Shown: positions 1-64,000 of the stretch, one piece after another
Position numbering within the stretch: the first letter of the stretch is position 1
How the letters are laid out: every line of letters starts with the position of its first letter
Source of the DNA: Halomonas sp. 328
GTDB lineage: Bacteria; Pseudomonadota; Gammaproteobacteria; Pseudomonadales; Halomonadaceae
Assembly: GCF_015645095.1 (NCBI RefSeq)
Contig: NZ_JADOTW010000003.1
Location: 1-64,000 of the forward strand
DNA length: 64,000 bases
Reading direction: 5' to 3'
Notes under the pieces: generated by a model
Databases searched by the model: none
Told to the model about the DNA's origin: nothing
The model's input: only the letters and a program-made list of their open reading frames with translations
Program-made: the position numbers and the translations under genes

Positions 1-21
1 CTCAAGACCCAAACCGAATAT

Positions 22-56
22 CGGCCACAAACCGCCTGATGGGATGTTTGTGGCCG
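22..56. other. Stem-loop downstream of rsmC
   Basis: Arms cggccacaaac (22-32) and gtttgtggccg (46-56) are perfect 11-bp complements around a 13-nt loop. The element lies past the rsmC stop codon and has no T-run on either side. It may end transcripts or protect a 3' end; which gene it serves is unclear because the left neighbour lies outside the window. Confidence 0.5.
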
Positions 57-80
57 GTCAGGAGAGATGGTATCTAGCCG

Positions 81-120
81 TGCCCCCTGTCCAACGCCCC
101 CTGCCATTGGGCAGGGGGCA
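81..120. other. GC-rich hairpin with two alternative pairings
   Basis: gccccctgcc (96-105) pairs with ggcagggggc (110-119) around a 4-nt loop. A second upstream copy, tgccccctg (81-89), can pair instead with cagggggca (112-120). No T-tract follows. It probably acts at the 3' end of rsmC or of a gene to the left of the window. Confidence 0.4.
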
Positions 121-215
121 CGAACGGACACCACCACGCTCTACTGCATACCGTGCCGAAACCAACCTTGCCCCTCCCAGGCTGGGAAATACCTACCGGG
201 AACCGTTGCCGTTAA

Positions 216-1214
216 TCAGCGTTTGATGGCCCGATAGACCTGGAAACGGCGGTCGTCGGCGAGGATCTCGAAGCCGCCGAAGCTGGCCTCCAGCAGGTCG
301 GGATAGGGCAGGAAGGCATTGGCCACCAGCCACAGCTCGCCCCCGGGCGTGAGATGCTCCGGCGCCTCGCGAATCAGCCGCCCCGCCGGCCCATAGTCGA
401 TGGCCCGCTCCTGGTGGAAGGGCGGGTTGCTGATGATGCGCTCGAAGCATGCCCCCTCGGGAAGCCCCGAATAGACGTCCCCGGCCACCACCTCCCCGAC
501 CAGGTCGTTGGCGGCCAGGCTGCGCCGGGTCGCCTCCACCGCGAAGGCGTTGATATCGGTGGCACTGACCCTGGCTCCGCGGCGGGCCAGCCAGCAGGCC
601 AGGATGCCGTCGCCGCAGCCCATGTCCAGGACGCGCAAGGGGCCCTCGGGCAGGCGCAGCGCCAGGGTCTCCAGCAGCAGCCGGGTGCCGTCGTCCAGCT
701 TGCCATGACCGAAGACCCCCGGATGGCTATGCAGGGTCAGCCCCTCGGCCTCGAGGGTCTGCCAGGCCAGGGCCGGGTCGAGAGCCACCCGCCCCACCCG
801 GGTCTCGAAGAGGCTGCAGCGCCGGGCGCTGTCGCGCTTGCGACAGCCCAGCCCCAGGGCCGCCAGCACCTTGAGCACCCGCTTGATGCCGCCGTTGTTC
901 TCCCCCACCAGCCACAGGGGGGTGCCCTCGGGCAGGCGCTGGCAGAGCGACAGCAGCCACCATTCCCCCAGGGCATGGCTCTTGGGCCAGAACAGCACCG
1001 CCCCCGGCACCTCGCCCAGGGGGGCGGTCGAGAAGGGGTCATGGACCACGCCACCCCGGGCGCGCCAGTCGGTCGACTGGGCCGCATCGCCACTGAGCAG
1101 GGCGGCGTCTCGCGGGGTGAGCCAGGCGTCCCGGGGCGGGGCCACCCAGAGCCAGTGGCGGTGGTCCTGCTCCTGGCGTTCGAGCAGTTGGCAGACGGGG
1201 GTCTCGGCGGGCAT
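216..1214 (-). CDS. rsmC: 16S rRNA (guanine-N2) methyltransferase RsmC
   Basis: RsmC uses S-adenosylmethionine to methylate G1207 of 16S rRNA in the assembled 30S subunit. The protein has the family's two-domain build: a degenerate N-terminal methyltransferase half, then a catalytic half with a glycine-rich SAM loop (VLDMGCGDGILACWLARRG), the target-base motif NPPFH and the C-terminal VANAFLPYPD and RFQVYRAI blocks that closely match E. coli RsmC. About 332 aa, normal for the family. I chose the ATG at 1214; a GTG at 1223 overlapping the cmoM stop codon is the alternative. It lies immediately after cmoM on the same strand, so both RNA methyltransferases are probably co-transcribed. Confidence 0.9.
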   Translation of the reverse strand: MPAETPVCQLLERQEQDHRHWLWVAPPRDAWLTPRDAALLSGDAAQSTDWRARGGVVHDPFSTAPLGEVPGAVLFWPKSHALGEWWLLSLCQRLPEGTPLWLVGENNGGIKRVLKVLAALGLGCRKRDSARRCSLFETRVGRVALDPALAWQTLEAEGLTLHSHPGVFGHGKLDDGTRLLLETLALRLPEGPLRVLDMGCGDGILACWLARRGARVSATDINAFAVEATRRSLAANDLVGEVVAGDVYSGLPEGACFERIISNPPFHQERAIDYGPAGRLIREAPEHLTPGGELWLVANAFLPYPDLLEASFGGFEILADDRRFQVYRAIKR

Positions 1215-1219
1215 GGCGG

Positions 1220-2035
1220 TCACTCGGGTTTGTGCAGGGTATAGAGCAGGTAACGCCCCAGGCGCCAGTGGGGCTCGACGTCGCAGTAGCGGCGCTCCAG
1301 CGCCAGCAGCTGCTTCAGCTGCGCCTCGTCGGGATGGCGCTCGCGCAGGTAGTCGTGGAAGACGCGGATCCCCGCCACGGCGGTGATCTCGAGCCCCCGG
1401 GCCTCGGCCCAGGTGGCGATCTGATCATGGGTCAGCGGCGAGATGGGGGTCAGGCGCCGGCGCCGGCCGGTGCCCTCCAGGCGGTCCGCCAGGGCCTTCT
1501 CCAGGTTGCCCTTGACCACATTGGAGAAGCGCAGGGCGTCCCGGTTGAAGACCATCAGCGACAACTGGCCGCCGGGGGCCAGCAGGCCCGCCAGGGTGGC
1601 CAGGGCCGCCTCGGGGTCGGCCAGCCACTCGAACACCGCATGGCAGACGATCAGCGGCCAGGGCCCCGGAGCCGCCTCGGGCAGGCGCTGCAGGGGCTCA
1701 CGCAAGAAACGTACCGACTGCCCCGCCAGGGCCTGCCGGGCCCGGGCCAGCATCTCCTCGGCGGGCTCGGCCAGGGTCACGTCGTGGCCACGCGCGGCGA
1801 ACCAGGCGGCCATCTGCCCCAGGCCACCGCCCACGTCGAGCAGCGGCTGGCCGCCGAGCTCGAGCTGGCGGGGCAGGCAGTGATCGAGCAGCGCCAGGCG
1901 CAGGGCGCCGCGGGGCGAGCCATAGAGGCCGGCGGAGAACTTCTCGGCCAGGCCCTCGAAGTGGCGATCGCCATCGGCGGAGAGGGGCGCGTCGCTGGGC
2001 AAGGTGGCAGTTCCTGAGGTCAAGGGGGTGCCCAT
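1220..2035 (-). CDS. cmoM: tRNA 5-carboxymethoxyuridine methyltransferase CmoM
   Basis: CmoM (formerly SmtA) methylates cmo5U at the wobble position of some tRNAs to give mcmo5U. The protein has a class I SAM fold with LLDVGGGLGQMAAWFAARGH, and family blocks matching E. coli CmoM: FEGLAEKFSAGLYG near the start, CHAVFEWLADP, and IRVFHDYLRERHP near the end. The frame stays open upstream to 2131, but those extra codons are read out of the MITE-like repeat at 2067-2209. I therefore start at the ATG at 2035, giving about 271 aa, close to E. coli (261). The ribosome-binding site is weak. The insertion may have displaced the original promoter or leader. Confidence 0.88.
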   Translation of the reverse strand: MGTPLTSGTATLPSDAPLSADGDRHFEGLAEKFSAGLYGSPRGALRLALLDHCLPRQLELGGQPLLDVGGGLGQMAAWFAARGHDVTLAEPAEEMLARARQALAGQSVRFLREPLQRLPEAAPGPWPLIVCHAVFEWLADPEAALATLAGLLAPGGQLSLMVFNRDALRFSNVVKGNLEKALADRLEGTGRRRRLTPISPLTHDQIATWAEARGLEITAVAGIRVFHDYLRERHPDEAQLKQLLALERRYCDVEPHWRLGRYLLYTLHKPE

Positions 2036-2066
2036 TCTATCCGCTGTGCGGCTCGCGGCGAACCTT

Positions 2067-2209
2067 AGGCTCTGTACGAAAACTGCCTGCGCTCGCCCAT
2101 ACGGCGTTAAAAATCGGCTCAAAGTACTCATTTACACCGCGTAAACTCCGTCTTTTCGCCGATTTTTGCCTTGTCTGGCCATCGCTCGCCGACTTTTCGT
2201 ACAAAACCT
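2067..2209. mobile_element. MITE-like palindromic element, 143 bp
   Basis: The two ends are inverted repeats: one reads aggctctgtacgaaaa at the left and the other aggttttgtacgaaaa read inward from the right. Inside, aaaaatcggc and gccgattttt form a second inverted pair, and tttac/gtaaa a third, so the whole unit can fold into one long hairpin. It has no coding capacity. These traits fit a non-autonomous element moved by a transposase encoded elsewhere. Its right end supplies the TAG stop of the amidase (2208-2210), and its left end sits about 30 bp upstream of the cmoM start. Confidence 0.75.
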
Positions 2210-3761
2210 AGGAACGACCGGCGCCTCCGGCCTCCTGGTCGCTCTCGGGGCGCGGCTCAGGCCGCACCTCCAGCGGCAGGCGCGCGGCCCAACCCACCTC
2301 CCGCTCCAGTTGGGCGGCGAACTGCAGCAGCCGCCGTTCGCCGCCCATGGGGCCCAGGCACTGCACCCCCACCGGCAAGCCCTGCGGGGTGATATGCAGG
2401 GACAGCGACATGGCCGGCTGGCCGGTCAGGTTGGCTAGCTGGGTAAAGGGCGAATAGCGCAGCGACTCCCGGGCCAGGGACTCGAGCCCACCCGCCCTGA
2501 GCGCCAGGGCAGCGGCGCCGGGCAGCGCCAGCAGGCCCATCAGCGCCTCCCGCCAGCGGCTCGGATAGAGACTGCCACGCAATGGCGGTGGCCCGCTGAG
2601 CACCGGCATCAAGAGCAGGTCGAAGCGGCAATGGAAGGCGCCCATGGCGCGCCCCAGGGTGTTCCAGTGGCGCTTGGCCAGCTCGTAATCCCGGGCCTTG
2701 AGGTGACGGCCGAGACGGGCGATGGCACGGGTGGCCGGCTCGATGGCCAGCCGCGACTCACGCATGCCGGTCTGCTCGGCGATCCACGCCAGGTCGGCAC
2801 TCAGGTGTCCCAGGTAGAGGGTCAGGTAACTATGGGCCAGGGCCGCGCCGTCCACCGGCGGATCGCACCACTCCACCCGATGGCCCAGGGCCTCGCAGCG
2901 CCGGGCCGCGGCCTCCACTGCCTCGCGCACCTGGGGATGCAGCTCGCCACCGAAGGGAGCACTGAACGGCTCGCCCAGGGAGACGGCGATGGTCAACGGT
3001 TCCGGGGCACGCTCCAGGGCGGCCAGGAAGCCGCTCTCGTGGCGCACCGGGTAGGGTCCCCCTTCGTCCATGCCATTGATGGCGTCGAGCAGGGCGGCAC
3101 TGTCGCGCACGCTGCGGGTCAGGGCATGCTCGACCACGGCCCCCTGCCACACCTCGCTATGGGCGGGGCCTAGCGGCACCCGGCCCCGGGAGGGCTTGAG
3201 GCCGAAGAGGCCGCACTGGCTGGCGGGAATGCGAATCGAGCCGCCGCCATCGCCGGCTCCGGCCAGGGGCACCAGGCCCGCCGCCACCGCCGCCGCGGCG
3301 CCACCGCTGGAGCCCCCCGGCGAGTAGTCGCGCCCCCAGGGGTTGACCGGATGGGGAAAGGCCCTGGGCTCGGTGATCCCCATCAGCCCCAGCTCCGGGC
3401 AACCGCTCTGGCCGAGGATCACCAGGCCGGCCTGGCGGAAGCGCTTGACCAGGGTCGCGTCTGCCTCGGGTCGCCAGTCGGCCAGGGCGGCGCTGCCGAA
3501 GCTCAGCGGCTCATCGGCCAGGCCCATCAGCAGGTCCTTGGTCAGGAAGGGCACGCCGGCGAAGGGCGAGCGGGGTTCCACCTCGTCGGCCTCGTGACGG
3601 GCTCGCTCGTAGCGCCGCCGCACCACCGCCCCCAACTGGGGGTTATCGAGGTCGATGGCGGTGCAGGCTGCCTCGAGGACCTCCTCGCGACTGACCTCGC
3701 CGCTGCGTATCAGGGCCGCCAGCCCCAGGCCGTCATAACGGCGGTACTCATGATCCTTCAT
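2208..3761 (-). CDS. Amidase, amidase-signature family
   Basis: A hydrolase of the amidase-signature family, which cleaves C-N bonds using a Ser-cisSer-Lys triad. Visible elements are Lys75 in PFLTKDLLM, the cis-Ser at about 151 in [17 protein letters not shown] and the nucleophile Ser175 in [14 protein letters not shown]; the 24-residue gap between the serines is typical of the family. Length is about 517 aa. The exact substrate cannot be read from sequence; it is not the GatA type by context, since gatB and gatC are absent. The start is the ATG at 3761, with an AGGAAAGG ribosome-binding site just upstream; a TTG at 3785 is less likely. The last codons run into the MITE-like element, which supplies the stop, so the original C-terminus may have been altered. 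Confidence 0.85.
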
Positions 3762-3924
3762 TGCCCTTTCCTTGCCTCTGCCCAAGCCATCAGCATGATC
3801 AAATGGGCCCGACGATCAAGTCGTTATCAAAAAAAACACCGAACAACATTAAAGCTACAATGACATACCGCCGATAACACCCTATCCCCGACTCAGGCCA
3901 TTGCATTACCCAGGGAGAGACCTC

Positions 3925-6015
3925 TTGAGCCCATTCCACGGCGACCTCGGCACGCTGCTCGACTTCCCCAGCCTGGCGATCTGCATCAGCGAGGGCGATT
4001 CCCTCGGCGGCCGGCTGGCCTACGTCAATCACGCCTTCGAGCGCTTGACCGGCTATGCCCGGGAGGAGCTGCTGGGTGGCCGTTGCCCGCTGCTGGATAC
4101 CGGTGTCCTCGAGGAGGCGCATCGCCAGGCCCTGACCAAGGCCCTGCGCGACGGCCGCCCCTTTACCCTGACCCTGGCCTGCCAGCGTCGCGACGGCGAC
4201 CTCTTCCATAACGAGCTGAGCCTGTCGCGCTTCTGCCTGGGCGATGGGCGTCGCTACCTGATCGGCATCCATCGCGATGTCAGCCAGCGCGAGGCGCACC
4301 AGAACCGCCTGGAGCTGGCCCAGGCGGTGTTCAACAACACCCATGACGGCATCCTGGTCACCGATGCCGAGAAACGCATCATCGACACCAACCCGGCCTT
4401 CACCGAATTGACCGGCTATACCCGGGAAGAAGCCCTGGGCAAGAAGCCCAACCTGCTCTCCTCCGGCAAGCACGACTCCGGCTTCTACGAGAGCATGTTC
4501 GCCGCGGTGGAGAGCCGCGGCTACTGGAGCGGCGACATCTGGAACACCCGCAAGGATGGCAGCCAGCTGATCGAGAACACCACCATCTCGGCGATTCGCG
4601 ACGAGAGCGGGAAGATCGCCAACTATATCGGGGTGTTCCGCGACATTACCCAGCGCCGCCTCAACCAGGCGCGCCTCGAGCGCATGGCCAGCTACGACCC
4701 CCTCACCGGGCTCTTCAACCGGGAGCACTTCAATACCCTGCTGGAGAGCCAGCTGGCCAGCCTGGAGTATACCCAGAGCGGCCTGGCGGTGCTGTTCCTC
4801 GACCTGGATGACTTCAAGCCGATCAACGACAGCTTCGGCCACGCCTGCGGCGACGAGCTTCTGATCGAGATCAGCCGCCGCCTCAAGCACCTGATGCGCG
4901 CCAACGACCTCACCGCCCGCTTCGGTGGCGACGAGTTCGTCATCGCCCTGACCGGCCTGGGTACCGCCGACAAGGCCGCCAAGGTCGCCGAGAAGGTGAT
5001 GGACGAGATCATTCGCCCCTATCAGCTCGACAATGGCGAACTGGTCAAGGTCTCGGTCTCCATCGGCATCGCCTTTACCTCGAGCCACGAGATCAGCGCC
5101 GCCCAGTTGCTGGACGCCGCCGACGCCGCCATGTACGAGGCCAAGCAGCAGGGCAAGAACCGCCTCGCCTTCGCCCGCGATCTGGCATGGCAAGCCGAGA
5201 GCCAGGACGCCTACACCCTGGTCAAGGCGGCCTTCGAAGGCGGACAGATCGAGCTCTTCTTCCAGCCGATCCTGTCGCTGCATCGCCAGTGCATCATCGG
5301 CTTCGAGGCCCTGGCCCGTTGGCGCCACCCGAAGAAGGGCGTGCTCGGCCCCCAGCATTTCATGGACGTGATCACCCAGTCGTCGCTGAGCCTGCCCTAT
5401 GGTCGCTGGCTGATCGACGAGGCAGCCCGGGTCGCCAAGCGCTTCCATGCCGCGGGCCATGCCATTTCCATCGGCGTCAACCTCTCCCAGGACCAGATCG
5501 AGACCGGCGCCATCGTCGAATCCCTGGCCTCGGCGCGTCACCGCCACGGCCTGACCCACCCCTTCCTGGTCGCCGAGGTGCTGGAGTCGACCCACTTCCA
5601 TGACCTGGACCTGGCCTGCGGCCTGCTGCAGGAAGCCCGCAGCCTGGGGGCCCAGATCGCCCTGGACGACTTCGGCTCGGGCATCTCCTCCATCACCTAT
5701 GTGAGTCAGCTACCGCTCAACACCCTCAAGATCGATCGTACCGTGACCCGCCATGCGGAGACCCGGGAGGACCGCCGCCAGTTCGTCAGTGGCATTATCC
5801 GCATGGGACACGCCATGGGGCTCCAGGTACTGGCCGAAGGCATCGAAAGCGAGGAGCAACTGAACACACTTCGCCTGCTGGGCTGCGACCTGGCCCAGGG
5901 CTTTCATCTCGGCCGCCCCATGGCGGAGAACGAGATCGTCGCGCGCTACCTGGCCCCGGAGACACCGCCGCGCTTCGCCCTCGAGGCGGAAAGTGGCACC
6001 CCCTCAAGGGTTTAA
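3925..6015 (+). CDS. LOV-like/PAS-GGDEF-EAL cyclic-di-GMP protein
   Basis: A cytoplasmic c-di-GMP enzyme of about 696 aa with no membrane segment. Order: a first PAS domain resembling LOV (about 15-125), a second PAS (about 130-245), GGDEF (motif RFGGDEF at about 332-338, preceded by an RxxD inhibitory site, RAND) and EAL (FEALARW at about 461-467, EVLEST, DDFGSG, KIDRT, AEGIES). Both catalytic motifs look intact, so it could make or break c-di-GMP. The start is decided by the ribosome-binding site: agggagag at 3912-3919 sits 5 nt before a TTG at 3925; the TTG at 3901 has none. The first PAS keeps a Cys at about position 54 where LOV photosensors carry the flavin-adduct Cys. A tRNA gene follows directly. 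Confidence 0.9.
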   Translation: MSPFHGDLGTLLDFPSLAICISEGDSLGGRLAYVNHAFERLTGYAREELLGGRCPLLDTGVLEEAHRQALTKALRDGRPFTLTLACQRRDGDLFHNELSLSRFCLGDGRRYLIGIHRDVSQREAHQNRLELAQAVFNNTHDGILVTDAEKRIIDTNPAFTELTGYTREEALGKKPNLLSSGKHDSGFYESMFAAVESRGYWSGDIWNTRKDGSQLIENTTISAIRDESGKIANYIGVFRDITQRRLNQARLERMASYDPLTGLFNREHFNTLLESQLASLEYTQSGLAVLFLDLDDFKPINDSFGHACGDELLIEISRRLKHLMRANDLTARFGGDEFVIALTGLGTADKAAKVAEKVMDEIIRPYQLDNGELVKVSVSIGIAFTSSHEISAAQLLDAADAAMYEAKQQGKNRLAFARDLAWQAESQDAYTLVKAAFEGGQIELFFQPILSLHRQCIIGFEALARWRHPKKGVLGPQHFMDVITQSSLSLPYGRWLIDEAARVAKRFHAAGHAISIGVNLSQDQIETGAIVESLASARHRHGLTHPFLVAEVLESTHFHDLDLACGLLQEARSLGAQIALDDFGSGISSITYVSQLPLNTLKIDRTVTRHAETREDRRQFVSGIIRMGHAMGLQVLAEGIESEEQLNTLRLLGCDLAQGFHLGRPMAENEIVARYLAPETPPRFALEAESGTPSRV

Positions 6016-6039
6016 CTCCCCGCCGGGGAGCCGTATAAT
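6011..6039 (+). promoter_or_regulatory. Promoter of tRNA-Arg(CCT)
   Basis: A perfect TATAAT lies at 6034-6039, 11 nt before the tRNA. The best -35 at 17-nt spacing is tttaac (6011-6016), only half matching consensus. The stretch after the -10 is GC-rich (cctggcggc), as in stringently controlled stable-RNA promoters. Confidence 0.7.
6016..6030. terminator. Hairpin after the GGDEF-EAL gene, inside the tRNA promoter spacer
   Basis: ctcccc-gcc-ggggag forms a perfect 6-bp stem starting directly after the TAA stop at 6013-6015. No T-run follows. It occupies the spacer between the possible -35 and the TATAAT of the tRNA promoter, so it may end the upstream transcript, insulate the tRNA, or be incidental. 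Confidence 0.4.
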
Positions 6040-6050
6040 CCTGGCGGCTC

Positions 6051-6127
6051 GCCCCCATAGCTCAGCTGGATAGAGCGATCCCCTCCTAAGGGATAGGTCT
6101 CAGGTTCGAATCCTGATGGGGGCGCCA
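6051..6127 (+). tRNA. tRNA-Arg, anticodon CCT
   Basis: A 77-nt cloverleaf with CCA encoded. Acceptor arms gccccca (6051-6057) and tgggggc (6117-6123), D arm gctc/gagc, anticodon stem atccc/gggat with loop ctcctaa giving anticodon CCT (6085-6087), and T-loop ggttcgaatcc. It decodes the rare Arg codon AGG. Its own promoter lies just upstream. Confidence 0.96.
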
Positions 6128-6238
6128 CGCCACCCCGCCTGATGAGACTCGTCGCGCCCCATCGGCTTCTCTGCCGCTCCGCTGGACACCGGAGAGACAC
6201 CACGAGCGCTCGGCACGATCACCGTGGTGCCTCCCGAT

Positions 6239-8218
6239 CTACTCCGCCGCCGCCACCTGCACTCCATTGCGACCCAGCCGCTTGGCCCGGTAACTGGCGG
6301 CATCGGCCCGCGTCAGGGCCTCGCCCATCCCCGTGTCTCCCGGCTCGAAGCTCGCGACCCCGAGGCTCAGGGTGATCGAGTAGCGCCGCCCCGCTTTCGC
6401 CACCGAGACCCCGGCGGCGGCCCGCCGCAGGGCCTCCGCCAATGGCAGCGCCTGGGACAGGGCACAACCGGGCATCAGCACGGCAAACTCGTCACCGCCG
6501 AGGCGCGCCACCCAGTCACTGCGGCGCACCGCCCCCGTTACCGCCCCGGCCAGGCGCCTGAGCAGCTCATCGCCCAGGGCATGGCCGCCCTCGTCATTGA
6601 TCGGCTTGAAATGATCCAGGTCGAAGAGGATCAACACCGTCGACACCGATTGGTTGCGCCAGTCACTCCAGGCCTCCTCCAGGCGGCGCTCGAAGCCGCG
6701 CCGGTTGAGCAGCCCGGTCAGGGGGTCGTGCTCGGCCTCCCAGCGCTGCTGGGCCTCGATCTCGCGGCGCTCGGTGATGTCCTTGACCATGCCCACGAAC
6801 CCCAGCAGGCGCGAGTCGATCTTCACCGCCGTGGCATGCACCTCCAGCCATAGCACGCTGCCATCGGCCTGGCAGAAGCGGCATTGCCGCAGGAACTCCT
6901 CGCCACTGCCCAGGGTATGGCGCCACAGGTCCAGGGCATCCTGGCGCTCCTCGGGGTGCAGATTGGCATGCCAGGGCGCGGTCGACTCGGCGCCGTGCCC
7001 CACCAGGCTGCGCAGCGCCGGGTTCATATAAGTGGTTTCGCCCGCCGGGTCGGCGACGAAGATACCGGTGGGGGTCGAGCCGAGCACCGCATCCAGGAAA
7101 GCCTGGCGCTCCTTGAGGGAGGCATGGGCCATCGAGCGCTCGCCCTCCACCCGATTGAAGGTGACGGCCACCCGGCGCAGCTCCTCCATGCGGCTATCCA
7201 GGACGACCCGGGAGCGCCGCTCCTCTCCCACCTCTTCGATCTGCTGCTCCAGTTGTCGTAGCGGCGCCAGCACCCGACCGATCCGCCACCACATCAACGG
7301 CAACATGACCAGCACGGCGACCAGTCCGCCCCACCCCAATTGACGAATCAAGGCCTGAGGGGCCGCCTCCATCTCCCGCTGGGGGAGGTAGACTCCCACG
7401 ATCCAGTTCGCCGGCCAGATCTGCCGATAGGCCTGCAGGGACATCTCGTCGCTGATCAGGGGGGCATAGGCGATACCCTCCCAGCCGTCCAGGGCCAGGT
7501 CGGCCCAGGGCGCCTGCTCGGGCCCCGGCACCCGCTGCAGCACCAGCGCCGGGTCGGGGTGAAAGAGGATGGTGCCCGAGGCGCTGGCCACGGCGGCGAA
7601 ACCGTGCTCGCCGAGGCGAATCCGCCGTAGCCGATCGAAGAGACTGCCCCGGTTCAGGTTCACCAGGCCGCCGAGAATGCCCTGGAAGTGCCCATCGGCA
7701 TCGTGCAGGGGCAGCGTCATCATTACCAGGGTTTCGCGGCTGGCACGCCCCTGGAAAGGCTCGCTGATATAGGGGTACCGGGAATGGCGAGGCAGGCGGA
7801 AGAAGTCGCGCTCGGCAAGGTCCAGGCCGACACGCCCCGGCACCTCCGGCCAGTCGGCGATAATCTCGCCCTCGGCGCTCGACACCACCAGGCCATCGAA
7901 CCAGGCCAGCAGGGCATCGTTATGGCGCAGCTCCGCGCGCAGCTCGCTGTGCGTCTGCGACGCTTCCAGCAGGGGCGCCAACCGCTCCAGGGCGGCGATA
8001 CGCTTGCTCACCTCGGCGGAGAGGTCATCGGCGATCAATTCTGCCTCATAGCGCAGATGGGTCGCATTGAGCTCCTGGACCAGGTCGCGGCCCAGCTGCC
8101 AGCCGAAGGCCAGCACCCCCACCAGGACCAGCCCCCAGGTCGTGGCCAGGCCCAACAACAGGCGCCCCCTCAGCGACCCCAGTCCCCGCCGTATGGCGTT
8201 CCACCCTCTCGACAGCAT
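6239..8218 (-). CDS. Membrane diguanylate cyclase (Cache-HAMP-PAS-GGDEF)
   Basis: Makes c-di-GMP from two GTP in response to an external and possibly an internal signal. About 659 aa: TM1 at about 19-41, a periplasmic Cache-type sensor (about 45-290; DFFRLPRHSRYPYISEPFQGR is typical), TM2 at about 292-312, a HAMP-like linker, a PAS domain (about 370-480) and GGDEF (RLGGDEF at 572-578). An RxxD product-inhibition site, RRSD, ends six residues before GGDEF. There is no EAL domain. The ATG has a gggagaaggg ribosome-binding site. It is convergent with the tRNA gene and divergent from the porin gene. The ligand cannot be predicted; Cache domains often bind small organic acids or amino acids. Confidence 0.9.
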   Translation of the reverse strand: MLSRGWNAIRRGLGSLRGRLLLGLATTWGLVLVGVLAFGWQLGRDLVQELNATHLRYEAELIADDLSAEVSKRIAALERLAPLLEASQTHSELRAELRHNDALLAWFDGLVVSSAEGEIIADWPEVPGRVGLDLAERDFFRLPRHSRYPYISEPFQGRASRETLVMMTLPLHDADGHFQGILGGLVNLNRGSLFDRLRRIRLGEHGFAAVASASGTILFHPDPALVLQRVPGPEQAPWADLALDGWEGIAYAPLISDEMSLQAYRQIWPANWIVGVYLPQREMEAAPQALIRQLGWGGLVAVLVMLPLMWWRIGRVLAPLRQLEQQIEEVGEERRSRVVLDSRMEELRRVAVTFNRVEGERSMAHASLKERQAFLDAVLGSTPTGIFVADPAGETTYMNPALRSLVGHGAESTAPWHANLHPEERQDALDLWRHTLGSGEEFLRQCRFCQADGSVLWLEVHATAVKIDSRLLGFVGMVKDITERREIEAQQRWEAEHDPLTGLLNRRGFERRLEEAWSDWRNQSVSTVLILFDLDHFKPINDEGGHALGDELLRRLAGAVTGAVRRSDWVARLGGDEFAVLMPGCALSQALPLAEALRRAAAGVSVAKAGRRYSITLSLGVASFEPGDTGMGEALTRADAASYRAKRLGRNGVQVAAAE

Positions 8219-8553
8219 CCCTTCTCCCTGATATCGGCCCCGGAGGGAATATCGTCCGAAGGCGGATTTTCCTTAGCGCCTCCGGCTAACGCTTGCGAGA
8301 AAACAGCCTACACCGCCCTCCCCCCGACACCCAGCCATGGCGGCGGCCAGGCGCCACAAAAATAGACACTAATTTGTAAACACTACCATGGTCTTTGTGT
8401 CACAAGGTTGTTATCAACGCCACCTACCGATACCTTCACCAGCTGGCGAAAAGGTTATTCGCAGAAATATCGTGGATTTCCGGCGTCATGACATCACATA
8501 ACAAGAGCTGCCCCAAGGCAGTAATGACACGCAAGCAAAACAAGGAATCAGAC
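8219..8553. other. Divergent intergenic region between diguanylate cyclase and porin genes
   Basis: No gene is visible in these 335 bases. The half nearer the porin is AT-richer and should hold the porin promoter. An 11-bp palindrome ttgtgtcacaa lies at 8395-8405 and could be an operator. No clear sigma-70 pair stands out. Confidence 0.4.
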
Positions 8554-9690
8554 GTGACGACTCGCAACAAGTTCAAGCAAGCCAGCCTCTTCTCCGCCGG
8601 CGCCCTGGCCCTGGCCATCGCCGGCGCCTCCCAGGCCTACGAGATCCAGGCCGGCGACACCACCGCCAATATCTACGGCTATGCCAAGCTCGACCTGATC
8701 TATGACGTGGACGTGGAGCTCGGCAATACCGTCAACCGCAGCAATATCCTGCTGGATGATGAGGCCGCCCCCGAGGGCCACACCACCCTTCACGCCTACC
8801 AGAGCCGCCTGGGCTTCACCACCGCCACCCCGGCCGGCGGCAGCGAGCTCAAGACCACCATCGAGGGCGACTTCTTCGGTGGCGGCGGCGGCAGCTTCCG
8901 CCTGCGCCACGCCTTCGGCGAGTGGAACGGCCTGCTGGCCGGTCAGACCTGGACCAACTTCGGCGGCTTCCTGGGCATGAACCCCACCATCGACTTCACC
9001 CCCCAGCCGGGCCTGGGCAACGCCGGCCGCCAGGCCCAGCTGCGCTACACCGTGGACGGCTTCTCCGTGGCCCTGGAGGATCCGGATAACCTGGGTGGTG
9101 CACCGATGGCCACTGGCGCCAAGACCACCCTGCCCGACCTGACCGCGCGTTATCAGAATGGCGTGGATGGCTTCAACTACGCCGCCTCCGCGGTGCTGCG
9201 CCGCCTGGAATATGACACCACCGGCACCACCGACATGAAGGACAGCGCCTTCGGCTGGGGCCTGGCCCTGGAGGCCAGCGCCCGGCTCGCCGAGGGGGTG
9301 ACCCTGCGCGGCTCACTGACCCATGGCGACGGTATCGGCGGCTACCTGGAAGGCAACCCGGCCGCCCCCGCCTACTTCGACCCCAACACCGGCGACCTGG
9401 AGACCATTCGAGCCACCGGTGGCACCCTCGGCATCACCGCCACCGCCGGCCCCGGCGATATTACCCTGGGGTATGGCGTGGCCCGGGCCAGCCTGAGCGA
9501 TGCTCAAGCCGCCGGTGCCGTAGCTGCCGGTGACAACAAGCAGTTCGAGGCCATTCACCTGAACTACCTCTGGTCGCCGATCCGCAACGTCACCTACGGC
9601 ATCGAAGCGGGCTACCATACCCGCGAGGTGGTCGATGGTCGCGATGGCGACGCCCTGCGCCTGCAAGGCATGGTGCAGTACAACTTCTAA
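8554..9690 (+). CDS. Outer-membrane porin, DcaP-like
   Basis: A predicted outer-membrane beta-barrel channel. The first 27 residues form a Sec signal peptide (basic start, hydrophobic core, cleavage after GASQA). The mature protein opens with NIYGYAKLDLIYD, alternates amphipathic beta-strand segments and ends in an aromatic strand, GMVQYNF, with the terminal Phe needed for barrel assembly. About 378 aa, the size of DcaP-type trimeric porins, which pass small dicarboxylates or similar anions in characterised members. The start is set by aaggaa seven bases before the GTG at 8554; upstream ATGs would put non-signal residues in front. A strong terminator follows. Confidence 0.85.
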   Translation: MTTRNKFKQASLFSAGALALAIAGASQAYEIQAGDTTANIYGYAKLDLIYDVDVELGNTVNRSNILLDDEAAPEGHTTLHAYQSRLGFTTATPAGGSELKTTIEGDFFGGGGGSFRLRHAFGEWNGLLAGQTWTNFGGFLGMNPTIDFTPQPGLGNAGRQAQLRYTVDGFSVALEDPDNLGGAPMATGAKTTLPDLTARYQNGVDGFNYAASAVLRRLEYDTTGTTDMKDSAFGWGLALEASARLAEGVTLRGSLTHGDGIGGYLEGNPAAPAYFDPNTGDLETIRATGGTLGITATAGPGDITLGYGVARASLSDAQAAGAVAAGDNKQFEAIHLNYLWSPIRNVTYGIEAGYHTREVVDGRDGDALRLQGMVQYNF

Positions 9691-9730
9691 GGCGCAACAC
9701 TCCTTACGAAGCGGACGACCTCGATCTTGG

Positions 9731-9754
9731 CCCCGGCAATCGCCGGGGCTTTTT
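9731..9754 (+). terminator. Rho-independent terminator of the DcaP-like porin gene
   Basis: Stem ccccggc/gccgggg with a 4-nt loop is followed by cttttt, 40 nt after the porin stop codon. Confidence 0.9.
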
Positions 9755-9896
9755 GGTTCCAAGAGCAAGGAGAGGCAAGGAGCAAGGGGGAAGCCGCATC
9801 AATCCCAGGGGATCTCCCAGGGTGCGGGTGCCCGCGATCCGCATGAAGCCATGGCGCGGCCAAAGCCAGCGCCTGGCTTGGCAAGGCTGCTCGGGT

Positions 9897-10018
9897 GGTA
9901 GAAGCCTGCGTCAGCAGCGGTCCGTCGTATCGGCGATTGATGGGTTGCCGAGGTATCGAATCGCCAGACGCCGGACCGCCAAGACGTCAAATCGCCGGCT
10001 AAAGCCTGCTCCTACAAT
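9897..10018. repeat. REPIN-like palindrome of two inverted REP sequences
   Basis: The right end (9989-10018), read on the minus strand, is ttgtaggagcaggcttta followed by gccggcgatt, which resembles Pseudomonas-type REP sequences. A diverged inverted copy, ggtagaagcctgcgtcagc, starts at 9897. Between them, gtccgtcgtatcggcgat pairs with atcgccagacgccggac (one bulge), so about 120 bp fold into a long imperfect hairpin. It lies between the two convergent porin genes. The rest of the 9755-10118 gap shows no gene. Confidence 0.65.
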
Positions 10019-10118
10019 AGCTTGCCGGAGGTTGGCCATGTCGTGGCTTCACTCTGATCCGCGAAGAGCCCAAAAAATACCGTGGAAATCCGCGGTCAGA
10101 CGCAAAAAGGACAGGCAC

Positions 10119-10147
10119 AAAAAAGCCGGCCCCGAGGGGCCGGCTTC
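10119..10147 (-). terminator. Rho-independent terminator of the second porin gene
   Basis: On the minus strand aagccggcccc-tcg-gggccggctt is followed by tttt, 26 nt past the stop codon of the 10173-11228 gene. Confidence 0.9.
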
Positions 10148-10172
10148 TGTCGGTCTAGCGGTAGGCGACTTC

Positions 10173-11228
10173 TTAGAAGAAGTAGCGGGCACCGGCCAGA
10201 ACGTAGGTGTCTTGATCACGCTGGTCAGCTTCGTTGATCTCGACGAAGGTGTCCATGTTGCTGGAGACCTGGTAGTAGGCACCGAACGCGTAGGCGTTGC
10301 GGTTACGCTCGCCGGACGGAGTCTCGACGCGGAAGTAGTCGGCGGCGAAGGTCAGCTCGCCCAGGCTAACGGTGGTACCCAGGCCATAGACCTCGGTGTC
10401 CAGGTCGCGCTGGTTATCGATACCGATACGGGCGCTGACCATATCGTTAAAGGCGTAGGAAGCGGTACCGCCGAAACGGGTCTTGTTGCTGGTCTGAACC
10501 TGCTCGGTACCCTCAACAAATACGGGGTCAGGTACCGGATCGCCGTTTGCGTCAAGCAGGTCAACTTGAACCAAGGCATCGATATCAGTCACCGGAGACG
10601 GCTCGGCCCAGCCAGCGGTCAGGGTCAGACCAGAGACTTCGTAGCTTACGCCACCCTGGGTGCGGACCTTGCTGCCATCCAGAGCGTCATTGTCGTTCTG
10701 GCTGTAGTGCTTGGCCGCCACGAAGGCCTGGAAGCCTTCCAGGTTCGGGGTCAGGTAGGCGATGGAGTCGCCGCGGGCGTTGAAGTCGCCAGCGGTCATC
10801 TCGGCGCCACGATCGATATAGTAATCGAAGGCGGTTACGACACGGCTGTTGTAGAGGCTGTTGAAGTTACCGGCCATCACGGTACCGAACTGCTGGCTCT
10901 CGACACCGATATAGCTGTTGCGCACTTCGGAGAAGCCGCTGTCGGTATCCTGCTCGTCGCCGGTGAAGCGCCACTCGACATAACCGAAGGCACGCAGATC
11001 CTGGCTGATCTGGTTGGAGCCGGACAGGTGCAGACGAGAGTAGATGTTGCGGAACTCGGAACCGGAATCCTTGGTGGCGCTACCGTCGGTGTTGGAGACG
11101 CCGACGGCGATACGGCCGCCCAGGTCCAGACGGGTGCCGTCCTGGTCGTAAACGGTGGCGGCCTGAGCGGCGGCAGCGGAGAGGCCCATGGCGCCGGCGA
11201 TGGCAGTCGCTAACAGAGTCTTTTTCAT
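10173..11228 (-). CDS. General trimeric porin (Gram-negative porin family)
   Basis: A 16-stranded-type general diffusion porin. The N-terminus is a clear Sec signal (MKKTLLATAIAGAMGLSAAAAQA, cleavage before ATVYDQDG). The mature part shows porin-superfamily features: LDLGGRIAVGV, SRLHLSGS, an acidic loop region FDYYIDRGAEMTAGDFNARG in the L3 position, and a C-terminal strand VLAGARYFF ending in Phe. About 351 aa. The low pI and many Asp and Glu fit a halophile's outer membrane. Start at the ATG, with aaggacat about ten bases upstream. It is convergent with the DcaP-like porin, and each has its own terminator. Confidence 0.9.
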   Translation of the reverse strand: MKKTLLATAIAGAMGLSAAAAQAATVYDQDGTRLDLGGRIAVGVSNTDGSATKDSGSEFRNIYSRLHLSGSNQISQDLRAFGYVEWRFTGDEQDTDSGFSEVRNSYIGVESQQFGTVMAGNFNSLYNSRVVTAFDYYIDRGAEMTAGDFNARGDSIAYLTPNLEGFQAFVAAKHYSQNDNDALDGSKVRTQGGVSYEVSGLTLTAGWAEPSPVTDIDALVQVDLLDANGDPVPDPVFVEGTEQVQTSNKTRFGGTASYAFNDMVSARIGIDNQRDLDTEVYGLGTTVSLGELTFAADYFRVETPSGERNRNAYAFGAYYQVSSNMDTFVEINEADQRDQDTYVLAGARYFF

Positions 11229-11594
11229 CTCGATATGTCCTTACTAGCTTACTGTTTCGATCGTTACTGCGTATGCAGTCGGCTTTCCCGGTGCCCGGCT
11301 AAGCTAGTCTTGCCAGCCTTCCGTAGCGGCCACCTGAGCAAGCCTTGTTATAGTCCAATGCTCGCAGGGGAAACCTTATACCGGGAATTTAGAGAACGCA
11401 ACAAGAAAAAACACTGTTTTCCTATCGCTCATTCGCGGATCACGGAACTTCGTCACTCCGTCGGGGTCATCCTGCGCACCCGGCCCATCATAGCCTGCCG
11501 GCGGCCCATGACAAGCCCATGACGCTCAACGCTGTATTAGAGGGGGCTGCGACCCTGGGTCGCACCCGGGGAAGAGAGACTAGCGACCGTGCCT
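11229..11594. other. Intergenic region upstream of the second porin
   Basis: No gene is seen in these 366 bases. A possible porin -10 on the minus strand is tataac (11347-11352), which would give a 5' leader of about 110 nt. A dyad actgc-gtat-gcagt lies at 11266-11279 between it and the start codon. A short A-rich stretch at 11397-11412 is also present. Confidence 0.35.
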
Positions 11595-12569
11595 CTAGCG
11601 GCCATGCTTGGCCAGCAGCGCATCCAGCTTCTGGGCCAGGCGCGCCTGGGGATCGGTCTCGCCCTTGCCGCTCTCCGGCTCGGCCGACGGGGTCTGAGGA
11701 GCAGTCGCCGACGGCGCCGCTTGCATAGACCGGTCCCGGGACGATGCTTGCTTCTCCGCGCGCGGCTTGGCTGCCTTTCCTTTCCCGGCCTTGCCCGCCG
11801 CCTTGCCGCCCTTGCGCTTCTCCTTGAGGAAGGTCTCGAGCTGGCGATGGGCATAGCGGGCCTCGCCCTCGGTCACGGTCCCGGCGGGCTCGCCATCCAG
11901 CCCCACCCGCTGGGCCTCGGCCCGTACCGCCTTGAGGTAGCGAGGCAGATGCACATAGCAGGCCAGGGCCCGGCGCACCAGCTTCTCCGGCCAGGGCTCG
12001 CGAGCCATCAGCTCCTCGTGGATCCCCACCTTCAGCGGCCGGGTATGGCCCTTGAAGAAGGCCTGGGGATAGCGTTGATACCACTGGGTCAAGAGCGCCT
12101 GGGGGGATGGCGCCGTCTCGATGGGGAGGGACTCCTGGGAGGGAAGGGACTCCTGAGAAGCCAGCGACTCTTGAGAAGAGCGCGGCTCCGGGGAAGAGAG
12201 CGCCTCCTGAGAGGAGAGGGGTTCCTCGGAAGAGAGCGGCTCCGGGGAGGACAGCGGCTCCGGGGAAACGGAAACTTCCCGATCCGCCGGCGCCGTCTGC
12301 GGCGGCATCGCTGCCTCATTCTTTTCGCTAGGCTCCGGGAGACGCGGGCGGCGCCCAATCAGCGCCGCCAGCCCCTGACTGCGGGGGACACCCGTGCCGG
12401 GCCGCTCGGCCTCGAGGCGCTCGCGCAGGGCCTGGTTTTCCGCCTCCAGGCGCCGATGCCGCGCCTCCAGCTCGGCGATACGCCGCCGCGCCGCGCCGAG
12501 TTCATCGAGCCGCCGCTCGACCTGACCTTCCAGTGCCGCCAGCAAGTGTCGATTCGCTTCGCTGCTCAA
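11595..12569 (-). CDS. ProQ/FinO-domain RNA-binding protein with hexapeptide repeats
   Basis: A probable RNA chaperone. From the N-terminus: a coiled coil (about 10-65, heptad-rich LEGQVERRLDELGAARRRIA), a low-complexity linker of about eight six-residue units of the type S-P/Q/E-E-P/S-L-S (about 110-165), a ProQ/FinO domain (about 170-270, LLTQWYQRYPQAFFKGHTRP and RRALACYVHLPRYLKAV) and a basic, Lys/Ala-rich tail. About 324 aa. The start is a TTG at 12569, because gagggaggggg lies four bases upstream; reading further back would overlap folA by more than 100 bases. Coiled coil and repeats are not part of E. coli ProQ (232 aa). It follows folA on the same strand. Confidence 0.8.
   Translation of the reverse strand: MSSEANRHLLAALEGQVERRLDELGAARRRIAELEARHRRLEAENQALRERLEAERPGTGVPRSQGLAALIGRRPRLPEPSEKNEAAMPPQTAPADREVSVSPEPLSSPEPLSSEEPLSSQEALSSPEPRSSQESLASQESLPSQESLPIETAPSPQALLTQWYQRYPQAFFKGHTRPLKVGIHEELMAREPWPEKLVRRALACYVHLPRYLKAVRAEAQRVGLDGEPAGTVTEGEARYAHRQLETFLKEKRKGGKAAGKAGKGKAAKPRAEKQASSRDRSMQAAPSATAPQTPSAEPESGKGETDPQARLAQKLDALLAKHGR
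12108..12275. repeat. Degenerate 18-bp tandem repeats inside the ProQ-like gene
   Basis: About eight in-frame copies of an 18-bp unit encode S-x-E-x-L-S hexapeptides (SPEPLS, SEEPLS, SQEALS, SQESLP and so on). Because the unit is a multiple of three, copy-number change would keep the frame. Confidence 0.75.
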
Positions 12570-12639
12570 GGCGCCCCCTCCCTCGGTGTCATGCCTCTGC
12601 CAAGTCTGTGCCAGCCAGGCCGCGGTGACAACTTTCCGC

Positions 12640-13164
12640 TCAACGGCGCCGATAGGCCACGAAGTCATAGCTCGGCTGCCCCTCCACCGGGGTACCGGCC
12701 ACCCGCTGCGCCTCCTCCCAGTCCACCGCGGGCAGTTCGGGGAAGTGGGCATCGCCCTCTACCCTCAGGTCCACCTCGGTAAGGTAGAGCCGCGAGGCGA
12801 AGGGCAGCGCCTGGCGATAGATCTCGCCGCCCCCCATCACCATGATCTCCTCGGCACCTTCCAGCAGCGCCTGCTGCTCGGCGAGCTCCAGGGCACCGGC
12901 CAGGTCGTGGCAGACCCGCACCCCCGGATGGGCGAAGCCGGCATCCCGGGTCACCACGATATTGAGGCGCCCCGGCAAGGGCTTGCCGATGGACTGGAAG
13001 GTCTTGCGCCCCATGACCAGGGGCTTGCCCTGGGTCATGCGCTTGAAGAACTTGAGGTCCTCCGGCAGGTACCAGGGCAGCTGGTTGTCCACGCCGATGA
13101 CCCGGTTGCGGGAGAGCGCGGCGATCATCGCCACCGGCACCTGAAAAGCATCGGCCTGGCTCAT
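12640..13164 (-). CDS. folA: Dihydrofolate reductase
   Basis: Reduces dihydrofolate to tetrahydrofolate with NADPH, recycling the dihydrofolate made by ThyA next door. About 174 aa. Family blocks are visible: [48 protein letters not shown], the Asp/Glu active-site region in PWYLPEDL, and [15 protein letters not shown] near the end. Its ATG overlaps the thyA stop codon by four bases (ATGA), which indicates translational coupling. The C-terminus [15 protein letters not shown] matches the family. Confidence 0.96.
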
Positions 13165-14009
13165 ACCGCCACCTCCGCCTTGATATGGGGGTGGGCCTCG
13201 TAGCCCTCGATGCGAATGTCCTCGAAGCGGAAATCGAAGAGTTCCTCGACCTCGGGGTTGAGCCAGAGCCGCGGCGCCGCCAGCGGCTCACGGGTCAGCT
13301 GCAGCTCGGCCTGCTCCAGATGGTTCAGGTAGAGGTGGGCATCCCCCAGGGTATGAATGAACTCCCCCGGCTTCAGGCCACACACCTGAGCCACCATCTG
13401 GGTCAGTAGCGCGTAACTGGCGATATTGAAGGGGACCCCCAGGAAGATATCGGCGCTGCGCTGATAGAGCTGACAGGAGAGACGCCCCTCGGCCACGTAG
13501 AACTGGAAGAGGGCGTGACAGGGGGGCAGCGCCATCTCGTCCACCTGGGCCGGGTTCCAGGCAGAGACGATCAGCCGTCGGGAGTCGGGGTTATGGCGAA
13601 TCTGTTCGACGACCCTGGCGATCTGGTCCACCGAGCCGCCCTGGGGGTCGGGCCAGCTGCGCCACTGGTAGCCATAGACCGGCCCCAGCTCGCCGTTGGC
13701 ATCCGCCCACTCGTCCCAGATGCGCACCCCATGCTCCTTGAGGTAGGCGATATTGGTGTCGCCGGCCAAGAACCACAACAGCTCATGGATGATCGAGCGC
13801 AGGTGGAGCTTCTTGGTGGTCAGCAGGGGGAAGCCGCGGGACAGGTCGAAACGCATCTGGTGGCCGAACAGGGAACGGGTGCCGACACCGGTACGGTCGT
13901 GCTTCTCCACGCCCTGGTCGAGCACCTGGCGCATCAGATCGAGGTAGGGCTGCTCCAGGGCAGCGGCTTGCGAAGCGGTCTCGGGGGTCACGGCGATTCC
14001 GACGGTCAA
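13161..14009 (-). CDS. thyA: Thymidylate synthase
   Basis: Converts dUMP to dTMP using methylene-tetrahydrofolate. About 282 aa. Visible signatures: [35 protein letters not shown], the catalytic Cys in [37 protein letters not shown] and [15 protein letters not shown]. The first about 17 residues go beyond the E. coli protein, so the start is uncertain: TTG at 14009 or GTG at 13991. Located lgt-thyA-folA as in related bacteria; folA overlaps its stop. Confidence 0.96.
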
Positions 14010-14056
14010 GAAGTGGTGGACGCTATTCTACACACGCTGGAGAAGCGTTGGGAGAT

Positions 14057-14090
14057 GCCTCCCTGGCTTGGGGCGCATGGGGAGGGAGGC
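14057..14090. other. Inverted repeat between lgt and thyA
   Basis: gcctccct (14057-14064) and agggaggc (14083-14090) are perfect 8-bp arms around an 18-nt loop, upstream of thyA and downstream of lgt. No T-tract. It may attenuate or stabilise the lgt-thyA transcript. Confidence 0.35.
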
Positions 14091-14196
14091 TCTCGAGGTG
14101 TCGGCATGTCGGCTAAATCGCTCGACGCCCTGCCCTTACGCCACCGGGTTTTCTTCCAGCTTCAAGCTTCCGGCTTCCAGCTCCCCTGAAAGGGGG

Positions 14197-14976
14197 TCAG
14201 GGCGTGGGCTGGCGCCGCGACCAGAGCATCAGCGCCGCGCCGGCAAGGATCATCGGCAGCGTCAGCAGCATGCCCATGGTGACCCAGCCGAAGGCGATAA
14301 AGCCGATATGCGCATCCGGCAGGCGCACGAACTCTACGCTAAAGCGGAAGAGGCCATAGAGGGCGAGGAAGAGCCCCGAGATCAGCCCGCGGGCGCGGGG
14401 TTGGGCGGAGACCCACCACAGCACCACGAACAGCACCAGGCCCTCCAGCAGCGCCTCATAGAGGGCCGAGGGATGGCGTGGCTCGGGCCCCATGCCGGGA
14501 AAGGGCATGCCCCAGGGCAGGGACGTGACCCGGCCGGGCAGCTCGCCATTGATAAAGTTGCCGATGCGTCCGGCGCCCAGGCCGATGGGCACCAGGGGAG
14601 CGATAAAGTCGGTCAGGGTAAAGAAGGCGAGCCCTTTCTTGCGGGCGAACAACCAGGCCGCCAGCAGGACGCCGATCAGCCCCCCGTGGAAGCTCATGCC
14701 GCCGTCCCACACCTGAACGATCCACAGCGGATTCTCCAGCCACCGGTCCATGCCATAGAAGAGCGCATAGCCCAGGCGCCCCCCGAGCACCACGCCCAGG
14801 GCGGCGTAGAAGAGCAGGTCACCGATATCGTCCCGCGTCAGGCCCAGACGGGAAGCGCGGCGACAGCCCAGCCACCAGGCGGCCACGAAGCCGACCACAT
14901 ACATCAGCCCATACCAGTGGATGGCCAGAGGGCCCAGGGAGATGGCCACCGGATCGATGGCGGGATAGTTCAGCAT
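14197..14976 (-). CDS. lgt: Prolipoprotein diacylglyceryl transferase
   Basis: Transfers diacylglycerol from phosphatidylglycerol to the lipobox Cys of prolipoproteins, the first step of lipoprotein maturation in the inner membrane. About 259 aa with seven predicted membrane segments. The Lgt signature [14 protein letters not shown] is present, with upstream [11 protein letters not shown] and the [12 protein letters not shown] block containing the essential His. The start is the ATG at 14976 with aggatg upstream; the frame extends further but without family similarity. Gene order lgt-thyA matches E. coli and Pseudomonas. Confidence 0.95.
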
Positions 14977-15129
14977 GCAACATCCTATGGCAGATCGAGG
15001 AGAGAAGGCGTTGTCGGTGACGAGGATACCCAAGGGTGCCGCCGGCAAGCGACGCCTATTGATTCCCGAGGCGGCGGATCGTTCCCCGGCCCCGTTCGGA
15101 GCGGCGGACCGAAGCCGCCTCGGTCAGGA

Positions 15130-16485
15130 TCACGAGCCCTGCTCGCGGACGCTGGCCGGCAACCAGCGGCGGACCAGCTCGATCAGGCTGTGGGGGCGGT
15201 AGGGCTTGGCCAGATAATCGTCCATGCCGGCTTCCCGGAAGCCCTGGCGATCCGCCTCGCTGGCATTGGCGGTCAACGCCACCAGCACGCTGGGCGGCTC
15301 GCCACGCCGCGCCTCATGCTCGCGCCAGCGACGACTCGACTCCAGGCCATCGGGGGCCGGCATATAGATATCCATCAACACCAAGTCGAAGCGCTGCTCA
15401 CGCTGCAGCGCCAGGGCTTCCTCACCGCCGCTGGCGGTCACCACCCTCAGCCCCTCGCCCTCCAGCACCTGGCGGGCCAGCATCACATTGACCGGTCCGT
15501 CATCGACGATCAGTACCTGGGGGCGAGGCTCCACCGGCGACGGGGTCGCTTCGGGGGGCGGCAGGCTGCCATCCACCAGGCTGGCCAGGAGGTCGGAGAG
15601 GCCCTGCAGCCGCGATTCGAGGGCACTCCCCTCCTCGCCCATCTCGCCTCGGTAGTTCTCCAGCGTCTCCAGTAGCGGCACCAGCTCCTGCTGTAGCTGC
15701 TGGAGGTAGCCCGCCTGCAGGCTGGCCTCCTGGCGGGCGCGATCCCGGGCCTGAGTCAGTTGGGCCAGGCTGTGGCGTTGTTCATCCAGGTCTTCCAGCA
15801 GCCCCAGGCTGAACCCCTGGCCATCCTCCAGACGGATCAGGCGAAACTCGCGCCACCCCTCCTTGGCCAGGGGCAGACGCACCCTCAAGTCCGTTTCGGC
15901 GCCTTCCGCATGACGCAGCACATAGCCCAGCTCCAGCCCCTCCAGGGCGCTCCGGGGGCGCCCGAGCAGCTGCTCCAGGGGGCGGTTGACCTCCAGCAGG
16001 GTACCCTCATGGGCAAGGAAGGCGGGGTGGGCCAGGGACTCCAGCATGGCCTCGAGTTGCGGCCGCTGAGAGAGGCGCTCCAGCAGGCGTTGCTGGGTGT
16101 CGAGAAGGCCATGCAGGCGCGATTCGATGCCCTCGTCGGGGTCTCGTGCCGGTAGCAGGCGCTGATTCTTCAGCCGCGACGGCAGCGAGCTATAGACGTT
16201 CCGCAGCAGGTGCTCGAGCTGATCGCAAGGCGCCTCGAAGCCCAGCTCCCATTGATGCAGGCGCCGCTGGAAGAGCAGCAGGAAGGTCACCAGGACCAGG
16301 GCGGAGCCCAGCAGCAGGGCCCCCACCGTCAGCATCAGCAGGCCGAGCCCCCCCTCGGCCCGCCAGACCATCAGCCAGGCCAGCAGGCATAACAGGACGA
16401 GCCCCGCCTCGGCCGCCAGGCAGGGCCAGAGCGCCGGCCAGACCAGTCGCTTCCAGAGCACTCCCTTGCCAGAATCGAGTCGCAT
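15130..16485 (-). CDS. Membrane-anchored PAS-like/receiver-domain protein without a kinase domain
   Basis: About 451 aa. Two membrane segments near the N-terminus (about 15-35 and 45-70, hydrophobic VLLCLLAWLMVW and LVLVTFLLLF), a PAS-like region (about 145-230), a coiled coil (about 235-300) and a C-terminal receiver (REC) domain with all phosphorylation residues: VDD, the acceptor Asp in LVLMDIYMP, LTANAS and AKPY. No HisKA or HATPase sequence is visible, so this looks like a hybrid sensor that lost its kinase core, or an output-less receiver on the membrane. Start: ATG at 16485 with aggggtaggg upstream; ATG at 16503 is possible. The partner kinase is unknown. Confidence 0.75.
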   Translation of the reverse strand: MRLDSGKGVLWKRLVWPALWPCLAAEAGLVLLCLLAWLMVWRAEGGLGLLMLTVGALLLGSALVLVTFLLLFQRRLHQWELGFEAPCDQLEHLLRNVYSSLPSRLKNQRLLPARDPDEGIESRLHGLLDTQQRLLERLSQRPQLEAMLESLAHPAFLAHEGTLLEVNRPLEQLLGRPRSALEGLELGYVLRHAEGAETDLRVRLPLAKEGWREFRLIRLEDGQGFSLGLLEDLDEQRHSLAQLTQARDRARQEASLQAGYLQQLQQELVPLLETLENYRGEMGEEGSALESRLQGLSDLLASLVDGSLPPPEATPSPVEPRPQVLIVDDGPVNVMLARQVLEGEGLRVVTASGGEEALALQREQRFDLVLMDIYMPAPDGLESSRRWREHEARRGEPPSVLVALTANASEADRQGFREAGMDDYLAKPYRPHSLIELVRRWLPASVREQGS

Positions 16486-16611
16486 CCCTACCCCTGTCGT
16501 CATTCACCGATGAAGTGAGTTTACTGCCCAGGCCACGGCCTGTCATGGTCGCGCCGGGATCCCTGCGACCATGACTTCCCCGCCATCGCCTCCGAGGATA
16601 AGGTAGCAAGC

Positions 16612-17385
16612 ATGTGCCTAATCGCCCTCGCCCATCATCCCGATGCCCCCCACTGGCTGCACCTGGTGGCCAACCGGGACGAATTTCATGACCGCCCCAG
16701 CGCGCCCCTGGCCGACTGGCCCGACGCCCCGCAGGTTATCGGCGGCCGCGACCTTCGGGCCGGCGGCTCCTGGTTGGCCCTGCACCGCCGCGGCCGCCTG
16801 GCCACGGTGACCAATGTGCGCGACCCGGCCCTGGTGGTTCCCCAGCGGGCGCCGAGCCGTGGCGAACTGGTCCACCAGGCCCTGACCTGCGACGACCCGG
16901 AAGCCTGGCTGGGGCGGCTGGCCGCCGGCGAGGCCTGGCGCTATGCCGGCTTCAACCTGCTGGTGGCGGAGGGGCGGCGCCTCTGGCACCTGCACCGCAG
17001 CCGCCATGCGCTGACCCTGAGGCGCGTCACCCCCGGCCTGCACGGTCTCTCCAATGCCGACCTCGACACCCCCTGGCCCAAGCTGCTGGCGACCCGACAG
17101 GGGCTGGCCGAGAGCCTCGACGCCGGCACCTGGCCCGACGGCGCCCTCGCCGCCATGGGCACCCCCCGGGAATATGACGATGCCCGGCTGCCCGATACCG
17201 GCGTCGGTCGCGAGCTGGAACGCCGCCTCTCCGCCGCCTTTATTCGCGGCGAGACCTACGGCACCCGCGCCACCACCTGGCTGCGCTGGCACCGTGACGG
17301 TGGCATGGAAATCGCCGAGCGGCGCTTCGGGCCCGGCGGGCGGGCAGAGGGAGAGAGCCGTCGTGACCTGCAGCTGGCCACCTGA
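16612..17385 (+). CDS. NRDE-family (TANGO2-like) protein
   Basis: About 257 aa with the N-terminal Cys and the family-naming motif: MCLIALAHHPDAPHWLHLVANRDEF. Further family blocks are WPDAPQVIGGRDLRAGGSW and LATVTNVRDP. TANGO2-like proteins belong to the Ntn-hydrolase fold; haem handling has been proposed for some members but the reaction is not settled, so no function is assigned. It is convergent with ptsP and divergent from the receiver-domain gene. Ribosome-binding site aggataaggt upstream of the ATG. Confidence 0.85.
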   Translation: MCLIALAHHPDAPHWLHLVANRDEFHDRPSAPLADWPDAPQVIGGRDLRAGGSWLALHRRGRLATVTNVRDPALVVPQRAPSRGELVHQALTCDDPEAWLGRLAAGEAWRYAGFNLLVAEGRRLWHLHRSRHALTLRRVTPGLHGLSNADLDTPWPKLLATRQGLAESLDAGTWPDGALAAMGTPREYDDARLPDTGVGRELERRLSAAFIRGETYGTRATTWLRWHRDGGMEIAERRFGPGGRAEGESRRDLQLAT

Positions 17386-17421
17386 CTCAGGAGTATCGGC
17401 CGTCGCACCCGGGACTTGAGG

Positions 17422-19683
17422 TCAATCCTTGGGGGGCAGCAGATGGGTCAACTGCCAGGTTTCGAGGCGCTGGTTGAGCAGGCTACGCACCTCGGCGGGG
17501 CTGGACAGCGTCAGGGTCTCGGCCACCAGGGCCTGGGCATCCTTCATGGAGACACGACGGATGGCCGCCCGCACCCGGGGCAGGCTGGGGGCATTCATGG
17601 ACAGCGCCACGAAGCCCATGCCCATCAGCAGCAGAGCACCGGCCGGGTCGCCGGCCAGCTCACCGCATACCGAGGTGGGCATGTTCAGCGCCGCCGCCTC
17701 ATCGGCCAGCCGCGCCAGGGCCGCCAGCACTGCCGGATGGCAGGCATCATAGAGATCCGCGACCCGAGGGTTGTTGCGATCCACCGCCAGCAGGTACTGG
17801 GTCAGGTCGTTGCTGCCCACCGAGAAGAAATCGACCCGCTGGGCCAGGGCCTCCAGTTGATAGAGGGTCGCCGGCACCTCGATCATCACCCCGACCCGTG
17901 GGCGCGGCACCACCACGCCCTCCTCGGCCAGCTCGTCCCGGGCCCGATCGAGCAGCCGCAGGGCATCGTCCACCTCGTCCACATTGGTGATCATCGGCAG
18001 CAGGATCTGCAGGTTATCGAGGCCCTGGGAGGCGCGCAGCATGGCCCGCAGCTGCACCATCAGCACTTCCGGGTGGTCCAGGGTCACACGAATGCCCCGC
18101 CAGCCGAGGAAGGGGTTGGCCTCCTCGATGGGAAAATAGGGCAGGTCCTTGTCGCCACCGATATCCAGGGTGCGCATCACCACCGGCAGGGGCGCGAAGC
18201 TCTCCAGTTGCTCGCGATAGAGGCGGGTCTGCTCCTGCTCGCCGGGGAAGCGCTCGGTGATCATAAAGGGCACTTCGGTGCGATAGAGGCCCACCCCGCT
18301 GATACGCGGCTTGAGGGAGGCCACCGCATCCACCGCCAGGCCGGTATTGACCATTAGCGGCATGACGTGGCCATCCGGGGTCTCGCTGGGCAGGTCCTGC
18401 TCGTGCTCCAGCACCTCGGCCAGGGCCAGCTCCTCGTCGATCAGGGTCTGATAGTGGCTGCGCATCTCGCTGCCGGGGCGCACGATCAGCCGACCGCGGT
18501 GACCGTCCAGCACCACCGGGCTGCCATTGAGCCGCGGCAGCGGCAGATCGACCATGCCCAGCACGGTGGGAATTCCCATGGCCCGCGCCAGGATCGCCAC
18601 ATGGGAGGTGCTCGAGCCGCGCACCGCCACCAGGCCGGCGAGCTTCTCCCGAGGCACCTCCCCGAGGCTCGCCACGCTGATCTCGTCGCCCACCAGGATG
18701 GTCCGGGCGGGGTAGGAGTCCGGGGTCTGGGGGCTCTCCTCCTGCAGGTGGGCCAGGACCCGGCGCCCCAGGTCACGCACGTCGGCGGCCCGCTCGCGCA
18801 GGTAATCGTCATCGACCCGCTCCAGGTACTGCACATGGCGGCGCACCACGTCCGCCAGGGCCCCCGGGGCCCACTGCCCCTCGCGAATGCGCTTGACCAC
18901 CTCCTGGCCCAGGGCGGCGTCGCTGAGCATCTGCTGGTAGACCTCGAACAGCGCCAGCTCCTGGGCGCTGATGCGGCTGGCCAGGCGCTCGCCGGTGGCG
19001 CGAATCTCGTCGCGCACCCGGTAGATGGCGTCCTGCAGGCGCTTGATCTCGTACTCGGTATCGGTGGGAATCAGGTCGGGGACGCTGTCCAGGTCGGCGG
19101 GGGGCATGATCACCCGAGCCTCGCCGATGGCCATCCCCGGGGAGGCGGCCACCCCGGTGAAGACCGCCTGGCCGTCGGCCCGGGCGGGACGACTCAGGGT
19201 GCCGGTGACCAGGGCATGGGCCAACACCCCGGCCAGTTGGGCGGCCATGGTGACCAGGAAGGCCTCGTCGCCCTCGTCATAGCGACGCTTGTCCTGCTGC
19301 TGCACCACCAGCACGCCGAGCATGCGGCGCTGGTGAATGATGGGCACGCCGAGGAAGCTGGAGAAACGCTCCTCGCCGGTCTCCTCGAAGTAGCGATAGG
19401 CGGGGTGGGCCGGCGCGTCCTCCAGGTTGAGAGGCTCCTCGCGCTGGCCGACCAGCCCCACCAACCCCTCTCCCAGACGCAGCGCCACATGGCCCACCGC
19501 CTGGGTGCGCAGGCCGATGGTCTCCATCAGCACCAGGCACTCCTGCTCCGCATCATAGAGGTAGAAGGAGCACACATCGGTACGCATCGCCTTGCGGATA
19601 CGGCGCACCATGGTCGACAGGGCCGCCTCCAGGCTGCGGGCCCCGTTGACCTCCTGAACGATGCGGCGAAGGACGTCGAGCAT
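17422..19683 (-). CDS. ptsP: PEP-protein phosphotransferase PtsP (EI-Ntr)
   Basis: First enzyme of the nitrogen PTS: takes phosphate from phosphoenolpyruvate and passes it to NPr, then to EIIA-Ntr. About 753 aa, with an N-terminal GAF domain (about 15-160, RTDVCSFYLYDAEQECLVLMET), an EI N-terminal domain, the swivelling domain with the phosphorylated His361 in VRGSSTSHVAILARAMGIP, and a TIM-barrel PEP-binding domain with GLYRTEVPFM and the C-terminal Cys in PTSVCGELAGD. It lies 56 bp downstream of rppH, as in E. coli and Pseudomonas. No npr or ptsN is in the window. Confidence 0.96.
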   Translation of the reverse strand: MLDVLRRIVQEVNGARSLEAALSTMVRRIRKAMRTDVCSFYLYDAEQECLVLMETIGLRTQAVGHVALRLGEGLVGLVGQREEPLNLEDAPAHPAYRYFEETGEERFSSFLGVPIIHQRRMLGVLVVQQQDKRRYDEGDEAFLVTMAAQLAGVLAHALVTGTLSRPARADGQAVFTGVAASPGMAIGEARVIMPPADLDSVPDLIPTDTEYEIKRLQDAIYRVRDEIRATGERLASRISAQELALFEVYQQMLSDAALGQEVVKRIREGQWAPGALADVVRRHVQYLERVDDDYLRERAADVRDLGRRVLAHLQEESPQTPDSYPARTILVGDEISVASLGEVPREKLAGLVAVRGSSTSHVAILARAMGIPTVLGMVDLPLPRLNGSPVVLDGHRGRLIVRPGSEMRSHYQTLIDEELALAEVLEHEQDLPSETPDGHVMPLMVNTGLAVDAVASLKPRISGVGLYRTEVPFMITERFPGEQEQTRLYREQLESFAPLPVVMRTLDIGGDKDLPYFPIEEANPFLGWRGIRVTLDHPEVLMVQLRAMLRASQGLDNLQILLPMITNVDEVDDALRLLDRARDELAEEGVVVPRPRVGVMIEVPATLYQLEALAQRVDFFSVGSNDLTQYLLAVDRNNPRVADLYDACHPAVLAALARLADEAAALNMPTSVCGELAGDPAGALLLMGMGFVALSMNAPSLPRVRAAIRRVSMKDAQALVAETLTLSSPAEVRSLLNQRLETWQLTHLLPPKD

Positions 19684-19739
19684 AGCGTATCTTCTTGTAA
19701 TGATTGAAATGGTTGAGGTTCGGTCGAGCCCCTCCGCGA

Positions 19740-20231
19740 CTAGTCGCCCATCACGGCCAGGCGCTGGACACGCGGCGCCAGTTCACGCAGGGCCCGCCGA
19801 TACACCTCCCGCTTGAAGGGCACCACCTGCCCCAACGGATACCAGTAACTGACCCAACGCCAGCCATCGAATTCCGGCTTGGGCGTGCCATCCATGCAGA
19901 TCCGGCTCTCCTGGCAGCGCATCTTCAGCAGGAACCACTTCTGTTTCTGGCCAATGCATACCGGCCGAGAGTTCGTTCGTATCATGCGTCGTGGCAAGCG
20001 ATAGCGCAGCCATCCTCGGGTACAGGCCAGCACCTCGACATCGGCCGCCGTCAGGCCGATTTCCTCTTCCAGTTCCCGATACAGGGCCTGTTGCGGAGTC
20101 TCGTTTGCCTTGATGCCTCCCTGGGGAAACTGCCACGCATTCTGTCCTACCCGACGCGCCCAAAGCAGCTGGCACTGGCGGTTGACAATGATAATGCCAA
20201 CGTTGGGCCGAAAGCCGTCAGCGTCGATCAC
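19740..20231 (-). CDS. rppH: RNA pyrophosphohydrolase RppH (Nudix)
   Basis: Removes pyrophosphate from the 5' end of primary transcripts, exposing them to RNase E decay. About 163 aa. Intact Nudix box [24 protein letters not shown] start at the GTG at 20231, which gives [11 protein letters not shown], exactly aligned with the E. coli start MIDDDGYRPNVG, and places aagg eight bases upstream; GTG 20240 and ATG 20237 lie too close to that site. Followed by ptsP on the same strand. Confidence 0.94.
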
Positions 20232-20389
20232 GGACATCACCTTATGAATTCACTATGGCAGCCATTCTTCCACAAAGCCGGAAAGCGCATCAATAAGGCA
20301 TTTACGGGCGGCGCAAGGGGTGGTCGCCTCGACGAAACACCCGGGGACTCCGGCCCGCCTCGGCGATCGCCGGAAAGCCACGAAAGACG

Positions 20390-20412
20390 CGGGCCGCCGG
20401 AATGGCGGCCCG
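20390..20412 (-). terminator. GC-rich hairpin downstream of the HAD phosphatase gene
   Basis: cgggccgcc-ggaat-ggcggcccg, a perfect 9-bp stem, 66 nt after the HAD gene stop on the minus strand. No T-run follows, so its terminator function is uncertain. Confidence 0.4.
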
Positions 20413-20477
20413 TCGAATAGGGATGGAGGAAGCCGGTCGTTGTGGCCGACTAGAGAGCCGGTAGAACCCGGCGGCCA

Positions 20478-21134
20478 TCACTCCCGCAGGCTGATAATCC
20501 GCCAGCCGCGACGCTCCGCCTCGGTGCGCAGGGTCTCGTCCGGGTCCACCGCCACCGGGTGTTCGACCTTCTCCAGCAGCGGCAGGTCGTTGTGCGAATC
20601 GCTGTAGAACCACGCATCCTCGAGGCCGAACTCCTTGTCCTCGAGCCAGGCCTCCAGGCGCACCACCTTGCCCTCGCGATAGCTGGGTACGCCGGACACC
20701 TTGCCGGTATAACGGCCGTCGAGCACCTCCGGCTCCACGGCGATCAGCTCATCCACCCCCAGCCGCTCGGCGATGGGGCCGGTAATAAAGCGGTTGGTGG
20801 CGGTGATGATCAGCAGGGTGTCGCCCCGGGAGCGATGGCGGGCCAGCAGCTCCTCGCCCTTGGGCAGGATATGTGGCTCGATCTTGCTGGCCATGAACTG
20901 CTGATGCCAGGCCGCCAGCTGCTCCGGGGTGTTCTCGGCCAGGGGCTTGAGGGCCACTTCGAGAAAGGCCGCCATATCCAGGGTGCCGTTCTCGTAGTCA
21001 CGCAGGAAACGGTCGTTGGCCTCGCGGTAGCTGACCGGATCCACCGCCCCCTGCTCCAGCAGAAATTCGCCCCAGGCATGGTCGCTGTCGATGCTCAGCA
21101 GGGTGTTGTCGAGGTCGAAGATGGCCAGGCTCAC
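20478..21134 (-). CDS. HAD-IB family phosphatase (SerB-like)
   Basis: About 218 aa. HAD motif [21 protein letters not shown], motif [16 protein letters not shown], and motif [14 protein letters not shown] are intact, with an alpha-helical cap typical of subfamily IB (phosphoserine- or histidinol-phosphate-phosphatase type). The substrate is unknown; lengths and context (just upstream of rppH-ptsP) match the HAD gene found next to rppH in Pseudomonas. The ATG at 21134 lies after gagggga. Confidence 0.88.
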
Positions 21135-21554
21135 TGCGTTCCCCTCTCAGTCGGCGCCTCAGGCGCCGCGGTTGGTGGTCGAAAAGCCCCCGATTATGGC
21201 AGAGATCCCCCGATGGGGGGAGCCGGCGCCCCGGGATCACGCCGATAGCCATCATCAGGCATACCCCATACAAAAGTTTTATATTGCACCGCACAAACCC
21301 TGGCCCACCAAAGAAAACAGCTCAAGTAATTGTTATTTATAGATAAAAACCAATAAACCCAGCCAAAGCTATTCCTTATGCCCGCCACCACACCCATAAA
21401 GTCTAGCTTTGGCATGGATTCTCTTTGCCGCCAGAATGGCTATAATGCCTGCATCGATTCGTCGAGCCTGCCGATGGCCAACCTAGGCGGCAGGCCAGGG
21501 CCTCCGGGCAATCCCTGGAGGGTGACTCCCGCACCAGGCAAGCGAGAACCTCCC
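21135..21554. other. Regulatory region of the mqo-type gene
   Basis: No gene is seen in these 420 bases. An AT-rich stretch (21260-21380) precedes a nested inverted repeat: gccaaagct (21362-21370) with agctttggc (21405-21413), enclosing ttatg (21376-21380) and cataa (21395-21399). A perfect TATAAT lies at 21441-21446, but no good -35 stands at normal spacing, which suggests activator-dependent transcription with the dyad as a possible binding site. Confidence 0.5.
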
Positions 21555-22952
21555 ATGTCCACACCGACCTATGACGTTCTGATCGTGGGTGGCGGCGTCT
21601 CCGGCACCGCCCTCCTCTACGAGCTGGCGCGCTATACCGACCTCAAGGCCCTGGGCCTGGTCGAGAAGTATGACCATGTGGCCATCGTCAACTCCCATGG
21701 CCGCAACAACAGCCAGACGATCCACTGTGGCGATATCGAGACCAACTACACCCTCGAGAAGGCCAAGGTCACCAAGCGCACCGCGGGCATGGTGGTCAAC
21801 TTCGCCACCAAGCTGGCCCCCGAGCAGCGCGACAAGATCGTCTACCAATACCCGAAGATGGTGCTGGGGGTGGGCGAGAGCGAGTGCGACTTCCTGCGCC
21901 AGCGCTTCACCAAGTTCCAGGCTCTCTTCCCCAAGATGCGTCTGCTGGAGCGGGATGACATCGCCGAGCTGGAGCCCAAGCTGGTGGAGGGACGCCGCCC
22001 GGAGGAACCCATCGTGGCCATGGGTTCCACCGACGAATACACCGCGGTGAACTACACCACCCTCTCCGAGGCCTTCGTGGAACAGGCCCAGCAGAGCGCC
22101 CAGGAAAAGGGCGCGACCTGCGACGTGCATCTCTCCACCGCGGTGGAGTCGATCACCCAGGGCGAGGACAAGCTGTTCCGGGTCAAGACCCCCAACAAGG
22201 GCACCCTCACCGCTCGTTACGTGGTGGTCAGCGCCGGCGGTCACTCCCTGCTGTTCGCCCACAAGATGGGGTACGGCCTGGACAAGTCCTGCCTGCCCAT
22301 GGCCGGCTCCTTCTACTTCACGCCCCAGGTGCTCAACGGCAAGGTCTACACCGTGCAGAACGAGAACCTGCCCTTCGCCGCGGTGCACGGCGACCCGGAC
22401 GTGCTGGTGGAAGGCAAGACCCGCTTCGGCCCGACGGCCCTGATGCTGCCCCTGCTGGAGCGCTACAACGGCAAGACCTTCTTCGAGTTCCTCAAGGTGC
22501 TGCGCCTGGACCGCAACGTCGTCAAGGCCCTCTGGGACCTGATGAAGGTGCGCGATATCCGCCGCTATATCTTCAAGAACTTCCTGTTCGAGGTGCCGGT
22601 GCTGCGCGAGCGCCTCTTCCTCAAGGACATCAAGAAGATCGTGCCCAGCCTCACCGTCCAGGACGTGACCTTCGCCAAGGGCTTCGGCGGGGTGCGCCCG
22701 CAGCTGATCGACAAGGAGAAGCAGAAGCTGGTGATGGGCGAGGCGAAGATCAACCCGGGTACCGGCATCGTCTTCAATATGACGCCCTCCCCCGGCGGCA
22801 CCAGCTGCCTGGGCAACGCCGAGAAGGATATGTACCTGGCCCAGGAGTTCCTCGGCTTCAATGTCGACAAGGAGGCCTTCGAGCGCGACCTGCTCACCGG
22901 CGAGATCCCCCTTACCGACCTGGAGCGCCCCGAGGCCCACTCCCTGATGTAG
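21555..22952 (+). CDS. mqo: Malate:quinone oxidoreductase, Helicobacter/Campylobacter-like type
   Basis: An FAD enzyme that would oxidise malate at the membrane and pass electrons to quinone. About 465 aa. An N-terminal dinucleotide-binding loop, YDVLIVGGGVSGTALLYELARY, is followed by the family block NNSQTIHCGDIETNYTLEKA, which matches the epsilonproteobacterial-type Mqo rather than the E. coli type. GVGESECDFLRQRF and FGGVRPQLIDKEKQ are also conserved. The substrate is inferred from family membership; some members of this branch are annotated only as FAD-dependent oxidoreductases. ATG at 21555 chosen because the FAD loop must be near the start. Monocistronic, with a strong hairpin after it. 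Confidence 0.82.
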   Translation: MSTPTYDVLIVGGGVSGTALLYELARYTDLKALGLVEKYDHVAIVNSHGRNNSQTIHCGDIETNYTLEKAKVTKRTAGMVVNFATKLAPEQRDKIVYQYPKMVLGVGESECDFLRQRFTKFQALFPKMRLLERDDIAELEPKLVEGRRPEEPIVAMGSTDEYTAVNYTTLSEAFVEQAQQSAQEKGATCDVHLSTAVESITQGEDKLFRVKTPNKGTLTARYVVVSAGGHSLLFAHKMGYGLDKSCLPMAGSFYFTPQVLNGKVYTVQNENLPFAAVHGDPDVLVEGKTRFGPTALMLPLLERYNGKTFFEFLKVLRLDRNVVKALWDLMKVRDIRRYIFKNFLFEVPVLRERLFLKDIKKIVPSLTVQDVTFAKGFGGVRPQLIDKEKQKLVMGEAKINPGTGIVFNMTPSPGGTSCLGNAEKDMYLAQEFLGFNVDKEAFERDLLTGEIPLTDLERPEAHSLM

Positions 22953-22972
22953 ACCGAACCGCCTCGCATCAT

Positions 22973-23006
22973 GACGACGCCCCGACCATTTGGTCGGGGC
23001 GTCGTC
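22973..23006. terminator. Bidirectional terminator between mqo and rsd
   Basis: A 16-bp perfect stem, gacgacgccccgacca/tggtcggggcgtcgtc, with a 2-nt loop, between two convergent genes. The T-content after it is small (gtta), but stem stability is extreme. Confidence 0.75.
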
Positions 23007-23042
23007 GTTATCAGCGGGCGAGTCGGAGCGGCGAGCGGTGGC

Positions 23043-23546
23043 TCAAGGCGAGAGCCGAGCCGCGGCCTGGGAGGCCGGCGGCGGCGAGTGGGCGGCATGC
23101 AGCCGCTCGATCAGCTGATCTTCCAGGGAGAAGCGTTCGCCGAGCCCCTTGGCCAGGCGGTCGAGCCAGGCCGGCAGCCGGGACAGGTAGTGCTGGCAGC
23201 GACTCGGGGTAGAGTAGTCTTCATCGAAGGCCAGCACCAGCTCGGTGGACAGCTCCAGGCGCTGCAGCAGCTTGTCGGCCAGGGCCAGGGCGTCGTGGTC
23301 GTGGAAGGCCCTGGCCTCCTCGCGCAACTGGGGGTAGATCTCGAAGTGGCCGGCGCTGATATAGTCCATCAGCAGCTCGCTGAAGGCATCGATCTGACTC
23401 TTCTCCACCGCGTCCAGCTCGGCGTCACAGGCCTCCTTGAGGTCCATGAAGGTGACCAGCAGCTCGCGGCGCTGATCCAGCCAGCGATCGATCAGTCGGT
23501 GTACCCCGCCCCAGCGCTCCAGGGCCGTCTTGCACTCTTCCAGCAT
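23043..23546 (-). CDS. rsd: Rsd/AlgQ regulator (anti-sigma-70)
   Basis: Rsd binds the housekeeping sigma factor and favours alternative sigma factors in stationary phase; the Pseudomonas orthologue is AlgQ. About 167 aa, all-helical. Conserved blocks include LIDRWLDQRRELLVTFMDLK, LLMDYISAGHFEIYPQL and GLGERFSLEDQLI, which align with E. coli Rsd. A C-terminal Ala/Pro/Ser tail is not conserved. rsd next to dsbB is the Pseudomonas arrangement. Confidence 0.9.
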   Translation of the reverse strand: MLEECKTALERWGGVHRLIDRWLDQRRELLVTFMDLKEACDAELDAVEKSQIDAFSELLMDYISAGHFEIYPQLREEARAFHDHDALALADKLLQRLELSTELVLAFDEDYSTPSRCQHYLSRLPAWLDRLAKGLGERFSLEDQLIERLHAAHSPPPASQAAARLSP

Positions 23547-23653
23547 GGCTCTTCCCTCGCGACTCTCGGCTCGCCATCCAGACTCACCCGAGTCGAGGCG
23601 AGTGTCAATGCCCCGGCGTGAACACCATCAACCAACGCTCGTTTGTGGTCGAG

Positions 23654-24169
23654 TCAATCGCTCCGAAGGCCGCGCCACAGCAGCCCCAGGGGCGCCAGGG
23701 CCAACACCAGGAAACCGATCAGGGTCCAGCCCGGCAGGGAGATCCCCCACCACAGGAAGTCGATCTCGGCGCACTCCCCGGAGCCGGAGAGCACCATGGC
23801 CAGCACCTCCTGGAAGGGCAGCACCTCCATCATATAGTCGAGGCCGGGGCCGCAGCTGGGCACCTGGTCCGCCGGCAGCGACTGCAACCAGAGATGGCGC
23901 CAGGCCACCCCGATGCCCCCCAGCACCGCCAGCAAACCCAGGCCGCCATAGGCGAGCCGGCCGCCGCGGCCGGCGGGGTTATGAAGCGCCGCGGCGGCCA
24001 GCACCAGGGCCACGGCCAGCACCGCCACGCGCTGGAAGATACATAGCGGGCAGGGTGCCAGGCCGGCCAGGTGCTCCAGCCCCAGGGCCACCGCCAGCAT
24101 CAACACACAGAACGCGAGCCCCGCCAGGCTCCAGCGGCGGGGACTCCAGGTCGCAAGGGTCGCCATCAT
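23654..24169 (-). CDS. dsbB: Disulfide bond formation protein DsbB
   Basis: Inner-membrane enzyme that reoxidises DsbA and passes electrons to quinone. About 171 aa with four membrane segments. Both redox pairs are visible: the CPLC motif in LAPCPLCIFQRVAV and a second Cys pair in the second periplasmic loop (PSCGPGL and GECAEIDF). Two adjacent ATG codons (24169, 24166) could start. It lies downstream of gshA and upstream of rsd, all on the minus strand. Confidence 0.93.
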   Translation of the reverse strand: MMATLATWSPRRWSLAGLAFCVLMLAVALGLEHLAGLAPCPLCIFQRVAVLAVALVLAAAALHNPAGRGGRLAYGGLGLLAVLGGIGVAWRHLWLQSLPADQVPSCGPGLDYMMEVLPFQEVLAMVLSGSGECAEIDFLWWGISLPGWTLIGFLVLALAPLGLLWRGLRSD

Positions 24170-24197
24170 CGGCTCAGGATTCCTTTACTGGGTCGGC

Positions 24198-24218
24198 GCC
24201 CCCTCCACGCGAGGGGGC
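24198..24218 (-). terminator. Hairpin downstream of gshA
   Basis: gccccct-ccacgcg-agggggc forms a 7-bp stem 11 nt after the gshA stop on the minus strand. No T-tract, so it may only attenuate readthrough into dsbB. Confidence 0.35.
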
Positions 24219-24228
24219 AAACGCAGGG

Positions 24229-25848
24229 TCAGACCACGGGGGTACCGCGGGGTTCACGGGCCAGGGCGAAGTAGCGCCCCAGGAAGTCATCGAAGGAGCC
24301 ATCATCGGCGGCCTCGAGCTCCCGCTGCTGGCGATGGGAAGTCTCGCCGAGCTCGGTGAAGAGCGCCTCCCGGGCCGGGTCCATGGCCTCGTCACGCCAT
24401 TGAGCCGCCTGCTCCCGGGCCAGCGCCAGGGTCGCCTCGACGAAGTCGTCGCCGCTCGCCTCGAGCAGGCTCAGCAGTTGTCCCGCCGGGGTCTGGGCGG
24501 AGTCTCGCAGCCGCGGCGCCAGGGCCTCCAGGGCCTCGGCATGGGGCGAGCCGCCCTCCTGGGCATCGAGCAACTCGGCCACCTGGCCCAGTTCGGCGAA
24601 GATCGCCTCGGCACACTCCGCCAACTGACGCTCCACGCCATCGAGGTAGAGTCGCGCCTCGGGGTCGCGGCCGCGCTCCACGACCAGGCGGCGATTGTCG
24701 TCCAGGTGGTCGCACTCGGCATCGTCGATCCAGGGGCTCTCGGAGAGCAGGCACCAGAGCATGAAGGTGTCGAGGAAGCGCATCTGGGTGGCGTCGATGC
24801 CCAGCGGCAGGAAGGGATTGAGGTCCAGGCAACGGATCTCGATATATTCGACGCCGCGGGCCTCCAGGGCCTGGCTGGGAGTCTCGTCCTGACGAGCGAC
24901 CCGCTTGGGGCGGATATCGCTGTAGTACTCGTTCTCGATCTGCAGGATATTGGCATTGAGCTGCTGCCAGCCCTCCCCCGTCTTGACGCCCAGGGCCTCA
25001 TAGGCGGGCCAGGGGGTGGCGATGGCGTGGCGCAGGGTGCCCACGTAGTTGGAGAGGGAATTGAAACAGATCTTCAACTGCGCCTGCACCTTGTTCTGAT
25101 AGCCGAGGCCGGACATGCGCAGGCTGGTGGCATAGGGCGAGAGCAGCGTCGCCTCGCCGTGGCGGCGCAGCCCCAGTTCCTGCGGGGCCTCGCGGCCATC
25201 GAGGAAGCTCTTATCGAAGGCCGGCGAGGCGCCGAACAGGTACATCAGCAGCCAGCTGTGGCGACGGAACTGGCGAATCAGCCCGAAATAGCGGCTGGAG
25301 CGGTAGTCGCTCAGGGCCTGCCCCTCGGCGCCGTCGATCGCCTGCAGCTGCTGCCAGAGGGTATCGGGGAAAGAGAGGTTGTAGTGCACCCCGGCGATCG
25401 CCTGCATGATGCGCCCGTAGCGCACGTCCAGTCCCTTGCGGTAGACGTGCTTCATGGTGCCCACATTGGAGTGCCCGTAGTCGGCGATGGGAATGCTGGC
25501 ATTGCCCGCCAGCCGCGAGGGCATGCTGGCCGGCCAGATCAGCTCGTCGCCGAGCTCGCGATAGCTGAAGCGGTGCAGGTCGGCCAGGAAGTCCAGGGCA
25601 TCCTCGGGGCGACAGGTGACCGGCGTGATGTACTCCAAGAGCGCCTCGGAGTAGTCGGTGGTGATGTGCGGATGGGTCAGCTTGGACCCCAGGCCCCGCG
25701 GGTGCGGCGTCTGGGCGATGCGCCCGTCGCCCTCGACCCGCAGCCCCTCCTTCTCGATGCCCCGGCGAATGCGCCCGATCAGCCCCTGGCGGGCCGGTCC
25801 CTTGAGCCGTCCGATGACGGTTTTGAGTTGCTCGGACAAGATCAACAC
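24229..25848 (-). CDS. gshA: Glutamate-cysteine ligase, type 1
   Basis: First step of glutathione synthesis: joins glutamate and cysteine using ATP. About 539 aa (E. coli 518). Family blocks: IRRGIEKEGLRVEGDG, LTHPHITTDYSEALLEYITPV, YRKGLDVRYGRIMQAIAGVHYNLS and YIEIRCLDLNPFLPLGI. The start is uncertain: GTG 25848, or a TTG three codons later with a better-spaced gggg. Gene order tex-gshA matches Pseudomonas. Glutathione links this gene functionally to the persulfide enzymes at 57-58 kb. Confidence 0.93.
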   Translation of the reverse strand: MLILSEQLKTVIGRLKGPARQGLIGRIRRGIEKEGLRVEGDGRIAQTPHPRGLGSKLTHPHITTDYSEALLEYITPVTCRPEDALDFLADLHRFSYRELGDELIWPASMPSRLAGNASIPIADYGHSNVGTMKHVYRKGLDVRYGRIMQAIAGVHYNLSFPDTLWQQLQAIDGAEGQALSDYRSSRYFGLIRQFRRHSWLLMYLFGASPAFDKSFLDGREAPQELGLRRHGEATLLSPYATSLRMSGLGYQNKVQAQLKICFNSLSNYVGTLRHAIATPWPAYEALGVKTGEGWQQLNANILQIENEYYSDIRPKRVARQDETPSQALEARGVEYIEIRCLDLNPFLPLGIDATQMRFLDTFMLWCLLSESPWIDDAECDHLDDNRRLVVERGRDPEARLYLDGVERQLAECAEAIFAELGQVAELLDAQEGGSPHAEALEALAPRLRDSAQTPAGQLLSLLEASGDDFVEATLALAREQAAQWRDEAMDPAREALFTELGETSHRQQRELEAADDGSFDDFLGRYFALAREPRGTPVV

Positions 25849-25927
25849 CCCATGTCATGGGAGGCGGCCGAGCCGCCTCGAATATCGTTGGCAAGCGCTG
25901 TGATAGCCCTGGTGCCCTGAGCTCAGC

Positions 25928-28285
25928 TTAGCCCTTGTCGCGGGCCTTCAGCAGGGCCGCCCCCAGGGCACCCATCGGCTGGCTATCGCCGCCGCTCGAC
26001 TGGCGCTGCGGCTTGCCGCCGCGCCCCTTGCCGCCATACCCCTTGCCGGCCGGGCGCTCGCCGCCGCGGCGCGGCGCCTGGCTGTTGTCCTCGCCGGGCT
26101 GGTCGTCGAGACGCATGGAGAGGCCGATACGGGCGCGCTCCAGGTCCACGCTCATCACCTTGACCTTGACGATATCGCCGGCCTTGACCACCGAGCGCGG
26201 ATCCTCGACGAACTTGTCGGAGAGCGCCGAGATATGCACCAGGCCGTCCTGATGGACGCCGATATCGACGAAGGCACCGAAGTGGGTCACGTTGGTGACG
26301 CTGCCCTCGAGGATCATCCCCGGCTCCAGGTCCTTGAGGGTCTCGACCCCCTCGCGGAACTCGGCGGCCTTGAACTCGGGACGCGGGTCGCGGCCCGGCT
26401 TGTCCAGCTCCTTGAGGATGTCGCTCACCGTGGGCACCCCGAAGCGTTCGTCGGCGAAGTCGGCGGGCTTGAGCGACTTGAGGGTGGCACTGTCGCCGAT
26501 CAGGCTGGCCACCTGGCGGGCGCTGCGCTGGGCGATGCGCTCCACCAGGGGGTAGGCCTCCGGGTGGACGGCGCTACCATCCAGGGGGTTGTCGCCGTTC
26601 ATGATGCGCAGGAAGCCGGCGCACTGCTCGAAGGTCTTGGGTCCCAGGCGGCTGACGTCGAGGAGCTGCTGGCGGCTGGCGAAGGCGCCCTCGGCGTTGC
26701 GGCGGGCGACGATATTCTCGGCGAGCGCCGGGTTGAGGCCCGCCACTCGCGCCAGCAGGGCACTGGAGGCGGTGTTGAGGTCCACCCCCACGGCGTTGAC
26801 GCAGTCCTCGATCACCGCCTCCAGGCTCTTGGAGAGCTGCAACTGGGAGACGTCGTGCTGGTACTGGCCCACGCCGATCGACTTGGGCTCGATCTTGACC
26901 AGCTCGGCCAGCGGGTCCTGCAGGCGCCGGGCGATGGAGACGGCACCGCGGATGGTGACATCCAGGTCGGGCAGCTCCCGGGAGGCATACTCCGAGGCGG
27001 AGTAGACCGAGGCGCCGGCCTCGCTGACCATCACCTTGGCCAGGCGACGCCCGCTCAGGCGCTTGACCAGCTCGCCGGCCAGCTTGTCGGTCTCGCGGCT
27101 GGCGGTGCCGTTGCCCACGGCGATCAGCTCGACGTCATGCTTCTCCACCAGCCTGGCCAGCTCGGCGAGGGAGGCATCCCAGGCGTTGCGGGGGGCATGG
27201 GGGAAGATGGTGGCCTGTTCGAGGAACTGGCCGGTGGCATCCACCACCGCCACCTTGCAGCCGGTGCGCAGGCCCGGGTCGATGGCCAGGGTCGCCTTGG
27301 GGCCCGCCGGAGCGGCCAGCAGCAGGTCCTTGAGGTTGGCGGCGAAGACCTCGATGGCGGCCAGCTCGGCGCGCTCGCGCAGCCGGCCCATCAGCTCGGT
27401 CTCCAGGTGGGTGTAGAGCTTGACCCGCCAGGTCCAGCGCACCACCTCGGCGAGCCACTTGTCGGCGGCACGGCCCTCATCGCGAATCTCGAAATGCCGG
27501 GCGATGGCCACCTGGGCCGGATGCAGCGGCGCCTCGTCCTCGCCGGGCAGCTTGAGGGCCAGGCTCAGCACCCCCTCGTTGCGGCCACGGAACATGGCCA
27601 GGGCGCGGTGGGAGGGCACCCGGGCCAGGGGCTCGTCATGCTCGAAGTAGTCGGAGAACTTGGCGCCCTCGCGCTCCTTGCCCTCGAGCACCCGGGCGCT
27701 GAGCAGCCCCTCCTGCCAGAGCCGCTCGCGCAGCCGACCGACCAGCTCGGCGTCCTCGGCGAAGCGCTCCATGAGGATCTGCTTGGCGCCATCGAGCGCC
27801 GCCTTGGCGTCCTCGATGGCCGGCGTCTCACCTTCCGCTGGGCGAAGATAGCGGGCGGCCTCGATTTGGGGGTCGAGCTCGGGGTTGGCCAGCAGGGCAT
27901 CGGCGAGGGGCTCGAGGCCCGCTTCCCGGGCGATCTGCGCCTTGGTGCGGCGCTTCTTGCGGTAGGGCAGGTAGAGGTCTTCCAGGCGCTGCTTGGTGTC
28001 GGCGGCACGGATCAAGCCGGCCAGCTCGTCGGTGAGCTTGCCCTGCTCGTCGATGGCGGCCAGCACCGCCTCGCGGCGCTCCTCCAGCTCGCGCAGGTAG
28101 CGCAGGCGCTCCTCCAGGTCACGCAGCTGGGTATCGTCCAGGGCCCCGGTCACTTCCTTGCGGTAGCGGGCGATAAAGGGCACGGTGGCGCCGCCGTCGA
28201 GCAGTTCCACGGTGGCCGCCACCTGCTGGGGGCGGACCGCGAGTTCCTCGGCGAGGCGGGCGATGATCTTGGCGTGTGCGTCCAT
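25928..28285 (-). CDS. tex: Tex-family RNA-binding transcription accessory protein
   Basis: About 785 aa. Order: helical N-terminal domain ([20 protein letters not shown]), YqgF-homologous domain ([17 protein letters not shown] at about 330), helix-hairpin-helix motifs ([18 protein letters not shown]), and a C-terminal S1 domain ([29 protein letters not shown], about 650-720) before a Gly/Arg-rich tail. Tex binds nucleic acid and affects transcription; its exact biochemical role is still debated. ATG at 28285 with aaggatttc upstream. The Arg/Gly tail ([14 protein letters not shown]) may add RNA affinity. Confidence 0.95.
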
Positions 28286-28426
28286 GAAATCCTTGACGTT
28301 CCAGCGGCGAAAGATCGCGTCAAGGTATCATAATGGCGCCCGAGTCGGGAGCCTTGCCGCCGGGATCGTTAGGAAACTACCTTCACGACGACGGCCCTAT
28401 GCGTCTGCCCCGGTCGGCGGAGTCGA

Positions 28427-28497
28427 CGTAGGGCGGATTGGCGCGCCCACGGCGAGGCGCATCTCGTCGGAGGCGCCTTCGACTTATCCGACCTATG
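28427..28497. repeat. REP-like palindrome at the 3' end of msrB
   Basis: cgtagggcggattggcgcg at the left and, read from the right, cataggtcggataagtcg are imperfect inverted copies, with nested gcgcc/ggcgc pairs. This is the layout of extragenic palindromes. The TAG stop of msrB (28493-28495) lies inside the right arm. Confidence 0.6.
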
Positions 28498-28999
28498 CGG
28501 CCGCGGCGGGAACGAAGCGCAATGCCAGGCCGTTATTGCACCAGCGCAGGCCGGTGGGCTCGGGACCGTCAGAGAAGACATGGCCCTGGTGCCCCTTGCA
28601 GCGGGCGCAGTGGTACTCGGTGCGCGGCCAGATCAGCTTGTAGTCCACCTGGGTCAGCAGGTGCCCCTCCACGTGCTCGAAGAAGCTCGGCCAGCCGGTA
28701 CCGGAGTCGTACTTCATGGCGCTGGTAAAGAGCAGCAGGTCGCAGCCGGCACAGCGGTATTCCCCCTCGCGCCACTCGTCATCGAGGGGGCTGGAGTAGG
28801 CCGGCTCGGTGCCGTGGTCGCGGAGGATCTCGAATTGCTCGGGGCTCAACCGCTCCCGCCACTCGGCCTCGCCGAGCTCGAGGGGCGCGATGTCCGGCGA
28901 GGCCGAGAGATCGAGGCGCGGCCGGGCGTTGGCCAGGGCGGGAAAGAGACCCACCAGGCCACCGGTGCCCAGGAAGCCCAGAAAATGACGTCGTTTCAT
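28493..28999 (-). CDS. msrB: Exported methionine-(R)-sulfoxide reductase MsrB
   Basis: Reduces methionine-R-sulfoxide in proteins. About 168 aa. The start MKRRHFLGFLGTGGLVG carries twin Arg followed by a hydrophobic core, which fits a Tat signal, so the enzyme probably works in the periplasm. The MsrB domain has the four zinc cysteines (CAGC and CARC), YDSGTGWPSFFEH, and the catalytic region GLRWCNNGLALRF. ATG at 28999 with ggagaggcacc upstream. The reductant partner is not visible nearby. The last codons and stop run into a REP-like palindrome. Confidence 0.92.
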   Translation of the reverse strand: MKRRHFLGFLGTGGLVGLFPALANARPRLDLSASPDIAPLELGEAEWRERLSPEQFEILRDHGTEPAYSSPLDDEWREGEYRCAGCDLLLFTSAMKYDSGTGWPSFFEHVEGHLLTQVDYKLIWPRTEYHCARCKGHQGHVFSDGPEPTGLRWCNNGLALRFVPAAAA

Positions 29000-29060
29000 G
29001 GTGCCTCTCCTTCGACAAGGTAACCAGGATACGCGGGAGACCCCGGTACGGATGCATAAC

Positions 29061-29091
29061 AAAACGGGGAAGGCTGGCGCCCTCCCCGTTT
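29061..29091 (-). terminator. Terminator of pckA
   Basis: On the minus strand acggggaggg-cgccag-ccttccccgt is followed by tttg, about 48 nt after the pckA stop codon. Confidence 0.75.
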
Positions 29092-29138
29092 ATGACCCCG
29101 GCCTCAGGACCGAGGTTCGACCTCTGATTGCGGCGCGC

Positions 29139-30716
29139 TTAGCCCTGCTGCGGGCCGGCGGCGATGATCGCCGGATCGACGCCGGCGAACTTCTCGAAGT
29201 TGGCCACGAACTTGGCTACCAGCGCCTGCATCTGCGCCTGGTAGGCGGCCTGGTCGTCCCAGGTCTGGCGCGGGTCGAGCAGCTGGGTGTCGACGCCGGG
29301 CACCGCCACCGGCACCTCCAGGTTGAGGCCATCGATGCGCCGGGTCTCCACGTCGCGCAGGGCGCCGGACTGGATGGCGCTGATGATGGCGCGGGTGGTG
29401 GGAATGCTGAAGCGCGAGCCGCCCTGGCCGTAGGCGCCACCGGTCCAGCCGGTGTTGACCAGGTAGACGCGGGCGTCGTTGGCCTTGACCCGCTTGATCA
29501 GCAGGTCGGCGTACTCGCGGGCCGGGCGCGGGAAGAAGGGGGCGCCGAAGCAGGTGGAGAAGGTCGCCTCGAGGCCAGCGGAGGAGCCCATCTCGGTGGA
29601 GCCCACCTTGGCGGTGTAGCCGGAGAGGAAGTGGTAGGCGGCAGCCTCTTCGGAGAGCACCGAGACCGGCGGCAGCACGCCGCTCATGTCGCAGGTCAGG
29701 AAGATGATGGCATTGGGCTCGCCGGCACGGTTCTCGGGCACCCGCTTGTCGATATGCTCCAGCGGGTAAGCGGCCCGGGAGTTCTGGGTCAGGCTGTCAT
29801 CGGCGTAGTCAGGGCTGCGGCGGTCGTCCAGGACCACGTTCTCCAGCACGGCGCCGAACTTGATGGCGCGCCAGATCACCGGCTCGTTCTTCTCGGAGAG
29901 GTCGATGCACTTGGCGTAGCAGCCGCCCTCGATATTGAACACCGTGCCCTCGCCCCAGCCATGCTCGTCGTCGCCGATCAAGAAGCGCGCCGGGTCGGCG
30001 GAGAGGGTGGTCTTGCCGGTACCGGAGAGGCCGAAGAAGAGGCAGGTCTGACCGTCTTCGCCAACGTTGGCGGAGCAGTGCATGGGCAGGACATCGGAGG
30101 CCGGCAGCAGGAAGTTCTGCACGGTGAACATGGCCTTCTTCATCTCGCCGGCGTAACGCATGCCGGCGATCAGCACCCGACGCCCGGCGAAGTCGAGAAT
30201 CACGCAGGCCTCGGTGCGGGTGCCGTCACGCTGCGGCTCGCAGACGAAGTTGGCGGCGTTGAGGATGGTCCACTCGTCACGACGCGCCGGGTTGTAGGCC
30301 TCGGGACGCACGAACATGGTGCGACCGAAGAGGTTCTGCCAGGCGGTCTCGGTGTGCATGCGCACCGGCAGGTAGTGCTGGGGGTCCGCCCCCACATGCA
30401 CCTCGGAGAGATAGTGCTCGCGCTCACCCAGGTAGGCCTCGACGCGGGTCCACAGCGCCTCGAACTTGTCGGCATCGAAGGGACGGTTGACGCTGCCCCA
30501 CTCGATCTGGTCGCGGGTGGACGCCTCCTCGACGATAAAGCGATCCGCCGGCGAGCGCCCGGTGCGCTCCCCCGTCTTGACGACCAGGGCGCCATTGTCG
30601 GCCAGCTGCCCCTCGCCGCGCCGCAGGGCCTGCTCGATCAGCTCGGCACTGCTCAGGTTGGTGAAGACGCGGGGGGTGGCGGACGATACGGCGCTTGCGG
30701 CTTGGGTGGTGGTCAT
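29139..30716 (-). CDS. pckA: Phosphoenolpyruvate carboxykinase (ATP)
   Basis: Converts oxaloacetate and ATP to phosphoenolpyruvate, the entry to gluconeogenesis. About 525 aa. Signatures: [14 protein letters not shown], the kinase loop [42 protein letters not shown], and [16 protein letters not shown]. The start is placed at the ATG at 30716 (agga seven bases upstream); an ATG at 30734 is almost as good. Own terminator follows. E. coli also keeps pck beside hslO. Confidence 0.95.
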
Positions 30717-30894
30717 GTCGGTGTCCTGGGCCATGCGGCCTATTCTCTCTCGTGGGTCGTAGCAACGACAGGTGGGCTGCCTGCCCGGCACCCTGGACGC
30801 TGGAGCGCCTCTATTTCGTGCCGGGCCGCCTGTAAAGGGGACTCATTATGACAAAAACTGATGCGTGGACAAAGGCTCTCATTCGCCGAATTTC

Positions 30895-30914
30895 ATGTAG
30901 TTTTACTACTACAT
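30895..30914. promoter_or_regulatory. Dyad in the pckA upstream region
   Basis: atgtag (30895-30900) and ctacat (30909-30914) are perfect arms 8 nt apart in an AT-rich patch between pckA and the hslO terminator. It could be an operator for pckA. The binding protein is unknown. Confidence 0.35.
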
Positions 30915-30932
30915 ATCGACCGTTATTCGCAT

Positions 30933-30970
30933 TTAAAACACCGCCCGCCAGAAGGCCGCGGAGGGCGGTG
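30933..30970 (-). terminator. Terminator of the hslR-hslO operon
   Basis: On the minus strand caccgccctccgc and gcgggcggtg form the stem, followed by ttttaaat, 25 nt after the hslO stop codon. Confidence 0.85.
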
Positions 30971-30994
30971 ATCGTGGATCGGAAAAGCTCGCGC

Positions 30995-31870
30995 TCAATG
31001 CACCGTGGGCGGCGGTGCATCGGGTGCCTCGATCAACCCTTCCACCTCGGCGGCGCCGAAGCGGTAGCGGGTATGACAGAAGTGGCACTCGGTCTCGATG
31101 GCCTGTTGTTCGGCGACGATCTCGCGCAGCTCCTCGGCCCCCAGGGAGAGCAGCGACTGGGCGATCCGCTCCCGGGAACAGGTGCAGCCGAAGCGCAGTG
31201 CCTTGGGCTCGAAGACCCGCACCGTCTCCTCGTGATAGAGGCGGTGCAGCAGCTCATGCTGCGCGAGGCCCAGCAACTCCTCGTCACGCACCGTATCGGC
31301 CAGGTGCACGGTACGCTCCCAGGCATCGGGGTCGTGGGGGCGACCGTCGTCGGGCAGTTGCTGCAGCAGCAGGCCAGCGGCCTGCTGGCCATCGGCGGCC
31401 AGCCACAGCCGGGTGGGCAGTTGCTCCGACTGGGCGAAATAGGCCTCCAGACAGGCCGCCAGGCTGGCCTCCTTGAGTTCGACGATGCCCTGGTAGCGAC
31501 GCCCCTCCCGGGGGTCCAGGGTGATGACGATATGCCCCTCACCCAGCAGTTCGCGGAAACCGGCGGCCGCGTCGGGCAGGTCGGCCCCATCGGCCAGGCG
31601 GGCGATGGCGCGCAGCTCGCCGCCGGGGTTGGACTCCGCCATCAGCAGGGCCAGGGCGCCCTGGCCACGCACCTCCAGGCTCAGGGTGCCATCGAGCTTG
31701 ACGGTATCGGTGAGCAGGGCCACCGCCGCCAGCATCTCGCCCAGCAGACGCCGCACCGGCGCCGGGTAGGCCTGCTTGTCGAGCACCTCGGCATAGGCCG
31801 CCTCCAGGGAGACGATCTCGCCACGCACCTGGGTATCGTCGAAGAGAAAACGCTGAATCTGATCGGTCAT
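30995..31870 (-). CDS. hslO: Redox-regulated chaperone Hsp33
   Basis: A holdase switched on by oxidation. About 291 aa. The C-terminal redox switch is intact: CxC in [11 protein letters not shown] and CxxC in [11 protein letters not shown] bind zinc when reduced. N-terminal blocks [17 protein letters not shown] and [13 protein letters not shown] match the family. Its ATG overlaps the hslR stop by four bases, so the two are translationally coupled. Gene order yrfG-hslR-hslO matches E. coli. Confidence 0.95.
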
Positions 31871-32253
31871 GATGGGGGGTGGTCCTTGAAACGTCGAATA
31901 TCCCGGCGCTGCTTCTTGTCGGGGCGCTTGAGGGGGTGCTGCATGGCCTGGTTGGTCAGGCGCCGGGCCTCGGCCTCCCGCTCGCGACGCGCCTCGCTCT
32001 CGGCGGTCTCGCGATAGAGGGCGCGCGCCTCGGGGGCACCGCGGCGCTGGTCGGAGAGCGCCAGCACCTCCACTTCCCAGGCATCCCAGCCCTGGGGCAC
32101 GCGAATCAGGGCACCGACCTCCACGCTCTTGCTGGTCTTGGCCCGGTCGCCGTTGTAGTGCACCTTGCCCCCTTCGATGGCCTTCTTGGCCAGGGCGCGG
32201 GTCTTGAAGAAACGCGCCGCCCAGAGCCACTTGTCGAGTCTTACGCTGTCCAT
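31867..32253 (-). CDS. hslR: Heat-shock ribosome rescue protein Hsp15 (S4 domain)
   Basis: Binds stalled 50S subunits that carry peptidyl-tRNA. About 128 aa: N-terminal S4 RNA-binding domain ([32 protein letters not shown]) and a basic C-terminal tail ([26 protein letters not shown]). It lies 9 nt after yrfG and overlaps hslO. Confidence 0.94.
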
Positions 32254-32262
32254 GGGGCCTCC

Positions 32263-32931
32263 TTATGCCTGCGGCGGGCGCTCAGCGGGCAGGATAGTGG
32301 CGAAGCGATCCAGGGCGATAAACTCCTCCAGCTCGCGCTCCGGCTTGCGGCTGTCGGGCTGCTTGATGCCCAGCAGGTGACGAATGCCGAACTCCCGGGC
32401 GCTCTCCAGCACCATGGGGTTGTCGTCGATAAAGAGGGTGCGGGCCGGATCGAAGGGCTCCACTTCCTGGAGTTCGAACCAGAACTCCTGGGCCTCCTTG
32501 GGCACGCCGAGATCCGCCGAGGAGACGATGGCATCCAGGTACTCCTCCAGGCCGGTCAGCGGCAGCTTGAGTTCGAGGCTTTCGCGGTCGGCATTGGTGG
32601 CCAGCACCACCCGGGGGTGGGCCTGCTTGAGCCACTTGAGGAAATCCAGGGCATCGCCGCGCAGGCCGATCAGGTGCTGCACCTCGCGCTTGAGGGCGAC
32701 GATATCGACCCCCAGCTCACGGCTCCAGTAGGCCAGGCTGTACCAGTTGAGGGTGCCCTGCTCGCCGATGATCCGCTCGCGCAGCTGGTGCTGGCTGGCC
32801 TCGTCCAGACGGTGCAGCTCCCCGTAGCGGCGCGGCAGGTGCTCCAGCCAGAAGTGGCTGTCGAAATGCAGGTCCAGCAGGGTGCCGTCCATGTCGAGCA
32901 GGACGGTATCGATGGCTTGCCAATCGATCAT
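32263..32931 (-). CDS. yrfG: GMP/IMP nucleotidase (HAD family)
   Basis: About 222 aa. HAD motif [20 protein letters not shown], motif [21 protein letters not shown] and motif [18 protein letters not shown] are intact. The sequence and its position directly upstream of hslR identify the YrfG branch, whose E. coli member dephosphorylates GMP and IMP. Start: ATG at 32931, aligned with motif I at residue 10. Divergent from nudE across about 80 bp. Confidence 0.92.
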
Positions 32932-33012
32932 TGGCCTTGGGCTCCACGCTCGGATATAGGATGTTATTGTACAAAATCCCCCCGCCCCACGCATCGCCCC
33001 CACGGAGTCTCC

Positions 33013-33582
33013 ATGTACCCCAGCAAGCCCCGCATCCTCTCCCAGCGCGAAGTCACCCGCAGCCGACTGTTCCGGGTCGAGGAGCTGGAGCTGCGCTTCA
33101 GCAACGGCGAGGAGCGCCACTTCGAGCGCCTGATGGGCAGCGACCAGGGGGCGGTGATGATCGTCGCCATGCCCGACCCGGAACATGTGCTCTTGATCCG
33201 CGAGTACGCCGCCGGCTTCGAGGACTATGTGCTGACCCTGCCCAAGGGGCTGGTGGACCCGGGCGAGGATATCGTCACCGCCGCCAACCGCGAGCTGATG
33301 GAGGAGTGCGGCTTCGGCGCCAACAATATCGAGCCGCTGGTGGAGCTCTCCCTGGCCCCCAACTACATGCGCCACCGCATGCAGGTGATGCTGGCCAGCG
33401 ACCTCTATCCGCAACGCCTGCCCGGCGACGAGCCGGAGCCGCTGATCGTCGAGACCCACGCCCTCGACGAATTGCCGGCGCTGCTGGCCCGGGAGGACTT
33501 CCACGAGGCCCGGGCCATCGCCGCCCTCTATATCGCCCGGGACCGGCTGCGCGCCGAGCAAACCCACCCGCTTACCTGGTAG
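33013..33582 (+). CDS. nudE: ADP compounds hydrolase NudE (Nudix)
   Basis: Cleaves ADP-ribose, Ap3A and related ADP compounds. About 189 aa. The Nudix box follows GLVDPGEDIVTAANRELMEECGFG (GxxxxxEx7REUxEEx form with a first-half change, D instead of one usual residue, as in NudE). NudE-type N-terminus PSKPRILSQREVTRSRLFRVEELELRFSNG. ATG at 33013 with ggag five bases upstream. The E. coli neighbour set (nudE, yrfG, hslR, hslO) is kept. Confidence 0.93.
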   Translation: MYPSKPRILSQREVTRSRLFRVEELELRFSNGEERHFERLMGSDQGAVMIVAMPDPEHVLLIREYAAGFEDYVLTLPKGLVDPGEDIVTAANRELMEECGFGANNIEPLVELSLAPNYMRHRMQVMLASDLYPQRLPGDEPEPLIVETHALDELPALLAREDFHEARAIAALYIARDRLRAEQTHPLTW

Positions 33583-33634
33583 ATCGACTCTCGACTGCCG
33601 CGACCATCGAATCGCTAAGGGGCGCCCCGAGCCT

Positions 33635-33663
33635 CGGCATCGGCATCGGCATCGGCATCGGCA
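33635..33663. repeat. Hexanucleotide tandem repeat (cggcat)n
   Basis: 4.8 perfect copies of cggcat between the convergent nudE and ydgJ-like genes, ending 7 bp before the latter's stop codon. A simple slippage-prone repeat outside coding sequence. Confidence 0.9.
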
Positions 33664-33670
33664 GGCTAAC

Positions 33671-34705
33671 CTAGAGGCTGACCCAGCGCCGCTGGCGATG
33701 GCTGGTCAGCCCCGCCTCCAGCAACGCCATCACCGCGATGGCCTCCTCCCCGCTGACCGGCATGGGGCCCTCTCCGCGCAGCGCCGCGGTCACCCCCTGG
33801 TAGTAGGCGAGGTAGTCTCCCGGCAGGCTGGGGTGCTCCCGGGAGACCAGGCCGCCCGCCTCCGCCGCCAGGCAGAGCCGCCCCGGCGCATCCTGCCCCC
33901 AGCCGGGGCTCGGCGAGTCACCGGCCTTGAGACGCTCCTCCTGGGGGTCGAGACCAAACTTCACGTAGCTGCCCCGGGTGCCATGCACCCGCCAGCGCGG
34001 CGTCTCCTCCGCCACCAGGGTGCCCGCCTTGAGCTCCACGCTGAGCCCCTCGTAGTCGAGCAGGGCGGTGAACTCGTCATCGACCCGGGCGCCGTCGCGG
34101 CGTGACGCCAGGTCGAGGAGGATCGCCCTGGGCTTGCCGAAGAGCACCAGGGCCTGATCCAGCAGGTGCGGCCCCAGGTCGTACCAGATGCCGCCGCCGG
34201 GGCGCGGCGACTCCCGCCAGCGGTCACGCACCTCGGGACGGAAACGGTCGAAGCGCGACTCCACCCGGGTGACCCGGCCCAGCGTCTCGTCCGCCAGCAG
34301 CGCCTCGAGGGTCAGGAAGTCGCTGTCCCAGCGGCGATTATGGAATACCGACAGGCTCTTGCCCTGTGCCTCCGCCAGGGCCTCGAGGGCCCGGGCCTCG
34401 GCCAGGTCCAGGGTAAAGGGCTTGTCCACCACCACGTGCTTGCCCGCCTCCAGGGCGGCCCGCGCCAGGGGATAGTGGGTCTCGTTGGGGGTCGGAATCA
34501 CCACCAGGTCGATCTCCTTGCGGGCGAACAGCGCCTCGGGATCGGCCTCCACCGCCACCGCGGGCAGGGCCGCATTCACCTTGGCAGCGTCGCTCGTGGC
34601 CACCGCGGCCAGGGTCAGACCCGGCGTGGCCTGAATCAATGGGGCATGGAAGACCTGGCTGGCGAAGCCATAGCCCACCAGGCCGACCTGTATCGTTTCA
34701 GTCAT
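33671..34705 (-). CDS. Gfo/Idh/MocA-family oxidoreductase, YdgJ-like
   Basis: NAD(P)-dependent oxidoreductase of about 344 aa. N-terminal Rossmann fold starts IQVGLVGYGFASQVFHAPLI; the family EKP-type motif is VVVDKPFTLDLAEARAL, with substrate-side blocks SVFHNRRWDSDFLTLEALL and GGGIWYDLGPHLLDQAL. It aligns along its length with E. coli YdgJ. The substrate is unknown, probably a sugar or polyol. ATG at 34705 has an excellent gggaggag upstream. Confidence 0.88.
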   Translation of the reverse strand: MTETIQVGLVGYGFASQVFHAPLIQATPGLTLAAVATSDAAKVNAALPAVAVEADPEALFARKEIDLVVIPTPNETHYPLARAALEAGKHVVVDKPFTLDLAEARALEALAEAQGKSLSVFHNRRWDSDFLTLEALLADETLGRVTRVESRFDRFRPEVRDRWRESPRPGGGIWYDLGPHLLDQALVLFGKPRAILLDLASRRDGARVDDEFTALLDYEGLSVELKAGTLVAEETPRWRVHGTRGSYVKFGLDPQEERLKAGDSPSPGWGQDAPGRLCLAAEAGGLVSREHPSLPGDYLAYYQGVTAALRGEGPMPVSGEEAIAVMALLEAGLTSHRQRRWVSL

Positions 34706-34845
34706 AAATGCTCCTCCCGTCGGCGGCTTATCGCCGCTTGCGTGATCGATATCATAAAAGGATCAAAGAATGGTCATCCACCCCGCCCGGGAGTCACCCA
34801 TACTGAATGGCGCTGGCTCATTCATCCAAGGCAAGGAGGATAACG

Positions 34846-34962
34846 ATGTGCTGTGAACTGGAAAGCCTGGAAGCGATGGAGTTCTGGTACGCCATCGAGT
34901 GCGAATGGCAGGCCGAGGCCGAGAACCGGGCCCCCGAGGCGCCCCTGGATCGCGCCGCCTGA
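34846..34962 (+). CDS. Unrecognised 38-residue acidic protein
   Basis: A short frame, ATG to TGA, encoding 38 residues beginning MCCELESLEAMEFWYAIECE. I do not recognise it. The case for a real gene is its signals: aaggagg (34834-34840) lies five bases before the ATG, and a textbook terminator starts 25 nt after the stop. It has three Cys, two Trp, many Glu and no membrane segment or signal peptide; the first half is probably amphipathic helix, the tail is Pro/Ala-rich. It sits alone between the divergently oriented ydgJ-like gene and ilvD. It could be a small regulatory protein or a leader-type peptide. Confidence 0.65.
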   Translation: MCCELESLEAMEFWYAIECEWQAEAENRAPEAPLDRAA

Positions 34963-34986
34963 TTCCGAGCGAGTCCCGAATCGCAA

Positions 34987-35014
34987 GACCCGCGCCGAGG
35001 CGCGGGTCTTTTTT
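34987..35014 (+). terminator. Terminator of the 38-residue gene
   Basis: gacccgcgcc-ga-ggcgcgggtc followed by tttttt. The T-run is on the plus strand, so it serves the small gene rather than ilvD on the other strand, though the stem may also slow ilvD transcripts. Confidence 0.93.
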
Positions 35015-35025
35015 CGTCGGGCGGA

Positions 35026-36870
35026 TCAATCCAGCTTGGAGAGATCGCGTACCGCGCCCTTGTCGGCGGAGGTGGCCAGCAGCGCATAGGCCTTGAGCGC
35101 CGCGGAGACCTTGCGGTCACGCTGGATGCTCGGCTTCCAGGCCTCACTGCCCTTGGCCTCCATCGCCGCCCGGCGCGATGCCAGCGCCTCGTCGGAGAGC
35201 TTGACGTCGATGCTGCGGTTGGGGATATCGATGCGGATGATATCGCCCTGCTCCACCAGGCCGATGGCGCCACCCGCCGCCGCCTCGGGGGAGACGTGGC
35301 CGATGGAGAGCCCGGAAGTGCCACCGGAGAAGCGCCCGTCGGTGAGCAGCGCACACGCCTTGCCGAGCCCCTTGGACTTCAGGTAGCTGGTCGGGTAGAG
35401 CATCTCCTGCATGCCCGGGCCGCCCTTGGGGCCCTCGTAGCGGATGACGACGACGTCGCCCTCCTTCACCTTGCCTTCGAGGATATGCGCCACCGCCTGG
35501 TCCTGGGACTCCACCACATGGGCCGGGCCCTCGAAGACCAGGATGGAGTCGTCGACCCCGGCGGTCTTCACCACGCAGCCGTCCACGGCGATATTGCCCT
35601 TGAGCACCGCCAGGCCGCCCTCCCGGGAGAAGGCGTGTTCCAGGTCGCGGATGCAGCCGGTGGCACGGTCACCGTCGAGGCTCGGCCAGCGGGCGCTCTG
35701 GGAGAAGGCTACCTGGGTGGGCACGCCACCGGGGCCGGCCCGGTAGAACTCCACCACCTCGGAGCTGGGGTTGCGCATGATGTCCCACTCGTCCAGGGCG
35801 GCCTTCAGGGAGTCGCCGTAGACGGTGGGCACCCGGGTATCGAGCACGCCGGCGCGGTCCAGCTCGCCGAGGATCGCCATGATGCCGCCGGCCCGGTGCA
35901 CGTCCTCGATATGGTACTTCTGGGTGTTGGGGGCCACCTTGCAGAGCTGGGGCACCTCCCGGGAGAGACGGTCGATATCGGTCATGTCGAAATCGACCCC
36001 GGCCTCCTGGGCGGCGGCCAGCAGGTGCAGGATGGTATTGGTGGAGCCGCCCATGGCGATATCCAGGGTCATGGCATTCTTGAATGCCGCCTTGGCGCCG
36101 ATGGCCCGGGGCAGCAGGTGCGCCTCCTCCCCCTCGTAGTAGCGCTTGGCCAGTTCGACGATGCGATGACCGGCGGTCTCGAAGAGGCGGCGGCGGTCGG
36201 CGTGGGTAGCCACCACGGTGCCATTGCCCGGCAGCGCCAGGCCCAGGGCTTCCATCAGGCAGTTCATGGAGTTGGCGGTGAACATGCCGGAGCAGCTGCC
36301 GCAGGTGGGGCAGGCACTGCGCTCCACCTCGGCCAGGGTCTCGTCATCGACGCTGTCGTCGGCGGCCATCACCATGGCGTCCACCAGGTCGAGGCCGTGA
36401 TCGAGGAGCTTGGTCTTGCCCGCTTCCATGGGCCCGCCGGAGACGAAGATCACCGGAATATTGAGGCGCATGGCGGCCATCAGCATCCCGGGGGTGATCT
36501 TGTCGCAGTTGGAGATGCATACCAGGGCGTCGGCGCAGTGGGCGTTGACCATGTACTCGACGCTGTCGGCGATCAGGTCGCGACTCGGCAGCGAGTAGAG
36601 CATGCCGTCGTGGCCCATGGCGATGCCGTCGTCCACGGCAATGGTGTTGAACTCCTTGGCCACCCCGCCGGCCTTCTCGATCTCGCGGGCCACCAGCTGG
36701 CCCATGTCCTTGAGGTGCACATGGCCCGGCACGAACTGGGTAAAGGAGTTGGCCACGGCGATGATCGGCTTGTGGAAGTCGTCATCCTTCATGCCGGTGG
36801 CACGCCACAGGGCGCGGGCGCCGGCCATGTTGCGACCGGCGGTGGTGGTGCGGGAACGATACTCGGGCAT
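35026..36870 (-). CDS. ilvD: Dihydroxy-acid dehydratase
   Basis: Dehydrates 2,3-dihydroxy-acids in valine, isoleucine and pantothenate synthesis; needs an iron-sulfur cluster. About 614 aa (E. coli 616). Cluster Cys are visible in [14 protein letters not shown] and [19 protein letters not shown]. Others: [15 protein letters not shown], and [15 protein letters not shown] near the end. ATG at 36870 preceded by agagga. No ilvBN or attenuator-like leader peptide is seen nearby; the gene appears monocistronic. Confidence 0.97.
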
Positions 36871-37148
36871 GGTGTCCTCTAGATAGTGCTGCCGGCCGTA
36901 CCGGGAGGCGGTCGGCCGGTCGAATCGGTGTCCAGTCCCCCGATTTTGTCATGAGCCCGGGCATCAAGCCAGCGCCCCGCCTTTTCGAGCTATCCCCCGT
37001 TGGCAGCCCGGGGCTACCCTGGGGCAGGCCCCGGTGGCCGGACCCTCGCAAAGACGCTGTGAATCCATCCATGGACGCTCGACTTTTTCGTCCCTGAAAA
37101 AGACGCTTTGCTCCGACCTGTCCCCAGCGCCCCTTAGCCACTCAAGCG

Positions 37149-37805
37149 TTATTCGCTCCAGGGCGTCAGGCGACCGTCCACCAGGGCCAGGCGGCGCTGG
37201 GCCAGGGCCTCGATATCCTCCCGGTCGTGGCTGACCAGCAGCACCGCCACCCCCGCCTGCTGCTGGCGCTTGACCAGGGCCCAGAGGCCCTGGCGATTGG
37301 CATGATCGAGGCCGGTAAAGGGCTCGTCCAGCAGCAGGATAGGCGCCTGGCGCAGCAGCGCCCGGGTCAGGGCCACCCGCTGGCGCTGGCCGCCGGAGAG
37401 CTCGCCGGGCAGGCGCTCCTCGAGGCCCGCCAGGCCGACCTCGGCCAGGCCATCGCGGATGCGCCGGCGCTGGGCGGCGTCGAGTTTGAGATTGGCCGCC
37501 AGCCCCAGGCCGATATTGGCCCATACCGGCAGGTGATCGAAGAGGTTGTGCTCCTGGAAGACCGTGGTGATGCCCCGCTCCCAGGGCGGCAGCCTGAGCA
37601 GGTCACGCTCGCCCCAGCGCAGGCCGCCGCTGGCGGGCTCCAGGAAGCCCGCCAGCAGGTTGAGCAGGGTGCTCTTGCCGGCCCCGGAGGGCCCCTCCAG
37701 GGCCAGGCATTCGCCGGGGGCCAGGCGAAAGCGGAAGCAGAAGTCCGGCGTTTCCCCGGGTTCACAGCGGTCGTAGTGAAAGATCAGATCATCGCAATGG
37801 AGCAT
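37149..37805 (-). CDS. thiQ: Thiamine ABC transporter ATPase ThiQ
   Basis: Energises uptake of thiamine and its phosphates. About 218 aa, short for an ABC ATPase but normal for ThiQ. Walker A LEGPSGAGKSTLLNLLAG, Q-loop VFQEHNLFDH, signature LSGGQRQRVALTRAL, Walker B ILLLDEPFTGLDHAN and switch His in LLVSHDRED are intact. Nine bases after thiP. Last gene of thiBPQ. Confidence 0.94.
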   Translation of the reverse strand: MLHCDDLIFHYDRCEPGETPDFCFRFRLAPGECLALEGPSGAGKSTLLNLLAGFLEPASGGLRWGERDLLRLPPWERGITTVFQEHNLFDHLPVWANIGLGLAANLKLDAAQRRRIRDGLAEVGLAGLEERLPGELSGGQRQRVALTRALLRQAPILLLDEPFTGLDHANRQGLWALVKRQQQAGVAVLLVSHDREDIEALAQRRLALVDGRLTPWSE

Positions 37806-37814
37806 GGGAAATGC

Positions 37815-39449
37815 CTAGGGTCGAAACGGGTAGCGCGGGCGGCGCCGGCTCAGGGCGTCGAGCAGGCTGAAGACCAGCACCACCGCCATCAGCAGCACCA
37901 GGGCGGTGGCCGCCGCGCCCTGCCAGCGATAGCCGCCCAGCTGCTGGAAGAGCAGCATCGGCAGGGTCGGCGCCGCCGGGCTGCCGAACAGGGCGATGAC
38001 GCTGAAATCGCCCAGCGAGAGGGTCATGGCGTAGGCCAGGGCCAGGGCCGCGGGGCGGCGTAGCCGCGGCCAGACCAGCCAGCGCAGCCGCGCCCGGCCA
38101 TGGATGCCGAACTGCTCTGCCAGGCGCTCCTCCGGGGCCGAGAGGCCGGGAATGGCGCCGCGCAGCACCTGCATGGCGAAGGGCAGCGCCATGAAGCCGT
38201 TGACCAGCACCACCAGGGCATAGCCGTGCCAGCCGGCGCCGAGGGAGGGGCGCAGCAGCAGGAAGAGGCCGGTGCCCAGCACCAGGGCCGGGATCACCAG
38301 GATCAGCTGGCCGCTGCCCTCCATGGCCAGGGCGGCGAGACGCGAGCCGCGCCGCCTGAGCGCCTCGGCCCCGGCCAGCAGCGCCAGGGCCAGCAGCAGG
38401 GAGAGGCCCCCGGCGCCCAGCGCCATGGCCAGGCTGCGCAGCGCCGCCGGCCACAGGCTTCCCCGCCCCGGCAACTGCGGCAGGCCATAGAGGCCGGCCA
38501 GGGTCACCGCCGCCAGCGGCGGCACCAGCAGCAGGGTCAGCCCCAGCAGCCAGAGCCCGTCATGCAGCCGCGACACTCCCAGGGCGTCGCGACGCCACCA
38601 GCGCCCGCCGGGCAGGCCGCTGCCGGCGGTGGGCACCAGCCGCGGCGTGCCGCCCCGGGTCAGGGCCACCAGCCACAGGCTCAGGCAGAGGGTCAACTGG
38701 GTCAGCGCCAGCAGCGCCGCCAGGGCCAGGTCGTGGTCGAACTTCAGCGCCTGATAGAGGGCCACCTCCAGGGTGGTGGAGCGAGGCCCGCCGCCCAGGG
38801 TCATGACGATGGCGAAACTGGTGAAGCAGAGGGTAAAGACCAGGGCCGCCAGGCGCGGCAGCAGCGAGCGCAACCGGGGCCACTCCAGGGTGCGCCAGAT
38901 GGCGCCCCGGGAGAGGCCCAGCTGGGCGGTGAGCCGCCAATGGGCCGCCGGCGCCGTCTCCAGGGCCTGCAGCATCAGCCGCGCCGAGAGCGGCAGGTTG
39001 TAGAAGACATGGGCCAGGACGATGCCCGAGAGACCGTAGAGGTAGTCCGCCCGGGTGGCGGTCAGCCACTCCCAGAGCGGCGCCGCCCAGCCCTGGCGAC
39101 CATGCACCGCCACCAGGCCGAACAGGGCGATCAGGGTGGGAATCACCAGCGACAGCTCCATGGCCCGCAGCAGCAGGCGCCGCCCGAGGAAGCGCGGGCG
39201 CCGCGCCAGGGCCAGGGCCACCGGGATGGCCAGCCCCACGGCCAGCGCCGTGGAGAGGGTCGCCTGCCAGAGGGTGAAGCGCAGGATGCCGGCCAGCCAG
39301 GGCTCCCGCCACAGGTCGCTGATCGAGAGTGCCGGCGCCTGCCAGAGCAGCGCCGCCAGGCTGGCCAGCCCCAGCCCGGCCACCGCGGCCAGGGCCAGCC
39401 AACCAGCCGCCAGGGCCAGCGGCGAGGCCCGCCTAGCGACTGCTGGCAT
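37815..39449 (-). CDS. thiP: Thiamine ABC transporter permease ThiP
   Basis: Inner-membrane permease made of two fused halves. About 544 aa with about twelve membrane segments and two EAA-type loops (ETAPAAHWRLTAQLGLSRGAIWRTLEWP and RLAEQFGIHGRARLRWLVWPRLRR), where ThiQ docks. The start codon overlaps the end of thiB by 17 bases. Composition is extremely rich in Ala and Leu. Confidence 0.92.
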   Translation of the reverse strand: MPAVARRASPLALAAGWLALAAVAGLGLASLAALLWQAPALSISDLWREPWLAGILRFTLWQATLSTALAVGLAIPVALALARRPRFLGRRLLLRAMELSLVIPTLIALFGLVAVHGRQGWAAPLWEWLTATRADYLYGLSGIVLAHVFYNLPLSARLMLQALETAPAAHWRLTAQLGLSRGAIWRTLEWPRLRSLLPRLAALVFTLCFTSFAIVMTLGGGPRSTTLEVALYQALKFDHDLALAALLALTQLTLCLSLWLVALTRGGTPRLVPTAGSGLPGGRWWRRDALGVSRLHDGLWLLGLTLLLVPPLAAVTLAGLYGLPQLPGRGSLWPAALRSLAMALGAGGLSLLLALALLAGAEALRRRGSRLAALAMEGSGQLILVIPALVLGTGLFLLLRPSLGAGWHGYALVVLVNGFMALPFAMQVLRGAIPGLSAPEERLAEQFGIHGRARLRWLVWPRLRRPAALALAYAMTLSLGDFSVIALFGSPAAPTLPMLLFQQLGGYRWQGAAATALVLLMAVVLVFSLLDALSRRRPRYPFRP

Positions 39450-40437
39450 TAAGCCATTCGCGAATCCAGGCGCGGCGATTGTCGCGCACCTCCTCCGGGG
39501 TGAAGGTGAGGCTCGCCGGCTCGATCAGACGCCCGAAGACCTCGGGAAGCTCGTCGCCCAGGTCGATGGCCGGGTTCATCACGTTGCCCAGGGGGATATG
39601 GCGCTGGAAGTCGGGGGTCAGCATGAAGCGCAGGAACTCCCGGGCCAGCTCGGGCTCGGTGCTGCGCTTCAGCAGGGCGGCGGTCTCCACCTGCAGGTAG
39701 TGGCCCTCGGCGAACTCGGCGGCCTGGTAGCGCTCGCTCTCCTCCACCGCCATATGGTAGGCGGGCGAGGTGGCGTAGGAGAGCACCATGGGCGCCTCGC
39801 CGTTCATGAACAGCGAGAAGTAGGCCTGGCTCCAGCCCGGGGTGACGGTCAGCACCCGCTCGTTGAGGCGCTCCCACGCCTCGGGCGCCGCGTCGCCATA
39901 GACCTGCCTGATCCACAGCAACAGCCCCAGGCCGGTGGTGCTGGTGCGCGGGTCCTGGATGATCACCTGGACGTCGTCCGGGGCCTCCAGCAGCTCGGCG
40001 AAGCTCGCCGGCGGGGTCGCCAACTGCTCGGTATCGTAGACGAAGGCGAAGTGGCCCCAGTCATAGGGCAGGAAGGTGTCGTCCTGCCAGTCGATGGGCA
40101 GGGCCAGGGCCGAGGTATCGACCCCATGGGGGGCCAGCAGGCCCAGCTCCCGGGCCTCGGCCATCAGGTTCATGTCGAGGCCCAGCACCAGGTCGGCGGC
40201 ACTGCCCTCGCCTTCCAGGCGCAGGCGCTGGAGGATATCCACCCCGCCGTCGAGGGCGACGAACTCGAGGTCACAGCCGCCGCACTGGGCCTCGAAGGCC
40301 GCCTCGATGCCCGGTCCCGGGCCCCACTCGGAGACGAAGGAACCGTAGGTGTAGACGGTCAGGGTGCGCTCGTCCGCGGAGACCGCTCCCGCCACGAGTC
40401 CGAGCGCCAGGGCTCTCAGGGTGATGTTAGGTTTCAT
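39433..40437 (-). CDS. thiB: Periplasmic thiamine-binding protein ThiB
   Basis: Captures thiamine, thiamine phosphate or pyrophosphate in the periplasm for ThiPQ. About 334 aa. Signal peptide MKPNITLRALALGLVAGAVSA then DERTLTVYTYGSFVSEWGPG, the family start. Other blocks: LVLGLDMNLMAEARELGL, DWGHFAFVYDTE, and DPRTSTTGLGLLLWIRQVYG. ATG at 40437 with aagg six bases upstream. No TPP riboswitch is visible in the leader, unlike thiB of E. coli. Confidence 0.93.
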   Translation of the reverse strand: MKPNITLRALALGLVAGAVSADERTLTVYTYGSFVSEWGPGPGIEAAFEAQCGGCDLEFVALDGGVDILQRLRLEGEGSAADLVLGLDMNLMAEARELGLLAPHGVDTSALALPIDWQDDTFLPYDWGHFAFVYDTEQLATPPASFAELLEAPDDVQVIIQDPRTSTTGLGLLLWIRQVYGDAAPEAWERLNERVLTVTPGWSQAYFSLFMNGEAPMVLSYATSPAYHMAVEESERYQAAEFAEGHYLQVETAALLKRSTEPELAREFLRFMLTPDFQRHIPLGNVMNPAIDLGDELPEVFGRLIEPASLTFTPEEVRDNRRAWIREWLNASSR

Positions 40438-40515
40438 TGGCAACCTTGTTGAGTCATGTCTGCGCCGCTGCGCGGCGAATCGCTCGGCACAGCCGGGCTC
40501 CCACGGGGCAGCGGC

Positions 40516-40595
40516 GAGCGCCGGGTCAGCCGAACACCACCCTGGCCACGTCCCGGTAGCGCTTGGCGAAATGCACCGTCAGCCCCGCCTTGAGC
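40516..40595 (-). pseudogene. Duplicated 3' end of the lon/asrA gene
   Basis: These 80 bp are a direct tandem copy of 40596-40675, which holds the last 22 codons and the stop of the adjacent protease gene. 76 of 80 bases agree. Translated, the extra copy gives LKAGLTVHFAKRYRDVARVV and the same final FG and stop; the real copy differs by Met for Leu, the other changes being silent or at the edge. It has no start and is a relic of duplication or of recombination with a related allele. Confidence 0.85.
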
Positions 40596-40605
40596 GAGCG
40601 CCGGG

Positions 40606-43044
40606 TCAGCCGAACACCACCCTGGCCACGTCCCGGTAGCGCTTGGCGAAGTGTACCGTCATCCCCGCCTTGAGGTAGTCGGGCAGCTCGTCATAGTCGC
40701 GGCGGTTGGGCTCCGGCAGGATCACCTCATGGATCTCGCTGCGCCGGGCGGCGATGATCTTCTCGCGGATGCCGCCCACCGGCAACACCTGGCCGGTCAG
40801 GGTCAACTCCCCGGTCATCGCCAGGGGTCGGTCGATGGCCTGGTGACGGGCCAGCGAGAGCAGCGCCGTGGTCATGGTCACCCCCGCCGAGGGGCCATCC
40901 TTGGGGGTCGCCCCCTCCGGCACATGCAGGTGGATAAAGGCATCGTTGAAGAAGTCCGGGTCGGCACCATACTCCCCCAGGTGCCCCTGCACATAGCTAT
41001 AGGCGATATTCGCCGACTCCTGCATCACCTCCCCGAGCTTGCCGGTGAGCTTGAAACCCCGGGCCAGGGCGTGCACCTTGCCCGCCTCGATGGGCAGGGT
41101 GGCACCGCCCATGGCGGTCCAGGCCAGCCCCGTGACCACCCCTTCGCCCTTGAGCACCTTCTCGCGGCGGAACAGCGGCGCCCCGAGGAATTCCTCCAGG
41201 TTGTTCACCGAGACCTTGACGCTCTGCTGGCCGTTTTCCAGCAGCTTGACCGCCGCCTTGCGCACGATGCGGTGCAGCTGCTTCTCCAGCTGGCGCACCC
41301 CCGCTTCCCGGGCATAGCCCTCGATCACCTGCTTGAGGGCCGCATCGGTGAGGTTGATGCGCTTCCTGGGGATCTTGTCGCGCTTGAGCAGCTTGGGCCA
41401 GAGGTGGTGCTTGGCGATGGCCAGCTTCTCCTCGGCGATATAGCCGGAGAGGCGGATCTGCTCCATGCGATCGAGCAAGGGCCCGGGGATCGAGTCCAGG
41501 GTGTTGGCGGTACACACGAAGAGTACCTTGGAGAGGTCCAGGCGCACGTCCAGGTAGTGATCGAGGAAGTCGACGTTCTGCTCCGGATCGAGCACCTCGA
41601 GCAAGGCCGAAGCAGGGTCGCCCTGGAAGGACTGGCCCAGCTTGTCGATCTCGTCGAGCATGATCACCGGGTTCTGGACCTCCACCTCCTTGAGGGCCTG
41701 CACCAGCTTGCCGGGCATGGCGCCGATATAGGTGCGCCGGTGGCCCTTGATCTCCGCCTCGTCGCGCATGCCGCCCACCGAGAAGCGGTAGAACTCGCGG
41801 CCCAGGGCCTCGGCGATGGAGCGGCCGATGGAGGTCTTGCCCACCCCGGGCGGGCCGACGAGCAGCAGGATGGAGCCGCCCACGTCGCCCTTGAAGGTGC
41901 CTTCGGCGAGGAACTCGATGATCCGCTCCTTGACGTCCTTGAGGCCGTCGTGGTCGCGATCCAACACCTCCCGGGCATGGGCCAGGTCCAGGTTGTCGTC
42001 GCTGGTGACGCCCCAGGGCAGGCTGGTCAGCCAATCCAGGTAGTTGCGGGTGGTACCGTACTCCGGCGAGCCGGTCTCCAGCACCGAGAGCTTGTCGAGC
42101 TCCTCCTCGATGCGGGTCAACACCTTGGGGGGCACCGTCAGTTCCTCCAGGCGGTCGCGGAAGGTCTCCACGTCGTTCTCGCGATCGTCCTTGGAGATAC
42201 CCAGCTCGCGCTGGATCACCTTGAGCTGCTCGCGCAGGAAGAACTCCCGCTGGCGCTCCTGCATCTTGGCGTTGACCTGCTCGCTGATCTCGCTCTGCAG
42301 CTGGGCCACCTCGATCTCCTTGTGCAGCAGCGGCAGCACCTTCTGCATGCGTGGCAGCACCGGCAGGGTCTCGAGGATCGCCTGCAGCTCGCGGCCCTTG
42401 GCGGAGGTGATGGCGGCGGCGAAGTCGGCCAGGGGGCCCGGCTCATGGGGGCTGAAGCGGTTGAGGTAGTGCTTGAGCTCCTCGCCATAGAGGGGGTTGA
42501 TCGGCAGCAGCTCCTTGATGCCGTTGATCACCGCCATGGCGTAGGCCCGGGCCTCGTCGGCCTCGGCGTCCACCGGCTCCTTGGGGTAGCTCACCTCCAC
42601 CAGGTAGGGGGGCTTGCGGGAGAGCCAGCGCTGGATGCGAAAGCGCTTCAGGCCCTGGGCGATGAACTGGATCTGGTTATCACCCTGCTCCACCTTGTGC
42701 ATGCGCACCGTGGTGCCGATCTCGGGAAAATGCTCGGGGGTCAGCTCCTCGAGGTCGGTCTCGTCGACGAAGGCCAGGCCCACGGCGTGGTGGGGGGTCT
42801 TGCCGACCCGCTCGATGGTCTCCTCCCAGCGCGGACGATGGATCACCAGCGGCTGTACCTGGGCGGGGAAGAAGGGTCGATTATGGATCGGCAGCAGTTA
42901 GATACGCTCGGGCAGGCTATCGCCGCTGGGCACCATGGCGTGGGAGGGCTCCTCCCCCGCCTCATCGCCCGCTTCGGCGTCGATGTCGGCGCCCTCGACG
43001 CCATCGACAATCACGTTCTGCCGCTCATCATCATGCTCTCTCAT
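40606..43044 (-). pseudogene. ATP-dependent Lon-type protease (AsrA family) interrupted by an in-frame TAA
   Basis: Read through the stop, the gene encodes about 812 residues: N-terminal substrate-binding domain, AAA+ domain (Walker A GPPGVGKTSIGRSIAEALG, Walker B IMLDEIDKLGQ) and protease domain (catalytic Ser in KDGPSAGVTM, Lys in [12 protein letters not shown]). It resembles Pseudomonas AsrA more than E. coli Lon. The natural start is ATG 43044 (aggatggatc upstream). Codon 49, at 42898-42900, is TAA where the family has Tyr (LPERxY then IPIHNRPFFPAQV); the 48-residue N-terminus ends SLPERI and the frame continues at once with LLPIHNRPFFPAQV. Downstream 764 codons are intact. Reinitiation at an internal GTG (42846) would lose the first motif. 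It may be a fresh pseudogene, a sequencing error or a readthrough site. Confidence 0.85.
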
Positions 43045-43140
43045 GATCCATCCTGTCTCCGGGGTCGATGACCAGTATGGCAACAGGAATGCGGGCGGCT
43101 AACACAAACTTCAAGGCGACCCCCAGCCGACACAACGACG

Positions 43141-43162
43141 AGGGGCGCCCGAAGGCGCCCCT
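43141..43162 (-). terminator. Hairpin downstream of the YdgA-like gene
   Basis: aggggcgcc-cgaa-ggcgcccct, 9-bp stem, 37 nt after the stop codon of the 43199-44470 gene. No T-run follows on the minus strand. Confidence 0.45.
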
Positions 43163-43198
43163 GTGACTGGCCGGATACGGCACTCGCCGAGGCGAGTC

Positions 43199-44470
43199 TT
43201 ACCAGGGGGAGCCCATCAGGGGTTCACCGTTGAGGTAGGGCTCGCCGGCCCGCAGCTCGAACTCCAGCTCGCGGCTATCCAGCGGCAGGCCCAGCATCAT
43301 CGCCAGGGTCGTCGGTACCGGGGCGGCGCGCAGGTAACCGTCGAGGCGACGCTGCAGCTCGGCGGCGCCGCTGGGACGGGCCAGCTCCTCCAGGCTCAGG
43401 GCGGTGATCCCCTCGCCGTCGAAGGTCAGCTCGCCTTCGCCCTGGGTCTCGATGCCCAGCATGCGGCTATTGAGGTCGAGTTCGGTGAGCACCAGGCGCG
43501 GCGACTCGGCCAGCAGCCCCAACAGATCCGGGAACCAGGATTCGAAGAGTGCTTCCCACTCGGCGGGTGTCAATTGCTCCAGGTCGCCGTCGCGGCGTTC
43601 CAGCTCATCCATCAGGCTCTCGTAGAGGCGCCAGGCGGCGTCGGCATCGAGGCGCTCCAGGGACAGCGCCAAACGGCCGGAGGCCACCGGTTGGTTGTCC
43701 ATCTGTGCCTCCTCCAGGGAGAGCCCCAGGCTGACGTCGAGGTGCTCGCGACCGAGCCGGACATCGCTGGTATAGCCCAGCCCCTGCAGGTGCAGGGCCT
43801 GGCCGCTCCGCTCCACGAAGCGCAGGCTCTCGAACTGCATGGCATCCTGCTGATGGAAGAGACGCCCTCCCTCGCTGTAGCGGTAGTGGCTATCCAGGGT
43901 GGTGGTGCCCACCGCCAGGCGCCCCTCGGTGGCGGTCAGCCACCAGGGGGCGACCTCGGCCTTCAGGGTCAGGTCGCCGCGCTGACCGCTCAGGGTCGCC
44001 GACACGCCCCGGAAGTCGAGGCGCCAGTCCCCCTCGTCCCACTCGAAGCTGGCCAGTTCCAGGCTCGCCTCCAGGGTCTGGCCCAGGGTCTGGAAATCGG
44101 CCACCCAGCGTGGCGTGGGCAAGGCCGGCAGCTCGCCGAAGGCCTCACGCAGCTCCTCGGCGATCTCATCACTCAGGGCCGCCTCGGCGTCCCCCTCGAC
44201 CCGCGTGCTGAGGATGCCGTGGTTGGCCCGATAGGGCACCGTCATCCGCCAGTCGTCGCCGATCAGGGGCCGCAGCAGCACCTCGCCGGAGGAGTGGAAC
44301 CAGCCCCGCTCGCTGTCCAGGCGCTCCGCCCGGACATTGCCCTGGCGCTCCAGGTTGGCGAGGCTCGCCATCAGCTCCCGCTCGAAGATGGCACTGGATA
44401 CCGCGTGGCCGGCGAGATAGCCGCCACCGATGATCACCACGGCCCCCAGGGCCAGCACTCCCTTGCGCAT
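43199..44470 (-). CDS. YdgA-like DUF945 protein
   Basis: About 423 aa. One N-terminal membrane anchor (GVLALGAVVIIGGGYLAGHAVS) then a long, beta-rich domain predicted to face the periplasm. E. coli YdgA belongs to this family; its role is not established. Conserved features are the short basic start, an early LERQGNVRAERLDSERGWFHSSGEVLL block and a C-terminal LPLDSRELEFELRAGEPYLNG. It lies between pgpA and lon on the minus strand. Confidence 0.78.
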   Translation of the reverse strand: MRKGVLALGAVVIIGGGYLAGHAVSSAIFERELMASLANLERQGNVRAERLDSERGWFHSSGEVLLRPLIGDDWRMTVPYRANHGILSTRVEGDAEAALSDEIAEELREAFGELPALPTPRWVADFQTLGQTLEASLELASFEWDEGDWRLDFRGVSATLSGQRGDLTLKAEVAPWWLTATEGRLAVGTTTLDSHYRYSEGGRLFHQQDAMQFESLRFVERSGQALHLQGLGYTSDVRLGREHLDVSLGLSLEEAQMDNQPVASGRLALSLERLDADAAWRLYESLMDELERRDGDLEQLTPAEWEALFESWFPDLLGLLAESPRLVLTELDLNSRMLGIETQGEGELTFDGEGITALSLEELARPSGAAELQRRLDGYLRAAPVPTTLAMMLGLPLDSRELEFELRAGEPYLNGEPLMGSPW

Positions 44471-44499
44471 AGGTCGTTTACTCCTTATGAATTATCGGG

Positions 44500-44973
44500 C
44501 TAGTAGAGCCACAGCCAGAGATGGATGGTACCCCAGGCATAGATCCCGGCCATGACGTCGTCGATCATGATGCCGAAGCCCCCCGCCACGCGACGGTCGG
44601 CCCAGCGGATCGGCCAGGGTTTGAAGACATCGAAGATACGAAAGACGATAAAGCCCCAGAGCGCGGCTTCCCAGGAAAAAGGCACCGCAGCCATGGTGAT
44701 CCAGTAGCCGACGAACTCGTCCCAGACGATCCCGGAGTGGTCGTGGACGCCCAGGTCGTTGGAGGTCTTCTCGCATAGCCAGACCCCCACCACGAAGGTC
44801 ACGGCGATGATCATCAGGTACCAGGTCAGCGGCAGGTCGGCCATCAGCCAGTAGAAGGGAATCGCCGCCAGGGTACCGAAGGTGCCGGGGGCCCAGGGCA
44901 CCGCCCCGCTGCCCAGCCCAAAGGCCAGGAAGTGGGTGGGACGGCGCCAGACACTGGCCGGCGCCCGGTTCAT
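44500..44973 (-). CDS. pgpA: Phosphatidylglycerophosphatase A
   Basis: Dephosphorylates phosphatidylglycerol phosphate in the inner membrane. About 157 aa with membrane segments and the family blocks FGLGSGAVPWAPGTFGTLAA, WDEFVGYWITM and GGFGIMIDDVMAGIYA (acidic residues bind the metal). ATG at 44973 overlaps the thiL stop by four bases, as in other nusB-thiL-pgpA operons. Confidence 0.94.
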   Translation of the reverse strand: MNRAPASVWRRPTHFLAFGLGSGAVPWAPGTFGTLAAIPFYWLMADLPLTWYLMIIAVTFVVGVWLCEKTSNDLGVHDHSGIVWDEFVGYWITMAAVPFSWEAALWGFIVFRIFDVFKPWPIRWADRRVAGGFGIMIDDVMAGIYAWGTIHLWLWLY

Positions 44974-45941
44974 TTCCGACCTCCCGGGAAATGCTGCCAG
45001 CCCGCCGCGCCATCCTGGGTCACGCCGCGCAGGCCGGGCGCCGCCTCGCAACGCCCGATTACCGTCAGCGGCAAGGCCTGCTCGGCCAGCCGACGCTGGG
45101 CCTCGGCGAGATGCGCCGGGGGAATCGCCAGCAGCAGTTCATAGTCGTCGCCGCCGCCGAGCGCCGCCTGCTGGGCCGCTTGCGGCCCCAGGGCCTCCAC
45201 CAGGCCCTCGCCCAGGGGCAAGGCCTCGGGCTCCAGGGTGGCGCCGACACCGGAGGCCTCGAGCAGGTGGCCGAGATCGGCCAGCAGGCCATCGGAGAGG
45301 TCGATGGCGGCACTCGCCAGGCCGCGCAGGGCCAGGCCCGCGGCCACGCGTGGCCGAGGCAGCAGATAGGCGCGCAACAGCGGATGATCGAGGTCGCGCT
45401 CGCCGGCCTGCCAGGCCGCGAGGCCGCCATGGGCGCCGCCCAGGCTGCCGGTCACCGCCAGCAGGTCGCCGGGACGGGCGCCACCGCGGCGCAGCGCCTC
45501 ATCGGGCGGCACCTCACCATGCACGGTGACACCGATGGCCAGTTGCCCGCGGGTCACGTCGCCGCCCACCAGGCTGATCTCGGCGGACTCGCAGAGCCCG
45601 TGAAAGCCGGCCGCGAAGTCCGCCAGCCAGGCGTCGTCGGCCTCGGCCAGGGTCAGCGACATCAGGCACCAGCGCGGCTTGGCGCCCATGGCGGCCAGGT
45701 CGCTGAGGCTGACTGCCAGGGCGCGATGGCCGATGGCCTCAGGGGGCGCCGCGGCGGGGAAGTGGACTTCGGCGACCGAGGTATCGACGCTGACGGCGAG
45801 CAGCTGGCCCGGGGACGGTGCCAGCAGGGTACAATCGTCGCCCACGCCCAGCACCACCCCGGCGTCCCGGGCGGGTCGCTGGAAGTGGCGGGCGATCAAT
45901 TCGAATTCGCTGGGCGCGGCGATGGCTGGGTGATATCGCAT
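44970..45941 (-). CDS. thiL: Thiamine-monophosphate kinase
   Basis: Phosphorylates thiamine monophosphate to the active cofactor. About 323 aa. Blocks: FELIARHFQRP, VVLGVGDDCTLLAPSPGQ, SVDTSVAEVHFP, ALAVSLSDLAAMGAKPRW and SLVGGDVTRGQL (Mg-ATP binding), then AIDLSDGLLADLGHLLEASGVG. It lies 12 nt after nusB and is coupled to pgpA. Confidence 0.95.
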   Translation of the reverse strand: MRYHPAIAAPSEFELIARHFQRPARDAGVVLGVGDDCTLLAPSPGQLLAVSVDTSVAEVHFPAAAPPEAIGHRALAVSLSDLAAMGAKPRWCLMSLTLAEADDAWLADFAAGFHGLCESAEISLVGGDVTRGQLAIGVTVHGEVPPDEALRRGGARPGDLLAVTGSLGGAHGGLAAWQAGERDLDHPLLRAYLLPRPRVAAGLALRGLASAAIDLSDGLLADLGHLLEASGVGATLEPEALPLGEGLVEALGPQAAQQAALGGGDDYELLLAIPPAHLAEAQRRLAEQALPLTVIGRCEAAPGLRGVTQDGAAGWQHFPGGRK

Positions 45942-45953
45942 GGGCGAGGCACC

Positions 45954-46460
45954 TCAGCGGCGGGCGCGGACCTCGGCCGAGCGCAGCCGCCCGGCCAGCT
46001 TGTCGAGGATGCCGTTGATGTACTTGTGCCCATCGGTGGCGCCGAAGGACTTGGCCAGCTCGACGCCCTCGTTGATCACCGCCCGATAGGGCACCTCGAG
46101 GCGCCGGGAGAGCTCATAGGCGCCCAGGCGCAGGATCGCCAGCTCGATCGGATCCACGTCCTCGATACGCCGATCGAGCAGGGGCGCCAGGCTGGCGTCC
46201 AGGTCGGCCTGGAAGCGCACCACGCCTTGCATCAGCTCGTGGAAGAGCGCCAGGTCGGCGATCTCCATGACCTTGTGCCAGTTCTCGTGATCCTCCAGGT
46301 CGTCGTCGGCCACCTGGCTGCGGAACTCCGCCTCCACGGTGGTGATCGACTTGCCGGTCAGCTGCCATTGATAGATGCCCTGCACCGCCAGCTCGCGGGC
46401 GGCGCGACGGCTCTGCTGAGCCTTGGAGGGCGGACGCTGGCCGCCGCGGGGTGCGCTCAT
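45954..46460 (-). CDS. nusB: Transcription antitermination factor NusB
   Basis: Binds boxA RNA with S10 and promotes antitermination on rRNA operons. About 168 aa. Helical NusB fold with [24 protein letters not shown], and conserved [48 protein letters not shown]. Start overlaps the ribH stop codon by four bases. A basic N-terminal extension ([12 protein letters not shown]) precedes the fold. Confidence 0.95.
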
Positions 46461-46939
46461 GCCTCACCCCCGAAGCGCTTGAGCAGGGAGACCATTTCCA
46501 TGGCCGCCATGGCCGCCTCGGCGCCCTTGTTGCCGGCCTTGGTGCCGGAGCGCTCGATGGCCTGCTCGATGGAGTTGACGGTCAGCACGCCGTTGGCGAC
46601 GGGGGTATCGAACTCCAGCTGCAGGTTGCCGAGCGCCGCATTGCAGCCACCGGCCACGTACTCGAAGTGAGGGGTGCCGCCGCGGATCACCGCGCCAAGG
46701 GCGATCACCGCATCGGGACGCACCACCTGCAGGGCGCGCTTCACCGCCAGCGGCAGCTCCCAGGCCCCCGGGACATGGACGATATCGATATTGTCGGCGT
46801 CCACGCCGTGCCGAGTCAGGCTGTCCACGGCACCGTCCACCAGGCTGTCCACCACATGGTGGTTGAACCGGCCTACCACGATGACGTAGCGGCCATCGAC
46901 ATCGGTGAAACTGCCTTCGACTTGGGAGATCGCTTGCAT
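46457..46939 (-). CDS. ribH: 6,7-dimethyl-8-ribityllumazine synthase
   Basis: Makes the lumazine precursor of riboflavin from ribityl-aminouracil and dihydroxybutanone phosphate. About 160 aa. Visible: [100 protein letters not shown]. Position ribB-ribH-nusB matches Pseudomonas. Confidence 0.96.
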
Positions 46940-47031
46940 GCTTGCATTCCTGCTTGATCGCTAGTGCGCCCGAGGCGCCCAACGGCGGGCCCGAGGCCCG
47001 CCCCTATTGAAGAGTCGGCGGTGACGGGGGC

Positions 47032-48207
47032 TCAGGGGCCGACCCGATCCACCACTTCCAGATCGAAACCCGACAGGGCCGAGAACTTCCACGGCGAGCT
47101 GAGCAGCCGCATCTGCCCCACGCCCAGGTAACGCAGGATCTGCGAACCGGTGCCGATGGTCAGGTAGTTGCCGGCGCCATCGGAGTCGCTGGTGCGCGGC
47201 GCCCGCTTGCGCTCCAGCAGAATATCCAGCTGGTCCTTGAGGTCCTGGTGGGGGCGGCCATCGTCGAGCAGCACGAAGACGCCGGCCTCGGCGGCAGCCA
47301 CTTCGGCCAGGGCCGCGCTGGCGGTCCAGCTCTGGCTCTCCGGCTTGGCCAGGGTCAGGAGGTCGCGCAGGGTATCGGCCAGGTGCACCCGCACCGTGGT
47401 GGGGGTGTCCGGATGGGGACGCCCCTTGACCAGGGCCAGGTGGTGGGCGCCCTGGATGCTGTCGCGGAATACATGCAGGCTCAGCTCGCCGAAGGCGGTG
47501 GTGACCGGGGTCGCCTCCAGGTGCTCCACGGTATGCTCGTTGTGGATGCGATAGTGGATCAGATCGGCGATGGTGCCCATCTTGATGCCGTGCTCGGCGG
47601 CGAAGCGCTCCAGCTCCGGGCGCCGCGCCATGCTGCCGTCCTCGTTCATCACCTCGCAGATCACGCCGCAGGGCTCGAGGCCGGCCATGGCGGCCAGGTC
47701 ACAGGCCGCCTCGGTATGGCCGGCACGGCGCAGCACGCCACCGGGTTCGGCCATCAGCGGGAAGATATGCCCCGGCTGGACGATGTCCTCGGCCTTGGCA
47801 TCGCGGGCCGCGGCCACCTGCACGGTGCGTGCCCGGTCGGCAGCGGAGATCCCGGTGGTCACGCCCTCGGCGGCCTCGATGGAGAGGGTGAACTTGGTGC
47901 CGAAGCCGGAGCCGTTGTCGCTGACCATCAGCGGCAGCTTGAGGCGCTCGCAGCGCTCCCGGGTCATCGGCAGGCAGATCAGGCCACGGGCGTGCCGCGC
48001 CATGAAATTGATATGCTCGGCCTCCACCTTCTCGGCGGCCATGATGATATCGCCTTCGTTCTCGCGATCCTCGTCATCCATCAGGATGACCATCTTGCCC
48101 TGGCGAATGTCCTCGACCAGGGCCTCGATGCTGGCCAGCCCGGTAGCGGGCTCGGCGGCCTGAGCGGCGGACTCGGGGGAAGCCGAATCCTGGGAAGAGT
48201 GCGCCAT
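47032..48207 (-). CDS. ribB: 3,4-dihydroxy-2-butanone-4-phosphate synthase with a degenerate GTP cyclohydrolase II domain
   Basis: Residues about 25-225 are a complete RibB domain: [69 protein letters not shown]. The C-terminal half (about 230-391) has the RibA fold ([13 protein letters not shown]) but not the zinc-binding cysteines of active GTP cyclohydrolase II, so the first pathway step probably needs a separate ribA. About 391 aa. A Ser/Ala-rich N-terminus of about 24 residues is extra. Upstream stands the repeat array where riboflavin synthase is expected. Confidence 0.92.
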
Positions 48208-48290
48208 GGGATCTCCGAATAGCTAGGGATGCCGGGCGTCGCCACCAGGCGACGGTTGCGTTGCCAAACACCAACGCCCGCATCGGGTCG

Positions 48291-48764
48291 GCGCTCAGGG
48301 TACCTTGGTCGAACGCCAGGCGCTAGTGGTTGGCCACCCATACAGGCCGCTAGCCGGCCATCTGCCAAAGCGCCCTTGGCGCTCAGGGGCTCTCTTGGGT
48401 CGAACGCCGGGCGCTAGTGGTTGGCCACCCATACAGGCCGCTACCCGGCCATCTGCCAAAGCGCCCTTGGCGCTCAGGGGCTCTCTTGGGTCGAACGCCA
48501 GGCGCTAGTCCAAGGCCGACCGTCACCGACCGGTGAAACTCGTACCAAAGCGCCCTTGGCGCTCAGGGGCTCTCTTGGGTCGAACGCCGGGCGCTAGTGG
48601 TTGGCCACCCATACAGGCCGCTACCCGGCCATCTGCCAAAGCGCCCTTGGCGCTCAGGGGCTCTCTTGGGTCGAACGCCAGGCGCTAGTCCAAGGCCGAC
48701 CGTCACCGACCGGTGAAACTCGTACCAAAGCGCCCTTGGCGCTCAGGGGCTCTCTTGGGTCGAA
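48291..48764. repeat. Tandem array of alternating 91/89-bp units between ribB and ribD
   Basis: Two almost identical 180-bp blocks (48364-48543 and 48544-48723, one difference) each hold an A unit (91 bp) and a B unit (89 bp). A and B share a 54-bp core that begins ccaaagcgcccttggcgctc and ends cgctagt; the rest differs (A: ttggccacccatacaggccg; B: ccaaggccgaccgtcaccga). A diverged A unit precedes (48291-48363) and a core fragment follows (48724-48761) inside the ribD 3' end. The core contains the hairpin agcgcc-ctt-ggcgct. No long coding frame of the expected size crosses the array. Confidence 0.93.
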
Positions 48765-49897
48765 GGTTTGATTGCGGCCTTGGGTCGGGCGGTAATCCGC
48801 CAGTCCTGGCCGATGGCGCGGATATCGAGGATCTCCAGGGGGCGCTGCTGGGCCATGCGCTCCAGGCCCGGCAACTGGAACAGCGGCCGCGCCTCGCCGC
48901 CCAGCAGGGTCGGCGCCATAAAGAGCTGCAGCTCGTCCACCAGGCCGGCATCGAACATGGCCCCGGCCAGCGTTGCCCCCGTTTCCAGGAGCACCTCGTT
49001 GCTCTCCTCGACGCTGGCCAGGTGATGCAGCAAGGCGTCCAGATCGACCCGGCCACCCTCTCCCACCGGCAGCACCAGCACTTCGGCGCCGGCGGCCTCC
49101 AGGCGCTCACGCCGCTCGACATCCTCACTGCAGGTGGCCACCAGGGTCCGTCCGGGCTCGCGCAGGCAGGCCGCCGCCTCGGGCAGCCGCAGCCGGGAGT
49201 CCACCACCACCCGCAGTGGCTGACGCTCGGCGATGGCCTCGGCGTCCTCGAGCCCCAACTGGTCGGCGCGCACCGTCAGTCGCGAGTTATCGAAGATGAT
49301 CGACTCCACCCCGGTCATCACCGCGCTGGACCGGGCGCGCAGGCGCTGCACGGCGGCGCGGGCCTGGGGGCCGGTGATCCACTGGGACTCGCCGGACGAC
49401 ATGGCGGTGCGACCATCCAGACTCATGGCCATCTTGAGGCGTACGAAGGGGCGGCCCTCGCTCATGCGACGAATAAAGCCCGGATTCAGGCGCCGGGCCT
49501 CGGTCTCCAGCAGGCCGCTGGCCACCTCGACTCCCGCCTCGCGAAGAATGGCGAAGCCCTGCCCCGCCACCCGGGGGTTGGGGTCCTGCATGGCGGCCAC
49601 CACTCGAGCCACGCCGGCCTTGACCAGGGCCCGGGCGCAGGGGCCGGTGCGCCCCTGGTGAGCGCAGGGCTCCAGGGTCACGTAGGCGGTGGCCCCCCGG
49701 GCGGTGTCACCGGCCGCCCGCAGCGCCAGGATCTCGGCATGGGGCTCGCCGGCGCGGCGGTGGAAGCCCTCGCCCACGCAACGACCGTCCTTGACCAGCA
49801 CGCAGCCGACGCGGGGGTTGGGGTGGGTGGTATAGCGACCGCGCCGCGCCAGGGTCAGGGCGCGGGCCATCCACTGCTCGGGGGTCGGCGTCGTCAT
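48743..49897 (-). CDS. ribD: Bifunctional riboflavin deaminase/reductase RibD
   Basis: Two consecutive steps of riboflavin synthesis. About 384 aa. Deaminase domain (about 1-145) with zinc motifs GEPHAEILAL and TLEPCAHQGRTGPCARAL; reductase domain (about 150-370) with RLKMAMSLDGRTAM, and SGESQWITGPQARAAVQRLRA. The last codons, from about residue 379 (STQESP and stop), are shared with every core unit of the adjacent repeat array, so the array either grew from the ribD end or runs into it. ATG at 49897. Follows nrdR by 17 bp. Confidence 0.95.
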   Translation of the reverse strand: MTTPTPEQWMARALTLARRGRYTTHPNPRVGCVLVKDGRCVGEGFHRRAGEPHAEILALRAAGDTARGATAYVTLEPCAHQGRTGPCARALVKAGVARVVAAMQDPNPRVAGQGFAILREAGVEVASGLLETEARRLNPGFIRRMSEGRPFVRLKMAMSLDGRTAMSSGESQWITGPQARAAVQRLRARSSAVMTGVESIIFDNSRLTVRADQLGLEDAEAIAERQPLRVVVDSRLRLPEAAACLREPGRTLVATCSEDVERRERLEAAGAEVLVLPVGEGGRVDLDALLHHLASVEESNEVLLETGATLAGAMFDAGLVDELQLFMAPTLLGGEARPLFQLPGLERMAQQRPLEILDIRAIGQDWRITARPKAAIKPSTQESP

Positions 49898-49914
49898 GCA
49901 ACTCCTTGGGAACG

Positions 49915-50391
49915 TCAGTCGTCGTGGGGCGAGAAGTGGGGTTCCTGGGCCAGGCGATCGATCTCGGCACGGAACTCGTCGAGATCCTGGAAGCGGCGGT
50001 AGACGGAGGCGAAGCGGATATAGGCCACCTGGTCGAGACGCTTGAGGGCCTGCATCACCTCTTCACCGATATCCCGCGCCTGGATCTCCCGCTCGCCCCG
50101 GGCACGCAGCCGCTGGCGAATCCGCTCCACGGCGGCCTCCATGGACTCGGCGCTGACCGGGCGCTTTTCCAGGGCCCGCAGCATGCCGGCGCGCAGCTTG
50201 GCCTCGTCGAAACTCTCCCGGGAGCCGTCCGTCTTGATCACCCGGGGCATCACCAGCTCGGCGGTCTCGTAGGTGGTGAAGCGCTCGCCACAGGCCGCGC
50301 ACTGGCGACGGCGACGCACCTGGTCGCCCTCCACCACCAGACGGGAGTCGGTGACCTTGGTGTCATGGGCACCGCAGAAGGGACAATGCAT
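49915..50391 (-). CDS. nrdR: Transcriptional repressor NrdR
   Basis: Represses ribonucleotide reductase genes when nucleotide levels are high. About 158 aa: zinc ribbon ([17 protein letters not shown] and [13 protein letters not shown]), then ATP-cone (about 50-140, [21 protein letters not shown]). First gene of the nrdR-ribD operon, as in Pseudomonas and E. coli. Divergent from dsbG. Confidence 0.96.
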
Positions 50392-50481
50392 GGCTGGGTT
50401 CCGGGATTTACTATGGGCTGGGTTGGGTCCTATTGTAGCGACTCGCCGATACCTCGCCCAGCCACCATCACCGGAGTCACC

Positions 50482-51234
50482 ATGTCACTTCGCGCCTGCC
50501 TACTCGGCCTTCCGCTACTCGCCACCAGCCTCGCCCTGGGAGCCGACCCACTGCCCGCCCCCATCGCCGCCCTGGAACGCCAGGGCCTGACCATCCATGG
50601 CAGCTTCACGGCCCCGGGCGGCCTCACCGGCTATGCCGGCAGCTACCAGGGACGGGAACTCGCCGCCTACCTGCTGCCGGATGGCGAGCATGTGATCGTC
50701 GGCACCCTGCAGGACGGCGAGGGCAATGATCTCAGCGCCGCGCCCCTGGAGCAGCTGGTGCGGGCGCCCCAGGATGCCCAGACCTGGGCGGAGCTCGAGG
50801 CCAGCACCTGGATCGCCGATGGCCGCGACGACGCCGAGCGCATCATCTACACCTTTACCGACACCCGCTGCCCCTACTGCGACGCCTTCTGGGAGCAGAC
50901 CCGCCCCTGGGTCGAGGCCGGCCAGGTGCAGTTGCGCCATATCATGGTGGGGGTGCTGAGCAGCCAGAGCCCCCGGGAAGCGATCGCCCTGCTGGCCAGC
51001 GACGACCCGGCCGCCGCCCTGGCGGCCCACCAGGCCGGCGCCGAGATCACGCCCCTGGAGCGACTGCCCCGGGCCCTGGAAGAGGCCCTCTACGAGAACC
51101 AGCAGTTGATGCACGGCCTGGGGGTGATGGCCACGCCCAGCAGCTTCTACCACCACGGCGACCTGGTGGAACTGGCCCAGGGCCTACCCGCCGAGGACGA
51201 GCTGGAGCGGGTGATGGGCGGCCCACGCCCCTGA
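50482..51234 (+). CDS. dsbG: Thiol:disulfide interchange protein DsbG/DsbC-type
   Basis: Periplasmic disulfide isomerase/reductase. About 250 aa. Signal peptide [21 protein letters not shown], an N-terminal dimerisation domain (about 25-110) and a thioredoxin fold with the active site [13 protein letters not shown] and the cis-Pro region [15 protein letters not shown] matches DsbG. ATG at 50482 with ggag five bases upstream. Reduction by DsbD would be expected; DsbD is not in the window. Confidence 0.86.
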
Positions 51235-51358
51235 GCGCCCCGGCGTCAGTGGGTGTCTGCCTGAATCCTGACCGAGATCATGTCAAGGCGAGCCATTCGC
51301 CCCCTCCGGGATGCTAGGATGCCCACTTCACGACCCCACCTGATCCAATAGAGAGCAA

Positions 51359-51379
51359 GGGGCGCCGCTGGGGCGCCTC
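51359..51379 (+). other. Hairpin in the leader of the MASE3 protein gene
   Basis: ggcgcc-gctgg-ggcgcc plus flanking pairs forms a stable stem ending 7 nt before the ATG at 51386. No ribosome-binding site lies between hairpin and start; the purine run aagggg is on its left edge. It could limit translation. Confidence 0.5.
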
Positions 51380-51385
51380 AATACA

Positions 51386-53932
51386 ATGACAACTTCTTCC
51401 TCATCCCCTACCGATAGCGGCGCATCCAGGGAACGGAACACGGCGCTCTTCGGTGTCCCGCAACTCGCCATCCTCGGCCTCACCCTGTGGATCCTGCACC
51501 TGCTGGCTCGCGAGCATTTTCTGCTCTTCCATACCCTGGTGGAGCTGAGTCGCGTGGTCATTCTGGGCGGCATCTTCGTGCTCGCCTGGCACACCCGCCA
51601 CTGGACGTGCCAGGGCCTGCTGCGCATTCTCGGCATGGCGGCCGTGCCCATCGCCGGCCTCGAGCTGCTTCACGCCCTCACCTACCGCGGCATGGGGATC
51701 TTCCCCGAGGATGCCAACCTCCCCACCCAGCTATGGATCGGCTTTCGCTACCTGGAGGCGGCCGCCTTCCTGCTGGCCGCCTGGTGGTGCGATCGCCGCG
51801 TCAATGCGGGACGCGTGCTGGCCGGTTTCAGCGCCGCCGGCCTGGTGATCGGCACCCTGATCTTCTCCGGGCGCTTTCCAGACAGCTTTATCGAGGGCCA
51901 GGGCCTCACCGACTTCAAGATAATCAGCGAGTACCTGATCATCGCGGTCTTCGCCGCCAGCATGCTGCTACTCCATCGCCGCCGCCGGCGGCTGGATCCG
52001 GGCATCTTCCGGCTGATGCTCGCCGCGCTTCTGTGCGGGATCCTCAGCAGCGCGGCCTTCACCCGTTATGCCGATGTCTTCGACATGGCCAACGAGGTCG
52101 GCCACTACTTCCTGCTGATCTCGGGCTATCTGGTCTATCGCGCCATCCTGGTGAGCGGCCTGGTCGCCCCCTACCGGCTGCTGTTTCGCAGCCTCAAGCG
52201 CAAGGAGCAGCAGCTCGAGACGATGGTGGCCGAGCGCACTCACGCCCTGCGCCACACCCAGGCCCTGAACCAGGCCTTCTTCGAACACTCTCCCGCCGCG
52301 CTTTGCCTGACCGATACGCAAGGGCGCCTCACCCTCACCAACCCGGCCTTCGAGGCGCTGCTCGACCACTCCCACGAGGAAGGAGACGGCAGGCGACCCA
52401 CTCAGTCTCTGGCCGACGCTCAAGCCACCCCCTTCCTCACGGGGGCCCTACAGTGCCAACGGCAGCGAGCCCCGCACTTCTGCCGGCATGAGCTGATGAT
52501 CGACGGCCAGCCGCGCCGGCTCGAAACGGTGCACTTCCCACTGCTCACGCCGGATGGTGAACTGGCCGGCAGCGGCACCATCGCCAGCGATGTGACCGAG
52601 CAGTGGGCCGCCCGGCAACGCATCGAGCAACTGGCTCGCTTCGATGAGCTGACTCGGCTACCCAACCGCACCCACTTTGCCGAGCTGGCCCGGGAACGCT
52701 TGGCGGCGTCCTCCTCCCCCGCCCTGGCACTGATCTATCTCGACCTGGATCACTTCAAGTTCATCAACGACTCCCTCGGCCACGAGATCGGCGACCAGCT
52801 GCTCCAGCACCTGGCCCGGCGCCTCGAGGCGCTGGCGGGCGCCCTCGGCCCCCTCTGCCGCCACGGTGGCGACGAGTTCCTGATGCTTATCGACCAGGAA
52901 AGCGCGGCGCAGCTGCCGCCATTCCTGGCCAGCCTGCTGGAGCGGATCGCCGCCCCTCTGACCCTGGAGGGCCACGAGCTGACCACCACCGCTTCGGTCG
53001 GCGTGGCCCGCTACCCCGATGACGGCGAGTCGCTGACGGCCCTGCTGCGTCACGCCGACATGGCCATGTATGCCGCCAAGGCCGACGGCCGCAACACCTG
53101 GCGCTGCTTCAGCGCCGACCTCGAGGCCCAAGCCCAGGAACGACTGGCCCTGCTCGGCCGGCTGCATGGCGCCCTGGCCAACGGCGAGCTGCGGCTGGAC
53201 TACCAGCCGCAGTGGACCCTCGCCACGCGCCGGCTCATCGGCGCCGAGGCCCTGCTGCGCTGGCATCACCCCGAGCTCGGCGAGGTCTCGCCGGCCCGAT
53301 TCATTCCCCTGGCCGAGGAGAGCGGCCTGATCGTCACCCTCGGCGACTGGGCCCTCGAGCAGGCCTGCCACCAGGCCGCGGCCTGGCACGCCCAGGGCCA
53401 TGCCGACCTGGTGGTGGCGGTCAATCTCTCGGCGGTCCAGTTCCAGCGCGGCGACCTCTGCCACAGCGTGGCCCGGGCCCTCGAGGCGTCGGGGCTGCCG
53501 GCCGCCTGCCTGGAGCTGGAGCTGACCGAATCGCTCTTCCTGCAGGACCACGAGGCCCTGCACCGAACCCTCGAGGGCCTTAAGGCGCTGGGCGTCAAGC
53601 TGGCCATCGACGACTTCGGCACCGGCTACTCCAACCTGGCCTACCTGAAGCGCTTCGCCGTGGACAAGCTGAAGATCGACCGCTCCTTCATCGCCGACAT
53701 GGACACCGACCCCGAGACCCACTCGATCGTGCAGGCGATCACACAGATGTCCCATGGCCTCGGGCTGAAGGTGATCGCCGAGGGTGTCGAGTATGAGGGC
53801 CAGGCCGAGCGGTTGGCGCGGCTGGCCTGCGACGAGGTTCAGGGCTTCCATTTCGGCCGCCCGATGAGCCCGCAGGCCCTGCTGGCCCTGGCCGAGCGGC
53901 GCCCCCTCGCCGACCGGGTTCCCGCCCCATAA
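51386..53932 (+). CDS. MASE3-PAS-GGDEF-EAL cyclic-di-GMP membrane protein
   Basis: About 848 aa. An N-terminal MASE3-type membrane sensor (about 20-265, seven or so helices, e.g. LLHALTYRGMGIFPEDANLPTQ and MANEVGHYFLLISGYL), a PAS domain (about 290-405), GGDEF (RHGGDEF at about 492-498, no RxxD inhibitory site) and EAL (GAEALLRWHHPE at about 620, AVNLSAVQF, ELTESLF, DDFGTGYSN, KIDRSF, AEGVEYEGQ). All catalytic residues are present, so it may act as cyclase, phosphodiesterase or both. The MASE3 ligand is unknown. Translation may be influenced by the leader hairpin. Confidence 0.92.
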   Translation: MTTSSSSPTDSGASRERNTALFGVPQLAILGLTLWILHLLAREHFLLFHTLVELSRVVILGGIFVLAWHTRHWTCQGLLRILGMAAVPIAGLELLHALTYRGMGIFPEDANLPTQLWIGFRYLEAAAFLLAAWWCDRRVNAGRVLAGFSAAGLVIGTLIFSGRFPDSFIEGQGLTDFKIISEYLIIAVFAASMLLLHRRRRRLDPGIFRLMLAALLCGILSSAAFTRYADVFDMANEVGHYFLLISGYLVYRAILVSGLVAPYRLLFRSLKRKEQQLETMVAERTHALRHTQALNQAFFEHSPAALCLTDTQGRLTLTNPAFEALLDHSHEEGDGRRPTQSLADAQATPFLTGALQCQRQRAPHFCRHELMIDGQPRRLETVHFPLLTPDGELAGSGTIASDVTEQWAARQRIEQLARFDELTRLPNRTHFAELARERLAASSSPALALIYLDLDHFKFINDSLGHEIGDQLLQHLARRLEALAGALGPLCRHGGDEFLMLIDQESAAQLPPFLASLLERIAAPLTLEGHELTTTASVGVARYPDDGESLTALLRHADMAMYAAKADGRNTWRCFSADLEAQAQERLALLGRLHGALANGELRLDYQPQWTLATRRLIGAEALLRWHHPELGEVSPARFIPLAEESGLIVTLGDWALEQACHQAAAWHAQGHADLVVAVNLSAVQFQRGDLCHSVARALEASGLPAACLELELTESLFLQDHEALHRTLEGLKALGVKLAIDDFGTGYSNLAYLKRFAVDKLKIDRSFIADMDTDPETHSIVQAITQMSHGLGLKVIAEGVEYEGQAERLARLACDEVQGFHFGRPMSPQALLALAERRPLADRVPAP

Positions 53933-53936
53933 CGCG

Positions 53937-53966
53937 CGCTCCCCGCCGGCAGGCCGGCGGGGAGCG
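53937..53966. terminator. Bidirectional hairpin between convergent genes
   Basis: gctccccgccgg-cagg-ccggcggggagc, a 12-bp perfect stem, lies between the stop codons of the MASE3 protein gene and the YeeE/YedE gene. Short of a T-run on both sides. Confidence 0.65.
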
Positions 53967-53999
53967 GTTCAAGGTAGGCTGAACGAACGAAGGAAAGGA

Positions 54000-54413
54000 T
54001 CAGCCCCGGGAAGGAATCACCCGGGCCAGGTACCAGCCCGCCAGCATGGCCAGCACCATGGCCAGCAGCGGGGCGCTCAGGCCCGCAAGGGAGGCAAAGG
54101 CCGGCCCCGGGCAGTAGCCGGAGAGGCTCCAGCCCACCCCGAACAGCGCCGAGCCCCCGATCAGGCGGGCATCGAAGTCACGCCGGGTCGGCAACTGGAA
54201 GGCCGTGCCCAGCAGCGGCGCGCCGCGACGCCATACCAGCCGGTAGCCGATAAAGGTGGTGGTGACCGCCCCGCCCAGCACGAACATCAGGGTCGGATCC
54301 CAGGCCCCGGCGATATCCAGGAAGCCCAGCACCCGGGCCGGGTCGGTCATGCCGGAAATGGCCAGCCCCAGGCCGAACAAGAGCCCGGCGAGATAGCCCA
54401 TCAAGGCCTTCAT
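54000..54413 (-). CDS. YeeE/YedE-family (DUF6691) membrane protein, half 2
   Basis: About 137 aa with four membrane segments. The family motif with a central Cys is visible in LFGVGWSLSGYCPGPAFASL. Paired with the upstream half it forms the two-part transporter seen in sulfur-handling operons; YeeE-type proteins take up thiosulfate or other small sulfur compounds. The ATG overlaps the stop of the upstream gene by four bases. End of the sulfur operon. Confidence 0.82.
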   Translation of the reverse strand: MKALMGYLAGLLFGLGLAISGMTDPARVLGFLDIAGAWDPTLMFVLGGAVTTTFIGYRLVWRRGAPLLGTAFQLPTRRDFDARLIGGSALFGVGWSLSGYCPGPAFASLAGLSAPLLAMVLAMLAGWYLARVIPSRG

Positions 54414-54871
54414 AAGCCACCTCCCACCAGATGCCGCACCACATAAACGGTGATCATGGCCACCACCAGGAAGGTCAGGGTGGCCAGCAGCGAGCGGGGC
54501 GAGAGCCGCGACAGGCCGCAGACCCCGTGACCGCTGGTGCAGCCACTGCCGAGGCCGGTGCCGAGGCCGACCAGCAGGCCGGCGACCAGCATCAGTCCCA
54601 CGCCTCCCGCCGGGGCGCCGATCACCTCGCCGGGGGCCCCGGCCACATTGCCCAGGCCGCCGCCGAGGGCCATCACCAGCAGCGGGCCGCTGATCAGCCC
54701 CAGCAGGAAGGTCAGCCGCCAGGCGCTGTCTCCCTTGGGGCGCTCGAAGGCCAGCCCGGAGAGAATGCCGCTGATGCCGGCAATTTTCCCCAGGCTACCC
54801 ATCAACCAGGTGGCGGAGAGGCCGATCAAGATGCCCCCCAGCAGCCCCTGCAGGCTTGCCATCCAATCCAC
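54410..54871 (-). CDS. YeeE/YedE-family membrane protein, half 1
   Basis: About 153 aa with four membrane segments. Conserved Cys-containing motif GLGTGLGSGCTSGHGVCGLSRLSPRSL. Together with the next gene it would import a small sulfur species. It lies 47 nt after the DUF2892 gene in the blh operon. Confidence 0.84.
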   Translation of the reverse strand: MDWMASLQGLLGGILIGLSATWLMGSLGKIAGISGILSGLAFERPKGDSAWRLTFLLGLISGPLLVMALGGGLGNVAGAPGEVIGAPAGGVGLMLVAGLLVGLGTGLGSGCTSGHGVCGLSRLSPRSLLATLTFLVVAMITVYVVRHLVGGGL

Positions 54872-54918
54872 GTCGCTACTCCTTCGTTATCTCATTGATC
54901 GAGGTCGCCGCCCCGAAC

Positions 54919-55119
54919 TCACTTGTTCGACGACTTGCAGGTAGTGATGCCCAGCAGCGGATAGAGGGGGCAGAAATTGACCAGGCCGGTGATCAGTGGC
55001 GCCAGGCCAATCCAGGCCCAGGCACCGAGGGTGCCGGTGATGGCCAACCCCACCAGCACGGCCCCCACCACGATACGCGCCAGCTTGTCGACACCGCCCA
55101 CATTGCGTTTCAGGTTCAT
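54919..55119 (-). CDS. DUF2892 small membrane protein
   Basis: About 66 aa: two hydrophobic segments (RIVVGAVLVGLAITG and WIGLAPLITGLVNFCPLYPLLG), as in the membrane half of YgaP-type rhodaneses, and a Cys in NFCPLYPLLGITTCK that fits the DUF2892 signature. Here it stands alone without a rhodanese domain. Start at the ATG at 55119 because ggag lies seven bases upstream; the ATG at 55125 is too close. It probably serves persulfide transfer or membrane anchoring in the operon. Confidence 0.82.
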   Translation of the reverse strand: MNLKRNVGGVDKLARIVVGAVLVGLAITGTLGAWAWIGLAPLITGLVNFCPLYPLLGITTCKSSNK

Positions 55120-55137
55120 GGTCATTCTCCGTCTTGG

Positions 55138-56895
55138 TTAGAGGTCGTTGGAGGCCTTGGCCGGGCAGGCGATGGCGCTGTCGACGCCATCCCCATGCAG
55201 CGCCCGCCAGGCATCATAGGTACTCAGGAAGACTCGGCCGGTCAGGGCGCGATAGAAGTCGGTCTGGGCCAGACGATCCATCACCGGCCCCTTCACCTCG
55301 GCCAGATGCAGGGTCACGCCGGCGTCCTTGAGGCGAGTGTTGATCGCCTCCAGGCTCTCCAGAGCCGAGGCGTCGATGCCATTGACCGCCTGGCAGGCCA
55401 GCACCAGATGCTCCAGGCCCGGCTGGCGAGCCGCCAGGGCCATCACGGTATCTTCCAGGAAGCGGGCATTGGCGAAGTAGAGGCTCTCGTCCACCCGCAG
55501 GATCACCAGGTGCGCATCGGTCTCGACCCGATGGCGCTGCACGTTGCGAAAATGCTCGCTGCCCGGCACCCGCCCCACCACGGCGCTATGGGGCCGGCTG
55601 GTGCGATAGAGATGCAGGGCCAGGGAGAGCCCCACCCCCGCCAGGATGCCGCTCTCCACCCCATGCAGCAGGGTCACCGCCAGGGTCGCCAGCATGGCCA
55701 GGAAGTCGCTGCGCGAATAGCTCCAGGTGCGGCGCAGGGCGCCGAAGTCCACCAGCGACAGCACCGCCACGATGATCGTCGCCGCCAGGGTGGCGATCGG
55801 CAAGTAAGCGATCAGCGGCGTCAGCAGCAGCGCCGCCAGGCCGATGCCGAGGGCGGTGAAGGCCCCCGCCGCCGGGGTTTCCGCCCCGGCATCGAAATTG
55901 ACCACCGAACGGGCGAAGCCGCCGGTGACCGGCATACCCCCGCTGAAGGAAGCGGCGATATTGGAGGCGCCGAGCCCCACCAGCTCCTGATCCGGGTCGA
56001 TGCGCTGGCGGCGCTTGGCGGCCAGGGTCTGTCCCACCGAGACCGACTCCACGAAGCCGACGATGCTGATCAACAGCGCCGCCACCGCCAGTTCGCGCCA
56101 TAGGCCGAACTCCAGCCCCGGGAGGGTCAGCGGTGGCAGCCCCGCCGGCACCGCGCCCACCACGGCGACGCCCCGCTCGTCGAGGCCCAGTCCCCAGGTC
56201 AGCAGGGTGGTGACCGCCACCGCGGCGATGGGCGCCGCCTTGGTCAACAGATCCGCCGGCCGCTCGGCCACCCCCAGCCCGATCAGGGCCGGCTTGAGCC
56301 AGCGTCGGGCGGCATAGAGGAAGGCCAGGGTCGAGGCGCCGATCAGCAGGGTCGGCCAGTGGGTCGCCGGCAGTGCTGCCGCCAGGCTGCCCAGTAGCGG
56401 CAAGAGGCTATGGCCCATGGCCTCCACGCCCAGCAGATGGCGAAGCTGACTGGCGGCGATGATCAGCCCCGAGGCGGTAATAAAGGCCGAGATCACCGGA
56501 TGGCTCAGGAAGTTGGCCAAAAAGCCCAGGCGTGCCACCCCCATCAGGGTCAGCATCAGTCCGGACAGCAGTGCCAGCACCAGGGCCGCCCCCAGGTACT
56601 CGGGGCTGCCCTGGGGCGCCACCTGGCTCACCGCCGCCGCGGTCATCAGCGACACCACCGCCACCGGCCCCACCGCCAGGGTGCGGCTGGTACCGAAGAT
56701 GGCATAAATCACCAGCGGCGCGATGCTGGCGTAGAGCCCCACCTCGGGTGGCAGCCCCGCCAACATGGCATAAGCCAGCGACTGGGGAATCAGCATGATG
56801 GTGACGATCAGTGCCGCCAGCAGATCACTGGCTAGGGTCTGCCGGCGATAGTCAGGCAACCACTGCAGGATCGGCAAGTAACGCTTGGGGGACAT
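55138..56895 (-). CDS. SulP-family anion transporter with STAS domain
   Basis: About 585 aa. Membrane region (about 15-410) with SulP signature GLYASIAPLVIYAIFGTSRTLAVGPVAVVSLMTAA, then a C-terminal STAS domain (about 440-560, DAHLVILRVDESLYFANARFLED and LVLACQAVNGIDASALESLEAI). Family members carry sulfate, bicarbonate or organic anions; sulfate or sulfite export or import is plausible here because the gene starts 3 nt after DUF442 in a sulfur operon. Confidence 0.88.
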   Translation of the reverse strand: MSPKRYLPILQWLPDYRRQTLASDLLAALIVTIMLIPQSLAYAMLAGLPPEVGLYASIAPLVIYAIFGTSRTLAVGPVAVVSLMTAAAVSQVAPQGSPEYLGAALVLALLSGLMLTLMGVARLGFLANFLSHPVISAFITASGLIIAASQLRHLLGVEAMGHSLLPLLGSLAAALPATHWPTLLIGASTLAFLYAARRWLKPALIGLGVAERPADLLTKAAPIAAVAVTTLLTWGLGLDERGVAVVGAVPAGLPPLTLPGLEFGLWRELAVAALLISIVGFVESVSVGQTLAAKRRQRIDPDQELVGLGASNIAASFSGGMPVTGGFARSVVNFDAGAETPAAGAFTALGIGLAALLLTPLIAYLPIATLAATIIVAVLSLVDFGALRRTWSYSRSDFLAMLATLAVTLLHGVESGILAGVGLSLALHLYRTSRPHSAVVGRVPGSEHFRNVQRHRVETDAHLVILRVDESLYFANARFLEDTVMALAARQPGLEHLVLACQAVNGIDASALESLEAINTRLKDAGVTLHLAEVKGPVMDRLAQTDFYRALTGRVFLSTYDAWRALHGDGVDSAIACPAKASNDL

Positions 56896-56898
56896 GGC

Positions 56899-57333
56899 TC
56901 AGCCCTGGCGTGCGGCGGCTTCCAGCAGCGCCCGACGATCTTCCAGGTCGTGACCAGCCTTGCGAGCCGCGGCAAGCAGGACCGCCAGGTCGCAGCTCGG
57001 CTGCTGGCTGCGGGCATGCGCCCAGAGGTGGGTGGCACGACGCCCCGTCCGGCAGAAGGCCACCAGGGGACGCGGCAGCTTGGCCAACGCCTCGGCGAAG
57101 GCGGCGATATCCTCGTCGCTATAGTCGCCGGGAGTGACCGGGATAGCGCGCCACTGGATGCCCAGGATAGCGGCCCGGGCCTGCATGGCCTGAGCATCAT
57201 GATCTGCGGCCTCACCGGGACGGCGATTGCAGATCACCGACTTGACGCCGCGACGGGCCAGGTCATCCAGATTGTCGACCGACAGGGCCGGGGCTACCCA
57301 GAGGCCGGGTTCCAGCTCATGAAGTTGCATCAT
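56899..57333 (-). CDS. DUF442 (TIGR01244-type) sulfur transferase/phosphatase-like protein
   Basis: About 144 aa. The dual-specificity-phosphatase-like loop FCRTGRRATHLWA has Cys and Arg in the CX5R arrangement; the family forms one half of some persulfide-dioxygenase fusions and is annotated as a sulfur transferase. Conserved start ELEPGLWVAPALSVDNLDDLARRGVKSVICNRR. ATG at 57333 (or 57330) preceded by gagg. It is 11 nt after blh and 3 nt before the SulP gene. Confidence 0.85.
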   Translation of the reverse strand: MMQLHELEPGLWVAPALSVDNLDDLARRGVKSVICNRRPGEAADHDAQAMQARAAILGIQWRAIPVTPGDYSDEDIAAFAEALAKLPRPLVAFCRTGRRATHLWAHARSQQPSCDLAVLLAAARKAGHDLEDRRALLEAAARQG

Positions 57334-57344
57334 GACACCTCGCG

Positions 57345-58211
57345 TCAAAAGCGGTTGATAGGCACCTTGAGGTAGACCTGATCATTGTCTTCGGCAGGGG
57401 GCATCTCGCCGGCACGCATATTGACCTGCACGGAAGGAATGATCAGCCGCGGCATGCCCAGGGTGGCATCCCGCTCGGTACGCATGCGCACGAATTCGTC
57501 CTCTTGCACGCCCTGATGCACATGGATGTTATGGGCGCGCTGCTCGGCCACGCTGGTCTGGTGCTGGTATTCCTCACGCCCCGGTGCCTTGTAATCGTGG
57601 CAGAGGAAGAGGCGGGTCTCCTCGGGCAGCGACAGCACCTTCTGGATGGAGCGATAGAGGGTGCGCGCATCACCGCCGGGGAAGTCGCAGCGGGCGGTAC
57701 CGTAATCGGGCATGAAGAGGGTGTCGCCGACGAAGGCGGCATCGCCAATCACATAGGTGAGGCAGGCCGGGGTATGCCCCGGGGTATGCAGGACACGCCC
57801 CTCGAGCTGACCGATGGTAAAGGTATCGCCCTCCTCGAAGAGGCGATCGAACTGGCTACCATCGCGGGCAAACTCAGTGCCGGCATTGAAGGCCTTGCCG
57901 AAGATCTCCTGCACCTCGGTGATCCGCGCACCGATGCCGGTCTTGCCCCCCAGGGCCTCGTGCAGGTAGGGCGCCGCCGACAGGTGGTCGGCATGCACAT
58001 GGGTCTCGAGGATCCACTCCACCGTCAGGCCCCGGCCCCGCACGAAGGCGATGATCTCGTCGGCGGAGCGAACATCGGTGCGCCCGGCGGCGTAGTCGAA
58101 GTCGAGAACGGAGTCGAGAATGGCACAGGCCTGACTCTCCGGGTCCTGCACCACATAGCTGAAGGTGTTGGTGGGCTCGTCAAAAAACGGGGTAACAATG
58201 GGGTTGCGCAT
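57345..58211 (-). CDS. blh: Persulfide-dioxygenase-like metallo-beta-lactamase (Blh type)
   Basis: About 288 aa. Metal-binding motifs of the MBL fold: ETHVHADHLSAAPYL, HTPGHTPACLTYV, GDTLFMPDYGTARCDFPGGD and LCHDYKAPG. The ETHE1/Blh branch oxidises glutathione persulfide to sulfite. It starts the minus-strand operon blh-DUF442-SulP-DUF2892-YeeE-YeeE. The known regulator in related operons is the ArsR-type BigR; no copy is in the window. A candidate operator lies upstream at 58271-58292. Confidence 0.9.
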   Translation of the reverse strand: MRNPIVTPFFDEPTNTFSYVVQDPESQACAILDSVLDFDYAAGRTDVRSADEIIAFVRGRGLTVEWILETHVHADHLSAAPYLHEALGGKTGIGARITEVQEIFGKAFNAGTEFARDGSQFDRLFEEGDTFTIGQLEGRVLHTPGHTPACLTYVIGDAAFVGDTLFMPDYGTARCDFPGGDARTLYRSIQKVLSLPEETRLFLCHDYKAPGREEYQHQTSVAEQRAHNIHVHQGVQEDEFVRMRTERDATLGMPRLIIPSVQVNMRAGEMPPAEDNDQVYLKVPINRF

Positions 58212-58270
58212 GGAAGCACCTCTAAACGTCTCGCGCCATTCTTGAAGGCTAACAGATTTTAAGTTTTAAG

Positions 58271-58292
58271 CATATTCCTTTTTTGCATAACC
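58271..58292 (-). promoter_or_regulatory. Candidate shared sulfur-cluster operator upstream of blh
   Basis: On the plus strand tattc-ctttttt-gcataacc. The block ttgcataacc (58283-58292) recurs exactly upstream of the DsrE-like gene, at nearly the same distance (72 and 71 nt) from its start codon. tattc-N7-gcata is one mismatch from the perfect inverted repeat upstream of the peroxiredoxin gene. Confidence 0.5.
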
Positions 58293-58427
58293 AGTTCTCT
58301 TGTTTGGCCAGGCGTTGTGCCCATGACCAGCCAACCAGGGTGCCTTCCTTGGCAAGGGAATACTCACGACAGCCTCCCCTCTCCCTGAATCGTTGCCGGT
58401 CGGGGTCTCCCCCGACGGGCCCCCCTC

Positions 58428-59078
58428 TTAGAGGGTCTTCTTGCTGAAGTACCAGTCGGTGTAGTCGTAGCCTTGACCCTGGCGCGCCTCAGCTTCGGCA
58501 TCGGTGGCAGGCGGCGGCACGATCACCGGCTCACCCGGCTGCCAGGCCTCCGGCGTGGCGACTCCATGAGCATCACTGGTCTGGAGTGACTTGACCAGAC
58601 GCAGCACCTCATCGATGGAGCGACCATTGCTCATGGGGTAGTAGATCATTGCCCGCAGGATGCCCTGGGGATCGATCACGAAGGTGGCACGCACCGCCGA
58701 GGTGTCGCTGGCGCCGGGCTGCACCATGCCGTAGGCATTGGCCACCTTCATGTTCAGGTCGGCGATGATCGGGAAGGGGATCTCGACGCCGAAGTTCTCC
58801 TTGATGCTACGCGTCCAGGCGATATGCGCATGGACTCCATCGATGGAGAGGCCCAGCAGCTCGGTATCCGCAGCCTTGAACTCTTCGGCACGACGCGCGA
58901 AGGCCATGAACTCGGTGGTGCATACCGGGGTAAAGTCGGCGGGGTGAGCGAACAGCACCAGCCACTTGCCCTTGTAGTCACTCAGGGACTTCTCGCCCTG
59001 GGTGGTCTTGGCGGTGAAATCGGGTGCCGGCATGTTGAGCTGCGGCATGGTGACGCTGGGTTGAGTCTGGTTTTCCAT
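58428..59078 (-). CDS. 1-Cys peroxiredoxin (AhpC/Prx6-like)
   Basis: Reduces peroxides, possibly also persulfide-related oxidants. About 216 aa. Peroxidatic Cys in DFTPVCTTEFMAFARR; no second Cys exists, so it must use an outside thiol such as glutathione. Extended C-terminal part (GQGYDYTDWYFSKKTL) as in Prx6-type proteins. ATG at 59078 with gggagaccttc upstream, a leader identical to that of the DsrE-like gene. Own promoter region; stands between blh and the DsrE-like gene. Confidence 0.9.
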   Translation of the reverse strand: MENQTQPSVTMPQLNMPAPDFTAKTTQGEKSLSDYKGKWLVLFAHPADFTPVCTTEFMAFARRAEEFKAADTELLGLSIDGVHAHIAWTRSIKENFGVEIPFPIIADLNMKVANAYGMVQPGASDTSAVRATFVIDPQGILRAMIYYPMSNGRSIDEVLRLVKSLQTSDAHGVATPEAWQPGEPVIVPPPATDAEAEARQGQGYDYTDWYFSKKTL

Positions 59079-59148
59079 GAAGGTCTCCCATCGTTGATCA
59101 AGTGTGACTGGGTGGGCATCGCGCCCTGACTACGGTTATAAATTTATT

Positions 59149-59166
59149 CCAATAATGAATATACCA
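59149..59166 (-). promoter_or_regulatory. Candidate operator upstream of the peroxiredoxin gene
   Basis: tattc-caataat-gaata, a perfect 5-bp inverted repeat 7 nt apart, in an AT-rich patch about 70-85 nt upstream of the ATG, followed by tacc. It matches the blh-upstream site except for one base in the right arm. Confidence 0.45.
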
Positions 59167-59217
59167 CCAATCGGCATTCCCTATCCTGCGGATAGCTTTT
59201 GCAAATCTTTGTTTTAA

Positions 59218-59256
59218 ATAAAAAAAGCCGAGCCACGGCATTACCCGGGCTCGGCA
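59218..59256 (-). terminator. Terminator of the DsrE-like gene
   Basis: On the minus strand tgccgagccc-(loop)-ggctcggc followed by ttttttt, 41 nt after the stop codon of the 59298-59768 gene. Confidence 0.9.
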
Positions 59257-59297
59257 AGGTGGAATCTTTTTCCTGCGGAACGCAGATCCTAGCGAGG

Positions 59298-59768
59298 TTA
59301 GAAGCTGTACACCGGGATAGCCGGGGCGCGCATCATCTCGGCGATGGGGCCCGGGGCGGCCACACCGACGCCGTCCTTCAGGTCGGACGCCTCATGATCG
59401 GTATTGGGCAGGAAGATGGCACAGACCTCGACGTTGGCACCGTGGTTCATCAGCATGCCCAGCAGGGCCTCCGGCACCACCTCGCCCGCCGGATTGGCTG
59501 GCGGCGTGGCGATCGTCTCGGGGCTGGCGTAGCCCTCTACGGCCAGCTCGCCGGCACCATCGCAGAGCAGAATGTGCAGCTCGGTGCCCTGCTGCTGCAT
59601 GGCATTGGAGAGGATCATCGCCATGCCCTGGGTATAGAGGGAATCGCTGGTCAGAATCACCAGGGCACGATCGGACTCGGCATGCTCATGGTCGTCGGCC
59701 ATGGCCAGGCTGGCCAGGCCCAGGGAAGGAATGGCCGCGGCCAGGGCGAAGGTCTTGCGTGACAGCAT
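59298..59768 (-). CDS. Exported DsrE-like protein
   Basis: About 156 aa. Signal peptide MLSRKTFALAAAIPSLGLASLAMA, then a DsrE/DsrF-like fold (RALVILTSDSLYTQGMAMILSNAM, and NHGANVEVCAIFLPNTDHE). Two Cys, in LLCDGAGELA and VEVCAIF, could carry sulfane sulfur. DsrE-type proteins move persulfide sulfur between partners; a periplasmic one would fit a cluster that also has a transporter pair. ATG at 59768 with ggagaccttcct upstream. Own promoter and terminator. Confidence 0.82.
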   Translation of the reverse strand: MLSRKTFALAAAIPSLGLASLAMADDHEHAESDRALVILTSDSLYTQGMAMILSNAMQQQGTELHILLCDGAGELAVEGYASPETIATPPANPAGEVVPEALLGMLMNHGANVEVCAIFLPNTDHEASDLKDGVGVAAPGPIAEMMRAPAIPVYSF

Positions 59769-59838
59769 AGGAAGGTCTCCCATCGGTGATGACCCCGGGC
59801 TCGCCCTTGGGAGACGGCCCGGCTTATGGATGCAGCAA

Positions 59839-59848
59839 TTGCATAACC
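59839..59848 (-). promoter_or_regulatory. Candidate shared operator upstream of the DsrE-like gene
   Basis: ttgcataacc is identical to 58283-58292 upstream of blh. In this copy it is part of a longer dyad: ttatg (59824-59828) and cataa (59842-59846), with tgca repeats between. Confidence 0.5.
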
Positions 59849-59958
59849 TTAGATCACAAGGGCATGAGGCGTCCTGCGGCACACCGCCGCAGCGCGACCA
59901 AAGCCTCACAAGGGACGTCCTGGCCATAGCTGGGCCGCGGGGTATCTCCACCCAGGGC

Positions 59959-60003
59959 CGGTGTAAACACCGCAGGCCGGCCCGCGAACTGCGGGTCGGC
60001 CTG
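59959..60003 (-). terminator. Double hairpin at the 3' end of the adhesin-like gene
   Basis: caggccggcccgc-gaact-gcgggtcggcctg (59973-60003) is a 13-bp stem with one mismatch pair; next to it cggtgtaaacaccg (59959-59972) is a 14-bp palindrome. They begin 33 nt after the stop codon at 60036. No long T-run. Confidence 0.6.
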
Positions 60004-60035
60004 TGGGTAGTGATATGGCAATCGAGTGATTCGGC

Positions 60036-63000
60036 CTAGAGCAGGCTGTCCTCCATGGACATCTCACTCTCGCCACTGCCACCAATATCGATGGTGAAGC
60101 TACCCTCGACGAAATCGCCGTCGCCATCGGTGGCACGCACCGTGGTCTCGAGCTGGAAGTCGGGAATCTCTTCACGCTCGTACAGGGAGATCGACTTGAT
60201 CCGGAAACCGTTATTGTCATTGTCGAGATCATGGAAGAGGTAGACTTCGTGGAAGGACTCCCCAGGCAGGAAATCCAATACCAGGGTGTTGCTGCCCTTC
60301 GGCAGGGCCAGGCCTTCGAACACCTCCTCGGCGACGAGGTTGCCATCGCTGTCATAGGCAACCATTCGGACGCTGAAGGTGGTATTGGGGCCCGTCCCGC
60401 CGTCGATAACCAGTTGCACCCCCTCGACCTCCTTGGTGATACCCGCCGTGAAGTCCTCATAGACGCTGAACTTCAGCTGCTCACCCGGATCCATCTGGTT
60501 GTCCTTGAGCCCGATGCCCTTGCTGCTGATATTGACATCGTCAGCGGTGTCACCGGGATCGGGGAGGTTACCCTGGTCGTACTCTTCCACGGCATCGCCG
60601 TCGAAGTTCGTCGACAGGAAACCATCGAACACCACCGTGGTTGTCCCCAGCTCACCCTGCACGATCTCGAGCTCCTTCGGCCCGCCCGGCGTGACCGACC
60701 CGAAGTCCAGTGGATTCAGGATCAGCGGCGCATCCTGGAGGACCTCGAAGAGATAGCTGTTCACGGAGTCGAGAGTGAGTCGGAACAGCTCTCCATCCGC
60801 GTTCGAGTAGACAAGCTCCGTGCCATCGGCGGACAGTACCGCGGTCACCTCACCAAGGATGGTGTCATTAGGCAGCTCCGTGTAGTCGGTGATCACGAAG
60901 CTCTTCGCGCCGTCGTTGCCGTAGTCGAGGAAACCGCTGTCCGTGTCCGTTTGCCCTACTAGGAAGGCCACCGAGCCGTCCTCGATGTCACGCTCGAACT
61001 CGGGTTCATCGTCGAGGAAAACGAAAGCCCCGGAGATATCGACAGGATCGGAGTTGACTTCGTCACCGTCGGCGTCCATCGCCGTCGCGGTCAAGCCGAT
61101 CGTACCCGAGGCGAGCGTTACCTGATCATTCGGATCATTGACCCCCGGGTGAACGAGCGCCCGGCTCTGGGTAAGCGTGACCTCGCCGCTTTCCGTGTCG
61201 ACACTAATGCGAATCACCTCGACCGCGTCGCCTTCTACCATGATCGAACCGACGATGTCCCCATCTTCATCGAGAGCGAGCATCACCGCTTGACCGGTCA
61301 GCGTATCCACCAGACCGCTCGATGCGTTGAGCACCGAGAGTGAATAGCTGAGGCCACCGCCATCGGCCGGACCGTCGGCGCCGAAGCTCACGTCGAATAG
61401 CACGGAGAAGTCGGCGCTGTCGCTATCGATGATATCGCTGTCGTCCGTCTCGAGCGGATCTACCGTGTCCCCACTGAGAGCGATGGTCGGAACATCATCC
61501 ACGACGTCGATCATCAGGGAGCCGTCGATGGAGTCGCCGTCCTTGTCGGTGACCCGGTAGCCGATGCTAAACGTCTGGGTGTTCTCGCCGTCTCCCGGGG
61601 CATGCATCACCGGACTGTTCTGGGTCACGGTGTAATTGCCGTCGGCATCGACGGTAAGTGTCAGTACCACCACATCGTCCTGCTTGATCTGCAGGTCGTC
61701 GCCATCGAGCACATAGCTGAAACCGGCCGGTGCGCCGGTGGTCAGCCATTCGATACTACCGGCCCCATCCGCGCCGAAGTCGTGGGCGAGTGTACCGGTG
61801 GTGTTCACGGGCTCGAAATCCTCCTTATTTCCGCCCTCCAGGGCGCCGTCGTCGAGCTCCACGGTCAGGTTGTCGCCCACCGAGGGCCCGTCATCATAGA
61901 AGAGCAGCGAGGCAAGCGCCGCGTCACTCTGCTCCTCGGTACCGGCGATGGACACGCCACCAAGACTAAACCTGGCGTTCCCCGTGCCACCGTTCTCTAC
62001 CACGAAGCGGTTATGGTCGCCATCGGTCTCGAAGGTGATAACGTCGTTGTTTCTTATGCCGGTAACCGTCACAGCGCCATTGGAATCCGTGGTAGAGGCC
62101 GCCACCTCGCCGTTGACATAGACGGCGGTGATCGTGATGACGCCATCGTTGGTAATCCCCGGAATAAAGTCGGCTCCCAGCTCGACCTCCGTATAGAGCG
62201 CGGTAATCTTGACCGTCGCGGTGGTATTCCCCGGGCCCACCTTGACGATGGTCACCGAGCCTTCCGTTGCCGAATGCAGATCATCGAACAGGATGTTGGC
62301 CGTGTCGCTCGCCTCGGGCCCGCTCAGATTGGGAACCAGGTAGTCCGGGTTCATTCCCAGGACATAGGTGATCACCAGCCCCTCGCCGGCGTTGATATTA
62401 TTGCTGTTGGCGGCAAGCGAGGTGGGCTCGTTGCCGGCCTTGCTGCTGTTCACGGTCTCGCCTTCGGTGCGCCCGGTGACGACGATGGCCACCCCATCGG
62501 CTTCGCCGAAGGCCATAAAGTCATTGTTCCCCGAGGGGGCGCCATCGAATTCGAAATCGAGTGAGCCCTCCACGGTGACATGGACGTAAAGGCCTGCCAG
62601 CTCAACAAAATCATCGGGATCCGACGAGTCGCCGTGCTCCATGGGCAGATAGCCCAGGAGGTAGACGTCGGACGAGAGGCCGTCCTCGCTTGGCACGATC
62701 ACCGCGATAAAGGCGATATTTCCCGATGCCGTGGTACCGATCAGCACCTTGCCATCGTCCTCGGTGCTGAGTGTTACCGCTTCGTATTCACCGGACTCGG
62801 GGTCGAGCGCCATCAGGTTGCTTTCGACGCCATCGAGCGAGGTACCCTCCTCGTCCGCCGCCCAGCCGATGGTGGAGAACCCGTCCGGGGTGCTGATCAT
62901 TCCCTCCTTGTGGGACAGGTTGGCGGGCTTGCCGAAGTCATAGCCGGGAAACAATGCTGCTAGTTGCGCGGCCCAGTCTTCCTCGACAGCAATTTCATCC

Positions 63001-63071
63001 TTGTCGGCCTGTACGCCTGGGGTTTCATCTATCGATATCGAGTCCGTGATTTCCAGGAGGTCTTCTGACAT
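60036..63071 (-). CDS. Large acidic DUF5801/RTX-related surface protein
   Basis: About 1011 aa, very acidic, low in Cys and Lys. No Sec signal peptide. Domains: an N-terminal non-repetitive part (about 1-330), a beta-rich Ig-like part with CalX-beta-like acidic repeats (ITAVYVNGEVAAST), then two DUF5801 repeats-in-toxin units (about 390-530 and 530-690; DGDSIDGSLMIDVVDDVPTI marks the end of the first) and a C-terminal part (about 690-1011) ending SFTIDIGG and an acidic tail. This resembles a LapA/BrtA-type adhesin or its fragment, secreted by type I systems, but I see no RTX nonapeptides, no clear type I signal and no transporter genes here. GC content is lower than in neighbours, suggesting transfer. 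ATG at 63071 with aggggga upstream. Probably regulated by the adjacent CsgD-like protein. Confidence 0.7.
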   Translation of the reverse strand: MSEDLLEITDSISIDETPGVQADKDEIAVEEDWAAQLAALFPGYDFGKPANLSHKEGMISTPDGFSTIGWAADEEGTSLDGVESNLMALDPESGEYEAVTLSTEDDGKVLIGTTASGNIAFIAVIVPSEDGLSSDVYLLGYLPMEHGDSSDPDDFVELAGLYVHVTVEGSLDFEFDGAPSGNNDFMAFGEADGVAIVVTGRTEGETVNSSKAGNEPTSLAANSNNINAGEGLVITYVLGMNPDYLVPNLSGPEASDTANILFDDLHSATEGSVTIVKVGPGNTTATVKITALYTEVELGADFIPGITNDGVITITAVYVNGEVAASTTDSNGAVTVTGIRNNDVITFETDGDHNRFVVENGGTGNARFSLGGVSIAGTEEQSDAALASLLFYDDGPSVGDNLTVELDDGALEGGNKEDFEPVNTTGTLAHDFGADGAGSIEWLTTGAPAGFSYVLDGDDLQIKQDDVVVLTLTVDADGNYTVTQNSPVMHAPGDGENTQTFSIGYRVTDKDGDSIDGSLMIDVVDDVPTIALSGDTVDPLETDDSDIIDSDSADFSVLFDVSFGADGPADGGGLSYSLSVLNASSGLVDTLTGQAVMLALDEDGDIVGSIMVEGDAVEVIRISVDTESGEVTLTQSRALVHPGVNDPNDQVTLASGTIGLTATAMDADGDEVNSDPVDISGAFVFLDDEPEFERDIEDGSVAFLVGQTDTDSGFLDYGNDGAKSFVITDYTELPNDTILGEVTAVLSADGTELVYSNADGELFRLTLDSVNSYLFEVLQDAPLILNPLDFGSVTPGGPKELEIVQGELGTTTVVFDGFLSTNFDGDAVEEYDQGNLPDPGDTADDVNISSKGIGLKDNQMDPGEQLKFSVYEDFTAGITKEVEGVQLVIDGGTGPNTTFSVRMVAYDSDGNLVAEEVFEGLALPKGSNTLVLDFLPGESFHEVYLFHDLDNDNNGFRIKSISLYEREEIPDFQLETTVRATDGDGDFVEGSFTIDIGGSGESEMSMEDSLL

Positions 63072-63567
63072 GATTTGTTCCCCCTAACCGTTCAGTGCGT
63101 TTATACGCCCGCCCTCTGATCCGCGGCCTTCCCGGAGTAAGGCTTACCCCACTCTGGATGGCCACTTATTCCTTCCTGATTGCCCGGGCCGGCATGTTGG
63201 CGATCGGCCCGATGATATCGCGCCATAAAGGGGTCCGATCACTCATATAAAAATTAGCCAATCCACCGCAAATGACTTATCAATTACACAAGAAAACAGA
63301 ACCAATTACCTGCTATCGCAAACATGAGAAAAGCCATTAAGAAACATGGCCATATATTGGACTAACTCACACTCAAGGTATGAGTTTTCTCATACTCCGA
63401 AGCGCGGGCCCTTCGGGTGCTCTTGCTGACGCTCGTTTACTCGACCTCGATGGTCGCGTCTCGACCGATCTGGCCAGGCGCATGGCGCCGTATAGGCTGG
63501 ATAGACCGAAGACGCATTCCATCAGGCTGGACGCGAGAGTCATTGAGTCGCGGGAAATAGGCGCGGG
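63072..63567. other. AT-rich regulatory region between adhesin-like and CsgD-like genes
   Basis: These 496 bases hold no convincing gene. The part nearest the adhesin-like gene (63230-63380) is AT-rich and should hold its promoter. A perfect dyad gtatgag-tttt-ctcatac lies at 63378-63395. The stretch 63400-63567 is GC-rich and open in one plus-strand frame (63380-63580), but that frame has no ribosome-binding site and begins inside the dyad. Confidence 0.5.
63378..63395. promoter_or_regulatory. Perfect 7-bp dyad upstream of the adhesin-like gene
   Basis: gtatgag-tttt-ctcatac, 18 bp, about 307 bp upstream of the adhesin-like ATG. Suitable for a dimeric regulator, possibly the neighbouring LuxR-type protein; binding is not shown. 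Confidence 0.45.
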
Positions 63568-64000
63568 TTATTCCGAGTAGCGGCGCTTTTGAAGCGGAGG
63601 CGGGGCACCCAGGTGGCGGCGGGTCCAGTTGATCGCCTGACCACGGCTATGCACGTCGATCTTGCGGAAGATATTATAGAGGTGCGACTTGACGGTATGC
63701 TCGCTGACGAAGAGCCGGTCGGCGATCTCCATATTGGTGGCCCCGGCACCGAGCAGGCCGATGATCTCCAGCTCACGCTGGGTCAGGCCACAGGTGGGAC
63801 GATAGACATTGAGCTGGCGCTGCCGGTAATACTCCAGCAGTCGCGCCATCAGCGAGCGCGACATCCAGGGCTTGCCTTCCCGCAGCAGGGTCAACCCCTT
63901 GCAGATCAACTCGAGGCTGTCGCTGCGATAGAAGATGCCCTGGAGATGCATGCTGGAGAGCAACTCCACGGCATGGGCCTCGTCACGCAGATTGAAGGCG
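63568..64000 (-). CDS. CsgD-like LuxR-family regulator (5' part missing)
   Basis: The frame stays open to the window edge, so the N-terminus is cut; at least 143 residues are here. C-terminal LuxR helix-turn-helix: LTQRELEIIGLLGAGATNMEIADRLFVSEHTVKSHLYNIFRKIDVHSRGQAINW. Before it, GIFYRSDSLELICKGLTLLREGKPWMSR aligns with the linker of E. coli CsgD, the curli and cellulose activator. It probably controls surface structures, in line with the adjacent adhesin-like gene and the c-di-GMP enzymes in the window. Confidence 0.85.
   Translation of the reverse strand, partial: AFNLRDEAHAVELLSSMHLQGIFYRSDSLELICKGLTLLREGKPWMSRSLMARLLEYYRQRQLNVYRPTCGLTQRELEIIGLLGAGATNMEIADRLFVSEHTVKSHLYNIFRKIDVHSRGQAINWTRRHLGAPPPLQKRRYSE

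Follow-up and report, generated by a model that had tools for sequence, protein, structure and literature searches.

A premature in-frame TAA in the otherwise intact AsrA-type Lon protease gene of Halomonas sp. 328

The heat-shock protease AsrA (PA0779) of Pseudomonas aeruginosa, a member of the Lon family, is described as RpoH-regulated in PMC9866376, which together with PMC3884212 supplies the background on AsrA used here. Among the titles listed on Halomonas, Lon protease or AsrA, none has a Halomonas AsrA as its subject. The Halomonas gene analyzed below resembles PA0779 in belonging to the same family by sequence and in carrying a candidate RpoH-like promoter, but differs from it in having a TAA codon where a tyrosine is conserved. 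Canonical Lon (endopeptidase La) has the same domains, yet it shares only about 40% identity with this protein and is encoded by a separate gene. The third point of comparison is the young, single-nonsense bacterial pseudogene, which the locus matches in its one premature stop, its otherwise intact frame and its intact relatives, and from which we see no specific difference.

The window, a stretch of 64,000 nucleotides, carries the gene on its minus strand at positions 40606 to 43044, with an ATG at 43044 and a terminal stop at 40606-40608. This Lon-like frame is broken once only, by a TAA at 42900-42898 (TTA on the plus strand at 42898-42900), around which it reads SLPERI, the stop and then LLPIHNRPFFPAQV; with this stop at codon 49, asrA does not form a continuous translatable frame, and no second lesion was found in its coding frame, the single TAA being the only stop inside the match. 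The proposal of an earlier, sequence-only reading, a nonsense codon within an otherwise intact AsrA-type gene, is thus confirmed, with the feature lying on the minus strand. That reading had also counted 764 open codons downstream of the stop: the downstream frame (40606-42897) is indeed open, but it comprises 763 sense codons, and the figure of 764 includes the terminal stop. The 48 codons before the stop (42901-43044) encode a variable tail that ends in LPERI and has no Pfam match, while the post-stop frame encodes the LON substrate-binding, AAA+, lid and S16 protease domains. Accordingly, the Pfam models LON_substr_bdg, AAA, Lon_lid and Lon_C score above their cut-offs, either in the post-stop frame or in the frame with an X at the stop, and the post-stop frame reaches 954 bits against the NCBIfam model TIGR00763 (lon; cut-off, 608). 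It was further claimed that the AAA+ and Ser-Lys dyad residues are intact, and the Walker A (GPPGVGKT) and Walker B (VIMLDEID) motifs, the serine motif (DGPSAG) and the lysine motif are all found after the stop.

The protein belongs with the second Lon of these bacteria rather than with canonical Lon, since it is 65 to 97% identical to the second Lon of Halomonadaceae and Pseudomonas and 40 to 41% identical to canonical Lon, whether from the same genome or from that of its sister species. Identities to the Pseudomonas, Halopseudomonas, Stutzerimonas and Marinobacter copies fall between 65 and 70% among the 80 best loci; these 80, which are the loci named, come from a total of at least 545. The name AsrA as used here follows the label given by the sequence-only reading, together with homology to unannotated Pseudomonas loci. 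A search of the window genome found no second intact asrA copy; the other strong match was canonical lon, a separate open frame of 805 codons on contig C51.

Upstream of asrA, at 43087-43115 on the minus strand, lies a candidate RpoH (sigma-32)-like promoter, CTTGAA-N15-CCGCATTC, which departs at two positions from the consensus; 7 of 500 mononucleotide shuffles of the window's stretch contained a site as good. The sister has the form CTTGAA-N15-CCGCAT, as do 44 of the 60 loci displayed out of 103 scored, and across those 103 the best site has 0, 1, 2 or 3 mismatches in 5, 29, 59 and 10 loci, respectively. A heat-shock-like promoter thus appears, on the basis of this motif, to be still present upstream of the stopped gene.

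The column occupied by the premature stop is a sense codon in the orthologues. In the 104 loci with a readable motif, it is TAC in 58, TAT in 45 and TAA in one, the window's own, whereby the 103 tyrosine loci are not all independent because some species were fetched twice. The complete set comprised 117 loci; the 13 lacking the motif and left uncounted are seven partial or paralogous loci (L001-L005, L008 and L009) and six relatives (L066, L073, L091, L096, L101 and L106). Just before and at the column, the copies of the family read LPER[ILV]Y. The sister species (G001, locus L007), the sole other genome of the genus that was compared, has TAC at this position and no stop, the two proteins being 97% identical from query residue 1 to 792, the residue at which its contig apparently ends. 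With tyrosine in the sister and in 102 other loci, the suggestion that the TAA arose from a Tyr codon by a single base change is borne out. These comparisons also dispose of three other interpretations of the stop. It is not a chance boundary between open reading frames, since the sister aligns across it without a gap, gaps occurring only in the variable tail further upstream, and tyrosine is found at every other readable locus. Nor does the gene truly start after the stop, because relatives read the column as Tyr and keep the residues immediately upstream. Programmed recoding was likewise rejected, as the stop is found in 1 of 104 readable loci, the window's own.

To see how the gene fares in the wider family, we surveyed 275 family genomes, including the window genome (G000) and the sister. 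A strong asrA match (E ≤ 1e-200) is present in 263 of them, so that a natural null should be uncommon, and in 261 of these 263 there is no in-frame stop within the match, the exceptions being the window genome and G222. In three of these 261 (G023, G189 and G199) the match starts at query residue 163 to 197 and therefore does not cover codon 49. The sequence-only reading had allowed that relatives might carry the same stop; it was sought across the 275 genomes and is found in none of the relatives whose match covers the site. In G222 (a single contig, 86% complete, 6% contamination) asrA lies in several pieces, one of them with a TAG, and in G266 (74% complete, 6% contamination), whose match falls short of E ≤ 1e-200, it lies in pieces with stops. 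Both are one- or two-contig assemblies of low completeness in which the Lon match is split as well (L198, L199, L211, L212 and L216-L222). The joint splitting of asrA and Lon suggests that these assemblies are rich in indels, and we infer that their asrA disruptions are assembly noise. Partial copies were found in G087 and G088, which are among the 12 genomes without a strong match, and G089 (570 contigs) has no clear copy. An AsrA-type match is absent at E ≤ 1e-10 from eight genomes of two genera (G136, G137, G140 and G141; G157-G160), which are 87 to 100% complete and do contain a Lon-like match of 39 to 41% identity (L200-L205, L207 and L208). Other members of the same two genera keep asrA, a distribution that suggests repeated loss. 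Since these eight genomes have Lon but lack an AsrA-type match, it appears that asrA can be lost. As a separate observation, the asrA match of G085 appears with equal score and identical coordinates (1500-3935, minus strand) on contigs C19 and C36, probably because a contig is duplicated in that assembly.

We then considered how long the gene could have been broken. Between the window genome and the sister, the post-stop frame shows a dN of 0.0105 and a dS of 0.217 (ratio, 0.048), and the 46 pre-stop codons compared give a ratio of 0.25. For neighboring genes the same comparison yields 0.053 for nusB, 0.036 for pgpA, 0 for ribH, 0.205 for thiL and 0.353 for a DUF945-like frame, names that are our own presumptive labels rather than the result of a family search. 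When changes were polarized with 60 family outgroups, the window branch received 6 nonsynonymous and 50 synonymous changes and the sister branch 9 and 48, respectively; a single synonymous change was left unassigned. Had the window branch been neutral throughout, about 153 nonsynonymous changes would be expected on it in place of the 6 observed; assuming equal mutation at all sites, and with site numbers back-calculated from dN and dS between the two genomes, the unselected share of the branch is at most about 8%, or about 2% when the rate of the sister is taken as background. Outgroups from the Pseudomonas side divide the nonsynonymous changes into 4 on the window branch and 8 on that of the sister, with 3 unassigned, and they reverse the polarity of columns 45, 169 and 244 (to the sister branch) and of columns 255 and 652 (to the window branch). 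For canonical lon, used as a control with 11 outgroups, two of them partial, the counts are 11 nonsynonymous and 64 synonymous changes on the window branch and 6 and 65 on that of the sister. Three changes on the window branch affect near-invariant columns of the post-stop frame (45, G to D; 244, D to E; 723, F to H). We rejected them as signs of decay, because D, E and H occupy these columns in Pseudomonas-side copies and because the sister branch carries three changes of the same kind (columns 255, 263 and 478).

The polarized counts rule out a long-dead pseudogene. Since they reveal no decay, and since the promoter-like site persists, the stop either is of very recent origin or is not real, and the absence of downstream decay supports the sequence-only reading in calling the mutation recent or erroneous. 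A single wrong base in the consensus of the draft assembly, with the asrA of the strain intact, would leave exactly such a stop without surrounding decay, and it would sit equally well with the purifying selection on the downstream frame, with the retained promoter-like site and with the fact that the other in-frame stops seen among the 275 family genomes are confined to two frameshifted copies in low-quality assemblies. Sequencing errors may also make functional genes resemble pseudogenes, as stated in a review (PMC11078800). We nevertheless regard such an error as rather unlikely, albeit a serious contender. The TAA sits 43 kb into a contig of at least 177 kb, in unremarkable, non-homopolymer sequence, and the consensus of a good draft rarely contains substitution errors. 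The completeness of the assembly is rated at 100% and its contamination at 0.07%, and no further disrupted gene was recognized in the samples tested: in the window genome, no in-frame stops occur in the aligned stretches of 87 ABC-ATPase, 42 LysR helix-turn-helix and the canonical lon matches, which indicates that the assembly is not riddled with errors. Likewise, the five sister frames beside asrA (DUF945-like, pgpA, thiL, nusB and ribH) match the window without stops. Several other sister frames do meet stops in the window, and these we read as shadow frames lying opposite or offset to better-conserved open ones; the asrA frame of the sister meets two, namely the TAA and one that is located upstream of the ATG and hence outside the gene. 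All of these checks count against a poor assembly, not against a single wrong base.

A stop that is real but tolerated, with UAA readthrough or reinitiation at a downstream GTG supplying enough working protease, is improbable in our view. Although the conserved downstream frame speaks for such rescue, the youth of the stop alone accounts for it. The nearest in-frame start after the stop is a GTG at 42844-42846 (minus strand), codon 18 of the post-stop frame, at which 43 of 61 relatives also have GTG; this is a common valine codon, however, and relatives with an intact gene need no start there. The GTG lies inside the LON domain, and starting from it would remove about 20 positions of the domain profile, so that the match begins at profile position 22 instead of 2 and the conserved PIHNRPFFPAQV segment is missing from the product. 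On our reading of the bases, no convincing ribosome-binding site precedes it. Reinitiation, which the sequence-only reading had envisaged, finds no conserved ATG to use, the first in-frame ATG being at 42702 and shared by 14 of 61 relatives. In favor of readthrough, the base after the stop is C and not the strong U; against it, UAA is the least leaky of the three stops. Both properties are described in PMC5289835, in which the +4C measurement comes from yeast. In the window genome assembly, none of the 59 typed tRNAs among 60 hits has a stop-reading anticodon (TTA, CTA or TCA); the remaining hit, of 31 bits, lies at a contig end and was not called by ARAGORN. None of the typed tRNAs was named as an isoleucine tRNA, and the assembly may therefore not show every tRNA. 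The suggestion of tolerance by readthrough or reinitiation thus gains no positive support, and rescue of AsrA by either route is possible at most. It would be tempting to speculate that a real UAA allows low, perhaps stress-dependent AsrA production through readthrough or the GTG at 42846, the stop acting as a brake on a heat-shock protease, but we consider this highly improbable.

The reading we favor, and hold to be probable, is that the strain has very recently acquired a nonsense mutation in its single asrA-type Lon gene, giving an allele that is null or nearly so. Translation from the ATG at 43044 would terminate at codon 49 and release a 48-residue tail, and because this product lacks any Pfam domain, the allele most likely retains little or no function. 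In this scenario, purifying selection would have acted on asrA almost up to the present, and the stop would have followed. Such selection until nearly now, combined with the retained heat-shock-like promoter, makes it probable that the mutation is confined to the strain or its culture and does not mark a long-standing pseudogene of the lineage. Cells would lean on the intact canonical Lon and on other ATP-dependent proteases, and the loss of asrA is expected to be mild in this strain, an expectation extended here to a halophile; an impairment of protein quality control, as the sequence-only reading proposed, may follow from it. We infer that the base is real, the product null and the effect mild; the observation is real and its explanation ordinary. 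If the base is real, the strain would be a knock-out, arisen naturally, for a heat-shock protease retained by nearly the whole family and, with the open copy of its sister, would form a convenient pair for studying the function of the second Lon in halophiles. Should it be an error instead, the record would have to be corrected. A gene caller is expected to report either a 746-residue protein from the GTG at 42846 or a pseudogene, both of which would be misleading in the event of an error.

Two further features of the window were recorded. An open frame of 806 codons runs antisense to asrA (40651-43071, plus strand) and spans nearly the entire gene; long antisense open frames are common in GC-rich genes. 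In addition, a repeat of about 85 to 140 bases at 36990-37152 has 51 matches in the window genome, its own and half-copies included, and dozens in the sister. Its predicted DNA fold has a z-score of -2.0, with 7 of 200 shuffles folding equally well, and the element resembles a dispersed extragenic repeat.
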